IMG/VR virus record: IMGVR_UViG_3300021420_000022
Span: 1-64,000 of that record
Direction: 5' to 3' (one strand)
Source of the DNA: a virus
Length of the DNA: 64,000 bases
In this document: positions 1 through 64,000 of the stretch, piece by piece
Numbering within the stretch: position 1 is the stretch's first letter
How the letters are laid out: every line of letters starts with the position of its first letter
Made by a program: the position numbers and the translations under genes
Notes under the pieces: generated by a model
Seen by the model: only the letters and a program-made list of their open reading frames with translations
The model's database searches: none
What the model was told of the DNA's origin: nothing

Positions 1-100
1 CCACGGCGACGAGCCCCACGGCGACGAGCCCCACGGCGACGAGCCCCACGGCGACGAGCCCCACGGCGACGAGCCCCACGGCGACGAGCCCCACGGCGAT
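1..100 (+). repeat. 15-bp perfect tandem repeat, about 6.7 copies
   Basis: Six identical 15-bp units (CCACGGCGACGAGCC) run from base 1 and a seventh breaks off after 10 bases. The unit is a multiple of three and encodes the pentapeptide HGDEP in the overlapping gene, so copy number can change without a frameshift. The array reaches the window edge and may be longer. Perfect identity points to recent expansion by slippage or to assembly collapse/expansion. Confidence 0.95.
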
Positions 101-187
101 TACGTGCCCGAAGCAAAGGTCCATCCGGATTCGGGAATCAGTTCGAAGGCTCTCCACATCTATCTCGGAGAAGGATACTGGCTTTAA
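2..187 (+). CDS. C-terminal end of a pentapeptide-repeat (HGDEP) protein, 5' truncated by window
   Basis: The frame is open from base 2 to a TAA at 185-187. It reads HGDEP six times, then HGDY and a non-repetitive tail of about 28 residues ending GEGYWL. The stop is followed directly by the SD of the next gene, so it is co-transcribed with the plus-strand block. The repeat is rich in His, Asp and Glu and could bind metal or be disordered; that is inference. The start and any N-terminal domain lie outside the window. Confidence 0.7.
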   Translation, partial: HGDEPHGDEPHGDEPHGDEPHGDEPHGDEPHGDYVPEAKVHPDSGISSKALHIYLGEGYWL

Positions 188-196
188 GGAGGAAAC

Positions 197-364
197 ATGG
201 AAGGATACGGAGACAGGCTGGCTCGCGGCGCTAACAGCGCGACATTCGGCCCGCAAGACGGCAAGATCACGGAAGAGAAGTGGCGCGCCGCATTTGAGGG
301 GTTCGATGCGGAGGACTTCAAAAAGAATGGATTCAAACCGGAGAAGAGCAAGGAGAAAAAATGA
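197..364 (+). CDS. small hypothetical protein, 55 aa
   Basis: ATG at 197 sits 4 nt after a strong AAGGAGG SD. The product is a charged, soluble protein (begins MEGYGDRLARG, ends KPEKSKEKK). Its TGA overlaps the next start (ATGA at 361-364), so translation is coupled. No family recognised. Size and spacing are typical of early phage accessory genes. Confidence 0.65.
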   Translation: MEGYGDRLARGANSATFGPQDGKITEEKWRAAFEGFDAEDFKKNGFKPEKSKEKK

Positions 365-807
365 CGCGAGACTTGGCTGACACCGTGAAGGCGCTGGCGC
401 AGAAGGCTATTAGAGATAGCGGCCGTGAATATACCGCTTATGCGATAAACATCGTTGAGGTATTCGAGCCAGCCATCCGCGAACTGATAGCGCAAGAGCG
501 GGAGGTGTGCGCGAAGATTGGCCATACAACAGCATTCGAGTTTCTCGACATGCACCGAAATCAACGCCAATACTCATGGCATGACGTGGAAGATGCTCTA
601 ACAGCAGGTTCTAAGGCCATTCGCGCCAGGGGAGACAAATCCCTCGCGGAGCACGACGCCAAGATCAGGCGGGAAGCGTATCTGCGATGCGCAGACGACC
701 TATCGTCACTTCAAATATTCAAGGAATTCAAGTCTTTACACGAATTACGTAACAAGTGGGCCAACGAACCCCTTAGCGGGGGCAAGGCAGACGGAGGGGG
801 AAAGTGA
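361..807 (+). CDS. hypothetical protein, 148 aa
   Basis: Starts in an ATGA overlap with the previous gene, after GGAG within its 3' end. Predicted soluble and mostly helical, with two well-spaced Cys and a Gly-rich C-terminus (SGGKADGGGK). The N-terminal pattern (MTRDLADTVKALAQKAI) is amphipathic. Its end overlaps the GTG of the next gene (GTGA). No recognised domain. Confidence 0.7.
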   Translation: MTRDLADTVKALAQKAIRDSGREYTAYAINIVEVFEPAIRELIAQEREVCAKIGHTTAFEFLDMHRNQRQYSWHDVEDALTAGSKAIRARGDKSLAEHDAKIRREAYLRCADDLSSLQIFKEFKSLHELRNKWANEPLSGGKADGGGK

Positions 808-1076
808 GCTTAGAAGAGTTGAAGGCACAATTCATTGTAGACAAACTGCCGGACCGGTCGCCTAGAGTCGTTAGCCGACATAGAGACGGCAGGAAGCCAA
901 CACCACACACGGAATTCACCAATTGCACTCTTTCTTTTCCGAGAGAAGACGAGTTTGAATGCTCTGCGTGTGAGGCGATCTTCCAGTTTCGAATAATCAC
1001 ATCCTTGAATCATGCAGGAAAACGGCCTAAATTCTGTCCTGTCTGCGGACTTCGCAGAAGGGAACTGCGACCATAG
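804..1076 (+). CDS. small zinc-ribbon-like protein, 90 aa
   Basis: GTG start at 804 in a GTGA overlap with the preceding stop, preceded by GGAGGGGGAAA. The C-terminal half contains CSAC about 27 residues before CPVCG, a four-cysteine zinc-ribbon arrangement. Probably a small nucleic-acid- or protein-binding factor; no specific role can be assigned. Confidence 0.6.
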   Translation: MSLEELKAQFIVDKLPDRSPRVVSRHRDGRKPTPHTEFTNCTLSFPREDEFECSACEAIFQFRIITSLNHAGKRPKFCPVCGLRRRELRP

Positions 1077-1136
1077 GGCCGCGCCCAAGCCCGAGGGACC
1101 CCAATAATAATTCTGGAGTAAAAAGGAGTTAGCGAA

Positions 1137-1448
1137 GTGAGCGAGCACGACTGCGCAATACACGGTTGGCAATCGGAGCAAGAAGAATGCCCCAAATGCA
1201 AAGCTGATCCTATAGCAGCCTATAGACAGACTTATAACCAGTTCCAAGTCGATGCTATTAAGAACCGGCTGAGGCGCGACCTCGACCTCGCGGTGCTGGA
1301 GGCGAGGATTGAGGAAGCGAAATGGTGGGATTCGAGAGCCCACCACCATAATCATCACGATCAACGCGCTACAAGAGAGCACGTTGATTGGTGCGTAGCC
1401 TGCAGGAGAGTGGCCGATCTCCAGAAGAAGATTCAAGCTTTACGATGA
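1137..1448 (+). CDS. small protein with N-terminal Cys/His cluster, 103 aa
   Basis: GTG start at 1137 with AAAGGAG upstream. The N-terminus reads MSEHDCAIHGW and then ECPKCK, a C-x2-H ... C-x2-C cluster that could bind zinc; a second CVAC occurs near the C-terminus. Last plus-strand gene of this block: its 3' end overlaps the convergent minus-strand gene ending at 1433. No terminator is visible between the two. Confidence 0.6.
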   Translation: MSEHDCAIHGWQSEQEECPKCKADPIAAYRQTYNQFQVDAIKNRLRRDLDLAVLEARIEEAKWWDSRAHHHNHHDQRATREHVDWCVACRRVADLQKKIQALR

Positions 1449-1885
1449 AACACCAGCGCGGCGCGGAAATCGGTCGGTGTAGCTAGGTCCGCGTCAAGGT
1501 TGAACAGGACAGCGGATAACGGGACCCCGCCCGGGAAGACCGCTGACACCGGGAAGTTGACCGGCTTCGAGCCGACGCCTTGAATGTCGAACCCTAGCAG
1601 ATTGCTCTGGCCATTACCAATCCAGCCGCAGATCGCGGTGCTGATCCCGCCTTTAAACCCGAACCAGCCCAGTAAACGACGCGACCACGACCAGTTCAGA
1701 CCGTAGTAGGACAGCGTCCCTGACACCGCGTCGACAACAACCGGCTGCGGCTTTCCTGCCGCATCTAGCAACGGGAAACTCCTAATGATAGTGCCCGATG
1801 CGTCGCAGTATACCTCAACCATCACACTGACCGTATCCGGTGAGACTTCTACAGCAGACCCAGCGTCAAAATTCAAGTTCGACAT
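1433..1885 (-). CDS. putative virion/tail-associated protein, 150 aa
   Basis: Last gene of the long minus-strand structural block. Start taken at 1885 (MSNLNFDAG) because AAAGGAG lies just upstream; a longer open frame to 1966 has no SD and would overlap the tail-spike gene. Gly/Val-rich with a beta-strand-like pattern and no signal peptide. Placement just downstream of the tail spike suggests a fibre accessory or virion protein. Confidence 0.6.
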   Translation of the reverse strand: MSNLNFDAGSAVEVSPDTVSVMVEVYCDASGTIIRSFPLLDAAGKPQPVVVDAVSGTLSYYGLNWSWSRRLLGWFGFKGGISTAICGWIGNGQSNLLGFDIQGVGSKPVNFPVSAVFPGGVPLSAVLFNLDADLATPTDFRAALVFHRKA

Positions 1886-1896
1886 TTTAAACTCCT

Positions 1897-4257
1897 TTAG
1901 TTCGACGGGGCCATAATGAACAACATTACCGGTGCCCCAATTAGAGCCGAATTCGTAATGTTCCAAGCGTCTGAAGCGTTCGTTGTACTTGCTTGCAACG
2001 TATAGGTGTGCGCGTTTCCGTCTCCGTTAAACTCGTATACTAAATTAAATCCGAGAGTCGTATTCAACGTCCCTGTCTGTAAAATTTGAGTCACAACTGC
2101 GCTAGAAAAACTATCAAAGAGAGCGATGTTGACGTTTGCGGTCCCTGTAGTGGGGAAACAGGTTCCGCTGCACCAAACACAAAGTTTCCATCCAGTTGGG
2201 ATCGTGAGAGCGCCGCTTGTCAAATGCGCGGCATCGACATTGGCGAGTGAAGTATTTGTGCCGGTGTAATTTCCAGAACCTGTTCCTCGCGCAAAAACAA
2301 TTGTTTGAATGCCTGTGCCGGTCGGCGTGCCGTTGATTATCGGTGAGGTAGTCTTAATCGCGCCGGAAAAATCACCCTGAGTGCCGTTTCCTATACCGAT
2401 AAGTCCCGCCGAAATTCGAGAAACCCCAGTGTCTAACGTCACGCCACCCGTAGTTGAATAAAAACCGTACGAAGCGCCAGACCCGATGGCTACGGAATTG
2501 TTATTTTGAAAGAAAATATCCATCAGATTAGTGCTGGTGGAAAAACGGGCCTGCTTGCAAAGTATTGCTCCAGTTGCGTCACCCGACGTGCCATTACCGA
2601 AATATAAACCGCCAGCGAAGCCGCGAGATATGCCGGTATCACCGTTCCACGAAATCACCTGACCGGAAGCCTCGTTGATAACTGGGGCGGTCAAAGTCTT
2701 ATTTGTCAATGTTTGACTGGCGGTATCTATAACAATATTTCCGCCAGCGTTCGGCAAAACCCATGCGGTTGATGACGACGTAAGTCCGGCAACCGCCAAA
2801 ACGCCTAGATGTCCGCTACCGTCTTGGTAGTTATAAATCCCGTTGTTGTCAAAGAACGCATGGACTGTACCGCTGGCGTCAGCTAATTCAAGTACAGCCG
2901 ATCCTCCCGACAAACCCGTAGGAAACACAAAATAAAACGGAATCGTCGCCGTGTTTGAAAAAACTCCGGAGTTGCCTGTCAACGAAGCAGTAGGAATGGA
3001 ATTCAGCCCAGAAATAGCTAGATACATATTCTGAGAGCCCGCGTCCTTTACGCAAGCTTGATTTACTGCACGCGCAGACTCACAATAGACGTGAACATGA
3101 TTTCGCTGACCATTAGTATAATATGCAGTGTTCCCCGATCCCGTTAAATTATCAGCCGTAACTCGAATCTGCACGTGCTGATCATAAGCTCCTGTCGCAT
3201 CAAACGCAATCGCGTTAGCAACATTTCCCTCATTATACTCCACAATATTCAAATCCGTCCAAACGTCGCCTTCGCTGAAATGTTGAATGACTGGAATGTC
3301 GATCTGAGCGATTTCTACAGAATCGAACCTATTCAATGATACGTCGCCTATGGATGATGTTCCTTGGCAGTTGATACCGTGCTCACCGACCGTTCTGTCG
3401 CCTATAATCCGAACATTGCGGATAGTGTTGAATTGGGTGAACAGATTTAACGAGACGTTGCCCTCCATCGTTATACCCGTCGAGGTAGCGTGCGTTACAG
3501 AAATCCACAAATCTTCGACGCGAGCGAAGTGCGTGCCGTTCGGAAAATCAAATGCCGCCGAGCCATTTGGCGCAGTAACTTGGGTTGAGTCTTTACCCGA
3601 ACCTATAACCGCCACTCCCGTAGGCATCGTAATGCCTCCGGCATAAGTTCCGGCAGCGATATGGACCGTCCCTCCTCCTGTAACGCCAGCATTAAGCGCA
3701 GTGATTGCCGCCGCAATCGTCAACTTAGCCGTGCCCCAACTCAGCCCGTCGTTTGAGTCGTTCCCGTCATTAATAGAAACATATTGCACGGAGTCAGCAA
3801 CAGCAGCTTTAACTGCCACGTTGCCGCTACTTCCGTTGCCGCTCGCTGTGAGACTACCGATAAAAATGTTGCTCCCCGAAAAAGTGTTGTTTCCAGTCAA
3901 GATACTGGTCGGTAGAGGCCCAACAGGAATGGGGAAGATTGTAAGCGGCGCTGTAGAATCCAGATCAATTGGGCCGGAGCCCGTCAACAAATAATTCGAT
4001 ACAACATAAGGCGCATTCGAATACTGGACCTGATAGAAAGTTCCCGCAGGAGTGATAGTGTCATTCCCCTGAATCTGGATAGAGAAAAACCCCAATGAGT
4101 TCGTGGTCGTCGAAACCGATGAAGGTACGATGATATTAGTTCCGTTCACATACGGAGTGTTCCCATTAAGATTACTGAGCGTAAACTTTACTGGCGCATT
4201 AGCAATCGGAGTTCCTGTCGAGTCATAAAGATGCCCGGTAACTGTAATCTGTGACAT
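1897..4257 (-). CDS. tail spike / fibre protein with pectin-lyase-like beta-helix, 786 aa
   Basis: The N-terminus (MSQITVTGHLYDSTGTPIANAPVKF) resembles the small beta-sandwich adaptor found at the start of phage fibres. Around residues 155-225 comes YVSINDGNDSNDGLSWGTAKLTI and then GGTVHIAAGTY, the classic opening of a pectate-lyase superfamily right-handed helix. The middle is rich in N, G and V rungs; the C-terminus (about 640-786) looks like a beta-rich head with LNTTLGFNLVYEF. Expected role: receptor recognition and perhaps polysaccharide cleavage. SD AAAGGAC before ATG. Catalytic residues cannot be placed by eye. Confidence 0.8.
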   Translation of the reverse strand: MSQITVTGHLYDSTGTPIANAPVKFTLSNLNGNTPYVNGTNIIVPSSVSTTTNSLGFFSIQIQGNDTITPAGTFYQVQYSNAPYVVSNYLLTGSGPIDLDSTAPLTIFPIPVGPLPTSILTGNNTFSGSNIFIGSLTASGNGSSGNVAVKAAVADSVQYVSINDGNDSNDGLSWGTAKLTIAAAITALNAGVTGGGTVHIAAGTYAGGITMPTGVAVIGSGKDSTQVTAPNGSAAFDFPNGTHFARVEDLWISVTHATSTGITMEGNVSLNLFTQFNTIRNVRIIGDRTVGEHGINCQGTSSIGDVSLNRFDSVEIAQIDIPVIQHFSEGDVWTDLNIVEYNEGNVANAIAFDATGAYDQHVQIRVTADNLTGSGNTAYYTNGQRNHVHVYCESARAVNQACVKDAGSQNMYLAISGLNSIPTASLTGNSGVFSNTATIPFYFVFPTGLSGGSAVLELADASGTVHAFFDNNGIYNYQDGSGHLGVLAVAGLTSSSTAWVLPNAGGNIVIDTASQTLTNKTLTAPVINEASGQVISWNGDTGISRGFAGGLYFGNGTSGDATGAILCKQARFSTSTNLMDIFFQNNNSVAIGSGASYGFYSTTGGVTLDTGVSRISAGLIGIGNGTQGDFSGAIKTTSPIINGTPTGTGIQTIVFARGTGSGNYTGTNTSLANVDAAHLTSGALTIPTGWKLCVWCSGTCFPTTGTANVNIALFDSFSSAVVTQILQTGTLNTTLGFNLVYEFNGDGNAHTYTLQASTTNASDAWNITNSALIGAPVMLFIMAPSN

Positions 4258-4267
4258 TGTCTGTCCT

Positions 4268-7200
4268 TTACTTCACAAAATCTTTTAGATCGCCGAGGCG
4301 AACCGTTTTCTTGGTGGCCGGATCGTATTTGAAAACACCGGACTGATGGATCGTGTACACAGGAATTTTGTGCTTGTCCGCAATTTTTCGGTCGTTGTCA
4401 GAGGGGTCCGGTTGACTCTTCGTCGGATGAACATGGATTTCCGCTGCTACATTTGGTTGTAATGTAGTCGTCATTTTCATGTCTTGGTTAGTTTGCTGAT
4501 GCGGCACAACCGCGTAGGCCGAAGGGGAGCCGTTAATGGCAAACCCAGCCTCTTCACGACCTTCGCCCAAACCGTTCTTGGCGCGCTTCCATGCGTCAGC
4601 CATTGCCGTCCGAACTTTCGTCTCGTTGACCCAATCTGTCGGCGCAGGCTTCGCGGCGATATCCGGCACGACATTCTTGCCGGGCTCGATAGGATCGGCC
4701 TTGAATTTTACTTTGTCGGCGTCTCGCCCTCGGACTGCTTTTCTAAGATATGACTTAAGAGTTGGGCTAGCTGCCTCGTTTTTCGACCTTTCGAGGAGCT
4801 CTGACTTTCCGCGCTCTGTGATCTTCCGGATGTCTGCAAAAACTTCTTCTGGAGTTCCTCCAGACTTGGAAATGACTCTCCGGGCGAGTTCTTTAATCTT
4901 TGGATTATTGAGGATGATGTCACCATAAGTTTCTCCTGCCTTCAAAGTATCTCCAGATTTAATCTTTTCTAGAATCTGAGGCGCAGTCAACGAAGTGTCC
5001 GGACTTAGCAATCGACCGATCACCCAGTTCGAAGCTTGAGCCTCTTCTAACGTCATGTTTTCGGACAGCGCGGCCTGACGCAACCAGTCTTTCATCGCAA
5101 AATACATTTTAGCAACGGGCTGAGACTCCTTACCGTACGCCATCGTTCGACCGGTGTGTCGGTCCAGAACCCCGGCCCACGGATCGCCGCCCATCGTCAG
5201 ACCCATGTTGGCGATCTTCGCGGAGCGCAAATTCTCTGGGTGATAAAACGAACTTCCGCCCACGTAACGCTCCAACATGATCTTATCGACCGGCAGCATG
5301 CGTTGAGCTTTGCCGGGTTCGACAGGCCCAAACAAATTCATACCTTCTTCGGATTCGGCCAATTGTTGTTGCGCACGCTCGGCGATGTCCGATATTGCTC
5401 CGGGCGCAGTCGGCTTCCCGGCCTCAACCCAGTCCAAATGAATCTTGAGAGCCATCCGCAGCGCCAGATCGTTGCCCTTGTTCGAACTGACTGCCGTCAG
5501 AAACTGACCGAGATCGTGCGCCGTCTCCGGGTCCGCGTTACCGAGCAGGCTCATTATTTCACGAGAATCTTGCCACCAATTCTTGGCGACCTGACCGGCG
5601 CGAATCATTGAACGCGTCTCGGCTTGCGAAGGAAAGTTCTTTTGCATCTCTTTGAAATTTGCGCCAGAAGCATCCGCCATGCGCTTGTCTATGTCATAGC
5701 GCCCAAAGCTTGTCTTCTCGTTCTGACCGCCTGTAGGAATCTCTCGACCGCCTTCAATATCGTAGATCGCTTTCTGATCGAGCTTCCGAGCTGTCCACTC
5801 CGCGCCCTCGCGGGACTGAGTGTTCGCGCCGATGTTCAGTTCCCAGCCCTTCTCTGGGTCCTGATACCAACCAAGTCGCAAATCCGGATGCTTGTCGAAG
5901 ATATCTTTGTGAGTTTCGTAATAACTCTTCACGTCCTCCGGAGTTGGCGCATGATCCAAACGCTGCCGAGCTTCCGGATAAACTTCCACACCAAAGCCTT
6001 TTGCGTCTTCTTTGCCAGTCTTCGGGTCTACAGCGCCACCGGCAGGACGATCCGCTAAAAGATCGGCTGTCGCGCCCCAGTGTCCCTGTCCTGCGGAAGG
6101 AACCTCTGGGTTGCCCGGCTTGTTTTGCTCCGGAACATTCCACTTACCCGACTGAAACCCCTCGCGCTGACTCGCCTGCTCTTCTGGCGAGGCGAACATG
6201 AAGAAATTATCCGCGTTAGGTTTACTCCCAGCGTACGGATCGAAACTTTCTGCGCCAGCTGCAGACGGTGTGGCTTGCTGCATCTCAGGCGGCAGCAACG
6301 CGGCCTTGTTGTCCGCAAACGGACGTTCGGATGTTGGAACGAATCCCGGCTCACCTTTCGCGGGGAGCTTACCCTCAGCATTGCGGAGGTGCGCCCCGTA
6401 GTTGAACCAAGAATTCTGAGCGCGAGTCTCTGTCGTCAAGGCCGGGATCGCCTCCGGACTAAACATCTGCCGGTGGACCAAGTAGGCATTCTCTTCGCCC
6501 TTCGGTCCAAACTGGAACCCGTGCGCCGCGTGACCGAACAGATCGTGAACAGCTCGCAGCATATCGTTCGAAGAGTAGCCAGTCTGAGGATCGATCTCCG
6601 CTAACGGGTGATCTTTCGCCATCGTGCCGCCCTGAAAGAAATACAGGTGATGGTTGTTGTTGACATCGTCCATCATCTCTTTCGAGTTCGCATACGGTTG
6701 CGCTTTTTCCTTCCCCAGCTCCTTGAAAGACTTGTTGTAGTCGAACGAAGTTTCCCACGGCTCAAACTTTATCCCCATCTTCTGTGTAGCGTAGTCCCAT
6801 TGCGCCCGAATGTCACGCTTCATTGCCGCGTACGATTTCTGCACTGCCGGATCGTTCGGATTATGCTTCAGCGCATCAAAAGCATCCGCGACTCGCGCCG
6901 CAAACTCCGGATCGTGAGGCTTCGTAGTGGCGTCGATAGCGGGCCGCTTGTTTTCAGCGTTAAACGCATCAGCGCCCTCAGCAACTGTCGCGGGCTTCTC
7001 ATCGGGAATATGCAGCGGATGGCCGGGCTGCACGACCTCGGATTGCTGCGGCTTCGCTTTCAAATAGCCAGCGCGAGATTCGCGCATCTTAGCCCGAACG
7101 TTCGCCGGGGTGACTTGCTCCGGCGGCAGGGACAGGGAACTGCCTGTCGCAGGATCGTGAAATTGAATTCCGTCAGGCAGATTGAGTTCCGGATAGCCTT

Positions 7201-7909
7201 TCTGGATTCCGCCGGGAACTGCGCCAGCTTCTTTTATCGCGGCGTCGAACTTACCAGTAGTCATCTCCGGAGGAATTACAGCGGGTTTACCGTTAACTAT
7301 CGGCCTCGGGACGCGCTGACCCAACTCGGGCAGCAACTCTCCCGCACCCTCTCCGCCCGGCTGGACCATACCAACAAGAAAATTGGAGCGCTTTTCAGGG
7401 TCACGAAGAATACCTTGAATCTCCTGATTAAACTGATCGTTAATCTCTTTGCCTCGCGGCGTCTTGAGAAACGCAGGCAGCAGACCGGCGCTCGTTAGAT
7501 TAGAGAGCTCCTCTCCAGCGGTCACCAACTTCTCGTTCGCGTGCTTGAAACCTTTCGACACCGCATCCGCGACCTTATGGTACGGAACCCAACCGGGCGC
7601 GCCAGAGGAGTGCGTCATCGGGATTGCAATGTGATATCCGGATTCTCGCGCATGCTGGACCCGATGCAACGGAACGTCGCCAGCCTGCTTACCGTTCGGG
7701 GTCAGCATCGCGACCGTGCCGTCATCAGAAACAAGGTTCTTCCAGCCCGCAGGTTCCTGCCCTTGCTTAGACACGAGCTGATCCCATCCGTTGAAGGCCG
7801 GAGACACCGCGTCCGTAGAAGGCTGTAACGCTGGAGGCAGCGGCGTCGGGGCAACTTGGCCGGGGCGGTCTGCTACTTGCTGATCTGGAGAGGTAGAGTC
7901 ATTCGCCAT
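4268..7909 (-). CDS. giant virion-associated protein with C-terminal JAMM-like motif, 1213 aa
   Basis: Low-complexity Pro/Gln-rich N-terminus, then several domains. Roughly residues 430-520 hold a conserved phage motif with AVHDLFGHAAHG and later ALTTETRAQNSW; another region (about 790-960) reads GQFLTAVSSNKGND and YVGGSSFYHPENLR. The last 90 residues contain HVHPTKSQPDPSDND, which fits the JAMM/MPN zinc pattern (H-x-H-P, then S-x2-D). Size, position with other internal-virion-like genes and multidomain layout suggest a protein packaged in the head or ejected with DNA. Start 7909 is 1 nt after the upstream stop; only a weak GGAAAA precedes it. Confidence 0.7.
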   Translation of the reverse strand: MANDSTSPDQQVADRPGQVAPTPLPPALQPSTDAVSPAFNGWDQLVSKQGQEPAGWKNLVSDDGTVAMLTPNGKQAGDVPLHRVQHARESGYHIAIPMTHSSGAPGWVPYHKVADAVSKGFKHANEKLVTAGEELSNLTSAGLLPAFLKTPRGKEINDQFNQEIQGILRDPEKRSNFLVGMVQPGGEGAGELLPELGQRVPRPIVNGKPAVIPPEMTTGKFDAAIKEAGAVPGGIQKGYPELNLPDGIQFHDPATGSSLSLPPEQVTPANVRAKMRESRAGYLKAKPQQSEVVQPGHPLHIPDEKPATVAEGADAFNAENKRPAIDATTKPHDPEFAARVADAFDALKHNPNDPAVQKSYAAMKRDIRAQWDYATQKMGIKFEPWETSFDYNKSFKELGKEKAQPYANSKEMMDDVNNNHHLYFFQGGTMAKDHPLAEIDPQTGYSSNDMLRAVHDLFGHAAHGFQFGPKGEENAYLVHRQMFSPEAIPALTTETRAQNSWFNYGAHLRNAEGKLPAKGEPGFVPTSERPFADNKAALLPPEMQQATPSAAGAESFDPYAGSKPNADNFFMFASPEEQASQREGFQSGKWNVPEQNKPGNPEVPSAGQGHWGATADLLADRPAGGAVDPKTGKEDAKGFGVEVYPEARQRLDHAPTPEDVKSYYETHKDIFDKHPDLRLGWYQDPEKGWELNIGANTQSREGAEWTARKLDQKAIYDIEGGREIPTGGQNEKTSFGRYDIDKRMADASGANFKEMQKNFPSQAETRSMIRAGQVAKNWWQDSREIMSLLGNADPETAHDLGQFLTAVSSNKGNDLALRMALKIHLDWVEAGKPTAPGAISDIAERAQQQLAESEEGMNLFGPVEPGKAQRMLPVDKIMLERYVGGSSFYHPENLRSAKIANMGLTMGGDPWAGVLDRHTGRTMAYGKESQPVAKMYFAMKDWLRQAALSENMTLEEAQASNWVIGRLLSPDTSLTAPQILEKIKSGDTLKAGETYGDIILNNPKIKELARRVISKSGGTPEEVFADIRKITERGKSELLERSKNEAASPTLKSYLRKAVRGRDADKVKFKADPIEPGKNVVPDIAAKPAPTDWVNETKVRTAMADAWKRAKNGLGEGREEAGFAINGSPSAYAVVPHQQTNQDMKMTTTLQPNVAAEIHVHPTKSQPDPSDNDRKIADKHKIPVYTIHQSGVFKYDPATKKTVRLGDLKDFVK

Positions 7910-7910
7910 T

Positions 7911-9143
7911 TTATTTTCCGGGCATCAGATGCTTAGCAGCATCAACCAAAGTACCGGCACCGATTACACCGCCAGCAATCCATTCGGCTATCACCCGAGC
8001 CCGAATAGCGGACTGGCCGAGTCGCTGAGCTTCGTAAAGTCGACCAAGCAGTGCGTTCGCGTTCTGCTCACCCAAAGCTTGCTCCAATCGCGAGCTGCCA
8101 TATTTATCGGCGTACTGAAGTTTTTGAAGAGCCTTAATTGTGGGCTCTACGTTAATCAACTCGTCCGCGCCGCGTCGCGCATTTCCGAAAACGTTAGCCG
8201 GAGTTTGAAATACTTTTTCAACGTCTCGCTGAGCCTGCACTCGCCCGTACACTTTGTCAGCTTTGTCGAGCGTATCCAGGGGAACGTTGGCGGCAACGGC
8301 GTCGTGTTTAGCCTGCTCAATCTTATCCATTATGGCGCTACGCTTAGCTTCGAACTTAGCCTCAGCGTCGGGATCGATAGCTTGACGAATCTGATATTCC
8401 GTGTGCTCCAGATCGTCGCGCAATTTTTTGATGTCTGTCCCAGCAGCGCGGTCAAATTGCGAATAGAGGCTCTTGTATTCAGACTCTCCCTCCGCAATAG
8501 GCTGCTCCATAATGTACGGCAGGCTGGTCTCCGTCATCGGATTTTTTGATGCTGCGGCTGCCGCGTCCTGTATGGCCGCCTTGGCCGGAGCCTGCTCGAC
8601 TTTCGCACCCTTGATGAGTTTTTGAGTCACAGTAGCTGACACCGGGGGCCGTGCCGCAACAGTTGTGTTCGCCGCAGCGGCGTCTGCCGCGCCGCCTTCT
8701 AACGCAGACGAGAAGCCCGGACCCGGAGGTGGCACAGGTTGAGCCAACGGATGAGTCGGGTCATTCGGAACCTCGTCGCCGGGAACGTACACACGCTTCA
8801 GCGCGTCCCCAACTATCGCGAGCGCCGGATGTTCTTTCCGACCCTCTTGAGTGTAGTTTTCGATATTCCGAATCGCCGTACGCAATGGTGTCCCTACATC
8901 CCACTTGAACTGTTGACCGAGAGACGGCTGCCGCATCAGGTGCCCGTCGACTTGTTCGAATGGGTCCGCACCCTTAGTTAAATCTTGCGGGTCGACCTCG
9001 ACCGGAGCACCGAGATTTTTCCCAGTGCTAGCCTGTTGCGCAGGTTGGGGTGTGCTGCTCAAGTCCGAGGCATCAACTTCCACAGGAGCGCCAAGGTTGG
9101 CGGGCCGCTGCGAATTTACTGCTGTGTCAGTTCCGGTTGCCAT
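7911..9143 (-). CDS. putative internal virion / ejection protein, 410 aa
   Basis: Contains NLGAPVEVD twice near the N-terminus (about residues 17 and 44), a Pro/Ala-rich linker, a long helical charged region and a C-terminal hydrophobic stretch AEWIAGGVIGAGTLVDAA that could insert in membrane. It overlaps the upstream gene by 28 bp and abuts the giant protein. Context and the helical, Ala-rich composition resemble internal (ejected) virion proteins of short-tailed phages. No family recognised directly. Confidence 0.6.
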   Translation of the reverse strand: MATGTDTAVNSQRPANLGAPVEVDASDLSSTPQPAQQASTGKNLGAPVEVDPQDLTKGADPFEQVDGHLMRQPSLGQQFKWDVGTPLRTAIRNIENYTQEGRKEHPALAIVGDALKRVYVPGDEVPNDPTHPLAQPVPPPGPGFSSALEGGAADAAAANTTVAARPPVSATVTQKLIKGAKVEQAPAKAAIQDAAAAASKNPMTETSLPYIMEQPIAEGESEYKSLYSQFDRAAGTDIKKLRDDLEHTEYQIRQAIDPDAEAKFEAKRSAIMDKIEQAKHDAVAANVPLDTLDKADKVYGRVQAQRDVEKVFQTPANVFGNARRGADELINVEPTIKALQKLQYADKYGSSRLEQALGEQNANALLGRLYEAQRLGQSAIRARVIAEWIAGGVIGAGTLVDAAKHLMPGK

Positions 9144-11089
9144 ATTGGTTTCCCTGTCGTCGGATTAAATCCTGTAACCCAACCCTTCTTGCCGTTCTGA
9201 TATCGAGGCTCTGCCATCAAATTCCGTTTGTATTCGGATACGGTCTCGCGATAGCCCTTCTGCTGATACGAGCCCATGACATCGCGAATCGACTGAATCG
9301 CTCCGGCAAACTGAGAGTCATTCATGTTAAGATTAATCATGCTGTTCATCTTATGCATGATCTCCGCGCTGAATCGTCCGGTGTGGGCCGCCGTTGCTGC
9401 GCTGCCCTCTAGGGCGATATCGTTGAGAGCGGCCTGCGATGTAGCGTCGCCCAATCCGATGTCGGCCAGTTGTTTTGCCGTCCAACCCTTGATAGGACCG
9501 TTCGGCACGTTCCCGGCTGCTTTAGCCTTCTCCAGAGCGTCCAGAATATGCATCGCTGACGCCGCAAAATCTCCGCGCTGGATTTCGGTCGGAGTCGGCT
9601 TAAGCCCGTTCAGATTTTGAATTGGTATAGGTTGACCGGTTCGTTGATCAACCAACATCTCTTCGGCACCCGGCGTCGTAAGGTTAAGCTTCTTAGTCGG
9701 GTCAAGAGGATCAACGCCAGTCTTAAACAATGCCGTTTGCGCTTTATCAGCGTTCGCAAATTTCTTATCAAACAAATCCTGCTGCTGCTTTGCAATGTTT
9801 TGCCGACCGACAGGAGTGTTCGGATCGAACTCAGCGGCCAACTCTGCCGCCTTCTTTTGCGCCGCTGCCGCAGCCAATGCTGGCGCACCTTCCGTCTCCG
9901 CCGCGATCTGAGCGGCCTTATTCTTCTTCTCCTGCTCAGCCGTGTTCGCCTGAACTTGCGAATGGTACTCGGCCACTTGATCAGAATACGTTTTGAGGTT
10001 GGCCTCCATCTTCGGCACAATCATGTCACGCAATTTAGCTACATCGTCCGGAAGGCCTTCGGCGTTCTTCAAATTGTTAATTTTGGTCTGATACGCAAAG
10101 ACCTGCCGTTGGTTCGCCCCGTCCGCGTTTTGCGGACTCATCGAGTTCGGCTTCGTAGGATCACCCATTTGAAACGGGGGTGTCGAATTCAAATCATTCC
10201 ATGCTGTCGCCGACATGACGCCTTGCTGATGCCGCGTGGCTACAGCGGCACCGCCGATCTCAGGAGCGGCGAGCGACTTCGGAACAGCAATATGGTTCCA
10301 GTTCTCGTCAGTGACCTGACCGCGCTGGTTAGCGATCTCACCAAGATCAACGATAGCCCGAGCTTTCTCTGGATGCTGGTTAACCCAGTCGCTGCTCCAC
10401 TTGTAGACGTTTACCGTGGTCTTCCCGTCCGTACTCGTGGAGGGGTTGATTGTCGCCGAAAGGTTGGCGTGAATCAGACCCTGCGGATCACTCTTCTTCA
10501 CGGCATCGATAGTTCCGATAGCTTGATTATGAAAATCTTGAGTCTTATCGGATGAAGCCCCGGCTATTTTCGGGACGCCCAAGTACTCAAGCATAAGATC
10601 GTAGTCGAGCGCTTGCTGCTGGTATTGCAGCTTAAACAAATCGTTCTGAGACTCCTTCATCTGAGTTTCAGCGGCAATGTTCTTGATGTTTGCCGCAGCT
10701 TGCACGTTAGCGAAGTGCTGCTGCTGACCTTCTTGCGCGCCCTTGACGCCCATACCGAGACCCGCACCGAAGCCTCCGCGACCGGGACCCTTCTGTGACG
10801 CGCCCATTAGACCCCAAATCGCTCCCTGCAAAATACCCTGCCAAGGCCGCGTAGGATTTACAGGAGGCAGCGGCGGAGCTGACGGCATGGGGCCGCCCAT
10901 CGTGAGTCCGGTAGCCGCAGGAACGCCAGCGTTAGGGGGCGTTGCCGCCGTTACTTGACTAGCCGGGTTAGCCGCAATCTCCGCGCCGCGACGCTGCAAA
11001 ACAACGCCGGAGTCCGTAACCTCGGGAGACGTAAGAGGCGAACTGTCCGTGCCACTCAAAACTGGAGCAGAAGAATCTTGAAGTGCCAT
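9116..11089 (-). CDS. putative internal virion protein, 657 aa
   Basis: Long, Ala/Gln-rich, predicted largely helical, with coiled-coil stretches around residues 360-450 (EKKNKAAQIAAETEGAPALAAA). An N-terminal glycine-rich hydrophobic patch (WQGILQGAIWGLMGASQKGPGRGGFGAGLGMG) may be membrane-active. Neighbouring genes share this style, a cluster expected for ejected core proteins. No enzymatic motif seen. Coupled to the downstream gene by a 28-bp overlap. Confidence 0.6.
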   Translation of the reverse strand: MALQDSSAPVLSGTDSSPLTSPEVTDSGVVLQRRGAEIAANPASQVTAATPPNAGVPAATGLTMGGPMPSAPPLPPVNPTRPWQGILQGAIWGLMGASQKGPGRGGFGAGLGMGVKGAQEGQQQHFANVQAAANIKNIAAETQMKESQNDLFKLQYQQQALDYDLMLEYLGVPKIAGASSDKTQDFHNQAIGTIDAVKKSDPQGLIHANLSATINPSTSTDGKTTVNVYKWSSDWVNQHPEKARAIVDLGEIANQRGQVTDENWNHIAVPKSLAAPEIGGAAVATRHQQGVMSATAWNDLNSTPPFQMGDPTKPNSMSPQNADGANQRQVFAYQTKINNLKNAEGLPDDVAKLRDMIVPKMEANLKTYSDQVAEYHSQVQANTAEQEKKNKAAQIAAETEGAPALAAAAAQKKAAELAAEFDPNTPVGRQNIAKQQQDLFDKKFANADKAQTALFKTGVDPLDPTKKLNLTTPGAEEMLVDQRTGQPIPIQNLNGLKPTPTEIQRGDFAASAMHILDALEKAKAAGNVPNGPIKGWTAKQLADIGLGDATSQAALNDIALEGSAATAAHTGRFSAEIMHKMNSMINLNMNDSQFAGAIQSIRDVMGSYQQKGYRETVSEYKRNLMAEPRYQNGKKGWVTGFNPTTGKPIWQPELTQQ

Positions 11090-11105
11090 ATTTCACCCTT
11101 AAACT

Positions 11106-11798
11106 TTAAGCTCCAACGCTTTTGCCGAAGCCACCAAGAAACGCGTTGGCCGCGCCACCAACAAGTCCGCCAATAATCTGACCGACGCCAGGACCGTTGG
11201 CCTGAGTTACCGATTCAGACAGCGGCGCGATGTTGCTAAATCCCTGATTTACTGACGACGAAGCGCTGAGAGGATTGACCTGCGATACACCAGTAAGACC
11301 CGAGATAGCAGCCAAATAATTTTGCTCTTTCAACTGCTGGTTCGCTAGAGTAATTTGATTCTGTTGCTGGGCCTGTTGCTGAGCGCCTTGCTCCGCCGCG
11401 CTCGCCTCGATCATCGTCGAGACTCCGGAAGGTAGAGCCGCCCCGCCGGTGCGGGCCGCTGCCGCGTTCGCGGCAATCTGAGCATTTTTAGTTTGCTGAG
11501 CTACCGTATCAGTCGACAACGTACGCGCTGCAGCCAAATCTGCGTCGCTCATCCCTTTCGGGTTTGTAACTTGAGGCTGCAAATTAGTCTTCAAAAAGTT
11601 CAAAATTCCTTCTTGGTCGTTGTACTGAGCCTGAAACATATTCATGATTTGGTCAGTAACAGTCAGTTGCTTCTGTTCCGCCAGCTGCGCCGTGTCGTCG
11701 CCCTTGCAAAGCATAACCGGCCCGCAGTACTCATACGACGGGCGCGGGAGCCATGTCATCGTCTCAAGATTTAACGTCGGGTTGATCGTTACTCGCAT
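11106..11798 (-). CDS. putative virion protein with glycine-rich C-terminus, 230 aa
   Basis: ATG at 11798 is preceded by GAGG and overlaps the upstream gene by 35 nt. Gln/Ala-rich helical middle (SAAEQGAQQQAQQQNQ) and a C-terminal Gly-rich hydrophobic segment (GQIIGGLVGGAANAFLGG) resembling membrane-penetrating segments of ejection proteins. Lies at the head of the internal-protein cluster. Function inferred from composition and position only. Confidence 0.55.
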   Translation of the reverse strand: MRVTINPTLNLETMTWLPRPSYEYCGPVMLCKGDDTAQLAEQKQLTVTDQIMNMFQAQYNDQEGILNFLKTNLQPQVTNPKGMSDADLAAARTLSTDTVAQQTKNAQIAANAAAARTGGAALPSGVSTMIEASAAEQGAQQQAQQQNQITLANQQLKEQNYLAAISGLTGVSQVNPLSASSSVNQGFSNIAPLSESVTQANGPGVGQIIGGLVGGAANAFLGGFGKSVGA

Positions 11799-12255
11799 TG
11801 TTAGCCTCTAAAAGCTTTACCCAGTCAATCCTAGCACGTTTCTTCATTAGCCATTCGTGCTTTTCAGGATCAAACATCACTTTGACCCAGCCGTGCCGCT
11901 CACAAATGTCTGCAAATCGTTCGATGTTCGTCTGAAAAAATGCTTCCGCGATCCCAGAGTCTCGCATCGCTTGCTGAACTTTCTTATCGATACTGTCGAG
12001 CGCCAAAACAAGCTCCGAATCCGTCAAATTCGGGTCCCGAGCTAGCGATTCGAGAGCAAAAACTGTGTGAACCGGAACCATCGCTATCGTTTTCTCGGAT
12101 TTTTGGACCTCGAACATGCACGCCCGAGGATATCCGATGACAGATCGGTCAAAGTTAGTGCTCTGTTTCTGTAACTCCATCCATTGTGCGAAAAGCTCCG
12201 CGTTTTCTTCAGAAACACGACCCATCGGTAACAAATTTGTTTCAACGTTCCTCAT
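11764..12255 (-). CDS. hypothetical protein, 163 aa
   Basis: Start set at 12255 (MRNVETNLLPMG) because AAGGAG lies 7 nt upstream; an upstream in-frame ATG at 12279 lacks an SD. Soluble, mainly helical, charged. Sits between the nozzle-like genes and the internal virion cluster, so a connector, minor virion or assembly role is possible. No family recognised. Confidence 0.55.
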   Translation of the reverse strand: MRNVETNLLPMGRVSEENAELFAQWMELQKQSTNFDRSVIGYPRACMFEVQKSEKTIAMVPVHTVFALESLARDPNLTDSELVLALDSIDKKVQQAMRDSGIAEAFFQTNIERFADICERHGWVKVMFDPEKHEWLMKKRARIDWVKLLEANNASNDQPDVKS

Positions 12256-12271
12256 TTCCAACTCCTTCCTA

Positions 12272-12676
12272 TTATGCAAGAGATACGCTTTGCGCTGGCG
12301 ATGTACTCAACGGTGTGCTCCCCCAGTTTCCGACCGACTGCACAAAAAATGTGGCCGGAGTATGAGTGCGAGTCACCGTCACCGTTAAAGGGCTAAGCGC
12401 GCCCTCACCCACGACAACAGGATTGGCCGTTCCTAGCCTCAGATAAATCTTAGCTGTCGTAAAAAACACATCGTTCGGATTCATCGTAAAACTAATCGTC
12501 AGTTGTACCTGCGTTGTGCTGATGATTTTTTTACGAATAGCAATATTCGAAACAACTTTCGGCAACCCCTGCGTAGAAGAACCAATCGTATTCAAACCGG
12601 CGGATTTGATCTGGGCCAGCTGATCGGCCACGTCCCCGGGTTGGCGCGGCGGAAGCTTGTTCAAAAAACTGGGCAT
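12272..12676 (-). CDS. putative minor virion protein, 134 aa
   Basis: Starts in a TGATG overlap with the stop of the large upstream structural gene. N-terminal 45 residues are polar; the rest is beta-rich (TTQVQLTISFTM, VVVGEGALSPLTVTVTRTH, then FFVQSVGNWGS), like a small Ig-like/beta-sandwich fold. Translational coupling to the nozzle-like protein suggests a partner in the tail or neck. Confidence 0.55.
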   Translation of the reverse strand: MPSFLNKLPPRQPGDVADQLAQIKSAGLNTIGSSTQGLPKVVSNIAIRKKIISTTQVQLTISFTMNPNDVFFTTAKIYLRLGTANPVVVGEGALSPLTVTVTRTHTPATFFVQSVGNWGSTPLSTSPAQSVSLA

Positions 12677-15600
12677 CACTTAACCTCGATAGGCAACTTC
12701 GGCGTAACGCACAACGTCAAGAGCTCGTTCGCTACCGTATCCGTTGAACCGTAGTCCACCTTAACCTGAAGGTGTCTGACCGGTAACGGTACAGCACTTT
12801 GATTTGCACTTATTGGCCATCTCCTAGCCATTATGGTCTGTGATTGCACCAGTTGAGCGGGTTCGTTCTGCACCAACGGCAGAACCGTAAACGGCGCGAC
12901 TGCAAGACCGGGAGCATTAATCTCGTTCGGCAGCCACGATACTGTCGGAACACTACCGATCAATGCTGAGTATGCGCTGATGAACTCTATCGGAACCAGA
13001 TTCTGCGTCGGCTCGCTCATTATGATATTGCCGATAATAATGCTCATCGGATAACTGTTCCCATTATCCTGAAAGGTTGTTGCGGCAAAATTCCGAACAT
13101 AAATGAAATCGTTCGCCACGTTAGAAGCGAGCAACAACGACCATACTCCGGGTGCGGTTTCCACCGACGATATAACTCCGGCGTGCGGAAGACCGCTGAG
13201 CAAGGGTTGATATACGGGAGAAAAATTATTGACGTTGATCCCGTAGCGCAACAAGGAGTCCGTGCCGTTACTGATCCAGATTCCCGCGTCATAACCATTA
13301 CGATGAACCGTAATTGACGAATTACTCGGAAGCCAAGGACTCGCTTGGACAATGGTGCTACCCCAGCCATTCAAAAGAACGTTCCCTATTGGACTTACAG
13401 GGTTTCCACCTAGCTCTTGTTTCTGACCGGCCTGAATCTCAAAAAATTGTGATCCTGCCGTGTACGCAAGCAGTGTGTCTCCGTCCTGCTCGAGACAATT
13501 CGGCGTAAGAACTCCGATATGTGTCAAATACTTGTCCGGATAGAACGCGGTCGTCTGCGGGCCGCCTTGGATCGACCAAAACATATCCGCTACAGCAACA
13601 ACGACGCCACCGGTGATGACACGCAAGCCCGTGACGTTGCCGGGGAACGTAAAGGAATACGCAGGAGGAAAACACGACTCCGGAATCCCATTCAAGGTGT
13701 CTGGTCCTGCCGAAAAGTAAACCTTGTTGCCAACCGCCATCCAGATGCGTCCGTTCCAATACACGATCATCTTGCCGCCAGTCATAACGGTCGATCCAGT
13801 TTGACCCGGCGGTGTGTCGTTCAAATGACTGAGCGGAGCAATCAGCGAGGTGATCAATTGGGAGTCTGGCACCGCGTCGACAAAAGTCCATGTCGAGACC
13901 GACGCAAAAATTTCTTCGGTAACGTCGTTGATGGAGAACGTGTAAGTGCCCGCTGTCCCGACACCAACAGTAACAGTAAGTTGTACTCCGAATCCCGAGT
14001 TATTAAAATTGAAATAGTTCCACGGCAGACCCCACGTATCAGCGCTCCCGCCGAGCGTGTACGGCGCATCGCTAGTAGTTAGATTGGGGGTAGTCTTCTT
14101 GTTGCCTATCGGAGCTCCGTTGCGAAGAAGCTGCGCAGTTACCGTGCAGGGGGCGTTCGTGCTCGATGTCTTCGCGTGAAACGCCGTCTGAATTCCTGTG
14201 ATCACCCCGAACGGGACGTTCAAACCAAATGTCGTTGCGTTCAACGGGCCGCTGCTTCCCAAAACGGCGACTTTAAATGCGACCGTGACACCGTTCAGGG
14301 CCGTGCCACTCAGGGTCCAATTCGGATTATATGTTCCGGTGCTACTAACCTGTTGGAAAGCATCGGCGATACCGTAGACTGATCCATTTTCCTGAGTAGT
14401 TATACTACCCAAACTTGTGTTGCTCGCGGGCACAGTAAAGGATGGCGACGCGTCCGCAAGTAAAAACGTACAGATTGCATCGTTGGCGGTCGTCGTCGTG
14501 ACTGATCCCGTCGCAGTGCTGGCGCTGCTTGAAGCCGGAGAGCCGGAGTCCTGTTGTGGGGCGCTCCCTATGATACCGAAAACTTCTTGCACAAGAAGTA
14601 GCAAGCCTCCGGTGCCGCCAGAGTGAGAATTCGCTGTGATCGTCGGAGCCGTAGTCGCCGGATTGTAGCATGCGAACACAGCCATAGTCCCAGATGCCGC
14701 AAGTTGAGTGTAGGTTCCGCTTTGGTTACTTGAAATTGTCGGAACCCCGTCAACGCCCTGCACGCAAACGATAATCGCGTTTCCAGATGTAATCGTACCG
14801 AGAGTCGCAGTGCAGGAAGTTGGCGCGCCGTTGGCCGGGGTGTAATAAATGGTTAGCCGAATAGTCTCAATAGTCGGTGTAACCGATGATACCCCTCCAG
14901 TACGCTTAGCTTGAATTCGAAGGCCAAAAGAACTGGCGTTCACAATCGACGGAGTTAAGCTCATCCCCCACAAATCGTTACTCGCGCCATAAGTTGCCTG
15001 ACCAAAAGAGCCGACAGGCCAGTTGGCCGAGCTAGCTTTGTTACTGCTAAATGTTCCACCGGTGCTTGTAAAAAGCTCAATAGTGTTGTCAACGACGAAA
15101 ATGCCAGAAATGTTGCTCTCTCTAAAAAACGACGCAACCACCCCGTTTATTGTTGCAGTTGAGGGTATGGCAAATCCGAAGTTCGAAAAATCTGCGTTCT
15201 GCGTAAAAAGATGTGTTCCGTCCGGAGAACTGATCCATGTCGATCCAGATACCGTCCATGCGGTCTGAGAGCCGCCGCTGTCGCTGACAAATGTGGACGG
15301 CGCTGTCGCTCCCGTGTTTGTCTGACTGCCTGTTACATATTGTGCTGATCCTGACGCGCCTTGAACTTTTGCAAAGGTGACCGCGCCGCTGCCTTCCGTA
15401 ACCCCGATAGTGGCATAGGATGCGCCGGTTTGAGTGACGTTATTTGGCGTCGTCCACGATCCGCCAGTGCCGAGACCCGCAATTACCGCGCCAGAATCGT
15501 AAACACTCGGGGACGGGTTCGACACCGCACCGTCAAAATAATAAATTCCGCCGCCGTCGTCAACTCGGTAAATCTCTATCGCATTAAATGTCGCAGTTCC

Positions 15601-17121
15601 AGAATCGCTGGACGGGCCGTAGTTCGTGGCGGTAAAGTTAAATGTGAATTGCGTGTTCGAGGCAGACGTGACCTGAACTTGAGAACCGTTAAGGAACGAC
15701 GCGCCTGTCAAGCCAGCTATCGTTACCCAAATGCCGGGAGAAAAAATTGCGCTCGCTGGAGAGTAGCCGCTTACCAGACAAGTCACAACGTTGTTGTTCA
15801 CGCCGACGTTAGAGATCGTCGCAACGCTATTGCACAACGGATTCTGAGCCCCAGATGAAGTCAGAGCGCCCTCACCGATCAGTGTCGTTATCGCGTTCAG
15901 AGTATAACCTGAGTCGGAGATGGTTGTTCCGGTATTCTGCCCAGCGTTAGCGGCAGCGTTGATTTGTGCCTGAGTCAAGTTCGCTTTAAAAACTGACGTA
16001 CTTAAGCCCGAGGACAGCACCGTAAACGCCGAGTTGTTCAAATACGGCGCGTTCGTCATACCCTGCACTTGGAACACAGCGCCCGCAACGTAGTTGTTCA
16101 CACCAGTGAAAGTCACAACGCCAGAAGATATTGAGAACGCGGTGACGCTGACGCGCTGTGGCCCGAGGATCGGCCCGGTGAAATTTGAAGGCTGGCTCGC
16201 AGTGCTCAGTTCACCGTAATACGTGCGATAGGCGTAAACCCATGAGTATCCGGAAAATGCCAGAGGGGAGCCGTAGCCGTAGTTCGTCCATGTTACGCCG
16301 GAGTCTGTCGTTGTACTTCCGACGCCGGTGGACCAAACAGGAATCGTAGTTCCTGATGTTCCCGGCGTGGTAGCGATCTCAATGTTGCCGTTCGTATCTA
16401 AGATGACCGCATCTTTGGCAAACGCTGTACTTGCTATCCAGTTCCCAATAGAACCGCAATTGAGCCACGTGATGTTGCCGTCCAGCGTACTAGAAAGTAT
16501 TGGCGTGGGCCATTGAGGCTCAAGAACTCCCGACGTGGTATTCGCGCCAGCCGTGAGCAACTCGACGTTGCCGTTCGTGTCTTCGAGAATCGAATTGGTC
16601 GCATAGGGAATGACTGACTTCCAGAAAACTCCTGTAGTCAGAACTGGGGCGACAGTTGGCGCAGCAATGCCCCAAGCGGAAACGTTGCCGAGGTTATCGA
16701 TCTTGATCGCGTCAACGCCGTCAGCATAATAAGTCATGTTGCCGACTTGAGCGATATGACCTTGGTTCGGAGTGCCTTTAACCAACTTAGACGTTAACGC
16801 TGACGGAGTCACTGTGTAGAGGTTTTGATTTGTGTCCGCGTAAATGGTGATGTTCTCGTTCAGGTCCCGCGTGCCGTAGAACTGATTGACGATCTCGTTC
16901 ACAGCAAGTTGCTGGGTGCAGTACTTCACGAACGGTGGACGGCGACGGACTGTCAACTGGTCTGTATACTCGCAGTTGATGCCGTCCCATGCCATGTCAT
17001 GAAATTGAACGGGATTTATTCCGATAAAGGTCAACGCAGAGTACAGCGGCTGACGATTCGGCACCCATCCCCGAGCGAAGAACGAAACTGTTATCGGCTC
17101 AGGCACTCGCGTTGCTGGCAA
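12676..17121 (-). CDS. large tail nozzle / tube-B-like beta-propeller protein, 1481 aa
   Basis: Residues 1-320 and about 1080-1481 look like the two halves of a virion beta-propeller: FYGTRDLNENITIYADTNQ, VYAYRTYYGELSTASQPSNF (the common YRT..GELS..S pattern) and later GGKMIVYWNGRIWMAVGNKVYFS and VVVAVADMFWSIQG. Between them is a long Gly/Ser/Thr-rich insertion of Ig-like repeats, which explains the size. Position downstream of the adaptor-like gene 19525-20826 matches tail-tube B/nozzle proteins of podoviruses. Identification is by pattern and synteny. Confidence 0.65.
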   Translation of the reverse strand: MPATRVPEPITVSFFARGWVPNRQPLYSALTFIGINPVQFHDMAWDGINCEYTDQLTVRRRPPFVKYCTQQLAVNEIVNQFYGTRDLNENITIYADTNQNLYTVTPSALTSKLVKGTPNQGHIAQVGNMTYYADGVDAIKIDNLGNVSAWGIAAPTVAPVLTTGVFWKSVIPYATNSILEDTNGNVELLTAGANTTSGVLEPQWPTPILSSTLDGNITWLNCGSIGNWIASTAFAKDAVILDTNGNIEIATTPGTSGTTIPVWSTGVGSTTTDSGVTWTNYGYGSPLAFSGYSWVYAYRTYYGELSTASQPSNFTGPILGPQRVSVTAFSISSGVVTFTGVNNYVAGAVFQVQGMTNAPYLNNSAFTVLSSGLSTSVFKANLTQAQINAAANAGQNTGTTISDSGYTLNAITTLIGEGALTSSGAQNPLCNSVATISNVGVNNNVVTCLVSGYSPASAIFSPGIWVTIAGLTGASFLNGSQVQVTSASNTQFTFNFTATNYGPSSDSGTATFNAIEIYRVDDGGGIYYFDGAVSNPSPSVYDSGAVIAGLGTGGSWTTPNNVTQTGASYATIGVTEGSGAVTFAKVQGASGSAQYVTGSQTNTGATAPSTFVSDSGGSQTAWTVSGSTWISSPDGTHLFTQNADFSNFGFAIPSTATINGVVASFFRESNISGIFVVDNTIELFTSTGGTFSSNKASSANWPVGSFGQATYGASNDLWGMSLTPSIVNASSFGLRIQAKRTGGVSSVTPTIETIRLTIYYTPANGAPTSCTATLGTITSGNAIIVCVQGVDGVPTISSNQSGTYTQLAASGTMAVFACYNPATTAPTITANSHSGGTGGLLLLVQEVFGIIGSAPQQDSGSPASSSASTATGSVTTTTANDAICTFLLADASPSFTVPASNTSLGSITTQENGSVYGIADAFQQVSSTGTYNPNWTLSGTALNGVTVAFKVAVLGSSGPLNATTFGLNVPFGVITGIQTAFHAKTSSTNAPCTVTAQLLRNGAPIGNKKTTPNLTTSDAPYTLGGSADTWGLPWNYFNFNNSGFGVQLTVTVGVGTAGTYTFSINDVTEEIFASVSTWTFVDAVPDSQLITSLIAPLSHLNDTPPGQTGSTVMTGGKMIVYWNGRIWMAVGNKVYFSAGPDTLNGIPESCFPPAYSFTFPGNVTGLRVITGGVVVAVADMFWSIQGGPQTTAFYPDKYLTHIGVLTPNCLEQDGDTLLAYTAGSQFFEIQAGQKQELGGNPVSPIGNVLLNGWGSTIVQASPWLPSNSSITVHRNGYDAGIWISNGTDSLLRYGINVNNFSPVYQPLLSGLPHAGVISSVETAPGVWSLLLASNVANDFIYVRNFAATTFQDNGNSYPMSIIIGNIIMSEPTQNLVPIEFISAYSALIGSVPTVSWLPNEINAPGLAVAPFTVLPLVQNEPAQLVQSQTIMARRWPISANQSAVPLPVRHLQVKVDYGSTDTVANELLTLCVTPKLPIEVK

Positions 17122-17130
17122 GAGATCACC

Positions 17131-17427
17131 TTAAATTACGTGACGAAGATCGTCGTTCATGTAACGCGGAGCTGGCCGCTTGTTCGGACGGCAGTAATCA
17201 GGGCCGTTGTTCCAATCGTGGCCTTCCGTAGGTTCAGTGGAGTTTATCCAACCGTCTTCCTGCCCAACGTCTTCCATGCGCATAGTTGAAACCGATCCGT
17301 CTTCTCGTGAAACCTCAGGAATCGGAGGAGGTGTAGGAAAACTGTCGTCGACGTTCTCAACCTGCGTCTGCGGGCCGATCTGACCCCCAAAATCAACAGG
17401 GCCTTTGTCTGTAATTTTTTCAATCAT
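17131..17427 (-). CDS. hypothetical acidic protein, 98 aa
   Basis: Strong AAGGAG SD before ATG 17427. Proline-rich, acidic and apparently disordered (SFPTPPPIPEVS, then many D/E/N), with a basic patch near the end. It overlaps the upstream gene by 4 bp. No family recognised. Confidence 0.55.
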   Translation of the reverse strand: MIEKITDKGPVDFGGQIGPQTQVENVDDSFPTPPPIPEVSREDGSVSTMRMEDVGQEDGWINSTEPTEGHDWNNGPDYCRPNKRPAPRYMNDDLRHVI

Positions 17428-17753
17428 GACAAGCTCCTTAGTTTCGCCGAGGTCGCGGGCAAAAAGTCGGCGTCACGCAGGCCGACCGGAATGCCGTCTG
17501 CCGCACCGCTGTCGCTACAGCCGGGTGCTAGAAATCCGTCGGGACGTGGGCCGATGAGGGGCGCGCCTTCCCGGCCAGCTGTGACCAGCTCAGCGCCTTC
17601 GCGGAGTTCTTCGGCGTAACTACGAGCGTACTGAGTCTCGGAGTCGTGCGAGCTCGCCTGAACGGTCGCGGTGCCGATAGGCTTCGTCTTCAATACAGTT
17701 AGATGTTCAGCGGCTTCGCAACATCCTCGCGAGCCAGCTTTATCGAAATTCAT
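17424..17753 (-). CDS. hypothetical protein, 109 aa
   Basis: ATG 17753 follows AAGGAGACGATA. Polar, Ala/Gly/Pro-rich, with a Cys pair near the N-terminus (SRGCCEAAEH) and one further Cys. Sits in a tightly packed string of small genes between the holin-like/membrane genes and the nozzle gene. No recognisable domain. Confidence 0.5.
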   Translation of the reverse strand: MNFDKAGSRGCCEAAEHLTVLKTKPIGTATVQASSHDSETQYARSYAEELREGAELVTAGREGAPLIGPRPDGFLAPGCSDSGAADGIPVGLRDADFLPATSAKLRSLS

Positions 17754-18070
17754 TATCGTCTCCTTAATCTTGAAACAACTGGAGGAACCTCGCGAACCGC
17801 AGCCTGACCCTTCAGCCAGCCGTTCATTTCCGCTTGACCCTCGATGATCTTTCCCAAAAGTTCGGTTTGTTTGACAGACTCTGCCTCGATATGGGCAAGA
17901 TGATTTTCCGCCTGAACCTTAGTGGACGTTTCTATGTTCGCGAGACGCCCTTTGACTTCATCCCATTCGTCCATAAGACGACCCCCAAAATATTTTGCGA
18001 GCCATCCGAGGCCGCCTAACAGGGCCGTTACAACTGCGTGTGGTAAATAGTGCAACTCTGGGGTGATCAT
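17753..18070 (-). CDS. small membrane-anchored coiled-coil protein, holin-like, 105 aa
   Basis: Start at 18070 (MITPELHYLP) chosen because AAGGGA lies 5 nt upstream; a GTG at 18106 would overlap the preceding small gene. One hydrophobic segment (HAVVTALLGGLGWLAKYFGG, about residues 10-30) is followed by a helical heptad-like region (VKGRLANIETSTKVQAENHLAHIEAES). A single-TM plus coiled-coil layout fits small phage lysis or holin-accessory proteins. Confidence 0.6.
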   Translation of the reverse strand: MITPELHYLPHAVVTALLGGLGWLAKYFGGRLMDEWDEVKGRLANIETSTKVQAENHLAHIEAESVKQTELLGKIIEGQAEMNGWLKGQAAVREVPPVVSRLRRR

Positions 18071-18078
18071 TGGTTCCC

Positions 18079-18195
18079 TTATTGCCACTTCCATCCGCAA
18101 CGGCACTCAACGGTGCCGTCATGATTTCGTGGTTTAGTTAAAATCGCTCTACAGCAGGGACAAGTCCGCTGCCAGTTAACTGATCTCTTCGTCAT
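18079..18195 (-). CDS. tiny zinc-ribbon protein, 38 aa
   Basis: ATG at 18195, TAA at 18079-18081. The product (begins MTKRSVNWQRTCPCC, ends ECRCGWKWQ) has two Cys pairs about 18 residues apart, a minimal zinc ribbon. It fills the gap between the phosphatase-like gene and the membrane gene, overlapping the former by 20 bp and ending 8 nt before the next start. Only a GAGG directly abutting the ATG is visible as an SD. Confidence 0.55.
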   Translation of the reverse strand: MTKRSVNWQRTCPCCRAILTKPRNHDGTVECRCGWKWQ

Positions 18196-18913
18196 CCTCG
18201 TCGAGGCTCGAAATAACCATACCGTCCCATCTGCCGTTCACGAAGTAAAGCATCACGAGCCCGGCCTCCTTGACATCCAGAGCGTTCCTGTCGCCCTTCA
18301 CCAGATCGCCAAGACGACGAAAACAGGACCCTGAAAAGATATCGAGAACCGGTCCTTTGATCTTTCCGCTTTCGATGCCTTTCATTTGTTTCTTCACAAA
18401 AACATCGAACCGTTTAGTGAACTCGGCGTAGCTCTCGCCGTCCGGAGCGTGCATCTCTGGATTCTGCATCAAATGCTTGACGGTCTTCTTTCGATCTGGG
18501 GTCTTCTTATCGCCACCGATAGTTCCCAGATTCCATGTCTTCATGTCGTTATTGATAGTGACTTTCGGATCGGTGGGCAACCCAGATTTAACAAGGTCGG
18601 CAGTGCCGCTCGTCCGTTTAAAGTCGCAAGAGAAAATCTCCGTGATTGACAGAGTTTGCAGATAGTTCGATAGGGTTGCTACGACGCCCTGCACGCCCTC
18701 ATCAGACAAGTGCGCATCAACCCAACTGTCGCAGCGCTGCGCCACATCGAGCGGTGTCTCTCCATGACGCATACAATAGATGACTTTCGACGTATCGATC
18801 ATCGACTTGTCGAGCATCGAAACTTTTCGAAGTTCCGACATCCCTTCCATAGTGCTACTGTCGGAAAGAATCTCAGGTTTGAGGGCTTGTTTCACGCGAA
18901 GTGTGTCTAACAC
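18176..18913 (-). CDS. histidine-phosphatase-superfamily protein lacking second catalytic His, 245 aa
   Basis: The catalytic opening CMRHGETPLD (about residues 47-56) and the second arginine motif (FKRTSGTADL) are clear phosphoglycerate-mutase/histidine-phosphatase signatures, and PDGESYAEFTKRF fits the acid/base region. Where the family has a second His-Gly (usually VxSHGG), this protein reads VLDIFSGSCFRRL, so Ser replaces His. Activity may be altered or lost. GTG start with GAAGAGG 9 nt upstream, just after the Endo VII stop. Substrate unknown. Confidence 0.8.
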   Translation of the reverse strand: MLDTLRVKQALKPEILSDSSTMEGMSELRKVSMLDKSMIDTSKVIYCMRHGETPLDVAQRCDSWVDAHLSDEGVQGVVATLSNYLQTLSITEIFSCDFKRTSGTADLVKSGLPTDPKVTINNDMKTWNLGTIGGDKKTPDRKKTVKHLMQNPEMHAPDGESYAEFTKRFDVFVKKQMKGIESGKIKGPVLDIFSGSCFRRLGDLVKGDRNALDVKEAGLVMLYFVNGRWDGMVISSLDEDDEEIS

Positions 18914-18915
18914 GA

Positions 18916-19434
18916 CTAATACCTCTTCAAATATGCGAGAGCCATCTCAAGCATTTTAATATCGTCCTTGAACATTCCTAGCGCGGCGTTGCACTTTCGA
19001 TGAACGAACGCTCGTAAATCCTTAGTCTTGTGATTGTGGTCTAGAACCGGATCAAGAGCGTCGTGGCCCTTAACGACTTTATTCATCGGCTGAAAACATA
19101 GGCCGCAAAGATCGCCTTGCGTAGTCCTGCGCTCTTCGTACCCCTCAACAGAGAGCCCGAACTGATTTTTAATTTTTCGCGCTCGAACGTTTTTTCGAAT
19201 CTGGTCGCCGCGCCTCTCATAATCTTGCTGATAGGTTTCTTTATACTTATCTGTTTCGTGATATCTTTGTTGAGCTTCAGCATGCTTACCAGATCGACGG
19301 TATTCCTCTTGGCCTCCATACTCATGATCCCGCCTATACGCAGTCCAGCAGGAGTTGCACAACTTCATACCGCGTTTCTTACTCTTGGAGAATTCAGAAG
19401 GCTCTCCTTCGAACTCACATTTCAAGCATTTCAT
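18916..19434 (-). CDS. Endonuclease VII-like HNH nuclease, 172 aa
   Basis: The N-terminus has two Cys pairs (MKCLKC, LCNSC), then a basic Tyr-rich linker of short repeats (YRRDHEYGG, RYHETDKY) typical of free-standing phage HNH enzymes. The C-terminal Endo VII core is LCGLCF ... LDHNHKTKDLRAF ... KCNAALGMFKDD, with DH, the second H, and N of the active site present. The usual RGLLCxxCN is RAFVHRKCN, so one zinc Cys is His. Could resolve branched DNA or be a homing nuclease. Confidence 0.85.
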   Translation of the reverse strand: MKCLKCEFEGEPSEFSKSKKRGMKLCNSCWTAYRRDHEYGGQEEYRRSGKHAEAQQRYHETDKYKETYQQDYERRGDQIRKNVRARKIKNQFGLSVEGYEERRTTQGDLCGLCFQPMNKVVKGHDALDPVLDHNHKTKDLRAFVHRKCNAALGMFKDDIKMLEMALAYLKRY

Positions 19435-19524
19435 AATTTTCTCCCTAAAAGAAAGTGGGGCGATGTTTAGGGCACCGCCCCGATAGACAGGAGCTACCTG
19501 TTTATCAAATTGATAATAACAATG

Positions 19525-20826
19525 TCACCAATCCCAAAAACCGTAATAGAGCCCATCGTCAAGCAACGGGTTCGAGGGCACCAATGTAACGTCTGTCTGT
19601 TCGTTGTCGTCGAAGCCTGCCGCTTTCGCGATCTCCAGCTGAAGCTTTTTGTACTCCGCGTCAGCTTTCGGGCTGTTCACGTAGCGGTACATTCTCGCCA
19701 GCACGGCCTGTCGATACAGCGGAGCGTAATGATCCGGAAATGGCGACCAATTCTGCGAGGGGTCCGTCTTAAGCGGCGCGGCAACCTGATAGACCAGCTT
19801 CGCGCCCCAAGATATAGTGCCGGGGCACATGTAAAAACGAATAACCAACGTGCCGTCCCCGTTGTCGTGCTGCACCGCAACCAGCGAGGGGTCCTCGACG
19901 ATGCGAGACAGCGGGAGTTGCCGCTTGGCGTAAATGAGTCGATTGTAGTACGGGGCGCTCGTGTCAGTCATCATGTACATATAGGCTTCTTGCATCCAGC
20001 CGTAATCGAAGATGCCCGGCGCGCCGAGGATGTCGCCGTTGTTCTGACCTGCGACAGCGGCGAATGAAAACGACGACGCGGTGACCGCAGTGATCGCGTA
20101 GCCTTGGGTCCATATAGTGCCGACGCTGTTTGTGGTAAGCACGCTATTATAGGCGGCAGGGTTCGCAGCGTTGCTCGCTTGAGCCACCACGCCGTTCAAG
20201 AACACCGTGTTGCCGACAATAAATCCGTGAGGTTCTAGGGTGTTGACTGTGACGACTCCGCCGGAGACAGTGATGCCGGAATTCGAGGCTAGCGCTATAG
20301 CCCAACCCTGATTAGAACTTCCGAGAACAAACGAGCTCGATCCGGCCCAAATGTAGTCCTGTTTGAATGGCGCAGTAACGAGAAAGTTGGGGTAGTCTTT
20401 GCGATTGATCTTCCAGTTATTTTCGGCAGTGAGGAGATCAGCCAGAGCATCGTTGCAGATAGATAGGCCGGGTTCGTTGAGGTAGCCGCCAATACCCGTG
20501 ACGGGGAGTAACTCGACGTGAGTACTGGCGAAATTGAGGACTGACTGAAGAGTATTTGTGAAATGCCCACCTGTCGGTGGAGCAGCGGGAGGTAGCTGCG
20601 CAACAACTCCACCCCACCAATAATACGCTACAAGACTGCCGGTTGGGGGAGCGACAAAAAAGGTAATTGTCAGCCCACTCAATGTATAATCTATACCTTG
20701 AGTTTGTAACACTCCGTTCCAATACAATTGCAAAGTCGACGCTGGATTAGGAATGTTCTGCAAGGTAAAGATCGTATTTACTCCGTTTACAGTACCGGAC
20801 GGAGTTTCATTTGGCTGATAAGGCAT
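19525..20826 (-). CDS. tail-tube-A / head-tail adaptor-like protein, 433 aa
   Basis: N-terminal 90 residues form a beta-rich domain (NETPSGTVNGVNTIFTLQNIPNP ... DYTLSGLTITF) found at the start of several phage adaptor proteins. The middle has helices (CNDALADLLTAENNW) interrupted by a Gly/Ser/Val-rich inserted beta domain (about 165-270). The end (DHYAPLYRQAVLARMYRYVNSPKADAEYKKL) is like the helical part of tubular adaptors. Order capsid, adaptor, nozzle supports the call. SD ATAGGAG. Confidence 0.6.
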   Translation of the reverse strand: MPYQPNETPSGTVNGVNTIFTLQNIPNPASTLQLYWNGVLQTQGIDYTLSGLTITFFVAPPTGSLVAYYWWGGVVAQLPPAAPPTGGHFTNTLQSVLNFASTHVELLPVTGIGGYLNEPGLSICNDALADLLTAENNWKINRKDYPNFLVTAPFKQDYIWAGSSSFVLGSSNQGWAIALASNSGITVSGGVVTVNTLEPHGFIVGNTVFLNGVVAQASNAANPAAYNSVLTTNSVGTIWTQGYAITAVTASSFSFAAVAGQNNGDILGAPGIFDYGWMQEAYMYMMTDTSAPYYNRLIYAKRQLPLSRIVEDPSLVAVQHDNGDGTLVIRFYMCPGTISWGAKLVYQVAAPLKTDPSQNWSPFPDHYAPLYRQAVLARMYRYVNSPKADAEYKKLQLEIAKAAGFDDNEQTDVTLVPSNPLLDDGLYYGFWDW

Positions 20827-20886
20827 TACAACTCCTATAAAGTTGAACCGGCGCTCACCACGCTCCGCAATGGGGAGGAGGGATCA

Positions 20887-22620
20887 TCAGTTTGCCACGC
20901 ACTTCACACGCAATGTGTCACTGCCTTGATAGTTCGTGGCCACAGCCGCATCGCTGTAGAGAGTCAGAACCACTGAGGTCGTGCTGATCGCCCCAGTTTG
21001 CTTGACTACGTAATTTGTCGTTGTCGTCGCGCTGACTGTATTGGCCTCACAGGTCCAACTCGTTGTAGCCGCTGGCATCGTGATCGTGCAGGCCGTTAAT
21101 GGATTGGTTCCGGTGAACACTTCAAACGATCCGGTACCATTTGGTGCTGTGATCGCTGCGACTGTCCCGCCGCACCCAGCCCCGGCAATCGTTGGCGCAG
21201 TATGGGATATTAAGAGATTAGGACTTGTCGCTATCTGCCCGGTGGTTGAGTTGTTAAACGTGAATCCTGGGAACGCTGCACCCCCAGCATAGGTGATCCC
21301 TGCAGAGCCGGTCTGCGCGGCATTGATGAGCGTAAGTTGTGGGACTTGAAGGTAATGCGTACCTGTGCACCCAGAATCCGTTAGAACTAAACCAGAATTA
21401 CCGTTTAGTCCCGCGCCTATAGTCGGTGTCAGCAACAAAGTGTCGAGGGTGCTCGCTCCAGCACCGCCCCAACAATAACCCAGGAACTTAATCGGTGGGG
21501 CTGGCTGAGGAGTGCCTACCGTCGCCGGTATAGGATTCTGGAAAATGGAGCTTGTGGAACCGATTCCAAGGAAACCGGGAGACGTGTTGCTACAAGTCGT
21601 CATGTCACGGACAGTGAGCGTGATTCCCGTCCCGATGGTGTCTGTGTGAGTTCCACAATAGCTCGTAATCACTCCACCGCCAGAAACGGTAATGTTGTTC
21701 CCAAGGTTAAGGGCCGTGCCTCCTATACTGGCCTGATCCTCAATGGCAATGTCATAAAGATTGTCCACCAGAAGAGTTCCTGTGTCCGCTCTCAGGTAGT
21801 TATTTGGTCCAGTGCCAGACCAGTTCTCGATGTACCAGTTAATGAAGGAATGGTAGAGGTTGATGTTCTGCCCGCCAGTGGCCGCGATCCACACACCTTG
21901 CTGGTTCGTGTTCGGCTGGATCATAACATTGCGATAGTTGCCGTAGCCAAAGGAGGTCGTACCGGAGGTATTCGTGTACTTCAGAACGGTCGTGCAATTC
22001 CCATAAACATCGTCCTGCATGTCGATGCGTTCGGTGTAATTCGTGACGTTATCGAGCCACATACAGATGCCGCTTGCCCCCGTGAAGCCTGAGATGAATA
22101 ACCGACGAAGCTTGAGGTTCTGTTCATCCCCACCATGAACACCGACTCCATTCGCTGCCGAGGTGCCTAAAATAGTCAAATCACTTAACTGCGCCCCTGG
22201 CACTGTAGAGAACGGGCTAGTGTTCAGTCGGAAATTGTCACCGTTCACAAGGCCATTTATAAAAGTGGCCCCTACGCCCGCTCCTTGGACGGTGACATAG
22301 GGACTACTGATCGTCACGGTTGTACTTAGGTTATAGATTCCAGCGGGAATGATGATCCAGCCCGAAGGATAGCCGTTGCGTAAAGGAAGCGCCGCATAAG
22401 CCGCCCGAATCCCTACGCCTAAATCTGGACTCTGTGAGTACGTCAGCCCATCCACGAAGATGATGTTGTTAAGGGAGGAAGGATTAAGCGAACCGCCGCC
22501 TCGAATTTGGGACATGTCAATCAGAGTCGCTGTATAAACGCCGCCCGCAGCTAACAAACCGAGCAAACAACCAAAAATAACTGTGCGAAATACTTCTTTA
22601 AATTCATTCCAGATTTTCAT
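20887..22620 (-). CDS. membrane-anchored pectate-lyase-fold protein / spike, 577 aa
   Basis: Residues 10-33 (EVFRTVIFGCLLGLLAAGGVYTATL) form an N-terminal TM or signal-anchor. Then comes a right-handed beta-helix: GVGIRAAYAALP, GWIIIPAGIYNLSTTVTISS, VTVQGAGVGATFING, and further rungs. The C-terminal 100 residues are a beta-rich domain with paired Cys. Begins in a TAATG overlap with the holin-like gene 22620-22844. A Sec-type N-terminus on a spike-like protein is odd; it may act at the host envelope rather than on the virion. Confidence 0.65.
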   Translation of the reverse strand: MKIWNEFKEVFRTVIFGCLLGLLAAGGVYTATLIDMSQIRGGGSLNPSSLNNIIFVDGLTYSQSPDLGVGIRAAYAALPLRNGYPSGWIIIPAGIYNLSTTVTISSPYVTVQGAGVGATFINGLVNGDNFRLNTSPFSTVPGAQLSDLTILGTSAANGVGVHGGDEQNLKLRRLFISGFTGASGICMWLDNVTNYTERIDMQDDVYGNCTTVLKYTNTSGTTSFGYGNYRNVMIQPNTNQQGVWIAATGGQNINLYHSFINWYIENWSGTGPNNYLRADTGTLLVDNLYDIAIEDQASIGGTALNLGNNITVSGGGVITSYCGTHTDTIGTGITLTVRDMTTCSNTSPGFLGIGSTSSIFQNPIPATVGTPQPAPPIKFLGYCWGGAGASTLDTLLLTPTIGAGLNGNSGLVLTDSGCTGTHYLQVPQLTLINAAQTGSAGITYAGGAAFPGFTFNNSTTGQIATSPNLLISHTAPTIAGAGCGGTVAAITAPNGTGSFEVFTGTNPLTACTITMPAATTSWTCEANTVSATTTTNYVVKQTGAISTTSVVLTLYSDAAVATNYQGSDTLRVKCVAN

Positions 22621-22844
22621 TACCCTTGATCCTTTCCAAACATTGTCGAGATTTTGTTCGTGGCATACGGAGCCAAAGCGAATGAGGTCAATCCGCCAAG
22701 AGCCGCGACGTTCGGAAGCTCATGTGCTGCCCAAACAGAGTGCGTAGTCCATGCGAGTACAAATCCACTGTGAATGAAGGTCATTACTCTCGCAAAAGAA
22801 ACCGTACCGTCCGCCTCAGAAAAAGCGCTTCGAATTACACCCAT
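22620..22844 (-). CDS. holin-like two-TM protein, copy 1, 74 aa
   Basis: Two hydrophobic segments (FIHSGFVLAWTTHSVWAA and VAALGGLTSFALAPYAT) joined by a short turn, with a charged tail NKISTMFGKDQG. Clearly paralogous to 43904-44131: shared pattern MG...FSE-DG--S-AR--T-IH-G, HS-W, P-V---GG---F-L-PY--NK-STMFGK. Size and topology fit a class II holin or antiholin. SD GAGG 8 nt before ATG. Confidence 0.6.
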   Translation of the reverse strand: MGVIRSAFSEADGTVSFARVMTFIHSGFVLAWTTHSVWAAHELPNVAALGGLTSFALAPYATNKISTMFGKDQG

Positions 22845-22916
22845 TTCATCACCTCAGAGAAAATTGGAAGGGGCCGCTGCGCTTACACGCCCAGATCGCG
22901 ACCCCCGTTGTTGTTT

Positions 22917-23366
22917 TTAAGCTTTAGGACCGGGATCACCTTTCGGACCTTGAGCGCCGTCCTTGCCATCTTTACCGGGCGCGCCGTCTTTTCCGTCGTG
23001 ACCATCTTTACCGGGGTTGCCATCCTTCCCGTCTTTGCCGTCTCGACCATCGTGACCGTTGACGCCGTCGTGGCCGTCTTTACCGTCATGGCCTGACGCG
23101 CCATCGTGGCCATCTTTACCGGAAAGGCCGTCATGGCCGTCGAGGCCGTGCAAGCCGTCTTTTCCGTTTACGCCGTCTCGACCGTCCTTGCCGGGCATAC
23201 CGTCTTTCCCGGCTTTACCAGCGAGTCCCGCCGCGCCAGCCGGGCCTACCACAGTTTTACCTGCGGGACCGACCGGGCCTTGCGGGCCGGGCGTACCGTG
23301 TCTCAGAAATTGCAACACAAGAGACAAAGCGGCAACTCCTAGTGCAATGTAAGTCAAATCAATCAT
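22917..23366 (-). CDS. collagen-like (G-X-Y) repeat protein with N-terminal TM, 149 aa
   Basis: Residues 1-22 (MIDLTYIALGVAALSLVLQF) are a membrane segment. From residue 25 to the end the sequence is almost unbroken G-x-y triplets, many GKD, GHD and GPx, with one short break (TVVGPAGAAG). Triple-helix formation is expected, with Lys-Asp pairs stabilising it. Known phage collagen-like proteins are fibres; the TM is unusual and suggests a membrane-attached stalk or a lysis-module product. Placed next to a holin-like gene. SD GGAGGAACG. Confidence 0.8.
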   Translation of the reverse strand: MIDLTYIALGVAALSLVLQFLRHGTPGPQGPVGPAGKTVVGPAGAAGLAGKAGKDGMPGKDGRDGVNGKDGLHGLDGHDGLSGKDGHDGASGHDGKDGHDGVNGHDGRDGKDGKDGNPGKDGHDGKDGAPGKDGKDGAQGPKGDPGPKA

Positions 23367-23399
23367 CGTTCCTCCGATGCGGATAGAGTGACTGGGTTT

Positions 23400-23843
23400 T
23401 TATTGGAACAGCTCGTTCGACGGCAACGACTGGAACAGACGATTGAAGGTGTTCGTATCGAAGATGTCCTCTTCGCTATCCCAATGTGCCGGTCGAGGCT
23501 CCGGGCGAATCTTGCATTGATTCCGCTGACACAGAATGTAGCCGGGGCCGCTCTTTTCCTGAATCCAAACGCAATGCGTGTTTCCGTTCGGGTGCGCGTG
23601 GGTGCAAGTTCTCTTCGCCATGCGATCCGCTTCGCGCTTGGCTAGCATGCCCACCGCGTTATCCTTGCGCTCTTGGTTCTTCGCAAGAATCTCAGCGGCC
23701 TCTTTGTCGAGCGCCTTCTGCTCCATCACCGTAGGCTTTTTCATGGCCTCGACGAGGGCTGCCGTCTGCTCAGCGAACATCTTTTGCTGAGCCGCCAGAA
23801 TCTCTTTCAACTCTGATACTGATACAGACTTTTCTTCACTCAT
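23400..23843 (-). CDS. hypothetical protein with coiled coil and Cys/His cluster, 147 aa
   Basis: The N-terminal half is helical and charged (SVSELKEILAAQQKMFAEQTAALVEAMKK). The second half has CTHAHPNGNTHC followed by CQRNQCKIRP: four Cys and three His, plausibly a zinc site. The C-terminus is acidic (DSEEDIFDTNTFNRLF). SD AAGGAG. No family recognised. Confidence 0.6.
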   Translation of the reverse strand: MSEEKSVSVSELKEILAAQQKMFAEQTAALVEAMKKPTVMEQKALDKEAAEILAKNQERKDNAVGMLAKREADRMAKRTCTHAHPNGNTHCVWIQEKSGPGYILCQRNQCKIRPEPRPAHWDSEEDIFDTNTFNRLFQSLPSNELFQ

Positions 23844-23855
23844 GGTACTTCTCCT

Positions 23856-24410
23856 TTATTCCATATACTTCGGATATAATTGTTCGAACCAGCGTGTCGA
23901 TCTTTGATCGTTCGCCGGATCGCCGAATTCTTGTATTGTGCCTCGATACGTAATCGCTCGCGCCTTGATTAGCGCGATCAACGTCGAACGCCAACCGTGT
24001 ATTTCTCTCGTGGCGAGTTTCGAAGTATCCAGAGTCACATGCGGATACTCAGGAATCCACTCTTTCGGGAGTCCTGCTACATACTCAAAATCCCAGCGCC
24101 ACTTCGTCGGCGCGTTCGGGTCCCACTGTTGCCAGTCGTATTCGTCGTGACGCTTCGGGCGATAGATCGCGACCTGATCGGCTGAGCCGTCCTCGACGCG
24201 AAGGTCAGGATTCAGCGTCCAGAGTCGTCGAAGAATTTCCGTGTAATACAGTCGCGGACCCGCGCTACGATCCGGGTCCTCCAGCTCGTCCTGCCGCCAA
24301 ATCTTTTTCTTGGCAGCCATCTTCAAAAGCTGTTCGCGCTCTCGAAGGTTAGCCTCTTCGGGACTCAGCTTCGTGTCCCCGAGGTTAGTTCGATCAATTT
24401 CTATACGCAC
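23856..24410 (-). CDS. hypothetical protein, 184 aa
   Basis: GTG start at 24410 with GGGAGGAATT just upstream, overlapping the previous gene by 10 bp. Basic, Trp/Tyr-rich and soluble, with segments RPKRHDEYDWQQW and WRWDFEYVAGLPKEW; similar proteins occur in other phages but no function is known to me. Lies between the capsid genes and the tube genes. Confidence 0.6.
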   Translation of the reverse strand: MRIEIDRTNLGDTKLSPEEANLREREQLLKMAAKKKIWRQDELEDPDRSAGPRLYYTEILRRLWTLNPDLRVEDGSADQVAIYRPKRHDEYDWQQWDPNAPTKWRWDFEYVAGLPKEWIPEYPHVTLDTSKLATREIHGWRSTLIALIKARAITYRGTIQEFGDPANDQRSTRWFEQLYPKYME

Positions 24411-24694
24411 AATTCCTCCCGTGTTCCGTCTTCCTTAACTTCGTCCAACCTAACTGCGTCACCGATGATCAGCACCGCCATATCAGACTTTTCGGCATAG
24501 TCGCGGGCTACTTCCAGAATGTCTCCAATGACTTGAAGAATGTCATTCCGCTCTGCAAACTGATGTGCCAACTGCATGTCGTAAATGCTGGAGACGAGCA
24601 CACAATACAGCGGTGTGTACTGCAAGATCGCTTTGATGTCGCCGAGATCGCTCTGCGGGTCGATCAAGCGGTTCACCACGTAAACGGTCTTCAT
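24401..24694 (-). CDS. hypothetical protein, 97 aa
   Basis: Start at 24694 (MKTVYVVNRLID), where ATG overlaps the TGA of the upstream gene (ATGA); an upstream in-frame ATG at 24724 would overlap far more. Alternating beta/alpha pattern (VYVVNRL, YCVLVSSIYD, MAVLIIGDAVRL) suggests a small alpha/beta fold. No active-site motif seen. Confidence 0.55.
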   Translation of the reverse strand: MKTVYVVNRLIDPQSDLGDIKAILQYTPLYCVLVSSIYDMQLAHQFAERNDILQVIGDILEVARDYAEKSDMAVLIIGDAVRLDEVKEDGTREELCV

Positions 24695-25194
24695 GGTTGA
24701 AAACTCTTGACTAACTGATCCCACAGTCCCACGGCCTCTGAGCCGCGATGTCTACAAATTCGAAGAAGATAGGCAGGAATCAACAAATCTTCGTGATTTT
24801 GAAAACACTCTTCGTGACTATCAGCTACTCGAATTAAGACTTTTATGCCACGATGCTCAAGCCAAGCAAAACGACGAAATTGATCAGGCCGCAACTGATC
24901 GTGACCGATTTTCAACTCAATTGATACGCCGTCATCAGGCCACCCATTTTTCAGAGGACCGATCATCTTTAAAGCTTTCCTAAGTCGACAAAGAGTCCCG
25001 TTCTGAAGATGTTCGTCAGAACTTTCTTCGAAGTGAGTATGGTAATACTTTCGCTGACCTCTACGAACCTTTTCTCGATTTTTTGCTCGATATTTCCGAT
25101 TATTTTCACGAACTGCTTCTGGGTGTTCCTTCCGATATCTACACTGCGCTTCCGCTGCCTTTCTGTGCTTCTCATCTTCAAAAATTCGCTTCAT
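24691..25194 (-). CDS. putative PD-(D/E)xK-type nuclease with HNH-style basic N-terminus, 167 aa
   Basis: Residues 10-55 carry the basic Tyr-Arg repeats (RYRKEHPEAVRENNRKYRAK) common as DNA-binding arms of phage HNH nucleases. The C-terminal part lacks HNH but reads GWPDDGVSIELKIG, then LRPDQFRRFAWLEHRGIKVLIRV, matching PD-x-E-x-K followed by Q and a G-x-x-V strand as in VRR-NUC-like folds. Inference from motif order; the PD to ELK spacing is short. Confidence 0.5.
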   Translation of the reverse strand: MKRIFEDEKHRKAAEAQCRYRKEHPEAVRENNRKYRAKNREKVRRGQRKYYHTHFEESSDEHLQNGTLCRLRKALKMIGPLKNGWPDDGVSIELKIGHDQLRPDQFRRFAWLEHRGIKVLIRVADSHEECFQNHEDLLIPAYLLRICRHRGSEAVGLWDQLVKSFQP

Positions 25195-25197
25195 TTT

Positions 25198-25704
25198 TCA
25201 AATCTCCAAATAAAATGCGTTAATATGGTACGGCATACCAGCTGCGCCAGCCGAACAGGTTGCGGTCCAGTTGTAAGCTGCGGCTCCTTGGTCCGTCCAT
25301 ACAACCGTTCCGTCAGCCGTAGTCCCACCCGCGTCATTCCAAGTTGGGACACTAGAGGCGGACGCACCCCCGGTCGTCACCTTTTGAATGTGATTCGATG
25401 GATCACGGACTTCTATGCCTAGCGCATAGGGGTAATTTGACTGCCACGGTGCCCAAATAGCGTTTTGATAGAGCCAACGGTCGGACGGCAAGAACATTGT
25501 AAAAGGGGCCTGCGCCAATGTGGCAGAGTTCGGATAATCGATGATCATACGAACTGTACCGCCCGTACTTTCTTTTATTGTGATAGTTCCGGCGGCTTGA
25601 GTGCCTCCAAACGTAATCACCAATCCGACGAGCGCGTTATTTTGGCCAGAAGTAACAATTGTCGTTTCCGTTGCCACTGTGATCGTTGTCTCTTGAACAG
25701 ACAT
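25198..25704 (-). CDS. putative virion protein, 168 aa
   Basis: Start at 25704 (MSVQETTITVATET) because AAGAGG lies 5 nt upstream; the longer frame to 25794 would run through the opposite-strand promoter cassette. Beta-rich, Thr/Ala/Gly-rich with two Trp-containing strands and a C-terminal GMPYHINAFYLEI. Looks like a decoration, fibre-base or head protein; no family named. Confidence 0.6.
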   Translation of the reverse strand: MSVQETTITVATETTIVTSGQNNALVGLVITFGGTQAAGTITIKESTGGTVRMIIDYPNSATLAQAPFTMFLPSDRWLYQNAIWAPWQSNYPYALGIEVRDPSNHIQKVTTGGASASSVPTWNDAGGTTADGTVVWTDQGAAAYNWTATCSAGAAGMPYHINAFYLEI

Positions 25705-25713
25705 GAAAACCTC

Positions 25714-25742
25714 TTGACAAATCTGAATTTTTGTGGTACTGT
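25714..25742 (+). promoter_or_regulatory. sigma70-like promoter on the plus strand inside the minus-strand capsid block
   Basis: TTGACA at 25714-25719, a 17-bp spacer, and TACTGT at 25737-25742. It is followed by AGGAGGCAACC and ATG at 25761, the same leader as the early promoters at 52332 and 56052. It reads against the flanking structural genes. Confidence 0.7.
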
Positions 25743-25760
25743 TGCCGATAGGAGGCAACC

Positions 25761-25910
25761 ATGAAAAAAGTAGTTCCGACGGAACGGCAAACATTCATTG
25801 GATTTCAACAAATAGTTGTCCGTCATCGGGATCGCTGGCCGGATCGCTATCAAACATTCCTTCAATCTTCAACCTACAATTTGCGCTCCAAGAGAACGTC
25901 ATCTACATGA
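25761..25910 (+). CDS. lone plus-strand small protein, 49 aa
   Basis: ATG at 25761 sits 5 nt after AGGAGG, the early-gene leader. The product (MKKVVPTERQTFIGFQQIVV ..., ends LRSKRTSST) is basic, with no TM and no recognised family. It is the only plus-strand gene with its own promoter between 1.4 and 52 kb. A second plus-strand frame runs on to 25948 without an SD, so a frameshifted longer ancestor is possible. Confidence 0.5.
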   Translation: MKKVVPTERQTFIGFQQIVVRHRDRWPDRYQTFLQSSTYNLRSKRTSST

Positions 25911-25961
25911 CAGACGAAGATAGTTCTCTGATCGCAACCCACCAATAAATCTCGAAAATTT

Positions 25962-25991
25962 GAGGGGTTCTTCTGAAAAGGAGAGCCCCTC
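25962..25991. terminator. GC-stem hairpin between convergent transcripts
   Basis: GAGGGG at 25962-25967 pairs with CCCCTC at 25986-25991. On the minus strand the stem is followed by AAATTTT, and it lies 25 nt after the stop of gene 26016-26591; on the plus strand it lies just after gene 25761-25910. It could stop both transcripts. The 18-nt loop makes it moderate rather than strong. Confidence 0.45.
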
Positions 25992-26015
25992 GAAGTCCTT
26001 GTTAGAGGTTTTCGT

Positions 26016-26591
26016 TTATACGGGATCAATGTCGAACTGAGTCAACGTAGCGGTGTTGGCGGCATTAGCCCCCGAGAACGCAGCGGTCACTGAGAAATGC
26101 ATCCCTGTGGCGAAGAAGTTGGCCGCTGTCAACGTAGTCGGCGTGACGTAAGTTTGAGCTTGTATCGTCCCGATGTTACCGATCCAACCCCAAAAAATAC
26201 CGAAGATTTTCGTTGAAGTTGGGTCCCACATCAGCTCTGCTTCAATCATCCAATTACCCGATACTGAAGTGACAGTTTGCGCTGTCATCGCGGCAACGGC
26301 ACTGTTTGACCCTGCGGTTGCGCTGTTACCAAATTGAAGAGTCGGAATGAAAGTCGTGGCCGTACCGGCTCCTGTAAACAGACCGGCTGCTTTGACATCA
26401 AACACAATGTTTTGGTAAAGCCTCTGCCATCCAGTATCGCTATTGAAGGGAGCGGGCATCGGAGAAGCAGACACTTGACAAGTGATCGCACTGCCACCGG
26501 CGTCGGTGAAGACCGTCTGAGTCGTACCGATGTTAGCCAGCGAGACGGGGAGCTTAAACCCCTGATCAGCAATCGAAATAGGTGTAGGCAT
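26016..26591 (-). CDS. putative head decoration / minor capsid protein, 191 aa
   Basis: Immediately downstream of the major capsid gene, SD AAAAGGAG. Beta-rich, Thr/Ala/Gly-rich (PTPISIADQGFKLPVSLANIG; GNWMIEAELMWDPTS), no signal peptide. Position and composition suggest a capsid-associated structural protein. Followed by the hairpin at 25962. Confidence 0.6.
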   Translation of the reverse strand: MPTPISIADQGFKLPVSLANIGTTQTVFTDAGGSAITCQVSASPMPAPFNSDTGWQRLYQNIVFDVKAAGLFTGAGTATTFIPTLQFGNSATAGSNSAVAAMTAQTVTSVSGNWMIEAELMWDPTSTKIFGIFWGWIGNIGTIQAQTYVTPTTLTAANFFATGMHFSVTAAFSGANAANTATLTQFDIDPV

Positions 26592-26655
26592 TGTAATCTC
26601 CTTTTCGTCTGTAGACTCAGGGCTCTCGATTTAACAAGAGCCCCAGTCTCAAACT

Positions 26656-27651
26656 TTATCCGATTGTCGATTCAGCAGTGATCCTGCGGAACTTGTCCGA
26701 AGAAGCATGCGTCGGGGCAACAGCCAGCCCGAAGAAGAAGTTGTACACCGATGCCGCCTTGATCAGAGCAGCCGGGTCAAGAGAATTCGAACCTTCTTGG
26801 AAGTTCACAGTCTTCACCGTAAAATTCTTCTGGTTCAGGTTCGTCTTGCCGAGCGAGCTGGCGATGACCGCCTGATGGCCCACAACGTATGCGTGATACG
26901 CGGTGTGCGCCGAGCCCTGCCAGGAAGCGGCCGTGGTGACAGCGTTCGATTCGTACCATTCGACGCCGCCGACGTTGCCGATGTAAGCACCCTTGATTCC
27001 GACCAGAGCCGGGTTCGAGGAGGCCAGTTTCTCGCTGAACTTCATCAAGTCAGCCATGCCGGAAGCGCTAGCGTCGTTGACGAGGTCGTATGCGCCCAAA
27101 CTGTGGATGACGCCGAAGAACAGGCCATTAGACTTGGGCTTCACGTCAAACGAACGCAACTGCCACACAGCCTTGCGGGCGATGGACGCGTTCATGTAGT
27201 TGCCGTCGTTCACGTCGATCCTATCGAGCGTAGTTGCGGCAGCCTGAGTGTCGATAGCGGTCCAAATGACCGTATCAACAGACAACGCGCCACGGTACGC
27301 CAGAAGCGAAGAGCCTTCCGCTACCGTGTTGGAAATTGTCGTGAGAACAACCTTATTCGAATAGCTGATGTAATCAGCGTAGTTCGCGAGGTTGATGGTC
27401 GCCGTGTTCTGAGTCAGAGACTGACCAGAAGCAGGCGTGCCTTCAGTGACCGCGTTCGTGTTAGCAGCCATTTTCGTGTAATCGAAAATCTGCATTGCCA
27501 CGCCGCTCATGTCGGGCATGATCTTCAAATCGCACGCAGCGTATCCAAACAAATTGGAATACAGCGTGTCCAGCGCCACGCGGTCGTAGTAGACCGTGGG
27601 GTAAGCAGCGAGTCCGCTAGAAATAACGGAGGCGCTTGTGGGAAGTGCCAT
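26656..27651 (-). CDS. major capsid protein, N4-gp56 family type, 331 aa
   Basis: HK97-fold coat protein by sequence style and position. The N-terminal region and YADYISYSNKVVLTTISNTVAE (about residues 92-113) with SVDTVIWTAIDTQAAAT match the N4-gp56-type coat proteins. Length is typical (300-400 aa). Lies after a scaffold-like gene and before the decoration candidate. SD AAAGGTG. A prohead protease inside the scaffold is not evident. Confidence 0.85.
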   Translation of the reverse strand: MALPTSASVISSGLAAYPTVYYDRVALDTLYSNLFGYAACDLKIMPDMSGVAMQIFDYTKMAANTNAVTEGTPASGQSLTQNTATINLANYADYISYSNKVVLTTISNTVAEGSSLLAYRGALSVDTVIWTAIDTQAAATTLDRIDVNDGNYMNASIARKAVWQLRSFDVKPKSNGLFFGVIHSLGAYDLVNDASASGMADLMKFSEKLASSNPALVGIKGAYIGNVGGVEWYESNAVTTAASWQGSAHTAYHAYVVGHQAVIASSLGKTNLNQKNFTVKTVNFQEGSNSLDPAALIKAASVYNFFFGLAVAPTHASSDKFRRITAESTIG

Positions 27652-27680
27652 TTCATTTCACCTTTGAAGTGAGTTAATTG

Positions 27681-28805
27681 TTATTTTGCCGACCGAGGGA
27701 TGCCCTTACCGAGCTTCTCAAATTCCTCTCGGGGCAAATCGTACAATTCGTCCTCAGTCAGCTCGGCCTTTACGACCGGGGCGTCGCTTCGAGTCGTCGA
27801 AACGCTGCTTGCTTTCTTCGGGCTTCGTACCGGCGTAACGTCGGCCACTACTTCCGGCACAGTAGGCTCAATCCGAGTCTCTTTGCCTTTCGTTGTGGTT
27901 TCCGTCTTCGTGGGTGCGCTCGCTTCATCAGTCTTCAGCTTGAGTAATCCCCTCTCGCTGAGGTCATCAAAAGCCTTCTCAAGGTTTTCTTGAGTGAACT
28001 CGTGGTAGTTGTGACTTACGACCCAATTTCTGATCTGATCGCCGTTCTCCGGAGACGTAATGTACTCAGGGTGTCCCGCGACCCAGTCACGTTGAATCTG
28101 CAAACTCTTTTCTTGCGCGGCGCGAGCCTCATCGGCTGCCTTCTGCGCGGCCTGCCACGTCTTAAACTCTGTGACATCCATGCCAGTCAGTTCTTTAAAC
28201 ATGGCCTTGAATGCTTCCGTGGGCTTTTTTTCAAACTGCTGTTTAAAAACGTACTCCTGATCGTCGCTAATCACAGGCTCTTTGGCCGGTTCCGGCTCTT
28301 TCGGATGCTTCCGTTGAAACTCCCGAATAGTGCGCGTGGCGTTCTCTTGAGCCTTAACCAGACGGTCATTCAAATCCTTGATGGCGTCGAGCTCCGTCTC
28401 GCCACGGCCCTCGAAAACTTGCACGCCGGTGCCGTCGCCCAGATCGATCTCTCGACGAACGATATACTCGTTCGGCTCGCCGTCGTCTTCCTCTTCGGTA
28501 GGTGTGACAGGTTCATCGACCTTTTCAGATTTCTTAAACCGACCGTGCTCGTCGCGCTCTTGCTCGGTCTTCTCGGCAGCCTCGCGCTCTTCGATCTCTT
28601 CCGGAGTCTCTTTCGCTTCGGTCAGAGCCTTCTCGCGAGACGCTGCATCCGCCGCCAAAGTCTCAGCAGCGATTCGGTCCGCTTCTGCCGCTTTCTCTGC
28701 AGCGGCCTTCTCTGCGGCTTCCTGCTCTTGCCCTTCCTGTATAGCCAGCTGACGCAATTCCTCTAGGGACAGTGCGTCCAGTTCGGCTTCCGTTTTCGCT
28801 ACCAT
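27681..28805 (-). CDS. scaffold-like protein, 374 aa
   Basis: Highly charged, helical and coiled-coil-rich: residues 20-100 are E/A/K repeats, and the middle has FKQQFEKKPTEAFKAMFKELTG. The C-terminus is polar with a helical end (LTEDELYDLPREEFEKLGKG). Position between the portal-side genes and the coat gene is the standard scaffold position. SD AAGGAGAACC. Confidence 0.7.
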   Translation of the reverse strand: MVAKTEAELDALSLEELRQLAIQEGQEQEAAEKAAAEKAAEADRIAAETLAADAASREKALTEAKETPEEIEEREAAEKTEQERDEHGRFKKSEKVDEPVTPTEEEDDGEPNEYIVRREIDLGDGTGVQVFEGRGETELDAIKDLNDRLVKAQENATRTIREFQRKHPKEPEPAKEPVISDDQEYVFKQQFEKKPTEAFKAMFKELTGMDVTEFKTWQAAQKAADEARAAQEKSLQIQRDWVAGHPEYITSPENGDQIRNWVVSHNYHEFTQENLEKAFDDLSERGLLKLKTDEASAPTKTETTTKGKETRIEPTVPEVVADVTPVRSPKKASSVSTTRSDAPVVKAELTEDELYDLPREEFEKLGKGIPRSAK

Positions 28806-29176
28806 TGCGGTTCTCCTTGATTTTTCTGATCCTGCTCAAATGCGTTTAGTTGTGCGAACCATTCGGCTTCAGCTTCCGTGCCGAACGCTAACACCGTTTC
28901 GATCACCGTGAAAAGCTGGCCAAAAATCTCTCGGGCGACTCGCGCCTTAACGCGGCACTGCTCGCTCTCGGTCTCGTCGGCAACATTCAATGATTGCTGC
29001 AGAGCCCCCTGAACAATATTATCCGCAATCTTTTTGATGTACGGCCAACCGGGAGTGCTCGAAGTTTGGGTTAGAATTACCTTAAGCGCTCTCAGTCGTT
29101 CTTGCTCGGCTTGAAGGCGCGTTTGCTCTTGCTTCTCTAATACCTGTTCCTGCGTCAATACTTTTTCTTCAGCCAT
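28799..29176 (-). CDS. hypothetical helical protein, 125 aa
   Basis: Start at 29176 (MAEEKVLTQEQVLEKQ) after GAGGAAGA, overlapping the upstream gene by 8 bp; the longer open frame has no good SD. N-terminal coiled coil of Q/E/K/R, then a helical region ending EWFAQLNAFEQDQ. Between portal and scaffold; perhaps an assembly factor. Confidence 0.55.
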   Translation of the reverse strand: MAEEKVLTQEQVLEKQEQTRLQAEQERLRALKVILTQTSSTPGWPYIKKIADNIVQGALQQSLNVADETESEQCRVKARVAREIFGQLFTVIETVLAFGTEAEAEWFAQLNAFEQDQKNQGEPQW

Positions 29177-29471
29177 TCTTCTTCCTCGACTTCGGGACAT
29201 ATCCCAGACTAATAAGATTTTGAGGACCCTGCTCCGACTCTCTCTGCCAGACGCCCTCGTGCAGAACTTCATAGCATCGGGAGTCTAGATTCCAGCGGCG
29301 CAGACCTTCCAGTCTCGTCGACTGATCCAGGCCGAACTGCCGGTTCGAACTCGTGTCTCGACGCTCGTCGGGGCGACGGTACGACGTACCGGGGTCATAA
29401 GTTTGCTCTTGCTCACCGAGAGCCTCGGCGGCGTCAGGTTTCCCTGCAGCCTCAAATTCTTCGTTAGTCAT
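29169..29471 (-). CDS. hypothetical protein, 100 aa
   Basis: Starts directly at the portal stop and ends over the next start. Polar and Arg/Glu-rich with an apparently disordered N-terminus (EEFEAAGKPDAAEALGEQEQ). No recognised domain. Position suggests a head-assembly accessory. Confidence 0.55.
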   Translation of the reverse strand: MTNEEFEAAGKPDAAEALGEQEQTYDPGTSYRRPDERRDTSSNRQFGLDQSTRLEGLRRWNLDSRCYEVLHEGVWQRESEQGPQNLISLGYVPKSRKKNG

Positions 29472-31591
29472 TAGACTGTTCCTTGCGGCATTTCCGAATT
29501 TTCACCGTTCTGATTATCCTGCATGTTCTCTAGAGCGTTTTGAGCGACATCGATGTGAGACTCCATCGCTTTCTTTACAGCAGCGACTCCGGCCTGCACC
29601 GTGCCCTTCTCGTTGATCGCTTCCAGATTATTTTGATGCTTCTGGGCCTCGACAGCCTGATCTTGCTGACCTTTCGCGTACGCCGCGTTCTGCTCCTGCA
29701 TACGCTTCAGATCGTCTGGCGTCATGTTCTGGAAGTACAGATCAACGTCGAAACCTTGAGCGTCGAGCATATCCGCCGCCCAGTTCGCGTAGTCAAACTT
29801 CTTGGCTTGAATCTGCAGCGAGGTCTGAACTGCCGGAGCGCTCAGCAACTGAATGATCATCGGAGCCAGTTGAGCTGACGCGGCTTTCGCGGTCAGATCG
29901 GCTCCGGCCAACACATCAATATCGATCTTGGCGTTATAGACTTCCTCGATGCTGCCCGACCACTCTTTTCCTTCCTCTTCCGTAAGAATCCGATTGATAT
30001 CTTCCGGCTGGAGGTTCTCCATGCAGAGCAGCATGAACTTCTCCAACGTCGGGAGGTAGATCATGTTGATGAAAATCTCAAGAAAATACTGCAGACGTTG
30101 AATAACGTCGCCCGTCAAAGCCTGCACGCCAGAGCCCGTACGTAGCGCCTGCGTCGGGAGGTTTACGCCGCCTTCCGCGCCAATACGCTTCGAGGCTCGC
30201 GCTTCGGAGTTCGCCATCGCCGCCGTAGCAGCGCCGCTAACATCCGGAGTTACCAGTGGCTTCAGTTCTGAAGTCTCGGTAATAACGCGACCGGGAGCCA
30301 ACGGGATGTTCTGGGTGCCCGGGCCAACGCCCTTGAGAGCTTGGAACACAGGATTCAGAACGAGAGCTAGAGAGTCGATCCAGCTATTCGCCACGCCGGA
30401 TTGGAACCTCTGCTCGCCAGCCAGCAATCTCGCTACACCGAATCCCCATGCGCTGCCGAGAACGTCGATGAACGCGCAAGTCCGAGCTGGAGTTTCGTTG
30501 TACTCGTTCTCGCTGAGGCGAATACACAGCTTACGCTGCAAAATGCCGATGACGTGATCTTCGGTCCAATACTCGATGTACTCCAGAGGACGCATCAGCG
30601 GGTCTGCTGACCCGGCTTCGGTGTCTAACTGCGCCTGAAACTCGCGCCACACGGCGCGCTTCTGGCCCGAAAAAGTATCTTCGGTCTGTTCACGGTCGGT
30701 AGTAAGAACCCGACGCAAAGTCTCGCGATCCGGAATACGGCTAACGCGCTTGCCGGTTTTCTTCCCATCCTCATCCAGTTCGGCGCGGCCATACGTATCC
30801 AAATCTTCGCGCCAGCCGTCTAGAGTATTCGCAGTGATCATCACCTGCTTAGCAACCCAGCGTGCGCCCTTCTGAACATCCTGACGCTTGCACTGCGCGT
30901 CAAAAGAGAAATTCTTCAGGTCGACATTCTCAAATTTCGGCAAATTCAGCAGAATGTCTTTCCACTTTCCCTTTACGTGACCGCTCGCATTTTTCGTATA
31001 AACGCGCTCGCGGACATTCTTCTGTTCCCAGCCCCACCAGCCGCAGCAGAACCCGTAGCTCAGGCACTGCTTCAGCGTCAGGCGCATCTCTTCTTTGAGC
31101 CCGGCCTGCTTGATGGCCCACGCCAATACGGACGCCTTAGCGCGAGCCGCTTCCGCTGAAGTCTTCCCTACTGGGGAAACTACAAACGGGCGGCGCTTGC
31201 CGGTGCCAAACAAGCTCATGTAGAACACGGGCATCAACTTCTCGATGCCCTCCATGACAGCGTAGATCGGCAGATTGGCGCGGGGCTTGCCGTCGGCCCA
31301 CACGCGGGGCTTCTGGAGCCCGAAAATCAAATCGTTCGAGGTGTCGACGAGAGCCGGGAGCAACGCTTTCGACTGCAGGAACGCTATGCCTGCCGAAACG
31401 TCAGTGAGCACGAGTCCCAGAGCCGTAGCATCATCATAAGGCTCATCACGGAACGCGGTATGCTCTTCGGTAAAGTTCGCTACCGCTGAGAACGCAGCAC
31501 TCGTATCGACCGACTCAGGTAGCGCGCCAAACCCACCGCTAGAAGCGGCCCCGCCTAAACCCGGGGAATTATCAATCGTGCCGCCAGACAT
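29471..31591 (-). CDS. portal protein, 706 aa
   Basis: Large portal of the podovirus type: N-terminal disordered Gly/Ser stretch, then the portal wing/stem with LMPVFYMSLFGTGKRRPF, and YWTEDHVIGILQRKLC; a crown/helical part reads AMANSEARASKRIGAEGGVNLPTQAL, and the C-terminal barrel helices are Gln/Ala-rich (ending QNGENSEMPQGTV). Next to the terminase and upstream of scaffold and coat, as expected. SD GAGGAG. Confidence 0.8.
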   Translation of the reverse strand: MSGGTIDNSPGLGGAASSGGFGALPESVDTSAAFSAVANFTEEHTAFRDEPYDDATALGLVLTDVSAGIAFLQSKALLPALVDTSNDLIFGLQKPRVWADGKPRANLPIYAVMEGIEKLMPVFYMSLFGTGKRRPFVVSPVGKTSAEAARAKASVLAWAIKQAGLKEEMRLTLKQCLSYGFCCGWWGWEQKNVRERVYTKNASGHVKGKWKDILLNLPKFENVDLKNFSFDAQCKRQDVQKGARWVAKQVMITANTLDGWREDLDTYGRAELDEDGKKTGKRVSRIPDRETLRRVLTTDREQTEDTFSGQKRAVWREFQAQLDTEAGSADPLMRPLEYIEYWTEDHVIGILQRKLCIRLSENEYNETPARTCAFIDVLGSAWGFGVARLLAGEQRFQSGVANSWIDSLALVLNPVFQALKGVGPGTQNIPLAPGRVITETSELKPLVTPDVSGAATAAMANSEARASKRIGAEGGVNLPTQALRTGSGVQALTGDVIQRLQYFLEIFINMIYLPTLEKFMLLCMENLQPEDINRILTEEEGKEWSGSIEEVYNAKIDIDVLAGADLTAKAASAQLAPMIIQLLSAPAVQTSLQIQAKKFDYANWAADMLDAQGFDVDLYFQNMTPDDLKRMQEQNAAYAKGQQDQAVEAQKHQNNLEAINEKGTVQAGVAAVKKAMESHIDVAQNALENMQDNQNGENSEMPQGTV

Positions 31592-31600
31592 TTAATCTCC

Positions 31601-33247
31601 TCAATCTATAATGCCAAATGATCCTTGCGCTGCAGACCAATCCGAATTGAACGCGTCGAAACCGTCACTCGGGTCCGCTGCTATTTTCTGGCGTTCGAGA
31701 ATCTGATCGGCAAGAGTTACCGCTTCCTGCTGACGGACCATCTCAAAAATCGGATTTACTTTCGGCTTTATCGGTTGCGCGATCATCGTGCCGATCATAT
31801 GCGTTGCGAACAGCGCGATAGTGTCGATGTAATCGTCGTGCTTGTGCTTGCCGCCAGGGAATATTTCAAACTGCGCCGCAATCTTGTCCCAAGCTGTGAC
31901 CGTATCGAAAAACCGAAGACGCCGACCACTCATCAAACCTTGAAGGCTGCCGATGCGCGTGTACTTCGCGTCCTTCCGAACATCGAGCTTCAAGAATTCG
32001 AGCGGGAGAAAAACTTTCTTTTCAGAAGCCACAAGCCGAAGATAATCCATAAAAAAGATAGCACTACTAGATTTCTCAAAGTAGATTGTAACCGGCCTGT
32101 ATTCGAGTGCCGCAAGGATTATCTGCTCGGCGAGCAACGACGAGGGCCACTGTCCGCCGCGAGCCTCCACAACATACTGTGTCATCTGTAGATCGTGCGC
32201 TCCGATTATTATACAAGAATCGTCTGCCGTGTCGGAGTTGGTGCTAGCGAGATCAACAAAGAAAACTTTCGGACTCAACTTCAAAACGTCGGCCTTCTTA
32301 ACTCGGCACGACTCCAGCAAAGCCTTGGTAAACTTCTGACCGCCCTTCTGCATGGGCTGGTTCAGATACTGACTGGCGAACATCTCGGGATCGCTATCCC
32401 GCATGAAATCCAGTTGTGCTTTCGTGAACCCAATCAACTTCTTATCGACTACTGATCCATCTTCCAGTATCGTAGTACGGTTGACTTCTTGCTGCGGAAA
32501 TAACGGCGTCAGTTGCTCTGCGTCCGCCCAGCAAGTCCGAAAGCTTACGCGCCACTCGCCCTTGATGTTGGCGCGCATGATGTTCTCGTAAACATCGCCG
32601 AAAGCATAGCGCGTACCCGTCATGATCGCGTAGAACGGCGCGTCCATCAAAGGCATGCACGCGAAGAAGTCTTGCTGAACCCGAGCCAGCTTAATCTTCG
32701 ACCGATAATTCTGGTCGTTTACCAAGTCATCGAAGAAGCCAATGTCATAGTGCGTACCAGTCTTGATCGAATTCGGCGACGCGACCGTAACTGTAGCTTG
32801 CGCTAAACCCATGTTCCGGCGAGCCGGGACTGTGAACGACATCGAGTTCCCGAGGTCGCCTTCGGTACAAAACTCAGGGAAGAAGTCCGCTAAATGTGAA
32901 TTCGGATTCGTGCCCGTAAAGTGCGCCCGAATTTCATTCAGCCACGCCTTCGTAATCGCGATGCTACCACGCATGATCAAAATACGGATGTCGGGGAAGT
33001 TCAGAATCGCCTGAATGATGTCGACGACAACAGCCGTAGTCTTGTAGTGACCACGAGGCCACAAGATCAGGACCTTAGCTATGTCCGATTGCTTTGCCCA
33101 CGCCTTGTGGTCGTCGTACTGGAAGAACTGACTCCACAACGGCGAGTGTACCGCAGGAACGAAGTCATAGCCCAGAACTTCGGCCAGCTTCTGCTTGTCC
33201 TTCTTCAATTCCCTGCGCATTCTTTCTATTTCTGATTGTAATGCCAC
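31601..33247 (-). CDS. terminase large subunit, 548 aa
   Basis: ATPase and nuclease motor that packages DNA through the portal. The N-terminal ATPase has LILWPRGHYKTT (deviant Walker A), IGFFDDLVND (Walker B), then TGTRYAFGDVY (coupling motif). The C-terminal RNase H-like nuclease has FFVDLASTNSDTADDSC and later DDYIDTIALFA with catalytic Asp. GTG start at 33247; a downstream ATG (residue 10) is an alternative. The small subunit is not identified. Confidence 0.9.
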   Translation of the reverse strand: MALQSEIERMRRELKKDKQKLAEVLGYDFVPAVHSPLWSQFFQYDDHKAWAKQSDIAKVLILWPRGHYKTTAVVVDIIQAILNFPDIRILIMRGSIAITKAWLNEIRAHFTGTNPNSHLADFFPEFCTEGDLGNSMSFTVPARRNMGLAQATVTVASPNSIKTGTHYDIGFFDDLVNDQNYRSKIKLARVQQDFFACMPLMDAPFYAIMTGTRYAFGDVYENIMRANIKGEWRVSFRTCWADAEQLTPLFPQQEVNRTTILEDGSVVDKKLIGFTKAQLDFMRDSDPEMFASQYLNQPMQKGGQKFTKALLESCRVKKADVLKLSPKVFFVDLASTNSDTADDSCIIIGAHDLQMTQYVVEARGGQWPSSLLAEQIILAALEYRPVTIYFEKSSSAIFFMDYLRLVASEKKVFLPLEFLKLDVRKDAKYTRIGSLQGLMSGRRLRFFDTVTAWDKIAAQFEIFPGGKHKHDDYIDTIALFATHMIGTMIAQPIKPKVNPIFEMVRQQEAVTLADQILERQKIAADPSDGFDAFNSDWSAAQGSFGIID

Positions 33248-33286
33248 GCTGCCTAACCCACAGTAAAACTAAAACTAAAACAAAAA

Positions 33287-34180
33287 TTATGAAGATAGCC
33301 CGGGGATGAGAGGGTGTTGCTCGCACTCCCGATACTTTCGTGGCAACCGCGTTTGGTCTTTTGGGAGGTGCCCACCGATCCATGCTGACACCGAGTTCTT
33401 CCCGGGATTCAGCAACAGGTCCTCAATTACCGTCTCGGGTTCCGCGATCATCAACCGTGCTTCCCCGACCGACCCAACCATGACACCAATCATCTTGTGC
33501 GTACGCGAATCAAATAGCGGGCTGCCGCTCGACCCGTGGCCGATAGTGATGTCCACCGGCATCGTGTTCTTCCACTGAGGATAGTCTTGAAGCATCCGAG
33601 AGAAGTGGGGGAACCGACGATCTACGTAAGTCCCGTGAAACTCGACTTTGCCCATATCCAGCGGAAACGAAACGTTCTCGACTGGATCACCCGGCTGCAA
33701 AAAATCCTCGTGTTCTAAAGTCTCAGGAATGATCGGATGCGCCGCTGATAGACCGTTAATGACCTTCAGTACAGCCAAGTCGTCGTCCTGCGAGATCGAA
33801 TAAAGCTCCGTCTGGTAATAAGGCCCAGCAAGGTTGCCATTGAATGAGACAAACTCATTCGGAATGAACCCAGGAAGAACGTCGTTCTCCGGATCGCCAT
33901 CTTCCCAAACGCAGTGTTTCGCTGTGACAAACAAGGCCGACGTACCCTCGTATCCGATTACAGAGCCGCTGCAAATCATTGCATAAGGACCGTCGCCGTT
34001 AGCTGAATTCGGATTCGGAATCGAGATCGCGCCGACTGCCGCCACTTCGACATCGTGAGGATCGAACCCTTGGAACGGATCGTACTGCTTATGCTTGGCG
34101 GCCATTGAGACAGGCAGTGCCAGCAGAAAGGCTAAGAACAATGCGAGAAAAACTTTCACTGGATTGTCCCAACAGCGCAT
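33287..34180 (-). CDS. secreted trypsin-like serine protease, 297 aa
   Basis: N-terminal Sec signal peptide (KVFLALFLAFLLALPVSMAA). The S1/V8-type triad is visible: His in LFVTAKHCVW (about residue 90), Asp in SQDDDLAVLKV, and Ser in IGHGSSGSPLFDSRTH. Length fits a single-domain protease. Sited between terminase and a membrane-protein gene, it may act in the host periplasm or envelope, mature virion proteins or disrupt defence. The start is weakly supported (no clear SD). Confidence 0.8.
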   Translation of the reverse strand: MRCWDNPVKVFLALFLAFLLALPVSMAAKHKQYDPFQGFDPHDVEVAAVGAISIPNPNSANGDGPYAMICSGSVIGYEGTSALFVTAKHCVWEDGDPENDVLPGFIPNEFVSFNGNLAGPYYQTELYSISQDDDLAVLKVINGLSAAHPIIPETLEHEDFLQPGDPVENVSFPLDMGKVEFHGTYVDRRFPHFSRMLQDYPQWKNTMPVDITIGHGSSGSPLFDSRTHKMIGVMVGSVGEARLMIAEPETVIEDLLLNPGKNSVSAWIGGHLPKDQTRLPRKYRECEQHPLIPGLSS

Positions 34181-34220
34181 GATTTATCGTCGCCCGCTCA
34201 CTGCGGTCCGCTGCTCGACG

Positions 34221-34424
34221 TTAACGCTGATCTTGATCATCATCCTTCCGCGCCGGGCTAAATGCGTGACCGGCTATCCCACCGACTACGACGCTAGTGA
34301 ACGCTACGAAAGTGGGGTCCATGTGATGGAACCACTGAAGCGCCGCGCCGACTCCGAAAATGCTGCCGATAATTGGAAGGTGATAGTCTTTGACGTTAGT
34401 CAAAATCTTATCTAAACTCATCAT
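34221..34424 (-). CDS. small two-TM holin-like protein, 67 aa
   Basis: Two hydrophobic segments (LPIIGSIFGVGAALQWF and FVAFTSVVVGGIAGHAF) and a charged C-terminus KDDDQDQR: holin-like topology. Not closely similar to the two paralogous holin-like genes. The start has a double ATG (MMSLDKI) after TAGGAACAGCA. Confidence 0.55.
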   Translation of the reverse strand: MMSLDKILTNVKDYHLPIIGSIFGVGAALQWFHHMDPTFVAFTSVVVGGIAGHAFSPARKDDDQDQR

Positions 34425-34448
34425 TGCTGTTCCTACTGAGATCGCCGA

Positions 34449-34471
34449 GAGGGGAGCCTAGAACTCCCCTC
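34449..34471. other. perfect 8-bp hairpin in intergenic gap
   Basis: GAGGGGAG at 34449-34456 pairs with CTCCCCTC at 34464-34471 around a 7-nt loop, with no T-run on either side. The gap 34425-34576 (about 150 bp) holds no gene. A terminator is unlikely; an RNA-processing or translation-control element is possible. Confidence 0.5.
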
Positions 34472-34576
34472 CGGCCTAACCCGGCTTTAACGGGATGGCC
34501 CTGAGTTTCACAGGAGTTCATTCGAGAGCGTTGCAAATCAATGTGATGCAGACGGCAAAACTCGAATAGAAGTTTT

Positions 34577-34879
34577 TTATTTCAACGACGACAAGAGCGC
34601 CGCGAGAATGAGGCCAACCTGATACATACTGAAATCAAGAAGACTGCTGCCTCGCTGTGCTGCGTTTTCGTATTTGTAGTCGAACCAAAATTCTTTTGGA
34701 ACGGCCCACGCTTCAACTAAGATCACTCCAAACCACAGTGGACTCCCAAAGTACATCGCGGTCAATGCGATGCTGTAACCACCGAGGATGTGCGCGATCT
34801 GAATGAAGATTCTATCGGCTAGTTCTGCTGACGGCCACGGGGTTGCGAGCCAACTAGAAAGTTTCGAGTATAAACTCAT
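34577..34879 (-). CDS. phage membrane protein, 100 aa
   Basis: Hydrophobic segments about residues 29-57 (ILGGYSIALTAMYFGSPLWFGVILVE) and 82-97 (FSMYQVGLILAALLSSL). The middle KEFWFDYKYENAAQRGSSLLDF resembles a conserved small phage membrane family. Likely inner membrane; no role known. ATG overlaps the upstream stop (ATGA); SD GGGGAAG. Confidence 0.55.
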   Translation of the reverse strand: MSLYSKLSSWLATPWPSAELADRIFIQIAHILGGYSIALTAMYFGSPLWFGVILVEAWAVPKEFWFDYKYENAAQRGSSLLDFSMYQVGLILAALLSSLK

Positions 34880-35109
34880 TTCTTCCCCATAGCCATCAAG
34901 CCGATGGCTGCGCGAGACTGTCGTGCCGTTTCGCTGTTGCCTTTGCTATGACTGTGAGCGAACCCGCTGGTCGACTGCCCCGCTTTCTGTGCTTTAGCGC
35001 GGAGCGCGCCGGGCTTCGTGATCTTAAAGGACCCTTTCGAGCCCAAGTTGACCACTTTCGTTTTCTTGGCTGACTTGGACTTTCCGGTAAGACCGTCATT
35101 GTTGAGCAT
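34876..35109 (-). CDS. basic hypothetical protein, 77 aa
   Basis: Start at 35109 (MLNNDGLTGKSKSAKK) because GAGGA lies 5 nt upstream; a longer frame to 35187 is open but without SD. Very Lys/Ser/Gly-rich with His-Ser repeats (GFAHSHSKGNSE). Likely nucleic-acid-binding or disordered. Overlaps the upstream gene by 14 bp. Confidence 0.5.
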   Translation of the reverse strand: MLNNDGLTGKSKSAKKTKVVNLGSKGSFKITKPGALRAKAQKAGQSTSGFAHSHSKGNSETARQSRAAIGLMAMGKK

Positions 35110-35425
35110 TGCTTTCCTCGCTAGCGGCGAAAGCTTTCTTTTCGCGAGCTTCCTTCCGTAAAAGTTCTCGATGGACACCGGAGCCATTGGGCATACGCGG
35201 ATGCCTCTTCAACTGATCTCGAAGTTCAGCCAACTGATGGCTAAGTGCGAGAAAATATTTAGTAGGCAGCTTCGGGTCGTGCAGCCTCTGTGAAATAAGT
35301 CGAATGTGCTCCCGCAACCCGATGGCCCGCTTCGGCAAGCTAGAAAAATCCGTTCGCGGACGACCGCCGTACGTCTTGCCCGGACTCATCCGTGCAGGAA
35401 GCTCTTGCTGAACCTCGTCGGCCAT
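35096..35425 (-). CDS. hypothetical helical protein, 109 aa
   Basis: TGATG overlap with the upstream gene. Basic, with GKTYGGRPRTD near the N-terminus and a helical region (LREHIRLISQRLHDPKLP, then ALSHQLAELRDQLKRH). Could be a DNA-binding or assembly factor; it lies three kilobases ahead of terminase, so a terminase small subunit cannot be excluded. No diagnostic motif. Confidence 0.5.
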   Translation of the reverse strand: MADEVQQELPARMSPGKTYGGRPRTDFSSLPKRAIGLREHIRLISQRLHDPKLPTKYFLALSHQLAELRDQLKRHPRMPNGSGVHRELLRKEAREKKAFAASEESNAQQ

Positions 35426-35664
35426 CAGAGTTTTGACTTAATCCGGTCGACGACGGCCTTGACTTCATCGGAGATCGTCTTGCCCTCGGCACTTGCCTCG
35501 GCCTCGATCTTCGCGACCTCGCCCTTGAGCTCTTCGGTGTACTGCTTGAGCAGGCCGTACAAGCGCTGAATCTCGGCTTGCGCTGCCTCTTGCTGAACAG
35601 TCAGGTAGCCGACTTTCGCGGCCAAGTGATCGACGGTTACGGGTGCTGCTGGTGTTATCTGCAT
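35425..35664 (-). CDS. small coiled-coil protein, 79 aa
   Basis: Continuous heptad-like helix from residue 14 (AAKVGYLTVQQEAAQAEIQRLYGLLKQ) to the end, ending VKAVVDRIKSKL. SD AAAAGGAG. Function unknown; a trimeric or dimeric stalk is possible. Confidence 0.55.
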   Translation of the reverse strand: MQITPAAPVTVDHLAAKVGYLTVQQEAAQAEIQRLYGLLKQYTEELKGEVAKIEAEASAEGKTISDEVKAVVDRIKSKL

Positions 35665-35665
35665 T

Positions 35666-35905
35666 TCATTCTCCTTTTATTTCTTTCCAAGTTTCAACTT
35701 CGGCTAACAACTTCGCGACTGCTGCTTTCGCGACTTGCTGACGAACGACTTGATTAGTTCTCAGGTCTTCTTTCGCGGCTTCGCGAATTGCGATGACCAG
35801 TTCGTCCTTCAAGGTCTCGATCAAAACTTTATCGAGGAACAGACTGACGGTCGCGGTAAGCGCTAACCGATCAGGATTGGTTGGGTCGACTGTCAAAGTT
35901 ATCAT
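35666..35905 (-). CDS. small hypothetical protein, 79 aa
   Basis: Strong SD AGGAAGGA before ATG 35905. A beta hairpin (TLTVDPTNPDRLALTATV) then a long helix. Overlaps 35 bp with the upstream gene. No domain recognised. Confidence 0.5.
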   Translation of the reverse strand: MITLTVDPTNPDRLALTATVSLFLDKVLIETLKDELVIAIREAAKEDLRTNQVVRQQVAKAAVAKLLAEVETWKEIKGE

Positions 35906-36254
35906 ACTGTCCTTCCTGTTCTACGAGATCAATTACGTACGGATTTACTACGTCTGACTTTGGTCCAAAGATTCTCAAATCGGTAGCTTTCGAATCGATC
36001 TCCCAACGGAGGCCCGCAAAGAAAAATCTCGGCACCGCGCTATCGTCGATACGCTCGAAGCCCGCGTTCACCGCGTCGGCCTCGCTGAATGCATCGATGA
36101 GCTTTTGAAACACAGCTGGGCTGAGCGTCACGTGATATCTGCCGTCATTGAAGCGCTGAACGTTCTGCGACATCAGATGGCCAACGCCCTGCCGAATCGC
36201 GGCAAGATGAAGAGGGCTCTTTCCGATCTTAATTACTACCATCGAGGACGACAT
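35871..36254 (-). CDS. hypothetical protein, 127 aa
   Basis: Start at 36254 with GAAGGAG upstream; the product begins MSSSMVVIKIGKS. Mixed alpha/beta, soluble; ends EGQYDNFDSRPNQS. Adjacent to small assembly-like genes. No recognised family. Confidence 0.5.
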   Translation of the reverse strand: MSSSMVVIKIGKSPLHLAAIRQGVGHLMSQNVQRFNDGRYHVTLSPAVFQKLIDAFSEADAVNAGFERIDDSAVPRFFFAGLRWEIDSKATDLRIFGPKSDVVNPYVIDLVEQEGQYDNFDSRPNQS

Positions 36255-36256
36255 GG

Positions 36257-36763
36257 TTACTCCTTCGACTGCCCCGCCTTACTGAACCCGATAGCCCGAA
36301 TCATTGCTTCTTTCGCCGCGCCGGTCTTACCGGTCTTCGTAACGCTCTTCGGAACGTTTTTGTGGACTTCACGCATCGCCGCGCCGAGTTTATCCTGCTT
36401 CTTCGATTTGAACGTGACGTTCTTCTTCAAGCTCTGGACTTTGAGTTTCTTCCCGCCCGGCATAGTCTTCGGGGCCTTGCCAGTCAGAACTGCGGGCGAC
36501 GGGAGGACGATCTCGTCCTTGTGCATCTTGTAAAGGCCGGTCTTTTTGATCAGGCCGCCCTTCTTCATGCTGCCGAGTACGGCCAGCTCGTTGCGCTTGT
36601 TGAAATCGCCTTGCTTCAGTTCTTTAGTTTGATCCATGCCTTTCGATTCCGCCTTACCTTGCGCAGCGATATAGTCGCGCTTCTCAGCGGCATCCGGAAT
36701 GTGCGCGGCGGTAACCCCTCGCGTTTTGGAGAGATCGGCTTTTTCTTGCTCGGTAGCTGGCAT
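36257..36763 (-). CDS. Lys-rich hypothetical protein, 168 aa
   Basis: Strongly basic. The centre reads MKKGGLIKKTGLYKMHKDEIVLP, a short motif seen in several phage structural-region proteins. The rest is Lys/Ser/Thr-rich and probably disordered. Possibly DNA- or virion-associated. SD TTGGAG. Confidence 0.5.
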   Translation of the reverse strand: MPATEQEKADLSKTRGVTAAHIPDAAEKRDYIAAQGKAESKGMDQTKELKQGDFNKRNELAVLGSMKKGGLIKKTGLYKMHKDEIVLPSPAVLTGKAPKTMPGGKKLKVQSLKKNVTFKSKKQDKLGAAMREVHKNVPKSVTKTGKTGAAKEAMIRAIGFSKAGQSKE

Positions 36764-36782
36764 GTTAGAGCTCCAATCGAAA

Positions 36783-37073
36783 TTACTGCATCAACGGAAT
36801 CCACCACGTGGTTCCGCCCAAAATTATCTTTGCGAAATTAACTACAGTGCGCGGCGTTGTAGGTCCACCACCGGTTCCCTTCTGCGGTGCGCTCACAGTC
36901 TGGTTAGCGCCGTTGCCTACGCCTTGCACGCCGCACAGCACGGTCAGATTCCCGAGCGACGAGCCGATGTAGAGTTGCTCTTCGTCGGTTGCGAAGTACA
37001 GCTCCCCGAGGGCCAAGGCGGGAATATGGGCCTTAGCCCCTCGGAGAACTTGCAATGTCAAATTGCGAGCCAT
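36783..37073 (-). CDS. fibre-like protein with tropism-determinant-type N-terminus, 96 aa
   Basis: Residues 5-38 (LTLQVLRGAKAHIPALALGELYFATDEEQLYIG) match the short repeat found at the N-terminus of phage tropism-determinant and fibre proteins (R-G-x... L-x-x-GE-l-x-x-T-D-x-x-x-l-y-x-G). The remainder is Gly/Thr-rich. TGATG-coupled to the similar gene 37073-37582, so both may form one appendage. Confidence 0.6.
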   Translation of the reverse strand: MARNLTLQVLRGAKAHIPALALGELYFATDEEQLYIGSSLGNLTVLCGVQGVGNGANQTVSAPQKGTGGGPTTPRTVVNFAKIILGGTTWWIPLMQ

Positions 37074-37582
37074 CAGAACGTCCCTGCGTCGATAAGTGTT
37101 AACGACGACCCTGCCGCTATAGTAGCCGGAAGTTGCGTCTCTGCTAAAAACCCAGAGATGTCTGCAAAACTCGGTTGAGCCAAATGTTGAACCCCATCTG
37201 AGCTTATGTAAGTCACAAACTCATGAACGACCGGCGCGCCCAACCATTGAACGTCCGTCATTGCGGGGTTTTGAGGTGTCACGGTGGCGATTGTGGTCCA
37301 ATTCGCCGAGTTACTGGCCGGAAACGCCGTCAAAATGTAGGTTACACCATTGCTAGCGGAGACCGCGATATCACCGACGTTGGCCGCTAAACCGGTCAAC
37401 GCGGCGGGGTTCGCCACGTTAAAGACCGTATGTTTCTGTCCAAGTCGCTGAAAAGCTGTTCCGGTATCAATGAAAAGTTCGTTACTGTCCGTAGTCCACG
37501 CCAAAATGCCCGGCTGACCAGTGCTAGAGGGCAAGTTAGCGAGAAGACCGCGATACAGGGCCATCTTTACGTTGAGAGGCAT
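37073..37582 (-). CDS. fibre-like protein with tropism-determinant-type N-terminus, 169 aa
   Basis: Starts VKMALYRGLLANLPSSTGQPG then ILAWTTDSNELFIDTG, the same motif as its downstream neighbour. The C-terminus ends SSLTLIDAGTF, echoed by VDLGTF at the end of the upstream 44-aa gene. Likely a short tail appendage. Overlap TGATG on both sides. Confidence 0.6.
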   Translation of the reverse strand: MPLNVKMALYRGLLANLPSSTGQPGILAWTTDSNELFIDTGTAFQRLGQKHTVFNVANPAALTGLAANVGDIAVSASNGVTYILTAFPASNSANWTTIATVTPQNPAMTDVQWLGAPVVHEFVTYISSDGVQHLAQPSFADISGFLAETQLPATIAAGSSLTLIDAGTF

Positions 37583-37716
37583 CAGAATGTACCCAAGTCA
37601 ACGAAAATTGGCCGATGAGCTCTCTCGACAAACAGGTCGATGAACCATTGCAACGAGTTCAGGACGTTATCTGTGCGATAGATGTCATCTGCTTCAAAGG
37701 AAAATAGTCTGCTCAT
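37582..37716 (-). CDS. small protein, 44 aa
   Basis: ATG 37716, TGA overlapping the next start. The product begins MSRLFSFEADDIYR and ends PIFVDLGTF; the last residues resemble the ends of the fibre-like neighbour. It has no clear SD, lies just after a hairpin, and is probably translated only weakly. No family recognised. Confidence 0.45.
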   Translation of the reverse strand: MSRLFSFEADDIYRTDNVLNSLQWFIDLFVERAHRPIFVDLGTF

Positions 37717-37734
37717 CGTATTTAAAATTGAGAA

Positions 37735-37757
37735 GCTCGGAATTTTTAGTTCCGAGC
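37735..37757 (-). terminator. intrinsic-terminator-like hairpin
   Basis: GCTCGGAA at 37735-37742 and TTCCGAGC at 37750-37757 form a perfect 8-bp stem around a 7-nt loop, 16 nt after the stop of gene 37773-39170. On the minus strand it is followed by CTTCTCAATTTTAAAT, moderately U-rich. Confidence 0.55.
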
Positions 37758-37772
37758 CTCACAAATCTCAAA

Positions 37773-39170
37773 TTAGTCCTCGAAAGCAATACGAGGATTC
37801 GATGGGGCCGCCGGAGGTGCCGGAGGAACGTTAGGCGGCGAGTCCGGTAGGTTCAACAGAATGATTTCAACTTGAACATTCTGCCAAACAACTGAGCCGT
37901 CCGTCGTGTTTCCGTTCAAAACTGTCGAAAACGGTGGACGTACCGATCCGGAAATGCCCGAAGTCTTCACCAGCTGGAAATTCAGTCCGTCAAATATAAT
38001 CTGACCAGCGGTATACTTCGTATTTGGCGTCCAAAGTCCAGCAAACGGGCTGGCGAGCATCATGACGACGGAATCTGTGTCCAACGTCACTGCGCCAGTG
38101 CGAGCCAGAGCTCGACCATTCAGGTCTACGCCTGTCGTAATCGTGATAGACGCCTGCGCGAGGATGTTTCCGGCGAACTGGGTGTTCGTTCCGAATGTAG
38201 CGGAACTCCCAACGATCCAGAAAACGTTATTCGCTTGCGCTCCGCCAACCAAAACGACCGCGCTGTTGTTCGTCGCGGTAGTAAGGGTGGAACCGATCTG
38301 GAAAATCCAGACCGCGTTCGGATTTCCTTGAGCGTCGAGGGTCAACTGACCTGTGATCGCCAAAGAACTTGCGGAATTATAGACGCCCGGGGCCAGTCGC
38401 TGACCGCCGATGTCACCAGACAAGGTAACAGCGCCGGTGCGCGACATACCGTCAGCAAAAGCATTAGTCAATGCGTTCTGCGCGGCAGCGGCAACGAAGT
38501 CACCGGGATGGAAAACGCCCGAGATCGATGCCGGGAAACCAAATCCGGTGATCGACGTGCCGGGGAAAACGCCAACGTCGCCATTTACGACGGTAGCGCC
38601 CGTGTTCGTGACGGTCGATCCGGCCAAAACACCGAAGCTAGCCAACGCTGACATAGTCAACGGCGCGGGAGTTGGGGCAAACGGAACAGCCGGAGTGAAG
38701 ACCTCGACTGAGTCCTTGCTCTCAACACCATTCAAAACAGTTGTTATTTCGTAGACATACGCTTGCCCGGGGACAACCGTGCTGTCGTAGAAATACGGAT
38801 TGAGCTGAGCCAAAGCGCTACTGCCTGTTTCAGCGGCACCGCTAGGATTCGTTACGGTAATCGACGTGGCCGTAGAAGAAATAACCTTAAACGAACCGTT
38901 GTTTACCGAGTTAGAACAACCAGAAATCGTGATAAGCAAACCGACGTAAGCGTCATCTGACGCGCCGTTCGGAATCGTACCGTTGTAGGTTGTCTGCGAG
39001 CCGTTCAGGACCGCGTTAACCGAGGCCAACGAGAACGGCGGAAGCTGTGTTATCAAGGATGCGTTCAACGGAGTCGCTGACTCGTTGCCTGACGCTGTAC
39101 CTCGATAAATATTCCAGCCGGAGACCGGAGTTACGCTCGGGTCCCAAGTTAGAATGATCTCATTTTGCAT
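37773..39170 (-). CDS. Fn3-like plus ice-binding-like (DUF3494) adhesin, 465 aa
   Basis: Residues 1-165 are Fn3-like repeats (LTWDPSVTPVSGWNIYRGTA; then QAYVYEITTVLNGVES). Residues about 171-375 are a clear DUF3494 domain: FGVLAGSTVTNTGATVVNGDVG, PGVYNSASSLAITGQLTLDA, WIFQIGSTLTTATN, then FWIVGSSATFGTNTQFAGNI and GRALARTGAVTLDTDSV. The family includes ice-binding proteins and bacterial surface adhesins. C-terminus Pro-rich. No signal peptide, so probably virion-borne. SD AAAGGAG. Confidence 0.85.
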   Translation of the reverse strand: MQNEIILTWDPSVTPVSGWNIYRGTASGNESATPLNASLITQLPPFSLASVNAVLNGSQTTYNGTIPNGASDDAYVGLLITISGCSNSVNNGSFKVISSTATSITVTNPSGAAETGSSALAQLNPYFYDSTVVPGQAYVYEITTVLNGVESKDSVEVFTPAVPFAPTPAPLTMSALASFGVLAGSTVTNTGATVVNGDVGVFPGTSITGFGFPASISGVFHPGDFVAAAAQNALTNAFADGMSRTGAVTLSGDIGGQRLAPGVYNSASSLAITGQLTLDAQGNPNAVWIFQIGSTLTTATNNSAVVLVGGAQANNVFWIVGSSATFGTNTQFAGNILAQASITITTGVDLNGRALARTGAVTLDTDSVVMMLASPFAGLWTPNTKYTAGQIIFDGLNFQLVKTSGISGSVRPPFSTVLNGNTTDGSVVWQNVQVEIILLNLPDSPPNVPPAPPAAPSNPRIAFED

Positions 39171-39204
39171 CTTATGTCTCCTTTGAATAGGGCCTCTTTC
39201 GTGA

Positions 39205-39228
39205 AAGGTGTCTTCTTTAAGACACCTT
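39205..39228. other. 10-bp perfect hairpin plus 13-nt A/T tract in leader
   Basis: AAGGTGTCTT at 39205-39214 pairs with AAGACACCTT at 39219-39228, loop CTTT. A run of 13 A (39235-39247; T on the minus strand) lies just upstream in the minus-strand direction and is bracketed by CCTCTG/CGGAGG. The T-run comes before, not after, the hairpin on that strand, so a simple terminator for gene 39373 is unlikely. The rest of 39171-39372 shows no gene. Confidence 0.6.
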
Positions 39229-39372
39229 CCTCCGAAAAAAAAAAAAATCAGAGGTCTTACTTAATGCCACTTACTTGTAACGCCTGACCGATGCGTTCGC
39301 CTGACTGATGCGAAAAGTAAATGATTCTTTTCAAAGGAGCCACTGCTTCTCAAATCATGATGCGAAAACAAA

Positions 39373-40101
39373 TTATTGCTCTAAAGCTTTTAAGTTCGAT
39401 CCCTGAACAGGATATGAATCCATCGGCAATGTGTACATCTTGCCGTCCTGATCGAGGTGAACTGGAAGAACTCCTCCGTGCGCCAGAATCTTAAATCCGG
39501 CGTCGGTTACTTTCTTACAAAAATACAAGTCGTCGGTGCCTTCACGATGACCGAGAGACATATCCTCAGTGCCAACTCTGATCGTTTGATCGATTGGCGT
39601 CTCGTGTGGCTCAAAAAACCAAGGCTGCGAGATAGATTTGAACACTTCCGTCTTAATCATCGTGCATCCGAGCCCCAATCCTTGGCACTCGAACACATCG
39701 CCAATCTTCCACTGCCAGAAAGGTCCTCCGCCTATTTCCTTAAAGACTAACGGGCTCGGCATATCCTCTTTCGTGCAATAGATGCCGCCACAAATCATCG
39801 CGTTCAAATTGTTTGCTAACTGAAAGTGCAAATACTTGAGAGCAAAATTCGGGCAACAAGTATCGTCATCGATGAAACACAGGTACTCAAAACCCGCCGA
39901 AATCGCTTTCTCGACAACCTTGGTTCGATTGTCTGCGCGATCTACGCCAACCGGCTTGGGGTTGTTTTTATCACTGACCGCAACGATCCAGCCTATGTTC
40001 ATACCTACTGGACCATTAATCGAAAGCATTGGCAGCGTCAAGCTCCAACGAATATCTGTTTTTCTACCACTGCTTATAATGCCTACTGCCAATCCTGCCA
40101 T
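39373..40101 (-). CDS. glycosyltransferase, GT-A fold (family 2-like), 242 aa
   Basis: ATG at 40101 with TAGGTG upstream; a GTG two codons earlier is an alternative. After residue 60 comes the nucleotide-sugar motif LCFIDDDTCCPN (DxD-like) and further GT-A features (GLGLGCTMIKTEVFKSI; GTDDLYFCKKVTDAGFKI). It resembles glycosyltransferases that modify host surface glycans or virion proteins. Lies between a fibre gene and an adhesin gene, so modification of appendages is one possibility. Confidence 0.7.
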   Translation of the reverse strand: MAGLAVGIISSGRKTDIRWSLTLPMLSINGPVGMNIGWIVAVSDKNNPKPVGVDRADNRTKVVEKAISAGFEYLCFIDDDTCCPNFALKYLHFQLANNLNAMICGGIYCTKEDMPSPLVFKEIGGGPFWQWKIGDVFECQGLGLGCTMIKTEVFKSISQPWFFEPHETPIDQTIRVGTEDMSLGHREGTDDLYFCKKVTDAGFKILAHGGVLPVHLDQDGKMYTLPMDSYPVQGSNLKALEQ

Positions 40102-40111
40102 AATCACCTAC

Positions 40112-42661
40112 TCAGACAAAGAAGACTCCGCCAGTAACTGCGACAGCGGTGGTTCCGTTCTCTACCGTCGTAGCTGCGAATCCGATTCCTGTAGAAAAGT
40201 TCATTAAAGCAAAAGCACCGATAGGTATGGTTAACGTCGCTGAAGCTGGGATTGCAAACGCCATGACGACCGCTGTCGTCCCCAAAACTGGTGTGCCCGA
40301 CGTATTAAAAAATTCAGCAAACGTAACTGCGGCTGCGCTGTTCGTTAATACCACGCCGTACAAGTTCCCCGCTGTCGCTTTCAAATTAACAGCCGCGCCG
40401 CTGGCGTTTACAAATTTTGGAGTACAAGCTGCCGCCGCTGGAGACGCGGGAGCATGCTCTGTCCATACGGCATTCGTTGACGCTGCGCCCGTATTGATCG
40501 CCGAGTCCAACGTCGCTGCTGCGTTGCCAACAATCCCAACGAGCTGCGTGCCAGCTGCCGCCGTATTCATGACGTGCGAGCCGACGAGGGGCTGGACAAC
40601 CAACGATGTATCTGTCGCTGCCGCCGCAACTGACGCGGCCTTGACAGTCAGTACTGTAAAATTCGTGCCGCCTGCGACAGAGCCGCCACCAACCATCAGA
40701 CCGTTGGTCGGAACTGCTGAGCCATTAGCCTGATCGAGCGTTGCTGCTGCGTTGCCGACTATGCCGACAAGTTGTGTACCTGCAGCCGCCGTGTTCATCA
40801 CGTGACTGCCGACTAGGGGCATCACTACGAGCGCGGTATCTGTGGCCGCTGCCGCTGTGGACGCCGCTTTAACGGTCAGGACAGTAAAGTTTGTGCCGCC
40901 CGCAACAGAACCTCCACCAACCATTAACCCGTTGGTGGGGACTGCGGAACCGTTCGCCTGATCTAAGGTCGCGTTCGCGTTGCCGGTGATACCGACTTTC
41001 TGAACGCCCGCCGCTGCGGTAACTGTAGCTGTGCCTGCGACCGACGACAAATCCGTTTTCAGTGCGGTCGTTCCGACAATCACTCCAGCTTTCGTCGTGC
41101 CGTCAGTGATCGATGCAAAAAGTCCGTTCGTGACAGAACTCGTGACGCCGAGGACACCGACGACGTTCACATCCTGAACGCCAGCGGCTGTCGTCGTCTG
41201 ATTACTGCGCGCCCGAGTTCCGGCAACGTAAATATCTGAACTGGTGCCGATGACAACGCCGGTCGGCGCTGTGCCGAATGACTGCGGAGTTCCGAGAACT
41301 GTGGACGCAACCTGAGTCAGGTTGTCAACCCACGGGCTCGTCGACTGTGTGACCGCTACCGTGCCGGTGATCGTCGTCGACGTTAAAGACACAACCCAAG
41401 GTGAAGTACTCTGCGTAACTGCTAAGGTCGCGTTCCCAACTGTAACCGTGCCACCAATCGTGACTGTGGATTCGCACGCGGCAGCTTGGGCGATGACGCC
41501 CACTGCAACTGTGCCAGTGCCTGAAATAACCGTACTCAAACGGACACGAAATTGAACCCAGCCTGAGACATCAAAACTATAGCCTTGATTAACGCTCTGC
41601 TGTAGCGTGTACGTCGAACCACTAACAAAAGATTGTTCTTGAGCGCCCTGAATCGGATACCAGTTAGTGCCTGCGACCGTGTCACTAACTTCAAAAGTGA
41701 CTACGCCGCCCGTGATCGTCGTGCCTTGGTTCAGGCTAACCGCTACAGTGTTATAACCGATGACCGTCAAAGCCAACGCGGTATTTACCGTGGTCGCGGA
41801 AGTCCATGACGCGGTCGTTTCGGCAAGTTGACCGCCAATGACTGGCCATCCTGCAGTAACTGCGGCTGCGGTGCCCTGATTCGCTGTAAGCGAACCAGAA
41901 TCAACTATGACGTGCTGCGGAGCCGTGAAACTAATAACCCACGGCGAAGTCTGCTGCGTAACACCGACGTTTGCTGCAATACTAACCGGTTGCGTTGCCT
42001 GAAAGAATGTGCCGGTGACCGCTATCGAAGCATTCGATACGTCCACCAAAAGATTCTGAGAAGGATCAACCTTAAGCGCACGAATTTTTGAGTTGACGCT
42101 GTCCCAGCCGCTGGCGAGCGTGCCCGTGGGGGTTGCCCCGGAGGCCGCGTTGTCTGCGTACTGAACTCCACCGCCGCCACCGCTATCAACGATGACGTGC
42201 TGGGGCGCTTGAAAGCTGACGACCCACGGAACAGTTCCCTGCGTAACGCTACCACCACCGCCACTGCCACCTGAGCCCTGCGGCATCGAGGAGGCGATAG
42301 AAGCGTAGACGTTAAAGGAGGTTCCGCCAACGAACGACGTGCAGTTCAGCCGGTATTGGCCGGTTGCCGAGCACGGGAAGTAGGTGACCGGACTCGTTAA
42401 CGGGGTCCACGTCCCGACAGTTTGAAACTGCGGCGTGCCGGAGAAAGTGATCGGAGACCACTCTAGATTGATCGCTAGGCCGGTAAAGACGCCAACAATA
42501 TCTGTGATCGCGAGCTCGAAGACCGCCGGATACAACTGACCGGGGTAATTGTTCTCTCCTGCCGAGTCGTGCGCGAATGTTGTTGCACTTGCACCGACGC
42601 CCGTCGAGGAAATTACCAGAATTGGATCGGCGTTGCCGGGAATCTGAACGATGCCTGACAT
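40112..42661 (-). CDS. long repetitive tail-fibre-like protein, 849 aa
   Basis: Beta-rich, Val/Thr/Ala/Gly-rich throughout. Repeated short motifs (VTQSTSPWVVSL, QAPQHVIVDSG) occur in the first half, then a 76-aa unit in tandem (NATLDQANGSAVPTNG ... AGTQLVGIVG). The N-terminal 130 residues are a distinct beta-domain, followed by a Gly-rich linker (QGSGGSGGGG). C-terminus FMNFSTGIGFAATTVENGTT-like end. No signal peptide: likely a virion fibre. SD GGGGAAG. Confidence 0.65.
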   Translation of the reverse strand: MSGIVQIPGNADPILVISSTGVGASATTFAHDSAGENNYPGQLYPAVFELAITDIVGVFTGLAINLEWSPITFSGTPQFQTVGTWTPLTSPVTYFPCSATGQYRLNCTSFVGGTSFNVYASIASSMPQGSGGSGGGGSVTQGTVPWVVSFQAPQHVIVDSGGGGGVQYADNAASGATPTGTLASGWDSVNSKIRALKVDPSQNLLVDVSNASIAVTGTFFQATQPVSIAANVGVTQQTSPWVISFTAPQHVIVDSGSLTANQGTAAAVTAGWPVIGGQLAETTASWTSATTVNTALALTVIGYNTVAVSLNQGTTITGGVVTFEVSDTVAGTNWYPIQGAQEQSFVSGSTYTLQQSVNQGYSFDVSGWVQFRVRLSTVISGTGTVAVGVIAQAAACESTVTIGGTVTVGNATLAVTQSTSPWVVSLTSTTITGTVAVTQSTSPWVDNLTQVASTVLGTPQSFGTAPTGVVIGTSSDIYVAGTRARSNQTTTAAGVQDVNVVGVLGVTSSVTNGLFASITDGTTKAGVIVGTTALKTDLSSVAGTATVTAAAGVQKVGITGNANATLDQANGSAVPTNGLMVGGGSVAGGTNFTVLTVKAASTAAAATDTALVVMPLVGSHVMNTAAAGTQLVGIVGNAAATLDQANGSAVPTNGLMVGGGSVAGGTNFTVLTVKAASVAAAATDTSLVVQPLVGSHVMNTAAAGTQLVGIVGNAAATLDSAINTGAASTNAVWTEHAPASPAAAACTPKFVNASGAAVNLKATAGNLYGVVLTNSAAAVTFAEFFNTSGTPVLGTTAVVMAFAIPASATLTIPIGAFALMNFSTGIGFAATTVENGTTAVAVTGGVFFV
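40521..40976 (-). repeat. 228-bp tandem repeat inside the fibre gene, two units plus partial
   Basis: Unit boundaries at 40521, 40749 and 40977 are exactly 228 bp apart (76 codons), marked by the same string GCGTTGCC. The protein units are nearly identical; DNA differs mainly at third positions, so the copies are diverged by synonymous change rather than freshly duplicated. Such units set fibre length. Confidence 0.75.
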
Positions 42662-42664
42662 CGC

Positions 42665-42916
42665 TCACTTCCCCGCTAACTTAGCCCGTAGCGTACTCGC
42701 GTCGTAATGAATCATGTCCCGAAAAACTCGGGCGTCGTGCCGGATCATGATCTCGCTCTTGTTGACCATCTCATCGAGATGAATGATGACCATTTTCCGA
42801 AGAGCTTGCGCATCTGCCGTCAACGGTAAAAACTTGAACACATTGAACTGACGAACTACGAAGCCGGAAATAAAGAATCCCAGCGCCCCAATCGAGGCCA
42901 TGATGTAGGGGAACAT
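42665..42916 (-). CDS. small membrane protein, 83 aa
   Basis: Start at ATG 42916 (MFPYIMASIGALGFFISGF); a GTG two codons upstream overlaps the previous stop and is an alternative. One N-terminal TM (residues 3-22), then a helical cytoplasmic or periplasmic region of charged residues. Holin-accessory or anchor role possible. No known family. Confidence 0.5.
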   Translation of the reverse strand: MFPYIMASIGALGFFISGFVVRQFNVFKFLPLTADAQALRKMVIIHLDEMVNKSEIMIRHDARVFRDMIHYDASTLRAKLAGK

Positions 42917-42918
42917 GA

Positions 42919-43170
42919 TCACCCAATTGTTTCTTTGTATTCGTCCAGAACGCCAAGCATAAAATTCAGGGCGTCTTCGCGATTCGAGATCGAGACCCGA
43001 ACCAGTTTAATGATTGCTTCCCTCAAATCTGCTTCGGTAGGAAAGACAACGTGGAGTCGATGCGCTGGACAAAAAGCGCCGTCGATCAAGAGCTCTACCT
43101 TCGACCCCAGAAATTTGTTGAGCGTTATTGCGCGGTCAGGATATTCCGCGATGCGGCTGTCTTTGATCAT
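42919..43170 (-). CDS. hypothetical protein, 83 aa
   Basis: Start at 43170 (MIKDSRIAEYPDRAI), in an ATGA overlap with the upstream gene and after GGAG; a longer frame to 43251 is open but lacks SD. Mixed alpha/beta (VELLIDGAF; then FPTEADLREAIIKLVRV). No recognised motif. Confidence 0.5.
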   Translation of the reverse strand: MIKDSRIAEYPDRAITLNKFLGSKVELLIDGAFCPAHRLHVVFPTEADLREAIIKLVRVSISNREDALNFMLGVLDEYKETIG

Positions 43171-43445
43171 TTGACGAGCTCCGCGAGCGCCGCTTTCTTC
43201 TCGTCGAAAGCTTGCGTCCGTGTGGTCAACTCTACTTTCGCCGCGTTCCAATCTTCTTCGATTTGAGCGATGCGATCTTTCGCCGTATTGAGCGCCGCTT
43301 CAGCGTCGACGAAATTCTTAGACGCGATCAGCATCGGATGAACGGTGGCTCCGATTACGACGGCTTCAGCGACTTTAGAGACGGGACTTGAGGATCGAAA
43401 TCCAGCGATAAGACTCTCGACTGCGTCAGATGCGACTGCTGACAT
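43167..43445 (-). CDS. small helical protein, 92 aa
   Basis: Start at 43445 (MSAVASDAVESL) because AGGAGGCAGC precedes the ATG; the longer frame to 43574 would run through the metalloprotease end. Helical with a long coiled-coil-like second half (AEAALNTAKDRIAQIEEDWNAAKVEL). Role unknown. Confidence 0.5.
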   Translation of the reverse strand: MSAVASDAVESLIAGFRSSSPVSKVAEAVVIGATVHPMLIASKNFVDAEAALNTAKDRIAQIEEDWNAAKVELTTRTQAFDEKKAALAELVK

Positions 43446-43459
43446 GCTGCCTCCTAACT

Positions 43460-43780
43460 TCAGAAAAATTGTCGTCCGTATTTCGTTTGTGCTGCTTTGA
43501 AAAAGCACTTGTAAAATTTGTCGCCGTGACCATGCGATCCGGAAACCAAATGTGCGATCTCGTGAATCAAACACGCGCCGGTTAGAGTGCGCGAAAATAT
43601 CATGCCATTGTGCATGCGCATTGTCGCGCCTTCGGAGCCATACCTGTTGCCGTACGGGCGGACCCAGCCAAGGTCTTTCTTCATGCGCTTAAAGCGAAGG
43701 CGAATGCGTCTTGGCGGAGTCCAGTGAAATGCTTTCTTGCAAATCTCGTCACACAAGCCCCGAAGTTCGTTGTTTTTCAT
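43460..43780 (-). CDS. HExxH zinc metallopeptidase, 106 aa
   Basis: Active-site motif TGACLIHEIAHLVSGSHGHGDKFYKCF (residues about 68-94) has HEIAH plus further His residues suited to zinc, with a SprT-like layout. Basic N-terminal half. No signal peptide, unlike 50043-50462. ATG 43780 overlaps the upstream zinc-finger gene by 32 bp. Function in the phage cycle unknown. Confidence 0.7.
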   Translation of the reverse strand: MKNNELRGLCDEICKKAFHWTPPRRIRLRFKRMKKDLGWVRPYGNRYGSEGATMRMHNGMIFSRTLTGACLIHEIAHLVSGSHGHGDKFYKCFFKAAQTKYGRQFF

Positions 43781-43904
43781 TAGGCCGCCTCGGGTGCGCG
43801 CCAGCGGCGCAATACTTCACGTGACGCTTGCAAGCCGACCAGTGCGGGAAATCTGTGCGCCCGCAATGCGGACACTTGGGCGCGATGGGCTGCGGAGGAG
43901 TCAT
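43749..43904 (-). CDS. tiny zinc-finger protein, 51 aa
   Basis: ATG at 43904 in a TAATG overlap with the holin-like gene; stop TGA at 43749-43751. The core KCPHCGRTDFPHWSACKRHVKYC (residues 10-32) has C-x2-C and C-x2-H-x3-C, a plausible zinc finger. Small size and coupling suggest a regulatory or binding role. The 3' end overlaps the metalloprotease gene. Confidence 0.6.
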   Translation of the reverse strand: MTPPQPIAPKCPHCGRTDFPHWSACKRHVKYCAAGAHPRRPNEKQRTSGLV

Positions 43905-44131
43905 TAAGCGCCGGGATTTTTCCCAAACATCGTTGAGAATTTATTCACTCCGTACGGACCGAGAATAAATGTCGACGCCCCGCCCATCACAGTTACGTCG
44001 GGCATCGTATGAGTCGGCCAATACGAATGCATCATTAACGATATCACTGCGCCAGCGTGGATGTACGTCAAAATCCGAGCGGAAGAGATCGAGCCGTCCG
44101 TCTCGCTAAACATATTTTTTAGAAAACCCAT
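43904..44131 (-). CDS. holin-like two-TM protein, copy 2, 75 aa
   Basis: Paralogue of 22620-22844: same order (MG--K-MFSETDGSISSARILTYIHAG, then GGASTFILGPYGVNKFSTMFGK). Two hydrophobic segments and a conserved charged end. SD GGGGAG. Two divergent copies 21 kb apart could be a holin/antiholin pair or have separate timing. Confidence 0.6.
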   Translation of the reverse strand: MGFLKNMFSETDGSISSARILTYIHAGAVISLMMHSYWPTHTMPDVTVMGGASTFILGPYGVNKFSTMFGKNPGA

Positions 44132-44188
44132 AGCGAACTCCCCGAAGCACGTATCGGATAAGGTGTCGACACGGTCGTCACTTCTGAA

Positions 44189-44605
44189 TCAATTTACTGT
44201 CGCCACAGGCTCGGTAGCGGAAGCGCCGGGAGGCGTGGGTCCGGCGGCCTCGATGCGGTACACGTTATAGATTGCACCCGGCGTAAGCGAAGCTATCCAA
44301 CTAAGCGTGACTGTGTGTATCTTCCCGTCATTTGGGATGTCTGCGGGATTACTCACGAGGGGCGCGGATTCTCCAATGATCGGTTGACCCGACGTATTTA
44401 ACCCGCACGGTCCAGCGGTGGCTGGCGCTACTGGCTGCGCGCAAAACGAGGTAATCTGATATTCGTAGACCGCGCCGTCCGTTACCGCCGTGTCGATCTG
44501 CGAAAGACCGTTGGTGGATGCAATCTTGGTATAGCCTGTGGTGGCTTGCGCGAACACACGCCACGGAAAAAACAGAAGCAGCCCGATAAAGAGAGCGCGT
44601 TTCAT
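44189..44605 (-). CDS. secreted Fn3-like protein, 138 aa
   Basis: Sec signal peptide (KRALFIGLLLFFPWRVFAQA), then a beta-rich domain resembling Fn3 (ITSFCAQPVAPATAGPCG with a possible disulfide; KIHTVTLSWIASLTPGAIYNVYRIE). ATG 44605 overlaps the upstream stop (TGATG). Possibly an envelope-facing adhesin or a partner of the secreted beta-helix proteins upstream. Confidence 0.6.
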   Translation of the reverse strand: MKRALFIGLLLFFPWRVFAQATTGYTKIASTNGLSQIDTAVTDGAVYEYQITSFCAQPVAPATAGPCGLNTSGQPIIGESAPLVSNPADIPNDGKIHTVTLSWIASLTPGAIYNVYRIEAAGPTPPGASATEPVATVN

Positions 44606-46695
44606 CACAGTCTCGGCTGGCGGCCGGGAACCAGACCGTTGCCGCCGCCTGTTACAAACTCTAAAGCTCCGTCGCTGGGAGGGCTGTGGTACGGCAGTCC
44701 GTTGTAGTCGTTCGTTAGTCCGCCGATGGCAACGCCTGCATATTTGGCGGGACTGCTAGAAGTTATGTTGAAGTTGAAATTATCCAGTAACGATTCTTGT
44801 AAAAAACTCTGCAACGGCTCGTTTGTGAACAGAGGGTCACTTACAGTCTCACCAGCAAAATCCCCCGCACCACAGGCAACGCCCTCGTTCGATTGCGGGG
44901 AACATGATGCGGCCGTGAATCCATAATAAACATTATTAGTGCGTGTGGTCCAATAGGAATCGTGAGTCACGCCAAAGCTTAGATTGCACGACGTATAGCA
45001 AAAGACTCCTATTTGCTGGCCTGCCACGACTGGATTGTTGGGGTCGGTATAGCCCAAGAAAATGTTGTTCCGCATGATGCGCGGACCGCCGTTGCAGGTG
45101 TTCCCAGCTTGGGTAATGTTCACCGTTAGCCCAGTACCGTGCCCTCCACTGGTGGTCTGATTGGTTGTACCGCTAGTGAAAAAGTAATTGCCTCCAGTTG
45201 TCAGCGACAAACCTGTAACAACGCCGCCGCTCACCGAAGTCACCGTGAACGTGTCTCCCAACGCGGCATTGGTGAACAGATAGACCACATCGTTGACTTG
45301 GTAGCCGGTGCCCCCGTTATTAATGGCAACCGTCGCTATTTGATTGCCACAGGAAAAGTCCCCTCCAGTTTTTGTACTAGCCATCACGAAGGAGTTATTG
45401 TCCATCTCTATGGAGCCGGCGACTGGCCAGTAAAACTGCATGGCGGCTCCGTCTGCTCGGCACGGGTCAGCGAAATACTGGTTGTAGTTTGCTGGCGCTC
45501 CAGTGAACGCAACGGCTAGCCGATAGCAGTTGGACATTATCAGGTTGTTCTGCATCAGCACAGAGCCAGAAGGTTGCGATGAAAGTTTGATTGCCACCCC
45601 TCCATTTCCGTACCAAATCGAATTTCTAATCGTGTGAGAGGCAACGTAGGTATGAGGCCCAAGATAGCCATCTTTGGTGTTGTAGCGCACGATGCAGTAA
45701 TTGCAGATGAACGAAGAAAGAGCGGCATCCTGACCGCTCCACGAATCCCCGAATCCACCCGTACTCTGGCTGTAGCAAGACACTGCGGGATAGGTGTCTA
45801 CAATGGGATATTCTTCGTTGCAACCATTCCACTCCATTGTGACGTACTCGTTGTCTACACTGGCGCTGGTGTCGTTCAGATGGTTGTCGCCATTGTCAAA
45901 GTCCCAACCGGCAAAACCGTTGAACGCGATTCGAACACGATTCAGAGTGATATTCGGTCCAACGAATCCTCCAATACCGGTTTCGACCAGGCCGTGAATG
46001 TTCATGTCCTGAAGCAAGATGTCGTGTGGAATGATAACTATGCAACAGCCTTGGCCCAATAGGATGCCTTTAACAGCGTAGTCGTCATAGGGGATAAAGT
46101 TTTGGCAACCCGAAGGGAACGCAGGCGAACCAGTGAGGACGCAATTTGAGTGATCGGTTATCTCGATGCACTCCATGTCCACAAAAGCAGTGTTTGAAAG
46201 ACTCCAAACATAATTTTGGCCGAAGCCACCGTAGAGTTGTGTCTCGGCCGAACTATTTGTGCAGTTGGCGTAATTCTCCCCGAGAAAGCGCGTATGCTGA
46301 CCAGAGGTTCCGGCTGGAGGGCTTGGGGAATAGCATAGATAGGGCACGCCACCGCCACATCCCCAGTTGTTGAACTTCCCAGTGAGAGTTCCGTTGGTGG
46401 CCCCTGTTCTCCAAGGGCCGCCACGAATGATGACGGTATCTCCGCCCGAAATAGCCCAACTGCCAGCGTCGCTCCCATCCGCCCACAAATAACGCACATC
46501 GCCAAAGGCGCACGGTTGGTTCGTCCCGCTACCAGGATCGGCGGCGTCGTGTTGACCATCGCATCGTCCGGCAGGTGAGTTCGCGGCGTTGTAGCGAGAA
46601 CCTCCGTCGTTGCGAACATACCAAGTGGTTGCGTGCGTCGAGATTGGGATTACAACCAGCAAAGACAGCGAAAGCACTCGCACAATCGTTCTCAC
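44605..46695 (-). CDS. secreted right-handed beta-helix protein, 696 aa
   Basis: GTG start (GTGA overlap). Signal peptide MRTIVRVLSLSLLVVIPISTHA, then a beta-helix with DTVIIRGGPWR, ILLQDMNIHGLVETGIG, VRIAFNGF, HTIRNSIWYGNGGVAIKL and LMQNNLIMSNCYR rungs, many Cys, and NNYN-rich C-terminal domains. Pectate-lyase-like/parallel beta-helix fold. Sec export of such a protein by a phage is unusual; depolymerase or host-surface role is possible. Confidence 0.65.
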   Translation of the reverse strand: MRTIVRVLSLSLLVVIPISTHATTWYVRNDGGSRYNAANSPAGRCDGQHDAADPGSGTNQPCAFGDVRYLWADGSDAGSWAISGGDTVIIRGGPWRTGATNGTLTGKFNNWGCGGGVPYLCYSPSPPAGTSGQHTRFLGENYANCTNSSAETQLYGGFGQNYVWSLSNTAFVDMECIEITDHSNCVLTGSPAFPSGCQNFIPYDDYAVKGILLGQGCCIVIIPHDILLQDMNIHGLVETGIGGFVGPNITLNRVRIAFNGFAGWDFDNGDNHLNDTSASVDNEYVTMEWNGCNEEYPIVDTYPAVSCYSQSTGGFGDSWSGQDAALSSFICNYCIVRYNTKDGYLGPHTYVASHTIRNSIWYGNGGVAIKLSSQPSGSVLMQNNLIMSNCYRLAVAFTGAPANYNQYFADPCRADGAAMQFYWPVAGSIEMDNNSFVMASTKTGGDFSCGNQIATVAINNGGTGYQVNDVVYLFTNAALGDTFTVTSVSGGVVTGLSLTTGGNYFFTSGTTNQTTSGGHGTGLTVNITQAGNTCNGGPRIMRNNIFLGYTDPNNPVVAGQQIGVFCYTSCNLSFGVTHDSYWTTRTNNVYYGFTAASCSPQSNEGVACGAGDFAGETVSDPLFTNEPLQSFLQESLLDNFNFNITSSSPAKYAGVAIGGLTNDYNGLPYHSPPSDGALEFVTGGGNGLVPGRQPRL

Positions 46696-48773
46696 TGGGT
46701 TAGCTCCGTGCAGGAACCGGGAATAATGGTGATCGTCCCTGTTCCCGTGGCCGCTGCCTGTAATTGCAGCGTCCCGGCATTCGCTCCGTTGATAAGCGTC
46801 AATGAAGTTCGTAAAGGCAAATTGGCGGCGATCGTTGGAGTTCCGGTTCCGGCTAAAGACGTAGCGAAGGCAGTTGCGACCGAATCGGTTGCGCTGGTAG
46901 TAGCTGTCAGGTCCGCTTTGAAGTCATAAGTCACCGCTGTCGGTGAGGCTGGGCCTGTCCACTCGATCTTTATGTCTGCCGTGGTCGCACTGGTTTGGTA
47001 ATCCAGATCGCAAGTAACCTTATAATTTGTCGTTGCGTTTACGGCAAAGGAAACGCCTGTCACAGGAGTGAATGAAGTCGTTGCGTTCGTATAGTTGCCG
47101 GTTACATAAACCGTTTGTGGAGGTAGGGCGGCTTGGTATGAAACGGTGTAATAGGTGTAATGTGCTCCATTTACACCAAGCGACCATGTTCCCGTTCCAG
47201 TGAACGACCCGGCGCTGACGTTAAGTTGCTCCTCCATCATGAGGGACGAGTTTGCCATGGCCGAAAAATTAGCTACCATCGTCCAGCCACTTCCAGCACC
47301 CCACACTCCACCACCAAGTTTTTCTCCCGCCCCCGAAAGAACCAGATTCCCGTAGGCGGCGGTGTATGCACCATTCGTCCACGTGTTCGTGTTCACAGCC
47401 CCGCTCGAACCGACCACGGCTGTATTGACCGGGGTAGCTGTAGGGGATACTCCGCGATATTCCGCTGCACACAAACCGACGATAGAACCATTCGAGCCTG
47501 TAAAATTAACGGTCACGGACGACACGCTTCCAGTGTTGGCTAAGCGCATTAACGCTGTGGTGTTGGCACTCCCATCAGTGACCGTTGCGTCCTGCGTCAT
47601 GGTTGCACCGCTCGCAGTCGCACTCGTAATAGTTATGGACAGGCCCGCAACTTGTAACACAAGGAAATCACCGCTCGCGGTAGTCCAACCAAGAGATTGG
47701 GTAACGACACCGCCTGAAACATTGAGATTGCCGAAGCAACCTTGATTCACGCGACTAATAGCGCCACCTATAGGCGACGGTACGGCTACGGTTCCACACG
47801 CAGTCGCCTGCGGATTGAGCAACTGAAATTCGGTGCCGTCGTAGAGAATGATCGCGATGGCGGTCGTGGTCAGGTCGTTAGCGACGAGCGCCGTCGTGCC
47901 GCATTTCGTGATGTTCTTCGTGCCTAGCCCACTAATCGCGATGTTCGTCGCCCCGGTATTCGCAACCCCTGGCGTGAAGTTGAACACAGCCCCAGTGATA
48001 TAAGCCGTGATCGCCGGGGAGACGGTCAGCGTTTGCGCGTTCGCGGTTCCTGCACTTGTCGGCAATCCGCCTTCGGAGCAGCCAAACTGCACCGGATTCT
48101 GCAAGACCCATTCGGTGCCGTCATACTGCGCCACAGCCCAAACAGTTGAGAGCAGATCGCCAGCAACCAGAGCGACCGTGCCGCATTTAGTGATCGCGGT
48201 TGCTGCGGTCGTCCCTGCCGCAAGCGTGGGAGCCGCCGCCGTATTTGCCGCTGTGGGCAGCCAAGTAACGTAAGTGCCAGTGGTCAGCGCGGTGATATTC
48301 GGTGTCGTGGTAACCGTCTGCGCCTGCGCCGTGCCCCCGCCAGTGCCGTAAGGGATACCGGAGCTTGGTCCGCCTCCAGTTGCGGAACTGACATAACCTC
48401 TCAGCTGAATATTGACGCCTCCTTGAACGAGCGCGGTGACATTCACTCTGATAAACTTTTTTGTGAAAGAGCCGGAAGCCGACCCGGTATTAAGGCACGA
48501 CTGAGGAGCAACAACATCGCCACTCCCCCACGACACATTGTCGTTAGAAGAGTCAACCTGAAAGGTGCAGGACGTGGCGGTCGGAGATTCCCATTGAACC
48601 CAGAAAAAAGAAATTCCGGTGTTCGTAAAATCACGGCCGGGACCTTGCGTTCCCGGCGAGGTAAATTGATACGAGTTGCTAATATCCTGAGCAGAAGTCG
48701 ACAAAGAAAAACTCGTCAACAGCAGAGCACACGCTAGAAAAACTCCAAGAATACATTTGTTTAAGATTCTCAT
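46692..48773 (-). CDS. secreted repetitive beta-rich protein, 693 aa
   Basis: Signal peptide (LGVFLACALLLTSFSLSTSAQ). Ordered tandem domains: repeats with AITKCGTVALVAGDLLSTVWAVAQYDGTEWVLQNP and NITKCGTTALVANDLTTTAIAIILYDGTEFQLLNP (two copies, diverged), followed by Thr/Ser/Gly-rich beta domains. Likely an extracellular adhesin or fibre. ATG with AAGG SD. Confidence 0.6.
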   Translation of the reverse strand: MRILNKCILGVFLACALLLTSFSLSTSAQDISNSYQFTSPGTQGPGRDFTNTGISFFWVQWESPTATSCTFQVDSSNDNVSWGSGDVVAPQSCLNTGSASGSFTKKFIRVNVTALVQGGVNIQLRGYVSSATGGGPSSGIPYGTGGGTAQAQTVTTTPNITALTTGTYVTWLPTAANTAAAPTLAAGTTAATAITKCGTVALVAGDLLSTVWAVAQYDGTEWVLQNPVQFGCSEGGLPTSAGTANAQTLTVSPAITAYITGAVFNFTPGVANTGATNIAISGLGTKNITKCGTTALVANDLTTTAIAIILYDGTEFQLLNPQATACGTVAVPSPIGGAISRVNQGCFGNLNVSGGVVTQSLGWTTASGDFLVLQVAGLSITITSATASGATMTQDATVTDGSANTTALMRLANTGSVSSVTVNFTGSNGSIVGLCAAEYRGVSPTATPVNTAVVGSSGAVNTNTWTNGAYTAAYGNLVLSGAGEKLGGGVWGAGSGWTMVANFSAMANSSLMMEEQLNVSAGSFTGTGTWSLGVNGAHYTYYTVSYQAALPPQTVYVTGNYTNATTSFTPVTGVSFAVNATTNYKVTCDLDYQTSATTADIKIEWTGPASPTAVTYDFKADLTATTSATDSVATAFATSLAGTGTPTIAANLPLRTSLTLINGANAGTLQLQAAATGTGTITIIPGSCTELTQ

Positions 48774-49228
48774 TGATTTGCCTTAAAAAATTGAATGAGT
48801 GCCTGGACCTCGTTTTTGGCCTGCTCGGCCTTTTGTATTGTATTTCCCAAAACGGCTGCGGTGTCGTGAGCGCCTTTAATCGCTGCGCTCATTTCCGCTT
48901 CGACTTCTTGCAAAAAATCATAAGTGGATGTGACCGCGTCGCTCTTGCCGAAATCGAAGACCGCTGTTTTAGAAATCGAAATTCCTTCTTTCGAAGTCAC
49001 TACAATGTCGAGAACTGGATTGCTAGGCCAAGCGTAGAAAAGTTGAGTGAAAAAATCGGAATGAGGATTTAATTCGTTGGCCCCGTTGACCCAAATAAGA
49101 GGAACGACGTTTACGCCCGCACTCTTAATCTCGATACTCCACGGTTCCCGGCCAGATCGCGCCATCAATTCCCGAAGAACCACAAACAAGCGGCGCTCAA
49201 TTACGAGCTTAATTAAATTCGAGATCAT
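48770..49228 (-). CDS. hypothetical protein, 152 aa
   Basis: Starts with GAAGAAGGA upstream, first gene of the signal-peptide operon. N-terminal helix, a beta region (SIEIKSAGVNVVPLIWVNGAN), and a C-terminal coiled coil (VEAEMSAAIKGAHDTAAVLG). No signal peptide. Unknown function; ATGA overlap with the next gene. Confidence 0.5.
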   Translation of the reverse strand: MISNLIKLVIERRLFVVLRELMARSGREPWSIEIKSAGVNVVPLIWVNGANELNPHSDFFTQLFYAWPSNPVLDIVVTSKEGISISKTAVFDFGKSDAVTSTYDFLQEVEAEMSAAIKGAHDTAAVLGNTIQKAEQAKNEVQALIQFFKANQ

Positions 49229-49609
49229 GAGATTCCTTCTTCGGAAAAGATGCTCCTCAAAAATTTTGGTCTAGCTCTGCCCTGCGGCGGCGGCTCATGG
49301 GGGACCCCCCGCCCCGTCATAATCTATTGAAAAGAATGCTTTTAAAGCCGCGCCTTATCTATAGCTTACATCGAGCGGCTTATTCTAAAGCACTTAAAAC
49401 TTTCCGATATGGCTGCCGACTTGCGTGGGGGCAGCGGGATATGCGAGGGCTGCGTCGACAAACGCAACAGCTGCAACGGTTTGCAGGAAAGATGCAGGCC
49501 GACCGTGCTGCGACCGTGCGGATCGACGACGGTAAACTCTTTGGATTCAGTCAGTACAACGAACAGGCTATTGATTGTACTCGCGATAAGTGCTTTGTTT
49601 GCCGGCATT
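49229..49609 (-). other. non-coding leader between two minus-strand operons
   Basis: About 380 bp with no convincing gene: an 80-codon frame at 49366-49608 has no SD and no recognisable fold. It carries an inverted repeat (49345-49351 with 49375-49381), a conserved motif at 49382-49396, and a GGGGGACCCCCC palindrome near 49300. Probably the start region of the 49228 to 36783 transcript. Confidence 0.5.
49382..49396 (-). promoter_or_regulatory. conserved regulatory motif, copy B
   Basis: ATTCTAAAGCACTTA matches 14 of 15 bases with 51861-51875, in the same orientation relative to a downstream minus-strand operon. On the minus strand both read TAAGT-n-CTTTAGAAT-n-AGC, then CGAT-n-TA. Likely a binding site or promoter element; the factor is unknown. 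Confidence 0.55.
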
Positions 49610-49643
49610 TATGATTTTTCATATATTTCTATGAGAAATCATA
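49610..49643 (-). terminator. 14-bp AT-rich hairpin, putative terminator
   Basis: TATGATTT-T-TCATA pairs with TATGA-G-AAATCATA around a 6-nt loop, one G-T wobble, all other pairs perfect. Lies 27 nt after the stop of 49670-49780. It has little T-run on the minus strand. It would end the 51573 to 49670 transcript. Confidence 0.45.
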
Positions 49644-49669
49644 GTGAAATCGTCACGGTCCGTCGCGGG

Positions 49670-49780
49670 CTAGACCTTTCGAAACTCACGATGACATTTG
49701 AGGCACAAATAATTGTCAGTGTAATACGGATTCAATTTGTGGCCGACGGGAAAGAACAAAAGCTTATGGTTGCATTTCAT
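49670..49780 (-). CDS. tiny zinc-ribbon protein, 36 aa
   Basis: ATG at 49780 in an ATGA overlap with the previous gene; TAG at 49670-49672. The product has CNH near the start and CLKCHREF near the end, a His/Cys cluster typical of small phage zinc proteins. Translationally coupled. Last gene of its operon. Confidence 0.5.
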   Translation of the reverse strand: MKCNHKLLFFPVGHKLNPYYTDNYLCLKCHREFRKV

Positions 49781-50046
49781 TTCGTTCCATTCTCCCACCA
49801 AATTGAACAATACGAATTGATCTCACCGGGAATTTTGTTGCTGCCTGCTGGTTTGTCTGGTCCTTCCCATGCAATGAAACTTTTGTTTCGACAAATCTTA
49901 TTGTCGCGGTCGATCAAGTATTTGCAATTCGCACACATTGATCCACCAATCGGAACGCGCTCACCATACCTATCGTGCGGTGGCATCTCAACGTTGTGAT
50001 CACGCGCCGATCTAATCTCTTCGAGCGTTTGAATCTTCACCATCAT
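49777..50046 (-). CDS. small Cys-motif protein, 89 aa
   Basis: Core CANCKYLIDRDNKICRNKSFIAWEG then NSYCSIWW (about residues 38-82): four Cys that could bind zinc or iron. Similar small phage proteins exist with C-x2-C...C...C spacing, function unknown. ATG is doubled; SD GGAACG. Confidence 0.55.
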   Translation of the reverse strand: MMVKIQTLEEIRSARDHNVEMPPHDRYGERVPIGGSMCANCKYLIDRDNKICRNKSFIAWEGPDKPAGSNKIPGEINSYCSIWWENGTK

Positions 50047-50462
50047 CGTTCCAATTGATAAGCAATCGCCTCGGCTTTCTCTTCACTCGTGCAATTACAA
50101 ATCATGTGACCGGCCTCATGCGCCAACGTGTGGCGAACACGACGATCATCCGCGTACGTCAAATAAAATTCGTTGAGATACGTTTGGTTTTGCGGCATGA
50201 ATGTGAAAGCTGAGTCCGTGTCGAGATGGTATCGCCGCTTTGCAATTTCAAATTGCTCAACAGGAATGATGTGAACGCCCCACGTGTCAGGCATCGGTTC
50301 TTTCGTGAAGTTCAACTGATGTTCAAGTCGCTCAATGCGTGCGCGCTCCCAACTCGTTGAGCCATCAACAAACAATTGCGTTGGTGCAGCGGCTTGGCCA
50401 ATCACAATCAAGAAGGCTAGCACAGCCCATAGCAGCAACAAACCTATCACAAACTTTCTCAT
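50043..50462 (-). CDS. secreted HExxH metallopeptidase, 139 aa
   Basis: Signal peptide (KFVIGLLLLWAVLAFLIVIGQAAA). Zinc motif TLAHEAGHMICNCTSEEKAEAIAY has HEAGH with Cys/Glu residues downstream (E as possible third ligand). Compact, single-domain enzyme of about 115 residues after processing. Likely periplasmic. Function unknown; the intracellular relative 43460-43780 also has HEIAH. Confidence 0.7.
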   Translation of the reverse strand: MRKFVIGLLLLWAVLAFLIVIGQAAAPTQLFVDGSTSWERARIERLEHQLNFTKEPMPDTWGVHIIPVEQFEIAKRRYHLDTDSAFTFMPQNQTYLNEFYLTYADDRRVRHTLAHEAGHMICNCTSEEKAEAIAYQLER

Positions 50463-50465
50463 TGC

Positions 50466-50795
50466 TTACGCAATCGCAAGATTGAATCGATAGGTCGCGC
50501 TATTGACCGCTTGCAACTGATAAAAATTAACAATCAGTTGCAACTGATTCAAAATTCGCTCAGCCATCAACTGATTACCAGCCATAGTGCCGGTCATCAC
50601 AGCTTGGATATCCGCTAGCAAACGCGTCGGATTATCCAACACATCAAGCATGCCATACGTGGTCGCACTCTGCGTTCCGTGCGTAAAGCTCGCGTTTGAA
50701 ATCGTGCTACCAGCCGGATTCGTCAACCACGTCACTGTAATAGTGATCGCGGCATCGCCGCTGATTGTAAAAGAGGCCGGTGCGTTAAGTGACAT
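50466..50795 (-). CDS. putative virion-type beta protein, 109 aa
   Basis: Strong SD GAGGAG. N-terminal beta-rich region (FTISGDAAITITVTWLTNPAG), then a helical C-terminus (AERILNQLQLIVNFYQLQ). Unknown; placed among secreted and membrane genes. Confidence 0.5.
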   Translation of the reverse strand: MSLNAPASFTISGDAAITITVTWLTNPAGSTISNASFTHGTQSATTYGMLDVLDNPTRLLADIQAVMTGTMAGNQLMAERILNQLQLIVNFYQLQAVNSATYRFNLAIA

Positions 50796-50818
50796 TGGAA
50801 AATCTCCTCAAAATTTAT

Positions 50819-50986
50819 TCAGGCCCAGAATGCGCGACGCCGAAGTTCATCTTCGAGCACCGCTTTAAACATGCGCACGTGACGCCGATATGTGAGATAG
50901 CGCTCGATGCGGCATGACACAAACACTAGCGCTGAAAATAACCCCAGCGCTAGCGCGGCACCAATTAAACCCGGAATGAAGACCAT
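50819..50986 (-). CDS. small single-TM protein, 55 aa
   Basis: ATG 50986 with GAGG 8 nt upstream, TGA at 50819-50821. Residues 2-23 (VFIPGLIGAALALGLFSALVFV) are a TM, followed by a very basic cytoplasmic tail (RYLTYRRHVRMFKAVLEDELRRRAF). Could be a holin accessory or Rz-like membrane protein. No homologue named. Confidence 0.55.
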   Translation of the reverse strand: MVFIPGLIGAALALGLFSALVFVSCRIERYLTYRRHVRMFKAVLEDELRRRAFWA

Positions 50987-51001
50987 CGACTGGCCTCAAT
51001 T

Positions 51002-51271
51002 TCAGAAATCGTCAGACTTGTCCGTGTGCATCGCTTCAGAAGGACCCACAGGACCTTCGTGCGCGCTGTGAGTCTGCCTTGCCCCAGACCTCCGATTCAG
51101 CACATCCGCGTCCATCGGATTCAAATCTGTGTACGTCGCCCAGCCACGCGTGATATCAGAATCAGCCGACAACTCTTCCGTTGGTGAACCATTCACCAAA
51201 AGATCGGATTGCGGCGCGCCCGGAAAATCCCGAACGCCCTGATCGTGCGACTTATGTGTAGTCTTCGACAT
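51002..51271 (-). CDS. hypothetical polar protein, 89 aa
   Basis: Strong SD AGGAG. Ser/Asp/His-rich, probably disordered (SKTTHKSHDQGVRDF; ADSDITRGWATYTD). No family recognised. Confidence 0.5.
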   Translation of the reverse strand: MSKTTHKSHDQGVRDFPGAPQSDLLVNGSPTEELSADSDITRGWATYTDLNPMDADVLNRRSGARQTHSAHEGPVGPSEAMHTDKSDDF

Positions 51272-51309
51272 TGTGTTTCTCCTAAAAACATTTTCCGAAA
51301 GAAACGAAA

Positions 51310-51573
51310 TTATTCGTCATCTTCCGGAGTCACTACTTTCAAAATCGATCCGCTGTGTTCTGGCAATGTGGCCGGAACACTGGCAACATGATATTCAACG
51401 GGCCAGCTCGAAACAAAATCCTCGTGATCGCTAAATTCTTCCTCGATATCCAGCACCGCGTCAACGCCGTCGCCAAATTCTTCTTTCAAATCGTGAATCA
51501 CTGCGAGCGCTTCGTCCGAAATTTTGTAATCCGTTTCGACACGGACGGTCCATTCATAAACGAATTGCGCCAT
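51310..51573 (-). CDS. acidic hypothetical protein, 87 aa
   Basis: Start at 51573 (MAQFVYEWTVRVETD) because CAGGAG precedes it; an upstream in-frame ATG lacks SD. Acidic beta/alpha protein, first gene of the minus-strand operon that begins near 51808. Many Asp/Glu (DLKEEFGDGVDAVLDIEEEFSD), perhaps calcium- or nucleic-acid-mimicking. Function unknown. Confidence 0.55.
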   Translation of the reverse strand: MAQFVYEWTVRVETDYKISDEALAVIHDLKEEFGDGVDAVLDIEEEFSDHEDFVSSWPVEYHVASVPATLPEHSGSILKVVTPEDDE

Positions 51574-51744
51574 TTGACTCTCCTGAAATTCAGAACTGCC
51601 TGCGGATTTTAAATTGTGGCTACTCGGTCTACCCGTGGGGCTTCGAGACACCGGCCACAGCGATGTTGTGATCCTTCCGCTTGCGCGCCGGATCGCTCTT
51701 GTTATGCCGAGATATCACGGAAGAGTACACTACTCCTTCACTCC

Positions 51745-51776
51745 TCCTAATAGATGCCGGAGTTACAACGCGAATT
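51745..51776 (-). repeat. 32-bp exact repeat, copy 1 (inverted copy at 59662-59693)
   Basis: Starts TCCTAATAGATGCC and ends AACGCGAATT. The reverse complement occurs exactly at 59662-59693. Here, read on the minus strand, it sits upstream of AGGAGG in the divergent control region. Chance identity of 32 bp is not credible, so it is a shared control element or the footprint of a mobile segment. Confidence 0.85.
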
Positions 51777-51814
51777 CCAAAAATCATAACCGTGTAAAAA
51801 TGGGAGGTGTCTAT

Positions 51815-51875
51815 ATTATATAAGTATATAGTTGGTTACATACACTATATCGGCGCGCTGATTCTAAAGGACTTA
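51815..51875 (-). promoter_or_regulatory. putative minus-strand promoter region and conserved motif, copy A
   Basis: TATAAT lies at 51820-51815 on the minus strand; ATTCTAAAGGACTTA at 51861-51875 is the motif also found at 49382. No clear TTGACA occurs 17 bp upstream of the -10, so an activator or phage-specific factor may bind the motif. Transcription would enter the 51573 gene after a leader of about 230 nt. Confidence 0.5.
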
Positions 51876-51882
51876 CCTCGGT

Positions 51883-52068
51883 ATGCCGCCACAATGTCAG
51901 CCTCGACAGAGAATTTCGGAATTGAGGCCATTACACCTAACCTTTTTCTTTAATATTTTAATAGAACCTTAGTCTTTCATGAAGAGAGTATTTCTCTGCT
52001 GAACCCGACATTGTGGCACCATACTTTTATGCCGCCGCAAATGTCTCAGTCATGCCGCCGCAAATGTC
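51883..52068. other. iteron-like repeats
   Basis: ATGCCGCCGCAAATGTC at 52029-52045 and 52052-52068 is exact and 23 bp apart. A variant (ATGCCGCCACAATGTC) is at 51883-51898, and an inverted form of its core (GACATTGTGGCAC) is at 52007-52019. With the AT-rich tract between them this resembles an initiator-binding or replication-origin layout. Confidence 0.55.
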
Positions 52069-52331
52069 CTCACAGTTACTCCTATGTCACTACGAAGTAC
52101 TATTCTCAGCCTTGACGTTCGCGCTTCGCTCCGCCAGTCAAACCGCACTTTCTACGCCCGCCCACCATCTTACACTGTTACACTCTAATGCTGTATACTA
52201 TATAAGGTGTCGACCGCCGCCGTCGCCCGTTCGGGATAGAAGTTACCCAACCTATGAGATTTCATATAATGTCCGAATTTTGAGGTCTTTCGGACTTTGC
52301 CTACAAATTCGAACATATATGTCAATTCCTG

Positions 52332-52360
52332 TTGACAAGCCGGTCGAATTCTGCTAATCT
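52332..52360 (+). promoter_or_regulatory. early promoter 1
   Basis: TTGACA 52332-52337, 17-bp spacer, TAATCT 52355-52360. The SD GGAGG and ATG 52378 follow within 18 nt, so the leader is only about 10 nt long. Confidence 0.75.
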
Positions 52361-52377
52361 CAGGTCCGGAGGCAACC

Positions 52378-52653
52378 ATGTCCTATAAAATCGAAGTTTC
52401 CCCGGTGTCCGCCGATCTCACGCTCCGCGATCTACCAGACGGCGCGCTAGCTATCGTGCTGGACGGCGAATTCAAGGGCGAGCTCTTCTATAAGAACGTC
52501 GCAGGCCTGCACAGCATCTCTGGCAACCGTTACTGGCCGTCAGCGTACGCTGAACGGTCCCAGGGCGGCCTGAACCACTACCAAGGGCCGCTAGACGCCC
52601 GTTGCCGCCAAGTTGTGGCCGGTGACGTTCTGGCGGTGCTGGGTAACGCCTGA
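52378..52653 (+). CDS. early hypothetical protein, 91 aa
   Basis: First gene after the control region, SD GGAGGCAACC before ATG 52378. Small alpha/beta protein (IEVSPVSADLTLRDLPDGALAIVL) with a Tyr/Gly-rich middle. No family recognised. Own promoter and first position suggest an immediate-early takeover factor. Confidence 0.6.
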   Translation: MSYKIEVSPVSADLTLRDLPDGALAIVLDGEFKGELFYKNVAGLHSISGNRYWPSAYAERSQGGLNHYQGPLDARCRQVVAGDVLAVLGNA

Positions 52654-52688
52654 AAGACTCGGGCTGTCAAGTTTTGTATCGAAATTAC

Positions 52689-52718
52689 TTGACAGCCCTA
52701 ACCGTTTTCAGGTAGCAT
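52689..52718 (+). promoter_or_regulatory. early promoter 2
   Basis: TTGACA 52689-52694 and TAGCAT 52713-52718 with an 18-bp spacer. An ATG (52725) sits 6 nt after the -10; the SD-led ATG is 52737. Confidence 0.65.
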
Positions 52719-52736
52719 CTAGATATGGAGGCAACA

Positions 52737-53117
52737 ATGACACCCGAACAGATCGAAAAGCAGGCCATCAACACCGAAGATCGCATCAAGGAAATTCTCC
52801 ACAACTGGCATGAGGCTGGCCGGGCCGAATTCGAGCACGACTATCCCGGTCTGGCAGCGTCCCCGAATCTCAATTACGACTCCGCCCAGCAAGCCAAGCA
52901 CTATCACATTGGCGCAAAGTACATCCGGCTGGATGTCGGCGGCTCCGGCGCTTTCATGCTCGATTCACACACCGGCCTGATCTACGGAATTAAGGCCTAC
53001 GGCGTCCCAGACAAGAAGAAGATCGCTGGCGATGTCTCAGACCCCAACTTCACCGGCGCGTCGCTCCACCCTCTGCGCTTTCGTCGCGGAGCGTTCAATT
53101 TTGCAGGGAGGAACTAA
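52737..53117 (+). CDS. early hypothetical protein, 126 aa
   Basis: Start at 52737 by analogy with sister genes (GGAGGCAACA then ATG); an in-frame ATG at 52725 overlaps the SD and would give a leaderless MEATM start. Mixed helix then beta: KYIRLDVGGSGAFMLDSHTGLIYGIKAYG. Likely a small early protein; no known function. Confidence 0.6.
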   Translation: MTPEQIEKQAINTEDRIKEILHNWHEAGRAEFEHDYPGLAASPNLNYDSAQQAKHYHIGAKYIRLDVGGSGAFMLDSHTGLIYGIKAYGVPDKKKIAGDVSDPNFTGASLHPLRFRRGAFNFAGRN

Positions 53118-53719
53118 TGAGCAAAGCCAACAAGGCCGTTGCAGCGGGCTCCTGCCAAGCCTGCGGTCGCGTTCAGAAACTCCCGAACGATCTGCTGGCA
53201 TTGCACGGCTACTCAGTGCAATGGAATACCTTCGTCGGCCAGTGCCCCGGCTCGAAGCACCTATCATACGAACAATCGTGCACTCTGATCAAGCGATTCA
53301 TTGCCAGCGCGAGGGAGAGCCGCGCAGCTATTCAGGCGCGCATCGATGAACTCAACCAACCGGCCACGCAGCCGAAAGCATGGGTTAGCGAATACATACC
53401 AGCGACCTGGCAGAATCGTCACAGTCGCTATCAGGACCGCGAAGTCTCCCTGTTCTCACATCGCGAGCAATACGTCAATAGCGACGACACCTATCTCAAC
53501 ATCTGGTATCTAAATCTCGAAGGCAAACAGGAGCGAATGAGCACGCGTGGAATATATTCCAGCACAGTTCTCGACGCGGCCACTGAACTGAACAAAAAGT
53601 TTGCCGAACAGCAGCTCGCGCCACGTGTCAAGCAACTCGATGAGTACATCCGCTGGCAACAGAAGCGTGTAATCGACTGGAAACTAAGGCCCTTACGGGA
53701 CCTGAAAGAAGTGAGATAG
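53117..53719 (+). CDS. early zinc-binding protein, 200 aa
   Basis: N-terminal CQACGRVQKLPNDLLALHGYSVQW followed by CPGSKHLSYEQSC is a recurring small-phage-protein motif (C-x2-CGR ... HGY ... C-x-G). The C-terminal 110 residues are helical and charged. Coupled to the preceding gene (TAATG). A nucleic-acid-binding role is plausible but unproven. Confidence 0.6.
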   Translation: MSKANKAVAAGSCQACGRVQKLPNDLLALHGYSVQWNTFVGQCPGSKHLSYEQSCTLIKRFIASARESRAAIQARIDELNQPATQPKAWVSEYIPATWQNRHSRYQDREVSLFSHREQYVNSDDTYLNIWYLNLEGKQERMSTRGIYSSTVLDAATELNKKFAEQQLAPRVKQLDEYIRWQQKRVIDWKLRPLRDLKEVR

Positions 53720-53722
53720 GGC

Positions 53723-53753
53723 TTGACAGCTCGGCCTGGTTTCAAGGTATCAT
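53723..53753 (+). promoter_or_regulatory. early promoter 3
   Basis: TTGACA 53723-53728, TATCAT 53748-53753, spacer 19 bp (longer than the usual 17). Followed at 53760 by ATGGAGGACACGATG, the same leader as its sisters, with ATG at 53772 as likely start. Confidence 0.6.
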
Positions 53754-53771
53754 CTAGGCATGGAGGACACG

Positions 53772-55187
53772 ATGCCAATCTATAAAGTTCCCGAAGAGAA
53801 TTTGCCGAAACTCACTGCACAGATCGAGAAGTTGCAAAAGCGCGCCGCGAAGCTGAATGTCGGCGAGATCACTTTCACGTTGCTAGACTACAAAGAAGTC
53901 GAATATATGAAGAACGGCTTTCCGCGAATTCGCCGAATTCATGATGTCGAGATCGATGGCGCAGCACCGAAGATTGCTGGCTGGACTTTCGCCGCCACGA
54001 TTCAACCGATGGTCGACGAGGACGGCAATGTCCTCGGCAACATCCTCCGCGTTGTTCCGGGCACCGAATTCACGATTCCCGCGAAGTACCGCGACGCCGT
54101 AAACAACTGCGACCACTGCCACACTGATCGACGCCGCAACGACACTTTCGTGCTGCGTTATGAGTCACGAGACTCTCAGGACCGCTGGCAGTGGAAGCAG
54201 GTAGGCCGGAACTGCCTGCGCGACTTCCTCGGCCACCAGTCGCCGGAAGCGTACGCCACAATGGCGCAAATTCTGATCGACGCGGCGACGCTGGGCGAGC
54301 TGGCCGGAGACGATGGTTATGACGGAGCGGGCAGCGGTCACCGCATCGAACGCTTCGCGGCGGAGGAGTTTTTGACCATAGCTGCCGCGATGATTCGCAC
54401 GTACGGGTTTCGCAGCAACAAGACGGCTCGTGAATTCGGCGGTCAGTCCACCTCTGGTTCTATCGACGAATTCGTGAACTGCGGTCCTGAGGCACGCAAG
54501 AAGAACTTCAAAGCGTACACCGTCACGGATGCCGACAAGCAGCAGGCCGCTGATGTTTACGCGTGGCTGCAAGGCCTCCAGAACGATGCGCGCATCGAGT
54601 CGAACGATTACCTCTACAACCTGTCATTGTTGGGGCGCGGTGCAACGTTCACCACACGCAACTTTGGTCTCGCCACCTCGGCTATCGCAACGTGGGCGAA
54701 AGAGCAAGAGCGCGAGATCAACCGCCGCAAGCGCTTCGAGGACGATGCAAAATCTCAGTATGTCGGAACGATAGGCGAGCGCATCGTGTTCACCGCGACC
54801 GTGGTCTACACCAACAAATATGAATCGGATTTTGGTATCTCTCACTTCTGCAAATTCAAGACGGACGACGGCAACATCCTCGCCTACTTCGCGTCTAACG
54901 ACATGGGCTGGGCGACAGAGCGGAAGGTTACACTCAAGGGCACCGTCAAGAAGCAAGAAGAGCGCAAGGGCGTCAAGACGACCACAGTGACCCGATGCTC
55001 GCTGTTCGTTCCGAAAGACGCGGAGAAAGCAATCAAGAAGTTACAGCACGCGATCTCGAAAGGTATCTGGTATGGCGACGGGCCTCACCGCGATGACTAC
55101 GATGAGTGTCGCGAAGCCGAGAAATTAATTCTGAAGTTGATCGACGAACTAACTCAAAGCGGTCAGCCCCAACTGGAGGTGAAATGA
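53772..55187 (+). CDS. conserved phage/plasmid-type protein with C-terminal OB-like region, 471 aa
   Basis: After the leader ATG, N-terminal helix (AQIEKLQKRAAKLNVG) then beta-rich DYKEVEYMKNGFPR. A CDHCHTDRRRNDTFVLR motif at about residue 112 and WKQVGRNCLRDFLG follow. The last 140 residues (GERIVFTATVVYTNKY ... FASNDMGWATERKVTLKGTVKK) look like an OB fold, often found in ssDNA- or nucleotide-binding proteins. Such proteins are common in phages and plasmids with no assigned role. Confidence 0.6.
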   Translation: MPIYKVPEENLPKLTAQIEKLQKRAAKLNVGEITFTLLDYKEVEYMKNGFPRIRRIHDVEIDGAAPKIAGWTFAATIQPMVDEDGNVLGNILRVVPGTEFTIPAKYRDAVNNCDHCHTDRRRNDTFVLRYESRDSQDRWQWKQVGRNCLRDFLGHQSPEAYATMAQILIDAATLGELAGDDGYDGAGSGHRIERFAAEEFLTIAAAMIRTYGFRSNKTAREFGGQSTSGSIDEFVNCGPEARKKNFKAYTVTDADKQQAADVYAWLQGLQNDARIESNDYLYNLSLLGRGATFTTRNFGLATSAIATWAKEQEREINRRKRFEDDAKSQYVGTIGERIVFTATVVYTNKYESDFGISHFCKFKTDDGNILAYFASNDMGWATERKVTLKGTVKKQEERKGVKTTTVTRCSLFVPKDAEKAIKKLQHAISKGIWYGDGPHRDDYDECREAEKLILKLIDELTQSGQPQLEVK

Positions 55188-55390
55188 GAATTCATCCGAG
55201 CATCACGATTGACCAAGTTGTAGAAGCTGTTGAAAGGCGGATGACCAGTTTGGACAATCCCGGCTTCTGCATTGTTTGCGGCGCGGAGGCCGACGGCTGC
55301 GAGCCTGACGCCCGAAAGTACGAATGCGAATCTTGCGGCAAACGCGGCGTCTATGGTGCTGAAGAACTACTTCTAATAATGGCGGCATAA
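55184..55390 (+). CDS. small zinc-ribbon protein, 68 aa
   Basis: ATG 55184 in an ATGA overlap. Core NPGFCIVCGAEADGCEPDARKYECESCGKRG (residues 25-55): two C-x2-C pairs, a zinc ribbon, followed by GVYGAEELLL. A widely spread small phage family with unknown function. Confidence 0.65.
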   Translation: MRIHPSITIDQVVEAVERRMTSLDNPGFCIVCGAEADGCEPDARKYECESCGKRGVYGAEELLLIMAA

Positions 55391-55400
55391 TGGGGGCAAA

Positions 55401-55982
55401 ATGAGAACACTTCTGATCGCTCTATTTCTCTCGACACTAGGTGGCGGTCTTGTAATCTCACAGGCCGCCTATGAGCCCGGCCCACGCTCAACCACGAGGC
55501 TAGCGCGAGCACAAACACCCGACACTATCAAGTCGGGGATTCGGTCCGAACGTATCGAAAAGTTTCTCAAGCAGCAGGCTCGCGTTGCACGCATGCTTTA
55601 CCTGTCACATGGCTGCAGCGACGCTTACGCGGACCTGACCGCACGCACGGCCTACGAATACGGACTACCAGTTCGACTGGTCGCTAGCGTGGTGATTGTC
55701 GAATCGACCTGCCGCCCACGGGTCGTATCGAGCGAGGGCGCGGTGGGGCTGATGCAGGTCAGCCTGATCTGGCATATTGGCCGCCATCAGCTGGAGGACC
55801 CAGCGTTCAATCTGAGGAAAGGATCGGAGATTTTGGCGCGGTACACTCGGCAGTATGGCCTACGTGAAGGTCTGCATCACTACAATGGCATGGGAATGGG
55901 GTGTCCGGCCTGTGACGCGGGATATACAGACAAGGTGCTGCTAGTCGCTGGCCTTGCGCCCTACAGTGCAGGCACGCGTTAG
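55401..55982 (+). CDS. lytic transglycosylase, SLT-type (GH23), 193 aa
   Basis: Signal peptide (MRTLLIALFLSTLGGGLVISQ). Catalytic glutamate in SVVIVESTCRPR, then SSEGAVGLMQVSLIWH and later GSEILARYTRQYG with HHYNGMGMG: standard soluble lytic transglycosylase motifs. Cleaves peptidoglycan glycan strands with 1,6-anhydro formation; role in lysis or DNA entry. SD GGGG. Small compared with bacterial Slt70. Confidence 0.85.
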   Translation: MRTLLIALFLSTLGGGLVISQAAYEPGPRSTTRLARAQTPDTIKSGIRSERIEKFLKQQARVARMLYLSHGCSDAYADLTARTAYEYGLPVRLVASVVIVESTCRPRVVSSEGAVGLMQVSLIWHIGRHQLEDPAFNLRKGSEILARYTRQYGLREGLHHYNGMGMGCPACDAGYTDKVLLVAGLAPYSAGTR

Positions 55983-55997
55983 CGCCTATGGAACGGT

Positions 55998-56035
55998 GTA
56001 CCCGAATAGGGTACGCTAGTCCCCGAAAAGGGTAC
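55998..56035 (+). promoter_or_regulatory. operator-like repeat pair upstream of early promoter 4
   Basis: GTACCC-GAATA-GGGTAC (55998-56014) is a perfect 6-bp inverted repeat. A close copy (CCCGAAAAGGGTACG, 56022-56036) follows 21 bp later, two helix turns apart. Placement just before the -35 at 56052 suggests a repressor-binding site. A terminator for the transglycosylase transcript is less likely without a T-run. Confidence 0.5.
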
Positions 56036-56051
56036 GGCCTAAAAATAGGTG

Positions 56052-56080
56052 TTGACACGGTTTCGGCATTCTGGTAGCAT
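56052..56080 (+). promoter_or_regulatory. early promoter 4
   Basis: TTGACA 56052-56057, 17-bp spacer, TAGCAT 56075-56080; same leader as early promoters 2 and 3 (ATGGAGGCAACCATG). Confidence 0.75.
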
Positions 56081-56098
56081 TTAGACATGGAGGCAACC

Positions 56099-56287
56099 AT
56101 GCAAAGGATAATAGCTCAGCGCGTAGTCAACACGAAGGCGCATCTTCAAGAAGTTCTCGACCAATTTGTTCAGGACGAGGCAGACGCGATCTACATCACG
56201 AATGCGGACGGCGAGCCAGTGCTGATCAAGCTGTTTGAGGAGACCCTCACGGACGGCTCGATCGTCTACAATCTGGTGATAAGCTAA
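56099..56287 (+). CDS. small protein, 62 aa
   Basis: Start 56099 behind GGAGGCAACC; an in-frame ATG at 56087 adds MEAT. N-terminal helix, then beta strands (DAIYITNADGEPVLIKLFEE, SIVYNLVIS), so a compact alpha/beta protein. TAATG overlap to the next gene. No known role. Confidence 0.6.
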   Translation: MQRIIAQRVVNTKAHLQEVLDQFVQDEADAIYITNADGEPVLIKLFEETLTDGSIVYNLVIS

Positions 56288-56526
56288 TGACAAACCGCGA
56301 AACGTTTCTCGCAACCTATCACGAGCAGTTGCGCAACGCCATCCTGACCCACCCGGAAGAGTACGCTTACCCGGTCAGCGAGCTGGAATTCGTGTTTGCG
56401 CGCATGACCGCCGCTATCGAGCGGGGCTCGTTTAGCAAAGACTCTCCGGCCTTCCGGGCGACGTGCAAGGCCCTCGGCATCAACCACACTTATAAGGCGA
56501 TCAAGGCCTACTTGGAGGCACAATGA
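56287..56526 (+). CDS. small phage protein, 79 aa
   Basis: Mostly helical: FLATYHEQLRNAILTHPEEYAY then FVFARMTAAIERGSFSKDSPAFRATCKALGI, a pattern seen in many phages. Translationally coupled (TAATG) and overlapping the next gene by 4 nt. Function unknown. Confidence 0.6.
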   Translation: MTNRETFLATYHEQLRNAILTHPEEYAYPVSELEFVFARMTAAIERGSFSKDSPAFRATCKALGINHTYKAIKAYLEAQ

Positions 56527-56756
56527 TCGACTTCACGATAGGCGATCTAGTCACGGTACGATTCACTAACTCTCACCGCCAATTCGAGTTTGTTGGCCGG
56601 GTTGTCGGTAAGACCAAAAATTACTGGAAGATCGAGGCGGTCACCTCGCCGTACCCGCAGGAGCAACCCGGGCGGGTCTTCCATATCCCAACGTCAGAGT
56701 CGCGGACCTACTCTGCTAACAATTGCATCGCAGGGTTCGCGCCGGAGGCACAATGA
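56523..56756 (+). CDS. small beta-barrel-like protein, 77 aa
   Basis: Strands FTIGDLVTVRFTN, QFEFVGRVVGKTKNYWKIEAV and VFHIPT suggest an SH3-like or OB-like barrel. ATGA overlap with the previous gene. No family recognised. Confidence 0.55.
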   Translation: MIDFTIGDLVTVRFTNSHRQFEFVGRVVGKTKNYWKIEAVTSPYPQEQPGRVFHIPTSESRTYSANNCIAGFAPEAQ

Positions 56757-57019
56757 AAGTTCGCGCTGGATCGAAGTACATCTTCTACCCGAACATGCTC
56801 GACCGCATAGACGGTCGCACCGAGCTCGTACCCGGCTCCATCGTGACTGTAGTCCGGATGCCTGGCTGCCCGCCGCCGAACACGATGAATCACGCGCATG
56901 TGAACTACAACGGCAGGTTCGCTGGGCTCGTCCACACTAACTCGCTCCACTCACTGAAGGACAAACAGCTCGTGATCGACGCTATTAAGCGCGATCTCGC
57001 GAAGGTGAAGCATGAATAG
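56753..57019 (+). CDS. small beta-barrel-like protein, 88 aa
   Basis: Start 56753 in ATGA overlap (MKVRAGSKYIFYPNMLDR). Strands VPGSIVTVVRMPG and HVNYNGRFAGLVHTNSL suggest an SH3-like fold, possibly related to its neighbour. C-terminal basic helix. Unknown role. Confidence 0.55.
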   Translation: MKVRAGSKYIFYPNMLDRIDGRTELVPGSIVTVVRMPGCPPPNTMNHAHVNYNGRFAGLVHTNSLHSLKDKQLVIDAIKRDLAKVKHE

Positions 57020-57440
57020 GCGAGCGCCATTTCAGTACATCAGCTCGCGGAAGTTGCGAGCGAAAGGCGGACATCCGGACGAGTCCAACGATTGCAGCGT
57101 TCGTGCGTTAGTGAGTGCCACGGGGTTGCCCTATTCAACAGCGCATGACATTATGACAGCATCCGGACGGCCCCCAAGAAAAGGTTGGCATACAGATAAG
57201 GGCCTCAAAGTTCTCGCTGAATTGGGCGCAATCAAGTTTTCAGAAATTGATCTGGTTAATCATTGGCCGCTTAAACCCATTACGCTCAGCACTCTGTTGC
57301 GGCGTTTGCCAGTCGGTCGCTATGTCTGCCATACTTGTGGTCATGCTTTTGCCTTGATTGATGGGGTGGTTCACGATAACCGCGCTCCCGGCCTTAATAC
57401 TCGGATTGAGCAATGCTGGAGAATCGAGGAGGTAAAATGA
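57012..57440 (+). CDS. papain-like cysteine-protease-fold protein, 142 aa
   Basis: Cys in DESNDCSVRALVSATGLPY (about residue 28) and His in RYVCHTCGHAFALIDGVVHDN (about residue 111, followed by Asp-Asn) fit the Cys/His order of C39/papain-type folds, common in small phage proteins. Whether it is an active peptidase or a scaffold is unknown. SD GAAGGTGAAGC. Confidence 0.6.
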   Translation: MNRRAPFQYISSRKLRAKGGHPDESNDCSVRALVSATGLPYSTAHDIMTASGRPPRKGWHTDKGLKVLAELGAIKFSEIDLVNHWPLKPITLSTLLRRLPVGRYVCHTCGHAFALIDGVVHDNRAPGLNTRIEQCWRIEEVK

Positions 57441-57601
57441 TAGCTTGGCTTTTGTCAAAACTGTTTCCGCCGAAGGAACCGATCTATCACGTGTACCGGC
57501 GCGAGACCAAAAAGATTCCGATCCGCAACCCGTGGGTCGAGGGATTCCACGCCGACGACTTCAAGGACGCGGACTCCTTTGGTCTGGAGTTATTCAAATG
57601 A
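57437..57601 (+). CDS. small membrane-proximal protein, 54 aa
   Basis: ATG 57437 in ATGA overlap. Short N-terminal hydrophobic start (MIAWLLSKLFPP), then charged (HADDFKDADSFGLELFK). Overlaps the next start. No family recognised. Confidence 0.5.
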   Translation: MIAWLLSKLFPPKEPIYHVYRRETKKIPIRNPWVEGFHADDFKDADSFGLELFK

Positions 57602-57720
57602 AATGCACAGCGGCGGATATGCGCGGGCAGGAATGCAAGCCGGTCGAAGGTAAGTACGATGGGAAGCCGCAGATGTATTGTGCGCGCTGCGGGAGGAAGG
57701 TAAACGATGCGACGAAGTGA
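57598..57720 (+). CDS. tiny zinc-ribbon protein, 40 aa
   Basis: ATG 57598 in an ATGA overlap. Residues MKCTAADMRGQECKPVEG and YCARCGRKVND give four Cys spaced for a zinc ribbon. Many similar phage micro-ribbons occur here, suggesting a group of nucleic-acid-binding regulators. Confidence 0.55.
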   Translation: MKCTAADMRGQECKPVEGKYDGKPQMYCARCGRKVNDATK

Positions 57721-57913
57721 GCCGTTGCCTGAGTGGCCGGAGCGAAAACATCATCTGAATCGCAAGAAGCACACCGTCCGATGGTGCAAGGGTGTCGTTG
57801 GCCGTGAGCATATCACGAAACAAGTCCCGTGGCCTGCAGCTCCGAGGTCAGGGTGGATTGTTGATCTATGTTTGCGATGCGGTAAGCAGTTAAATTTACG
57901 GAGACCGAAATGA
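57707..57913 (+). CDS. small basic zinc-ribbon-like protein, 68 aa
   Basis: SD GGAAGG. N-terminal Arg/His-rich segment, then WCKGVVGREHITKQVPW and LCLRCGKQLNLRRPK: a C ... C-x2-C ribbon with a basic tail. Overlaps the previous gene by 14 nt. Nucleic-acid binding is plausible. Confidence 0.55.
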   Translation: MRRSEPLPEWPERKHHLNRKKHTVRWCKGVVGREHITKQVPWPAAPRSGWIVDLCLRCGKQLNLRRPK

Positions 57914-58101
57914 AGTCGTGGTATAAACCCGAGCGCCGAATATTTTTCTTCTGGCGTCGTTGTTTCTGCGGCGGCCTCATCTGGCCGCTCACTAGGTATC
58001 ACTGGAACTCGCAAGGCGAATTGAAACCAAATAAACCCCGGCCCGATGTCTTCAGCAAGCACGACAGCGGATCGGACCCAAGGAGGCAGTATGATTTTTG
58101 A
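57910..58101 (+). CDS. small basic hypothetical protein, 63 aa
   Basis: ATGA overlap with previous gene. Basic/aromatic segment (RRIFFFWRRCFCGGLIWPLTRYHW) then polar C-terminus. Short hydrophobic part could be membrane-associated. Unknown function. Confidence 0.45.
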   Translation: MKSWYKPERRIFFFWRRCFCGGLIWPLTRYHWNSQGELKPNKPRPDVFSKHDSGSDPRRQYDF

Positions 58102-58345
58102 TTTGCATCTGACAGAAGGATTTCGTGGCGTCACGGTACGACCTTTAACGAGCAAAGGTTTCTCTTTCGTATTCAACGAAATTGAAACAACGATAGTCGG
58201 CGCTCGAAATCTGTACGATGAGGCTATCGAACGAGACCTGCACGTCTCATTTGAGACCGCCGCAACGCGAGACTTGATCACTGGAGGTGGGCGATACAAG
58301 CAAGCGTTGCAGGACCCCCACGCTGACCCGGAGGCTGCGGTATGA
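58091..58345 (+). CDS. hypothetical protein, 84 aa
   Basis: ATG 58091 follows AAGGAGGCAGT. Alpha/beta with GFSFVFNEIETTIVGARNLYDEAIERDL. Overlaps both neighbours slightly. No family recognised. Confidence 0.5.
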   Translation: MIFDLHLTEGFRGVTVRPLTSKGFSFVFNEIETTIVGARNLYDEAIERDLHVSFETAATRDLITGGGRYKQALQDPHADPEAAV

Positions 58346-58551
58346 AACATCTCAAAGCAAAGTCGGTCGACATCACAATCCCGACTTGTAAGCCTGTCGA
58401 TTATCAAATTGAGCAGGCCGTTGAAGCAATCGGACAGCTCGCACTTCGAGGTAAACTGGACTACTGCGCGAAGTGCGGGCATCGTCAGGGATACATTTTC
58501 TATGCCGCCGAAGTGCGAGAAGTCCTTCGAAAGTTGGTGAGTCATGAGTGA
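58342..58551 (+). CDS. small protein with CxxC, 69 aa
   Basis: Contains LDYCAKCGHRQGYIF, a single C-x2-C-G-H. ATGA overlap with the previous gene. Helical N-terminus (QIEQAVEAIGQLAL). Unknown function. Confidence 0.5.
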   Translation: MKHLKAKSVDITIPTCKPVDYQIEQAVEAIGQLALRGKLDYCAKCGHRQGYIFYAAEVREVLRKLVSHE

Positions 58552-58711
58552 AGACAGTATCAAGCCGGGCTACAGCGACCACGTCTGCCACTTCTGCGGT
58601 AAGCGTGACGCGGGCTACCTCCGCCCTGTGGATGTCACGAAGCCGCACGGAAAATATTTCGACGCGTGCGAGAAGTGTGCGCGCAAAGCTTTTGAAGGAG
58701 AAAAGAAATGA
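58544..58711 (+). CDS. small zinc-ribbon protein, 55 aa
   Basis: ATG 58544 overlaps the previous stop. HVCHFCGKRDAG ... YFDACEKCARKAFEG gives two C-x2-C pairs, a zinc ribbon. Coupled to the next gene (ATGA at 58708). Confidence 0.6.
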   Translation: MSEDSIKPGYSDHVCHFCGKRDAGYLRPVDVTKPHGKYFDACEKCARKAFEGEKK

Positions 58712-58857
58712 CACGTCCACTGTTTGAAATTTGGCAGGACGGCGAGAACTGGCACGCACAAATGAAGAACTATGTCGCAACATTCGGATCGAAAGGCATG
58801 GCGGAGCGTTACGTCGCCGCCATAAAGAAAATGGCAGAACAGAATAAAAAAGCTTGA
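58708..58857 (+). CDS. small early protein, 49 aa
   Basis: Begins MTRPLFEIWQDGENWHAQMK, then a helix AERYVAAIKKMAEQNKKA. Its TGA stop (58855-58857) lies inside the -35 box of the next promoter. No family recognised. Confidence 0.5.
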   Translation: MTRPLFEIWQDGENWHAQMKNYVATFGSKGMAERYVAAIKKMAEQNKKA

Positions 58858-58882
58858 CAAACTTTTCGGATTCTGATACAGA
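58854..58882 (+). promoter_or_regulatory. promoter 5, drives the structured RNA
   Basis: TTGACA 58854-58859 overlapping the previous stop codon, a 17-bp spacer, TACAGA 58877-58882. Predicted start near 58889, which is the first base of a stem. Unlike promoters 1-4, it is not followed by an SD-ATG leader. Confidence 0.7.
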
Positions 58883-58888
58883 ATCCGG

Positions 58889-59266
58889 TCTCGGGGTCGC
58901 CGCGACCTAATAGGTCGACCGTTTAATCCGAGAAAACCAAGACGCGGCCACGGCGGAGAGCGGTAAGTCGGCAACCAGCGAAAACAATCAGCTGCTCCCG
59001 ACACCGTGGATCAAAGCGAAGGGCCGCGCAGAACCGGCGATGAAACCTTAACTGGGGTTAAAAGTCCCTCAGACGTTGCTAGAGGTACCCCGCTTACGTG
59101 GCGGAATGGCGCAACGTTGGATGCAGGTTAGAACCCTGCCTTCGCCTTATTTTTGGCAGTCATGCACTTGCTACGCGAACAGCACCCACGTAAGTCCGAG
59201 CGCGGTGGGGCGCGTAGCGGGCCAAAGGACTAGGGTCTGATCAACCCTTGGTGCGTGATTGCCAAA
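58889..59266 (+). ncRNA. large structured non-coding RNA, about 380 nt
   Basis: No convincing gene, but dense complementarity. TCTCGG (58889) pairs with CCGAGA (58928). Inside, CGACC (58903-58907) can pair either GGTCG (58895) or AGGTCG (58912), a switch-like choice. CGCGGCC (58943) pairs GGCCGCG (59022), with CCACGG/CCGTGG and GTCGG/CCGAC nested. GGGG (59054)/CCCC (59088) encloses CCTC/GAGG. GCAGG-TTAGAAC-CCTGC (59123-59139) is tRNA T-arm-like. A 16-bp helix (59152-59167 with 59251-59266, two G-T pairs) closes GCTACGCG/CGCGTAGC and CCAAAGG/CCCTTGG hairpins. The HNH gene follows at once. Confidence 0.7.
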
Positions 59267-59299
59267 CGATTTGGGCCTAAAAATTCATGGGGTAAACTG

Positions 59300-59767
59300 A
59301 TGGATCGTCGCGCATCGCATCTGAAACTTTATAATCTCACGGTTACTGAGTGGGACCTTATTGACGCCTTCCAGAACCATGTCTGCGCAATCTGTCATCG
59401 GCCTAACAAATCTGGCAAACGCCTCAGTACAGACCATTCTCACATCACCGGCATAATTCGCGGATTGCTGTGTCAACGTTGCAATCGAATTCTTGGAAAG
59501 ATCGAAGACCCTCGATTTTGGCGTGAAAATACGATAGCGTTGTTGCGCGCCGCCGCTGACTTTCTGGAGCACTTCCCGGCAGTTCTGGCTCTGGGCCGAG
59601 AAATTTTTACTTACCCCGGTAGGTTGGGGACTAAAACCCACCGAGCTTGGCTGCGAAAGAAAATTCGCGTTGTAACTCCGGCATCTATTAGGACGGAGAG
59701 GGATGGAAGAAACCTTAAAAGCACTACTTCCCACAGGCGGTCTGCCTTACCCGGGCGAAGACTTTAA
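59300..59767 (+). CDS. Endonuclease VII-like HNH nuclease, about 155 aa
   Basis: Core: VCAICHRPNKSGKRLSTDHSH, then GIIRGLLCQRCNRILGKIEDPRFW, with the DH-x-H, two C-x2-C pairs and N of the Endo VII family intact. Start ATG 59300 is modest; a GTG at 59255 lies within the RNA helix. The last 70 residues (after FLEHF) look like untranslated-style sequence read through the region of the 32-bp repeat, and the frame overlaps the next gene by 65 bp. Could be a homing nuclease of the RNA element. Confidence 0.75.
   Translation: MDRRASHLKLYNLTVTEWDLIDAFQNHVCAICHRPNKSGKRLSTDHSHITGIIRGLLCQRCNRILGKIEDPRFWRENTIALLRAAADFLEHFPAVLALGREIFTYPGRLGTKTHRAWLRKKIRVVTPASIRTERDGRNLKSTTSHRRSALPGRRL
59662..59693 (+). 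repeat. 32-bp exact repeat, copy 2 (inverted copy at 51745-51776)
   Basis: Reads AATTCGCGTTGTAACTCC and on to CTATTAGGA, directly before GACGGAGAGGG and the ATG of gene 59703-59873. It is the reverse complement of the control-region copy. In both places an SD-like string follows when read in this direction. Confidence 0.85.
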
Positions 59768-59873
59768 GGTAAAATGCCCAGATTGTCTACAGTTACCAGA
59801 GGGACGAAAATTGTGTCCTAAGCATTCGGAAGCATTCCGAAAGACGAGGAAGCATGATATTGCCAAGTCTTGA
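59703..59873 (+). CDS. small Cys-rich protein, 56 aa
   Basis: ATG 59703 after GGAGAGGG. VKCPDCLQLPEGRKLCPKH contains C-x2-C ... C-x2-H, a zinc-ribbon-like site. Basic C-terminus (FRKTRKHDIAKS). Overlaps the HNH frame (65 bp) and the next gene (20 bp). Confidence 0.55.
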   Translation: MEETLKALLPTGGLPYPGEDFKVKCPDCLQLPEGRKLCPKHSEAFRKTRKHDIAKS

Positions 59874-60555
59874 CAGCTACATCAAATGGGTTAAGGCCCA
59901 TGAGAAGTTAGTTATCATTGCTGTTTTAGTTCTTTTCGGTCTCCATGTTTACGACTCAGCGCGCCGAGCGTACGTCGATCACCTCAAACGTCAGGACGAT
60001 GTCGCCGCTATGACGGCGCAGGCGTCCAGCCTTCAAAACGTTCAAACCCAAGAACAGCTGGTCGATCTAAAGAAGACGGTCGACGCCCAGATAGCCAGCC
60101 TGAAAGCCGCTGACGCTCAGCGCGCTATCGATACCCAGAAACAGAAACAAGCCGACGATGTCCTCGGCGGGCAACAACTTGCTGCGCGATTGCAGTCTTT
60201 GCTCAATGTTAATCCCGGTGACGTAACGTGGTCCCCAACTCCGGGCACTGTTGTATTCAGTTTGCCAGCAGCGCACGATGTTGCGGATGTCGTTGACGAC
60301 AAGAACAAACTCACTGCGGACGTTCAAAGTTTGCAGACGCAACTGAACGATGAGAATTCGGTGCTTGTGAAGCAGACTGACGCGATAGTTTCGGCGAATC
60401 TCGCTCTCGCTGATGAGAAGAAGTATCACGCTGCCGACGTGAAGTTGTTGAATGAAGAAATGAAAAATAAGTGGCGCAAAGGATTCAAGTGGGGAGTCAT
60501 CGCAGGAACGGTAGGGACCGTAGTCGTGGAAAAGATTTTTCACGTCAACCTGTGA
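59854..60555 (+). CDS. spanin-like (Rz-type) membrane protein, 233 aa
   Basis: N-terminal TM (KLVIIAVLVLFGLHVYDSA, about residues 18-36), long charged coiled-coil region (DLKKTVDAQIASLKAADAQRA; then VQSLQTQLNDENSVL) and a C-terminal hydrophobic patch (WGVIAGTVGTVVVEKIF). A single-pass periplasmic coil fits an i-spanin/Rz analogue or an inner-membrane phage protein. SD GAGGAAGC. Confidence 0.55.
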   Translation: MILPSLDSYIKWVKAHEKLVIIAVLVLFGLHVYDSARRAYVDHLKRQDDVAAMTAQASSLQNVQTQEQLVDLKKTVDAQIASLKAADAQRAIDTQKQKQADDVLGGQQLAARLQSLLNVNPGDVTWSPTPGTVVFSLPAAHDVADVVDDKNKLTADVQSLQTQLNDENSVLVKQTDAIVSANLALADEKKYHAADVKLLNEEMKNKWRKGFKWGVIAGTVGTVVVEKIFHVNL

Positions 60556-62192
60556 TGGGGGCTCCTATGAGCGCTCGAACGAATGAGGAGCGAGTCACTC
60601 CTGAAGTGATTCTCGCTACCTATGAGAAGAACGCCGGAAACGTGCGTGCGACGGCGAAAGAACTAGGGATAGGTCGGTGGACAGTGTTGAGAAACGTTCG
60701 CAAACTCGGTCAGGGCAAGAAGCCAATCGCAGCGGGTTCGATCACTGGGGTCGAAGCTAAACCTGCCAAGCTCCCAAAGAACGGACAGATCAAGCGATAT
60801 ATTCTCACCTCTGCACAAAACAATACTTACGTCTATGATAAAGTCTGGGATAACATTCTCGCGCTTGCAAAGTTTTATGATGCCGAGATTCTCGTCGGCA
60901 CTTACTCCTACAACCAAAACGCGTTCGGCGAGCTCGCCGTCAAGCGCGGTAAAGCGAAAAAGCAAGAAAAAGAACTCTGGTACGACCCGAAGTTAAAGGA
61001 TTATTTTTGTGATCACCGCAAACAACTGGCGAACGGTCTCGTATGGTGTGGGGAGTATAACGCGCTGCCCACAGCAGTCAACCCCCTCGCCGGTCTCGAA
61101 TCGTACAGCGGACGCCAGTCAGCCATCTTTCCGCATGCCAAGCTGGCGATGCGGTCTATCGCTACGATGCAAGACGCCGGAACGAAGCTGAACTACACCA
61201 CAGGCACTGTGACCGAGAAGAACTATATTCAGAAACGCGCCGGAACCATTGCAGAGTTTCACCACGTGTACGGCGGTCTCCTAGTCGAAGTCGATCACGA
61301 GGGTCACTGGTGGGTGCGGCAGTTGAACGCTGACACGGACACCGCCGACATTCAGGATTTGGACGTACTTGTTCACGACGGCGTCGTTACGACCGGCAAT
61401 CGAGTCGAAGCCATCACGTGGGGCGACATTCACGCGACGATTATCGATGAGAAGGTTGTGGACGCGTCGCTCAGTATGTTGGACACTCTCAAGCCAAAGT
61501 ATCAGTTCTTCCACGACGTTCTTGAGGGCTCCTCGATCAATCACCACGTCAAAGACAATCCGCACTTCAAATTCTATAACTGGCTTCGAGGTCTCCATCG
61601 TGTCGAGGAAGAACTGAAGCGCACGGCAGCGGTGCTCGACCGTTACGCCCGTCCGAATACGAAAGCCGTAGCCGTCGATTCGAACCATGACGACCCGTGG
61701 ATTCAGCGCTGGCTTCGTGATCATGATTTCAGGAAGGACCCAGCGAACGCGGAGTTATATCTTGAGGCGCAGCGGTACATGTACCGGCAGCTTCGTGAAG
61801 GAAAAAATTCTGGAAAGCTGCCTCGCGATATCAACATGGCGGCGTGGGCCTTGCAACATTTCGGCGGGCTCAAGTCTGATATTCAGTTTCTCATCGCCGA
61901 TCAGAGCTTCTTTATTTGCGGTGACAAGATCGAATGTGGTATGCACGGGCACCTCGGGCCGAACGGACGTTATGGTTCGCCTGAGAATTTGTCGAAGATG
62001 GGACGCCGGTCGAATACCGCGCACACTCACTACGCTGGAATCTACGACGGCCTGTATGTGGCCGGAACGTCGACAAAGTTTCGCTGGGACTACAATCGAG
62101 GGCCGTCGAACTGGACACACAGTCACATAGTAACCTACCCGAACGGTAAGCGAGCGATTGTCACAATTTATGCAGATAAGTGGAGGGCTTAA
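60555..62192 (+). CDS. T5 A1-like DNA-transfer protein with N-terminal HTH, 545 aa
   Basis: Start taken at 60555 (TGATG overlap with the previous stop); ATG 60567 is an alternative. Residues about 10-50 form a helix-turn-helix (RATAKELGIGRWTVLRNVRKLG). The rest carries the pattern of T5 A1/phage DNA-transfer proteins: ILVGTYSYNQNAFG, TGTVTEKNYIQKRAG, ITWGDIHATIIDEKV, YQFFHDVLEGSSINHHVKDNPH and MHGHLGPNGRYGS, with many D/H residues like a metallophosphoesterase. In T5, A1 stops transfer and host DNA is degraded; a similar role here is inference. Confidence 0.6.
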   Translation: MGAPMSARTNEERVTPEVILATYEKNAGNVRATAKELGIGRWTVLRNVRKLGQGKKPIAAGSITGVEAKPAKLPKNGQIKRYILTSAQNNTYVYDKVWDNILALAKFYDAEILVGTYSYNQNAFGELAVKRGKAKKQEKELWYDPKLKDYFCDHRKQLANGLVWCGEYNALPTAVNPLAGLESYSGRQSAIFPHAKLAMRSIATMQDAGTKLNYTTGTVTEKNYIQKRAGTIAEFHHVYGGLLVEVDHEGHWWVRQLNADTDTADIQDLDVLVHDGVVTTGNRVEAITWGDIHATIIDEKVVDASLSMLDTLKPKYQFFHDVLEGSSINHHVKDNPHFKFYNWLRGLHRVEEELKRTAAVLDRYARPNTKAVAVDSNHDDPWIQRWLRDHDFRKDPANAELYLEAQRYMYRQLREGKNSGKLPRDINMAAWALQHFGGLKSDIQFLIADQSFFICGDKIECGMHGHLGPNGRYGSPENLSKMGRRSNTAHTHYAGIYDGLYVAGTSTKFRWDYNRGPSNWTHSHIVTYPNGKRAIVTIYADKWRA

Positions 62193-62677
62193 TGTCTGAG
62201 GGAGCGCTGAACCCATATTCTGATATTATTGAGAAGCTACGTAACGTTGCGGCTGATGCGGACGGTGCTGACCTCCGGGCCTTGGCAGCACAGATCAGAA
62301 CTCAAGTGCCGGAGAGCAATAATCCGAAGGATCGTATTGGGCAAGCTAAGGTATCTCTCACAAAGATACCGGGTGTAGCGTTACTTCATGAAGCAAAAGC
62401 CATGATGAATGGCGCGAGTCGTTACGGAGCGTTCAATTGGAGGGATCACAGCGTACTTGCTTCAATCTACGTTGACGCTGCGCTTCGTCATTTGTACTCA
62501 TGGTTTGAAGGGGAAGAAGAAGCTCAGGACAGCGGAGTCCATCATCTCGGGCATTTGCGGGCGTGTACAGCAATTCTTCTTGACGCGCAGGCAACGGGAA
62601 ATCTAGTTGATGATCGCCCGAAAAAAGGAACTTTTATTTCGGTGCTATCGCAGTTGAATGAGCAGGTTAAGAAATGA
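62192..62677 (+). CDS. DUF5664 / dATP-dGTP diphosphohydrolase-N-like protein, 161 aa
   Basis: Start 62192 in a TAATG overlap. Residues 45-145 carry the family pattern: NPKDRIGQAKVSLTKIPGVALLHEAKAMMNGASRYGAFNWRDHSV, then ASIYVDAALRHLYSWFEGEEEAQDSGVHHLGHLRACTAILLDAQATGNLVDDRP. Related domains are annotated as MazZ-like dATP/dGTP hydrolases and many phages carry them without modified DNA. A purine-nucleotide role is inferred. Confidence 0.75.
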   Translation: MSEGALNPYSDIIEKLRNVAADADGADLRALAAQIRTQVPESNNPKDRIGQAKVSLTKIPGVALLHEAKAMMNGASRYGAFNWRDHSVLASIYVDAALRHLYSWFEGEEEAQDSGVHHLGHLRACTAILLDAQATGNLVDDRPKKGTFISVLSQLNEQVKK

Positions 62678-63171
62678 ATCGTTTGCGTCGCTGTCGGGAA
62701 TGCAAGAAGAGGAAATCTCTGCGAAGCTTTAGTCTTGATCGTGGGAAGCCGAGACGAATTTGTAAAAAGTGTGCGTCTGACAAACAATCCGAGCGATACG
62801 CTGGTCAGGGCGCTGCTGGGCGAAAAAGAGTTTTGAAAAATTGGAACGCATTTTTTCGGAGAGACCCAGCTCGTGCGCGATTTAATCTTTCAAAGTCGGC
62901 GGCAAAGCAATCTGGTCATCAGTGGCAGTTGACTCTTGAGCAGTACCGTCGTTTGAACGCTCTTCCTTGCTATTATTGCGGCGGTGTTTTACCGGAGAAG
63001 GGCCGAGGTCTTGATCGGAAGAACAATGCCGAAGGTTATACTTTGAGAAATGTTTTGCCATGCTGTACGGTTTGCAACACCCTTCGTTCGGATAACTTTA
63101 CAGTTGAAGAAACTAAAGTAGCAGTTGACGCTATTCAACAACTGAGGAAACAGAAAGGATTATCAAAGTGA
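62674..63171 (+). CDS. HNH endonuclease, 165 aa
   Basis: N-terminal zinc ribbon (CRECKKRKSLRSFS ... RICKKCASDK). C-terminal HNH variant: LPCYYCGGVLPEKGRGLDRKNN, then AEGYTLRNVLPCCTVCNTLRSDNFTVEE, a family where HNH is replaced by D-R-x-N-N but the metal-binding Cys are kept. Likely a nicking or homing nuclease. ATGA overlap on both sides. Confidence 0.75.
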   Translation: MNRLRRCRECKKRKSLRSFSLDRGKPRRICKKCASDKQSERYAGQGAAGRKRVLKNWNAFFRRDPARARFNLSKSAAKQSGHQWQLTLEQYRRLNALPCYYCGGVLPEKGRGLDRKNNAEGYTLRNVLPCCTVCNTLRSDNFTVEETKVAVDAIQQLRKQKGLSK

Positions 63172-63686
63172 ACATCTATCTTGCAGCAGCATGGTCTCGT
63201 CGCGGAGAAATGAAGGACCTCGCTGCAGTTTTGGAGAAGATAATCCCCGATCTGATTGTAAATTGCCGCTGGATCAAAGAAGACCCGACACCGGCAGGAA
63301 ATCTTTTGTTTCTTCACAAAAATATGGACGCGATTAGGTCTATTCGAGCGAAGCAAGATCGCGAAGACATCTATGCGTCCGACCTTCTGGTGAGATTTAC
63401 GGACGATCTAAGTTCAAAAATGGTGTCGGCTCGCTTGGCGACCGGTTCCCGCATGGCGGAGATGGGGATGGCTCTCACGCGAGGTATTCCGGTCATCGTG
63501 GTAGGCGGCAAGCAATGCATCTTTGACTACTTGCCGGAAGTTCAGCATGTTAAGAACGTGGCCTCCCTGAAGCGACTTCTACGAAAGATTCAAAAAGCAG
63601 ACGGAGGTGACGTACGCCATACATCACGCAAACGGCTAGAGAAATTGTTGAGGAAGATGGGCTCATCGAAAATAGTGGTGAACTGA
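63168..63686 (+). CDS. nucleoside 2-deoxyribosyltransferase-like protein, 172 aa
   Basis: IYLAAAWSRRGEM at the N-terminus, Asp in IYASDLLVRFTDD, and SRMAEMGMALTRGIPVIVVGGKQCIFDYLP match the NDT/DUF4406 fold. These enzymes exchange nucleobases between deoxyribonucleosides or cleave glycosidic bonds. Next to the DUF5664 gene, it suggests nucleotide-pool remodelling. C-terminus basic. Confidence 0.7.
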   Translation: MNIYLAAAWSRRGEMKDLAAVLEKIIPDLIVNCRWIKEDPTPAGNLLFLHKNMDAIRSIRAKQDREDIYASDLLVRFTDDLSSKMVSARLATGSRMAEMGMALTRGIPVIVVGGKQCIFDYLPEVQHVKNVASLKRLLRKIQKADGGDVRHTSRKRLEKLLRKMGSSKIVVN

Positions 63687-63856
63687 ACTACGCGTTCACC
63701 CAAGTGATCCGGAAGTACCTTGAGTTACACGGGACGAGTTACAGCCGATTCAATGATGTGATCGGAGCTCTTGAAGGCGCGAAGCTAGAATTCTATCGTC
63801 GTGTGGTAACCCCATACGAAGATGAAAAAATCAAACAAAATGGAGACGTGTACTAA
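63614..63856 (+). CDS. small conserved protein with apparent ACG start, 80 aa
   Basis: The frame TPYITQTAREIVEEDG ... VVTPYEDEKIKQNGDVY ends at TAA 63854. An in-frame TGA at 63608 closes it upstream and no ATG, GTG or TTG occurs before residue 35. The known small phage family this resembles (DUF6899-like, from memory) starts MPYI, so ACG at 63614 takes the place of ATG. GGAGG sits 6 nt before it, the right spacing. Overlaps the previous gene by 73 bp. Confidence 0.6.
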   Translation, partial: TPYITQTAREIVEEDGLIENSGELNYAFTQVIRKYLELHGTSYSRFNDVIGALEGAKLEFYRRVVTPYEDEKIKQNGDVY

Positions 63857-64000
63857 TGTCGACACAGAATACAACATTTCAAACGGTAGCGTGCGACGGG
63901 CCGAACTGTAAGAACAGTGCGGTGATCGAAGCCACGGATCAAGCGGCAGTGGCGAAAGCTTTGACGGAGAATCCGTGGTTAAAGGTTCTGCGCACGGTGA
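63856..64000 (+). CDS. zinc-ribbon-like protein, truncated by window
   Basis: ATG 63856 overlaps the previous stop (TAATG). Begins MSTQNTTFQTVACDGPNCKNSAVIEA; the C-x4-C pair and ENPWLKVLRTV are like small phage ribbons (CDGPxC ... NPWxxxLR). Runs off the right edge. Confidence 0.55.
   Translation, partial: MSTQNTTFQTVACDGPNCKNSAVIEATDQAAVAKALTENPWLKVLRTV

Follow-up and report, generated by a model that had tools for sequence, protein, structure and literature searches.

The region at positions 58854–59300 of a soil phage genome is composed of three parts, modules A, B and C, and is not a one-piece RNA. As the comparison of homologues shows, modules A and B keep their secondary structures through compensatory changes. 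Judged from its sequence, B also has the features by which enzymes acting on tRNA recognize their substrates: a 7-bp acceptor and, stacked on it, a T-arm with a standard loop, with NCCA in one homologue. The reading that we tentatively favor, at slightly under even confidence, is that of a promoter-driven phage non-coding RNA in which A is followed by a tRNA mimic, B, and then by a phage-specific module C, with B serving as a non-decoding decoy or scaffold.

Genomic setting

The window, meaning the whole 64,000-nt stretch of DNA that was analyzed, comprises positions 1–64000 of the 92,392-bp virus record IMGVR_UViG_3300021420_000022. The source of the phage and of its relatives is soil. The phage is tailed, with a terminase large subunit encoded at 31604–33247, and a T5 A1-like DNA transfer protein is encoded at 60561–62192. 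Among the phage records listed for the terminase, the lowest E-value belonged to Tunturiibacter phage Tunturi_3 (22% identity), which hints at an acidobacterial host without establishing it. The window also encodes a collagen-like Gly-X-Y repeat protein at 22917–23366 (−).

Four relatives (contigs L003, L004, L005 and L006) were found by a search with the endonuclease VII protein, and a further contig, L012, by a scan of viral contigs for the inner core of module B. The DNA transfer proteins of the window and L004 are 85% identical; at the DNA level the two are 82.5% identical over 58992–59147, with a weaker, gapped similarity 5' of that to 58880. The phage of L012 is a distant relative whose proteins in common with the window's phage are 29–52% identical. 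When similar DNA was sought in 50,697 phage records, the window had no match, and pieces of L004, L012 and L006 gave only tRNA or chance matches.

Promoter and modular organization

The putative promoter (58854..58882, +) was read from the sequence as TTGACA (58854–58859), a 17-nt spacer and an extended −10 element, TG-A-TACAGA (58874–58882). The first-pass annotation had described a 17-bp-spaced sigma70-like promoter, and this description stands in part: the TTGACA is perfect and such a box, with 16–17-nt spacing, is kept before the homologous site in L004, L003 and L012; however, the −10 element is weak and the promoter falls below the threshold of a standard promoter scan. The L012 promoter (TTGACA-16-TAGGAT) scores 10/12. 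The accompanying view that no convincing gene follows is borne out, as 58880–59147 contains no conserved gene and stop codons are present in all plus-strand frames of the window, L004, L005 and L006. A protein-coding origin was rejected since these four sequences have no open frame in common. An apparent peptide frame common to L003 and the window was also discarded, being stopped in L004.

The evidence from the window alone is moderate. The segment 58874–59300 folds with an energy of −162.3 kcal/mol compared with −147.9 kcal/mol for shuffles (z = −2.7). A 16-bp helix, an inner 8-bp stem and a T-arm-like hairpin had been picked out as the stems of interest; all three are present in the minimum-energy fold, but the conserved structure lies toward the 5' side. 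Homologues with covariation, which the annotation had proposed to look for, were found for A in three other contigs and for B in two. The sample therefore consists of three sequences for B and four for A, two of the latter being near-identical.

Both modules are present in the window and L004, while A is found alone in L005 and L006 and B alone in the distantly related L012. The initial picture of a single RNA thus gives way to one of separate modules and, since A and B are found apart, each probably has its own function. Models of B (R1) and A (R2) were used to scan phage records. One strong B was identified by R1 in each of G000 (the window's phage), G001 and G003, and a single A per record by R2 in G000, G003, G004 and G005. 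No copy of either was found in Tunturiibacter phages 2–5 or in three other phages, in which the weak R1 matches are tRNAs and a tmRNA end.

Module C (59151..59267, +) is a long hairpin composed of the 16-bp helix and the inner 8-bp stem, and is present only in the window's phage. It is individually very stable (z = −4.4) and the 16-bp helix had been considered central. A stretch of approximately 118 nt containing this helix is, however, missing from L004, the nearest relative and the only one with both A and B; thus, the helix is not the conserved part. An unrelated long hairpin is located at the site of module C in L012.

Module A

Module A (58880..59035, +) may be considered in terms of a 5' hairpin (58895–58925) and a long rod (58943..59028, +). 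Its homologues, which provide the covariation described below, are located at L004:2664–2840, L005:1858–2048 and L006:1764–1912. The motifs AGAGYGG-N-AA-NNN-RGCAACCAGC, GACCGU, CUGCU and GC-R-AAGG-R-CCG are common to all four copies, and a sequence pattern for the module is CTGCT, seven N and CCNTNNNTCNANGCNAAGG. The rod, drawn from separate energy folds and a consensus, has a CGCGGCC/GGCCGCG base, inner helices pairing 58967–58971 with 58998–59002 and 58976–58979 with 58991–58994, and a variable tip. Its base reads CGGCC/GGCCG in the window and L004; L005 and L006 have CGGUU/GACCG instead.

Because L005 and L006 are near-identical in A, the four copies amount to three lineages. Of the 33 pairs, 10 have changed on both sides with pairing retained, a result equalled by 1 of 500 shuffles, and the helix at 58967–58971 / 58998–59002 accounts for four such pairs out of five. 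When each sequence was folded separately by energy only, the rod was recovered for the window, L004 and L005 but not for L006; the folding of A in L005 and L006 was no better than that of shuffles. Module A appears to be a rod-like structured domain of a new kind, with a secondary structure kept by compensatory changes.

Module B

Module B (59036..59147, +) is a predicted tRNA-like domain of 112 nt with homologues at L004:2841–2957 and L012:10067–10176. The acceptor is formed by 59036–59042 with 59140–59146, and the T-arm (59123..59139, +), GCAGG-UUAGAAC-CCUGC, has a 5-bp stem and a 7-nt loop and sits directly on the acceptor strand. The hairpin first described as tRNA T-arm-like was thus correctly recognized, and it forms half of a complete tRNA-like domain, the other acceptor strand being the one at 59036–59042. 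In the position of the D-arm is a hairpin (59052..59072, +) that varies with compensation. It is followed by a core arm (59073..59117, +) in which a CGUUGC/GYAACG helix surrounds UAGAGGUACCCCGC-N6-GGCGGAAUGGC. Among the three contigs, the core CGUUGCUAGAGGUACCCCGC-N6-GGCGGAAUGGCGYAACG varies outside the N6 at one stem position; it is nearly invariant even though the proteins in common with the phage of L012 are 29–52% identical.

The GGCGGAAUGGC of the core arm is also a tRNA-Leu D-arm sequence. A pattern match from a genome collection, L014, was rejected as a copy of B because it is an ordinary tRNA-Leu D-arm; GTGGCGGAATGGC is identical in the L014 tRNA-Leu, the window and L004. Pattern scans of viral contigs revealed no fourth copy of module B.

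In L004, the module ends with GCAGG-UUCGAAC-CCUGC-CAUCGCC-UCCA, representing the T-arm, the acceptor strand and NCCA, and the 5' acceptor strand GGCGAUG lies approximately 110 nt before the 3' strand. This is the one B homologue with an NCCA end. The L012 copy has the acceptor GAGGAUG/CAUCCUC and the T-arm CAAGG-UUCGAAU-CCUUG, so that the acceptors of L004 (GGCGATG/CATCGCC) and L012 (GAGGATG/CATCCTC) and their T-stems change in concert. Over 35 consensus pairs in the three sequences, 97% of cells are kept and seven pairs are doubly changed. This was matched by 0 of 500 shuffles, a control that leaves relatedness in, and slid partners gave 37–51%. The R1 scores were 115–128 bits for the three B copies and 12–25 bits for the next best matches, which were real tRNAs and a tmRNA end. 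Separate energy folds produced the structure for L004 and L012 and most of it for the window. Single-sequence folding was modestly better than that of shuffles (z = −1.7), and a T-arm-plus-acceptor pattern was found twice in the window against 1.4 expected in shuffles, which is not beyond chance. The case for a tRNA-like domain is made by conservation and covariation.

Of the features of a canonical tRNA, the 7-bp acceptor with a stacked 5-bp/7-nt T-arm is perfect in L004 and L012, and has six of seven acceptor pairs in the window. B lacks U8, a 4-bp D-arm and an anticodon loop with U33: position 8 is an A, the D-arm is replaced by a variable hairpin, and the anticodon position is taken by a 45-nt arm, with no U33 in L012. 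Neither ARAGORN nor Rfam RF00005 recognized B as a canonical tRNA, the L004 copy reaching 17.9 bits against a threshold of 29. The only ordinary tRNA that ARAGORN identified in the window's phage is a tRNA-Ile(GAT) outside the window (G000 73040–73114; L058:13040–13114), and its T-stem, GCAGG/CCUGC, is that of module B.

In the window copy of B, one acceptor pair is a T.T mismatch, the T-loop position expected to meet the D-loop is A in place of C, and there is no CCA; in L003, nearly all of A and B has been lost. These features would suit a decayed tRNA preceded by a chance intergenic remnant, A. Such an origin is highly improbable given the compensatory changes and the nearly invariant non-tRNA core across deep divergence, and given that the promoter is kept.

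In the window and L004, B follows A without a linker and begins exactly at the end of A. This arrangement would be expected of a processing device, in which an RNase P cut at the 5' edge of B sets the 3' end of A, and A is the part that works. A known example is mascRNA, an RNase P-cut element that sets the 3' end of MALAT1, and among sub-threshold Rfam matches it is to mascRNA that the L012 copy comes closest (24 bits, E = 0.01, threshold 42.5). That match, like the best sub-threshold match of L004 to tRNA, is due to the T-arm and acceptor. While a processing device is the runner-up among the explanations, it is unlikely: B of L012 has no module A in front and lies about 10 nt after the promoter, L005 and L006 have an A with no B, and an element that served processing alone could dispense with the nearly invariant inner core.

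The Endonuclease VII gene and its neighborhood

The Endonuclease VII (HNH) gene (59300..59767, +; Pfam PF02945, E = 1.5e-19; PHROG endonuclease VII) had been thought to belong with the RNA. This gene, whose product is a recombination endonuclease VII, is conserved in five phages, those of the window and L003–L006, with or without the RNA, and is therefore a fixed neighbor and not a partner. In L003, a similarly placed promoter remains with only 43 nt of RNA directly before the endonuclease gene, and B of L012 adjoins no HNH gene. The placement of A and B between the promoter and the Endonuclease VII gene in the window and L004 might also suggest a cis-regulatory leader of that gene, which we regard as quite improbable. 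L005 and L006 keep the gene with no such leader in front, their A being located about 1 kb further upstream before other genes. In addition, B of L012 precedes an unrelated gene, and in the window module C and approximately 30 nt intervene between B and the start codon.

Some further features of this neighborhood were observed. At L003:2775–3000, where the RNA would be expected, the promoter is accompanied by a possible small ORF (MKRIIAVRPPGGGCFRHRGSKQRAAQNLYERS) that spans the 43 nt left of module A. A NADAR-domain gene (PF08719) at L004:2212–2661 is immediately upstream of the RNA promoter; none is present there in the window or L003. The window has other HNH genes at 18916–19434 (−), Endonuclease VII-like by eye only, and at 62674–63171 (+), a PHROG endonuclease VII.

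Proposed function

The acceptor, T-arm and NCCA parts of a tRNA are read by RNase P, the CCA-adding enzyme, T-loop modifiers and EF-Tu. For B as a decoy or scaffold, transcription would begin from the promoter at 58854, RNase P would cut before 59036, and the 3' end of B would be trimmed and CCA-tailed. Once folded, B may act as a non-decoding decoy, scaffold or docking site for tRNA-handling proteins. The likeliest targets would be anticodon nucleases of the host or other defence enzymes that act on tRNA, since the anticodon position of B presents an enlarged conserved arm in place of a decoding loop. We know of no decoy of this shape shown so far. The decoy reading is favored because the remodeled part of B is the anticodon arm, because phage tRNAs are known to defeat tRNA-cutting defences (PMC10264068, PMC11555353), and because the tRNA-like part of YrlA has been proposed as a competitive inhibitor of an anticodon nuclease (PMC7790460).

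A broader interpretation is that two new phage RNA families are represented, one a tRNA mimic that has a conserved non-decoding core and neutralizes host tRNA-directed immunity, and the other an independent, fusible rod-like domain; this must be considered doubtful. Many bacteria have immunity that works by cutting tRNA, and phages are known to counter it by supplying extra tRNAs or by repairing tRNA. If the interpretation is true, a tRNA mimic that is conserved and does not decode would be a third kind of counter-measure, made of RNA only, and the few known phage RNAs would be joined by two structured families, neither of them in Rfam. RtcB RNA ligase was absent from all six phage records in which it was sought.

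Comparison with known RNA classes

No Rfam family was found at threshold in the window or in L002–L006, and a search at E up to 10 of the window and its relatives, including L012, returned nothing credible. Together with the compensatory changes among homologues, this agrees with the original proposal of a structured RNA outside the known classes. The exclusion of a group I intron was also upheld, as the Rfam group I model gave no hit even with E allowed to reach 10. HEARO, GOLLD, ROOL and OLE were rejected since their Rfam models had no match.

B might instead be a reduced or divergent member of a known tRNA-mimic family, either tmRNA or bacterial Y RNA, which is improbable. Like tmRNA (ssrA), B has an acceptor and T-arm, no canonical D-stem, and a helix replacing the anticodon arm; the acceptor, T-arm and GGAU variable loop resemble a tmRNA 3' end, to which R1 gives a weak score. 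Against this, B has no conserved tag frame and is 112 nt in length, and ARAGORN reports nothing at B, although it does identify a permuted tmRNA at another site in the window's phage; a tmRNA was thus rejected for B. The permuted tmRNA is in two pieces (G000 84971–about 85330; L059:5971–6330), outside the window, with the acceptor GGGCCUA/UAGGUCC, a GGUUUCGACGGG loop and CCA. The tag given by ARAGORN is probably wrong, and an in-frame tag ending ...NFGMEAAASMA-stop fits better. Tunturiibacter phage Tunturi_4 also has an apparent permuted tmRNA, unannotated, at L054:1061–1595 (−) (PP885687.1 near 43.4–44.0 kb), with the tag ANTVTSTIRN...YAVAA-stop-stop; it overlaps a CDS called an RF-1-domain release factor.

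The Y RNA idea was raised by a Ro (TROVE) gene in the phage of L012; the protein is absent in G000 and G003, records that are possibly incomplete. YrlA (RF02553) resembles B in being a non-coding RNA that contains a tRNA-like domain and measures about 110 nt. However, the tRNA mimic in YrlA is a circular permutation (PMC11472068) and YrlA has a Ro-binding end stem, whereas B keeps the tRNA order with acceptor ends. Neither YrlA nor tmRNA matched at E up to 10, and YrlA was rejected as RF02553 had no match at the three B copies. Moreover, no Ro gene was found in the possibly incomplete record of the window's phage, and the phage of L012 has its own Y-RNA-like stems beside its Ro gene. In this tRNA-rich phage, a 471-aa Ro/TROVE protein is encoded at L025:910–2325 (IMGVR_UViG_3300050821_003306), with the two Y-RNA-like stems directly upstream (L025 about 675–890), both with GGATGCCGTAG and GTTACTTC.

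GOLLD and ROOL are also phage-borne structured non-coding RNAs of unknown function near tRNAs, and GOLLD linkers can contain tRNAs (PMC12286853); they differ in being far larger and in having another structure. The mascRNA of MALAT1 (RF01684) is comparable as a tRNA-like element that lies immediately 3' of another RNA and as the weak match of L012, which is below the curated threshold; it is, however, eukaryotic and smaller (a 56-position model), and does not have the core of B. Finally, B has in common with the defence-evading phage tRNAs (PMC10264068, PMC11555353) that it is phage-encoded and tRNA-shaped. Those tRNAs decode and carry an anticodon, whereas B has no decoding loop.
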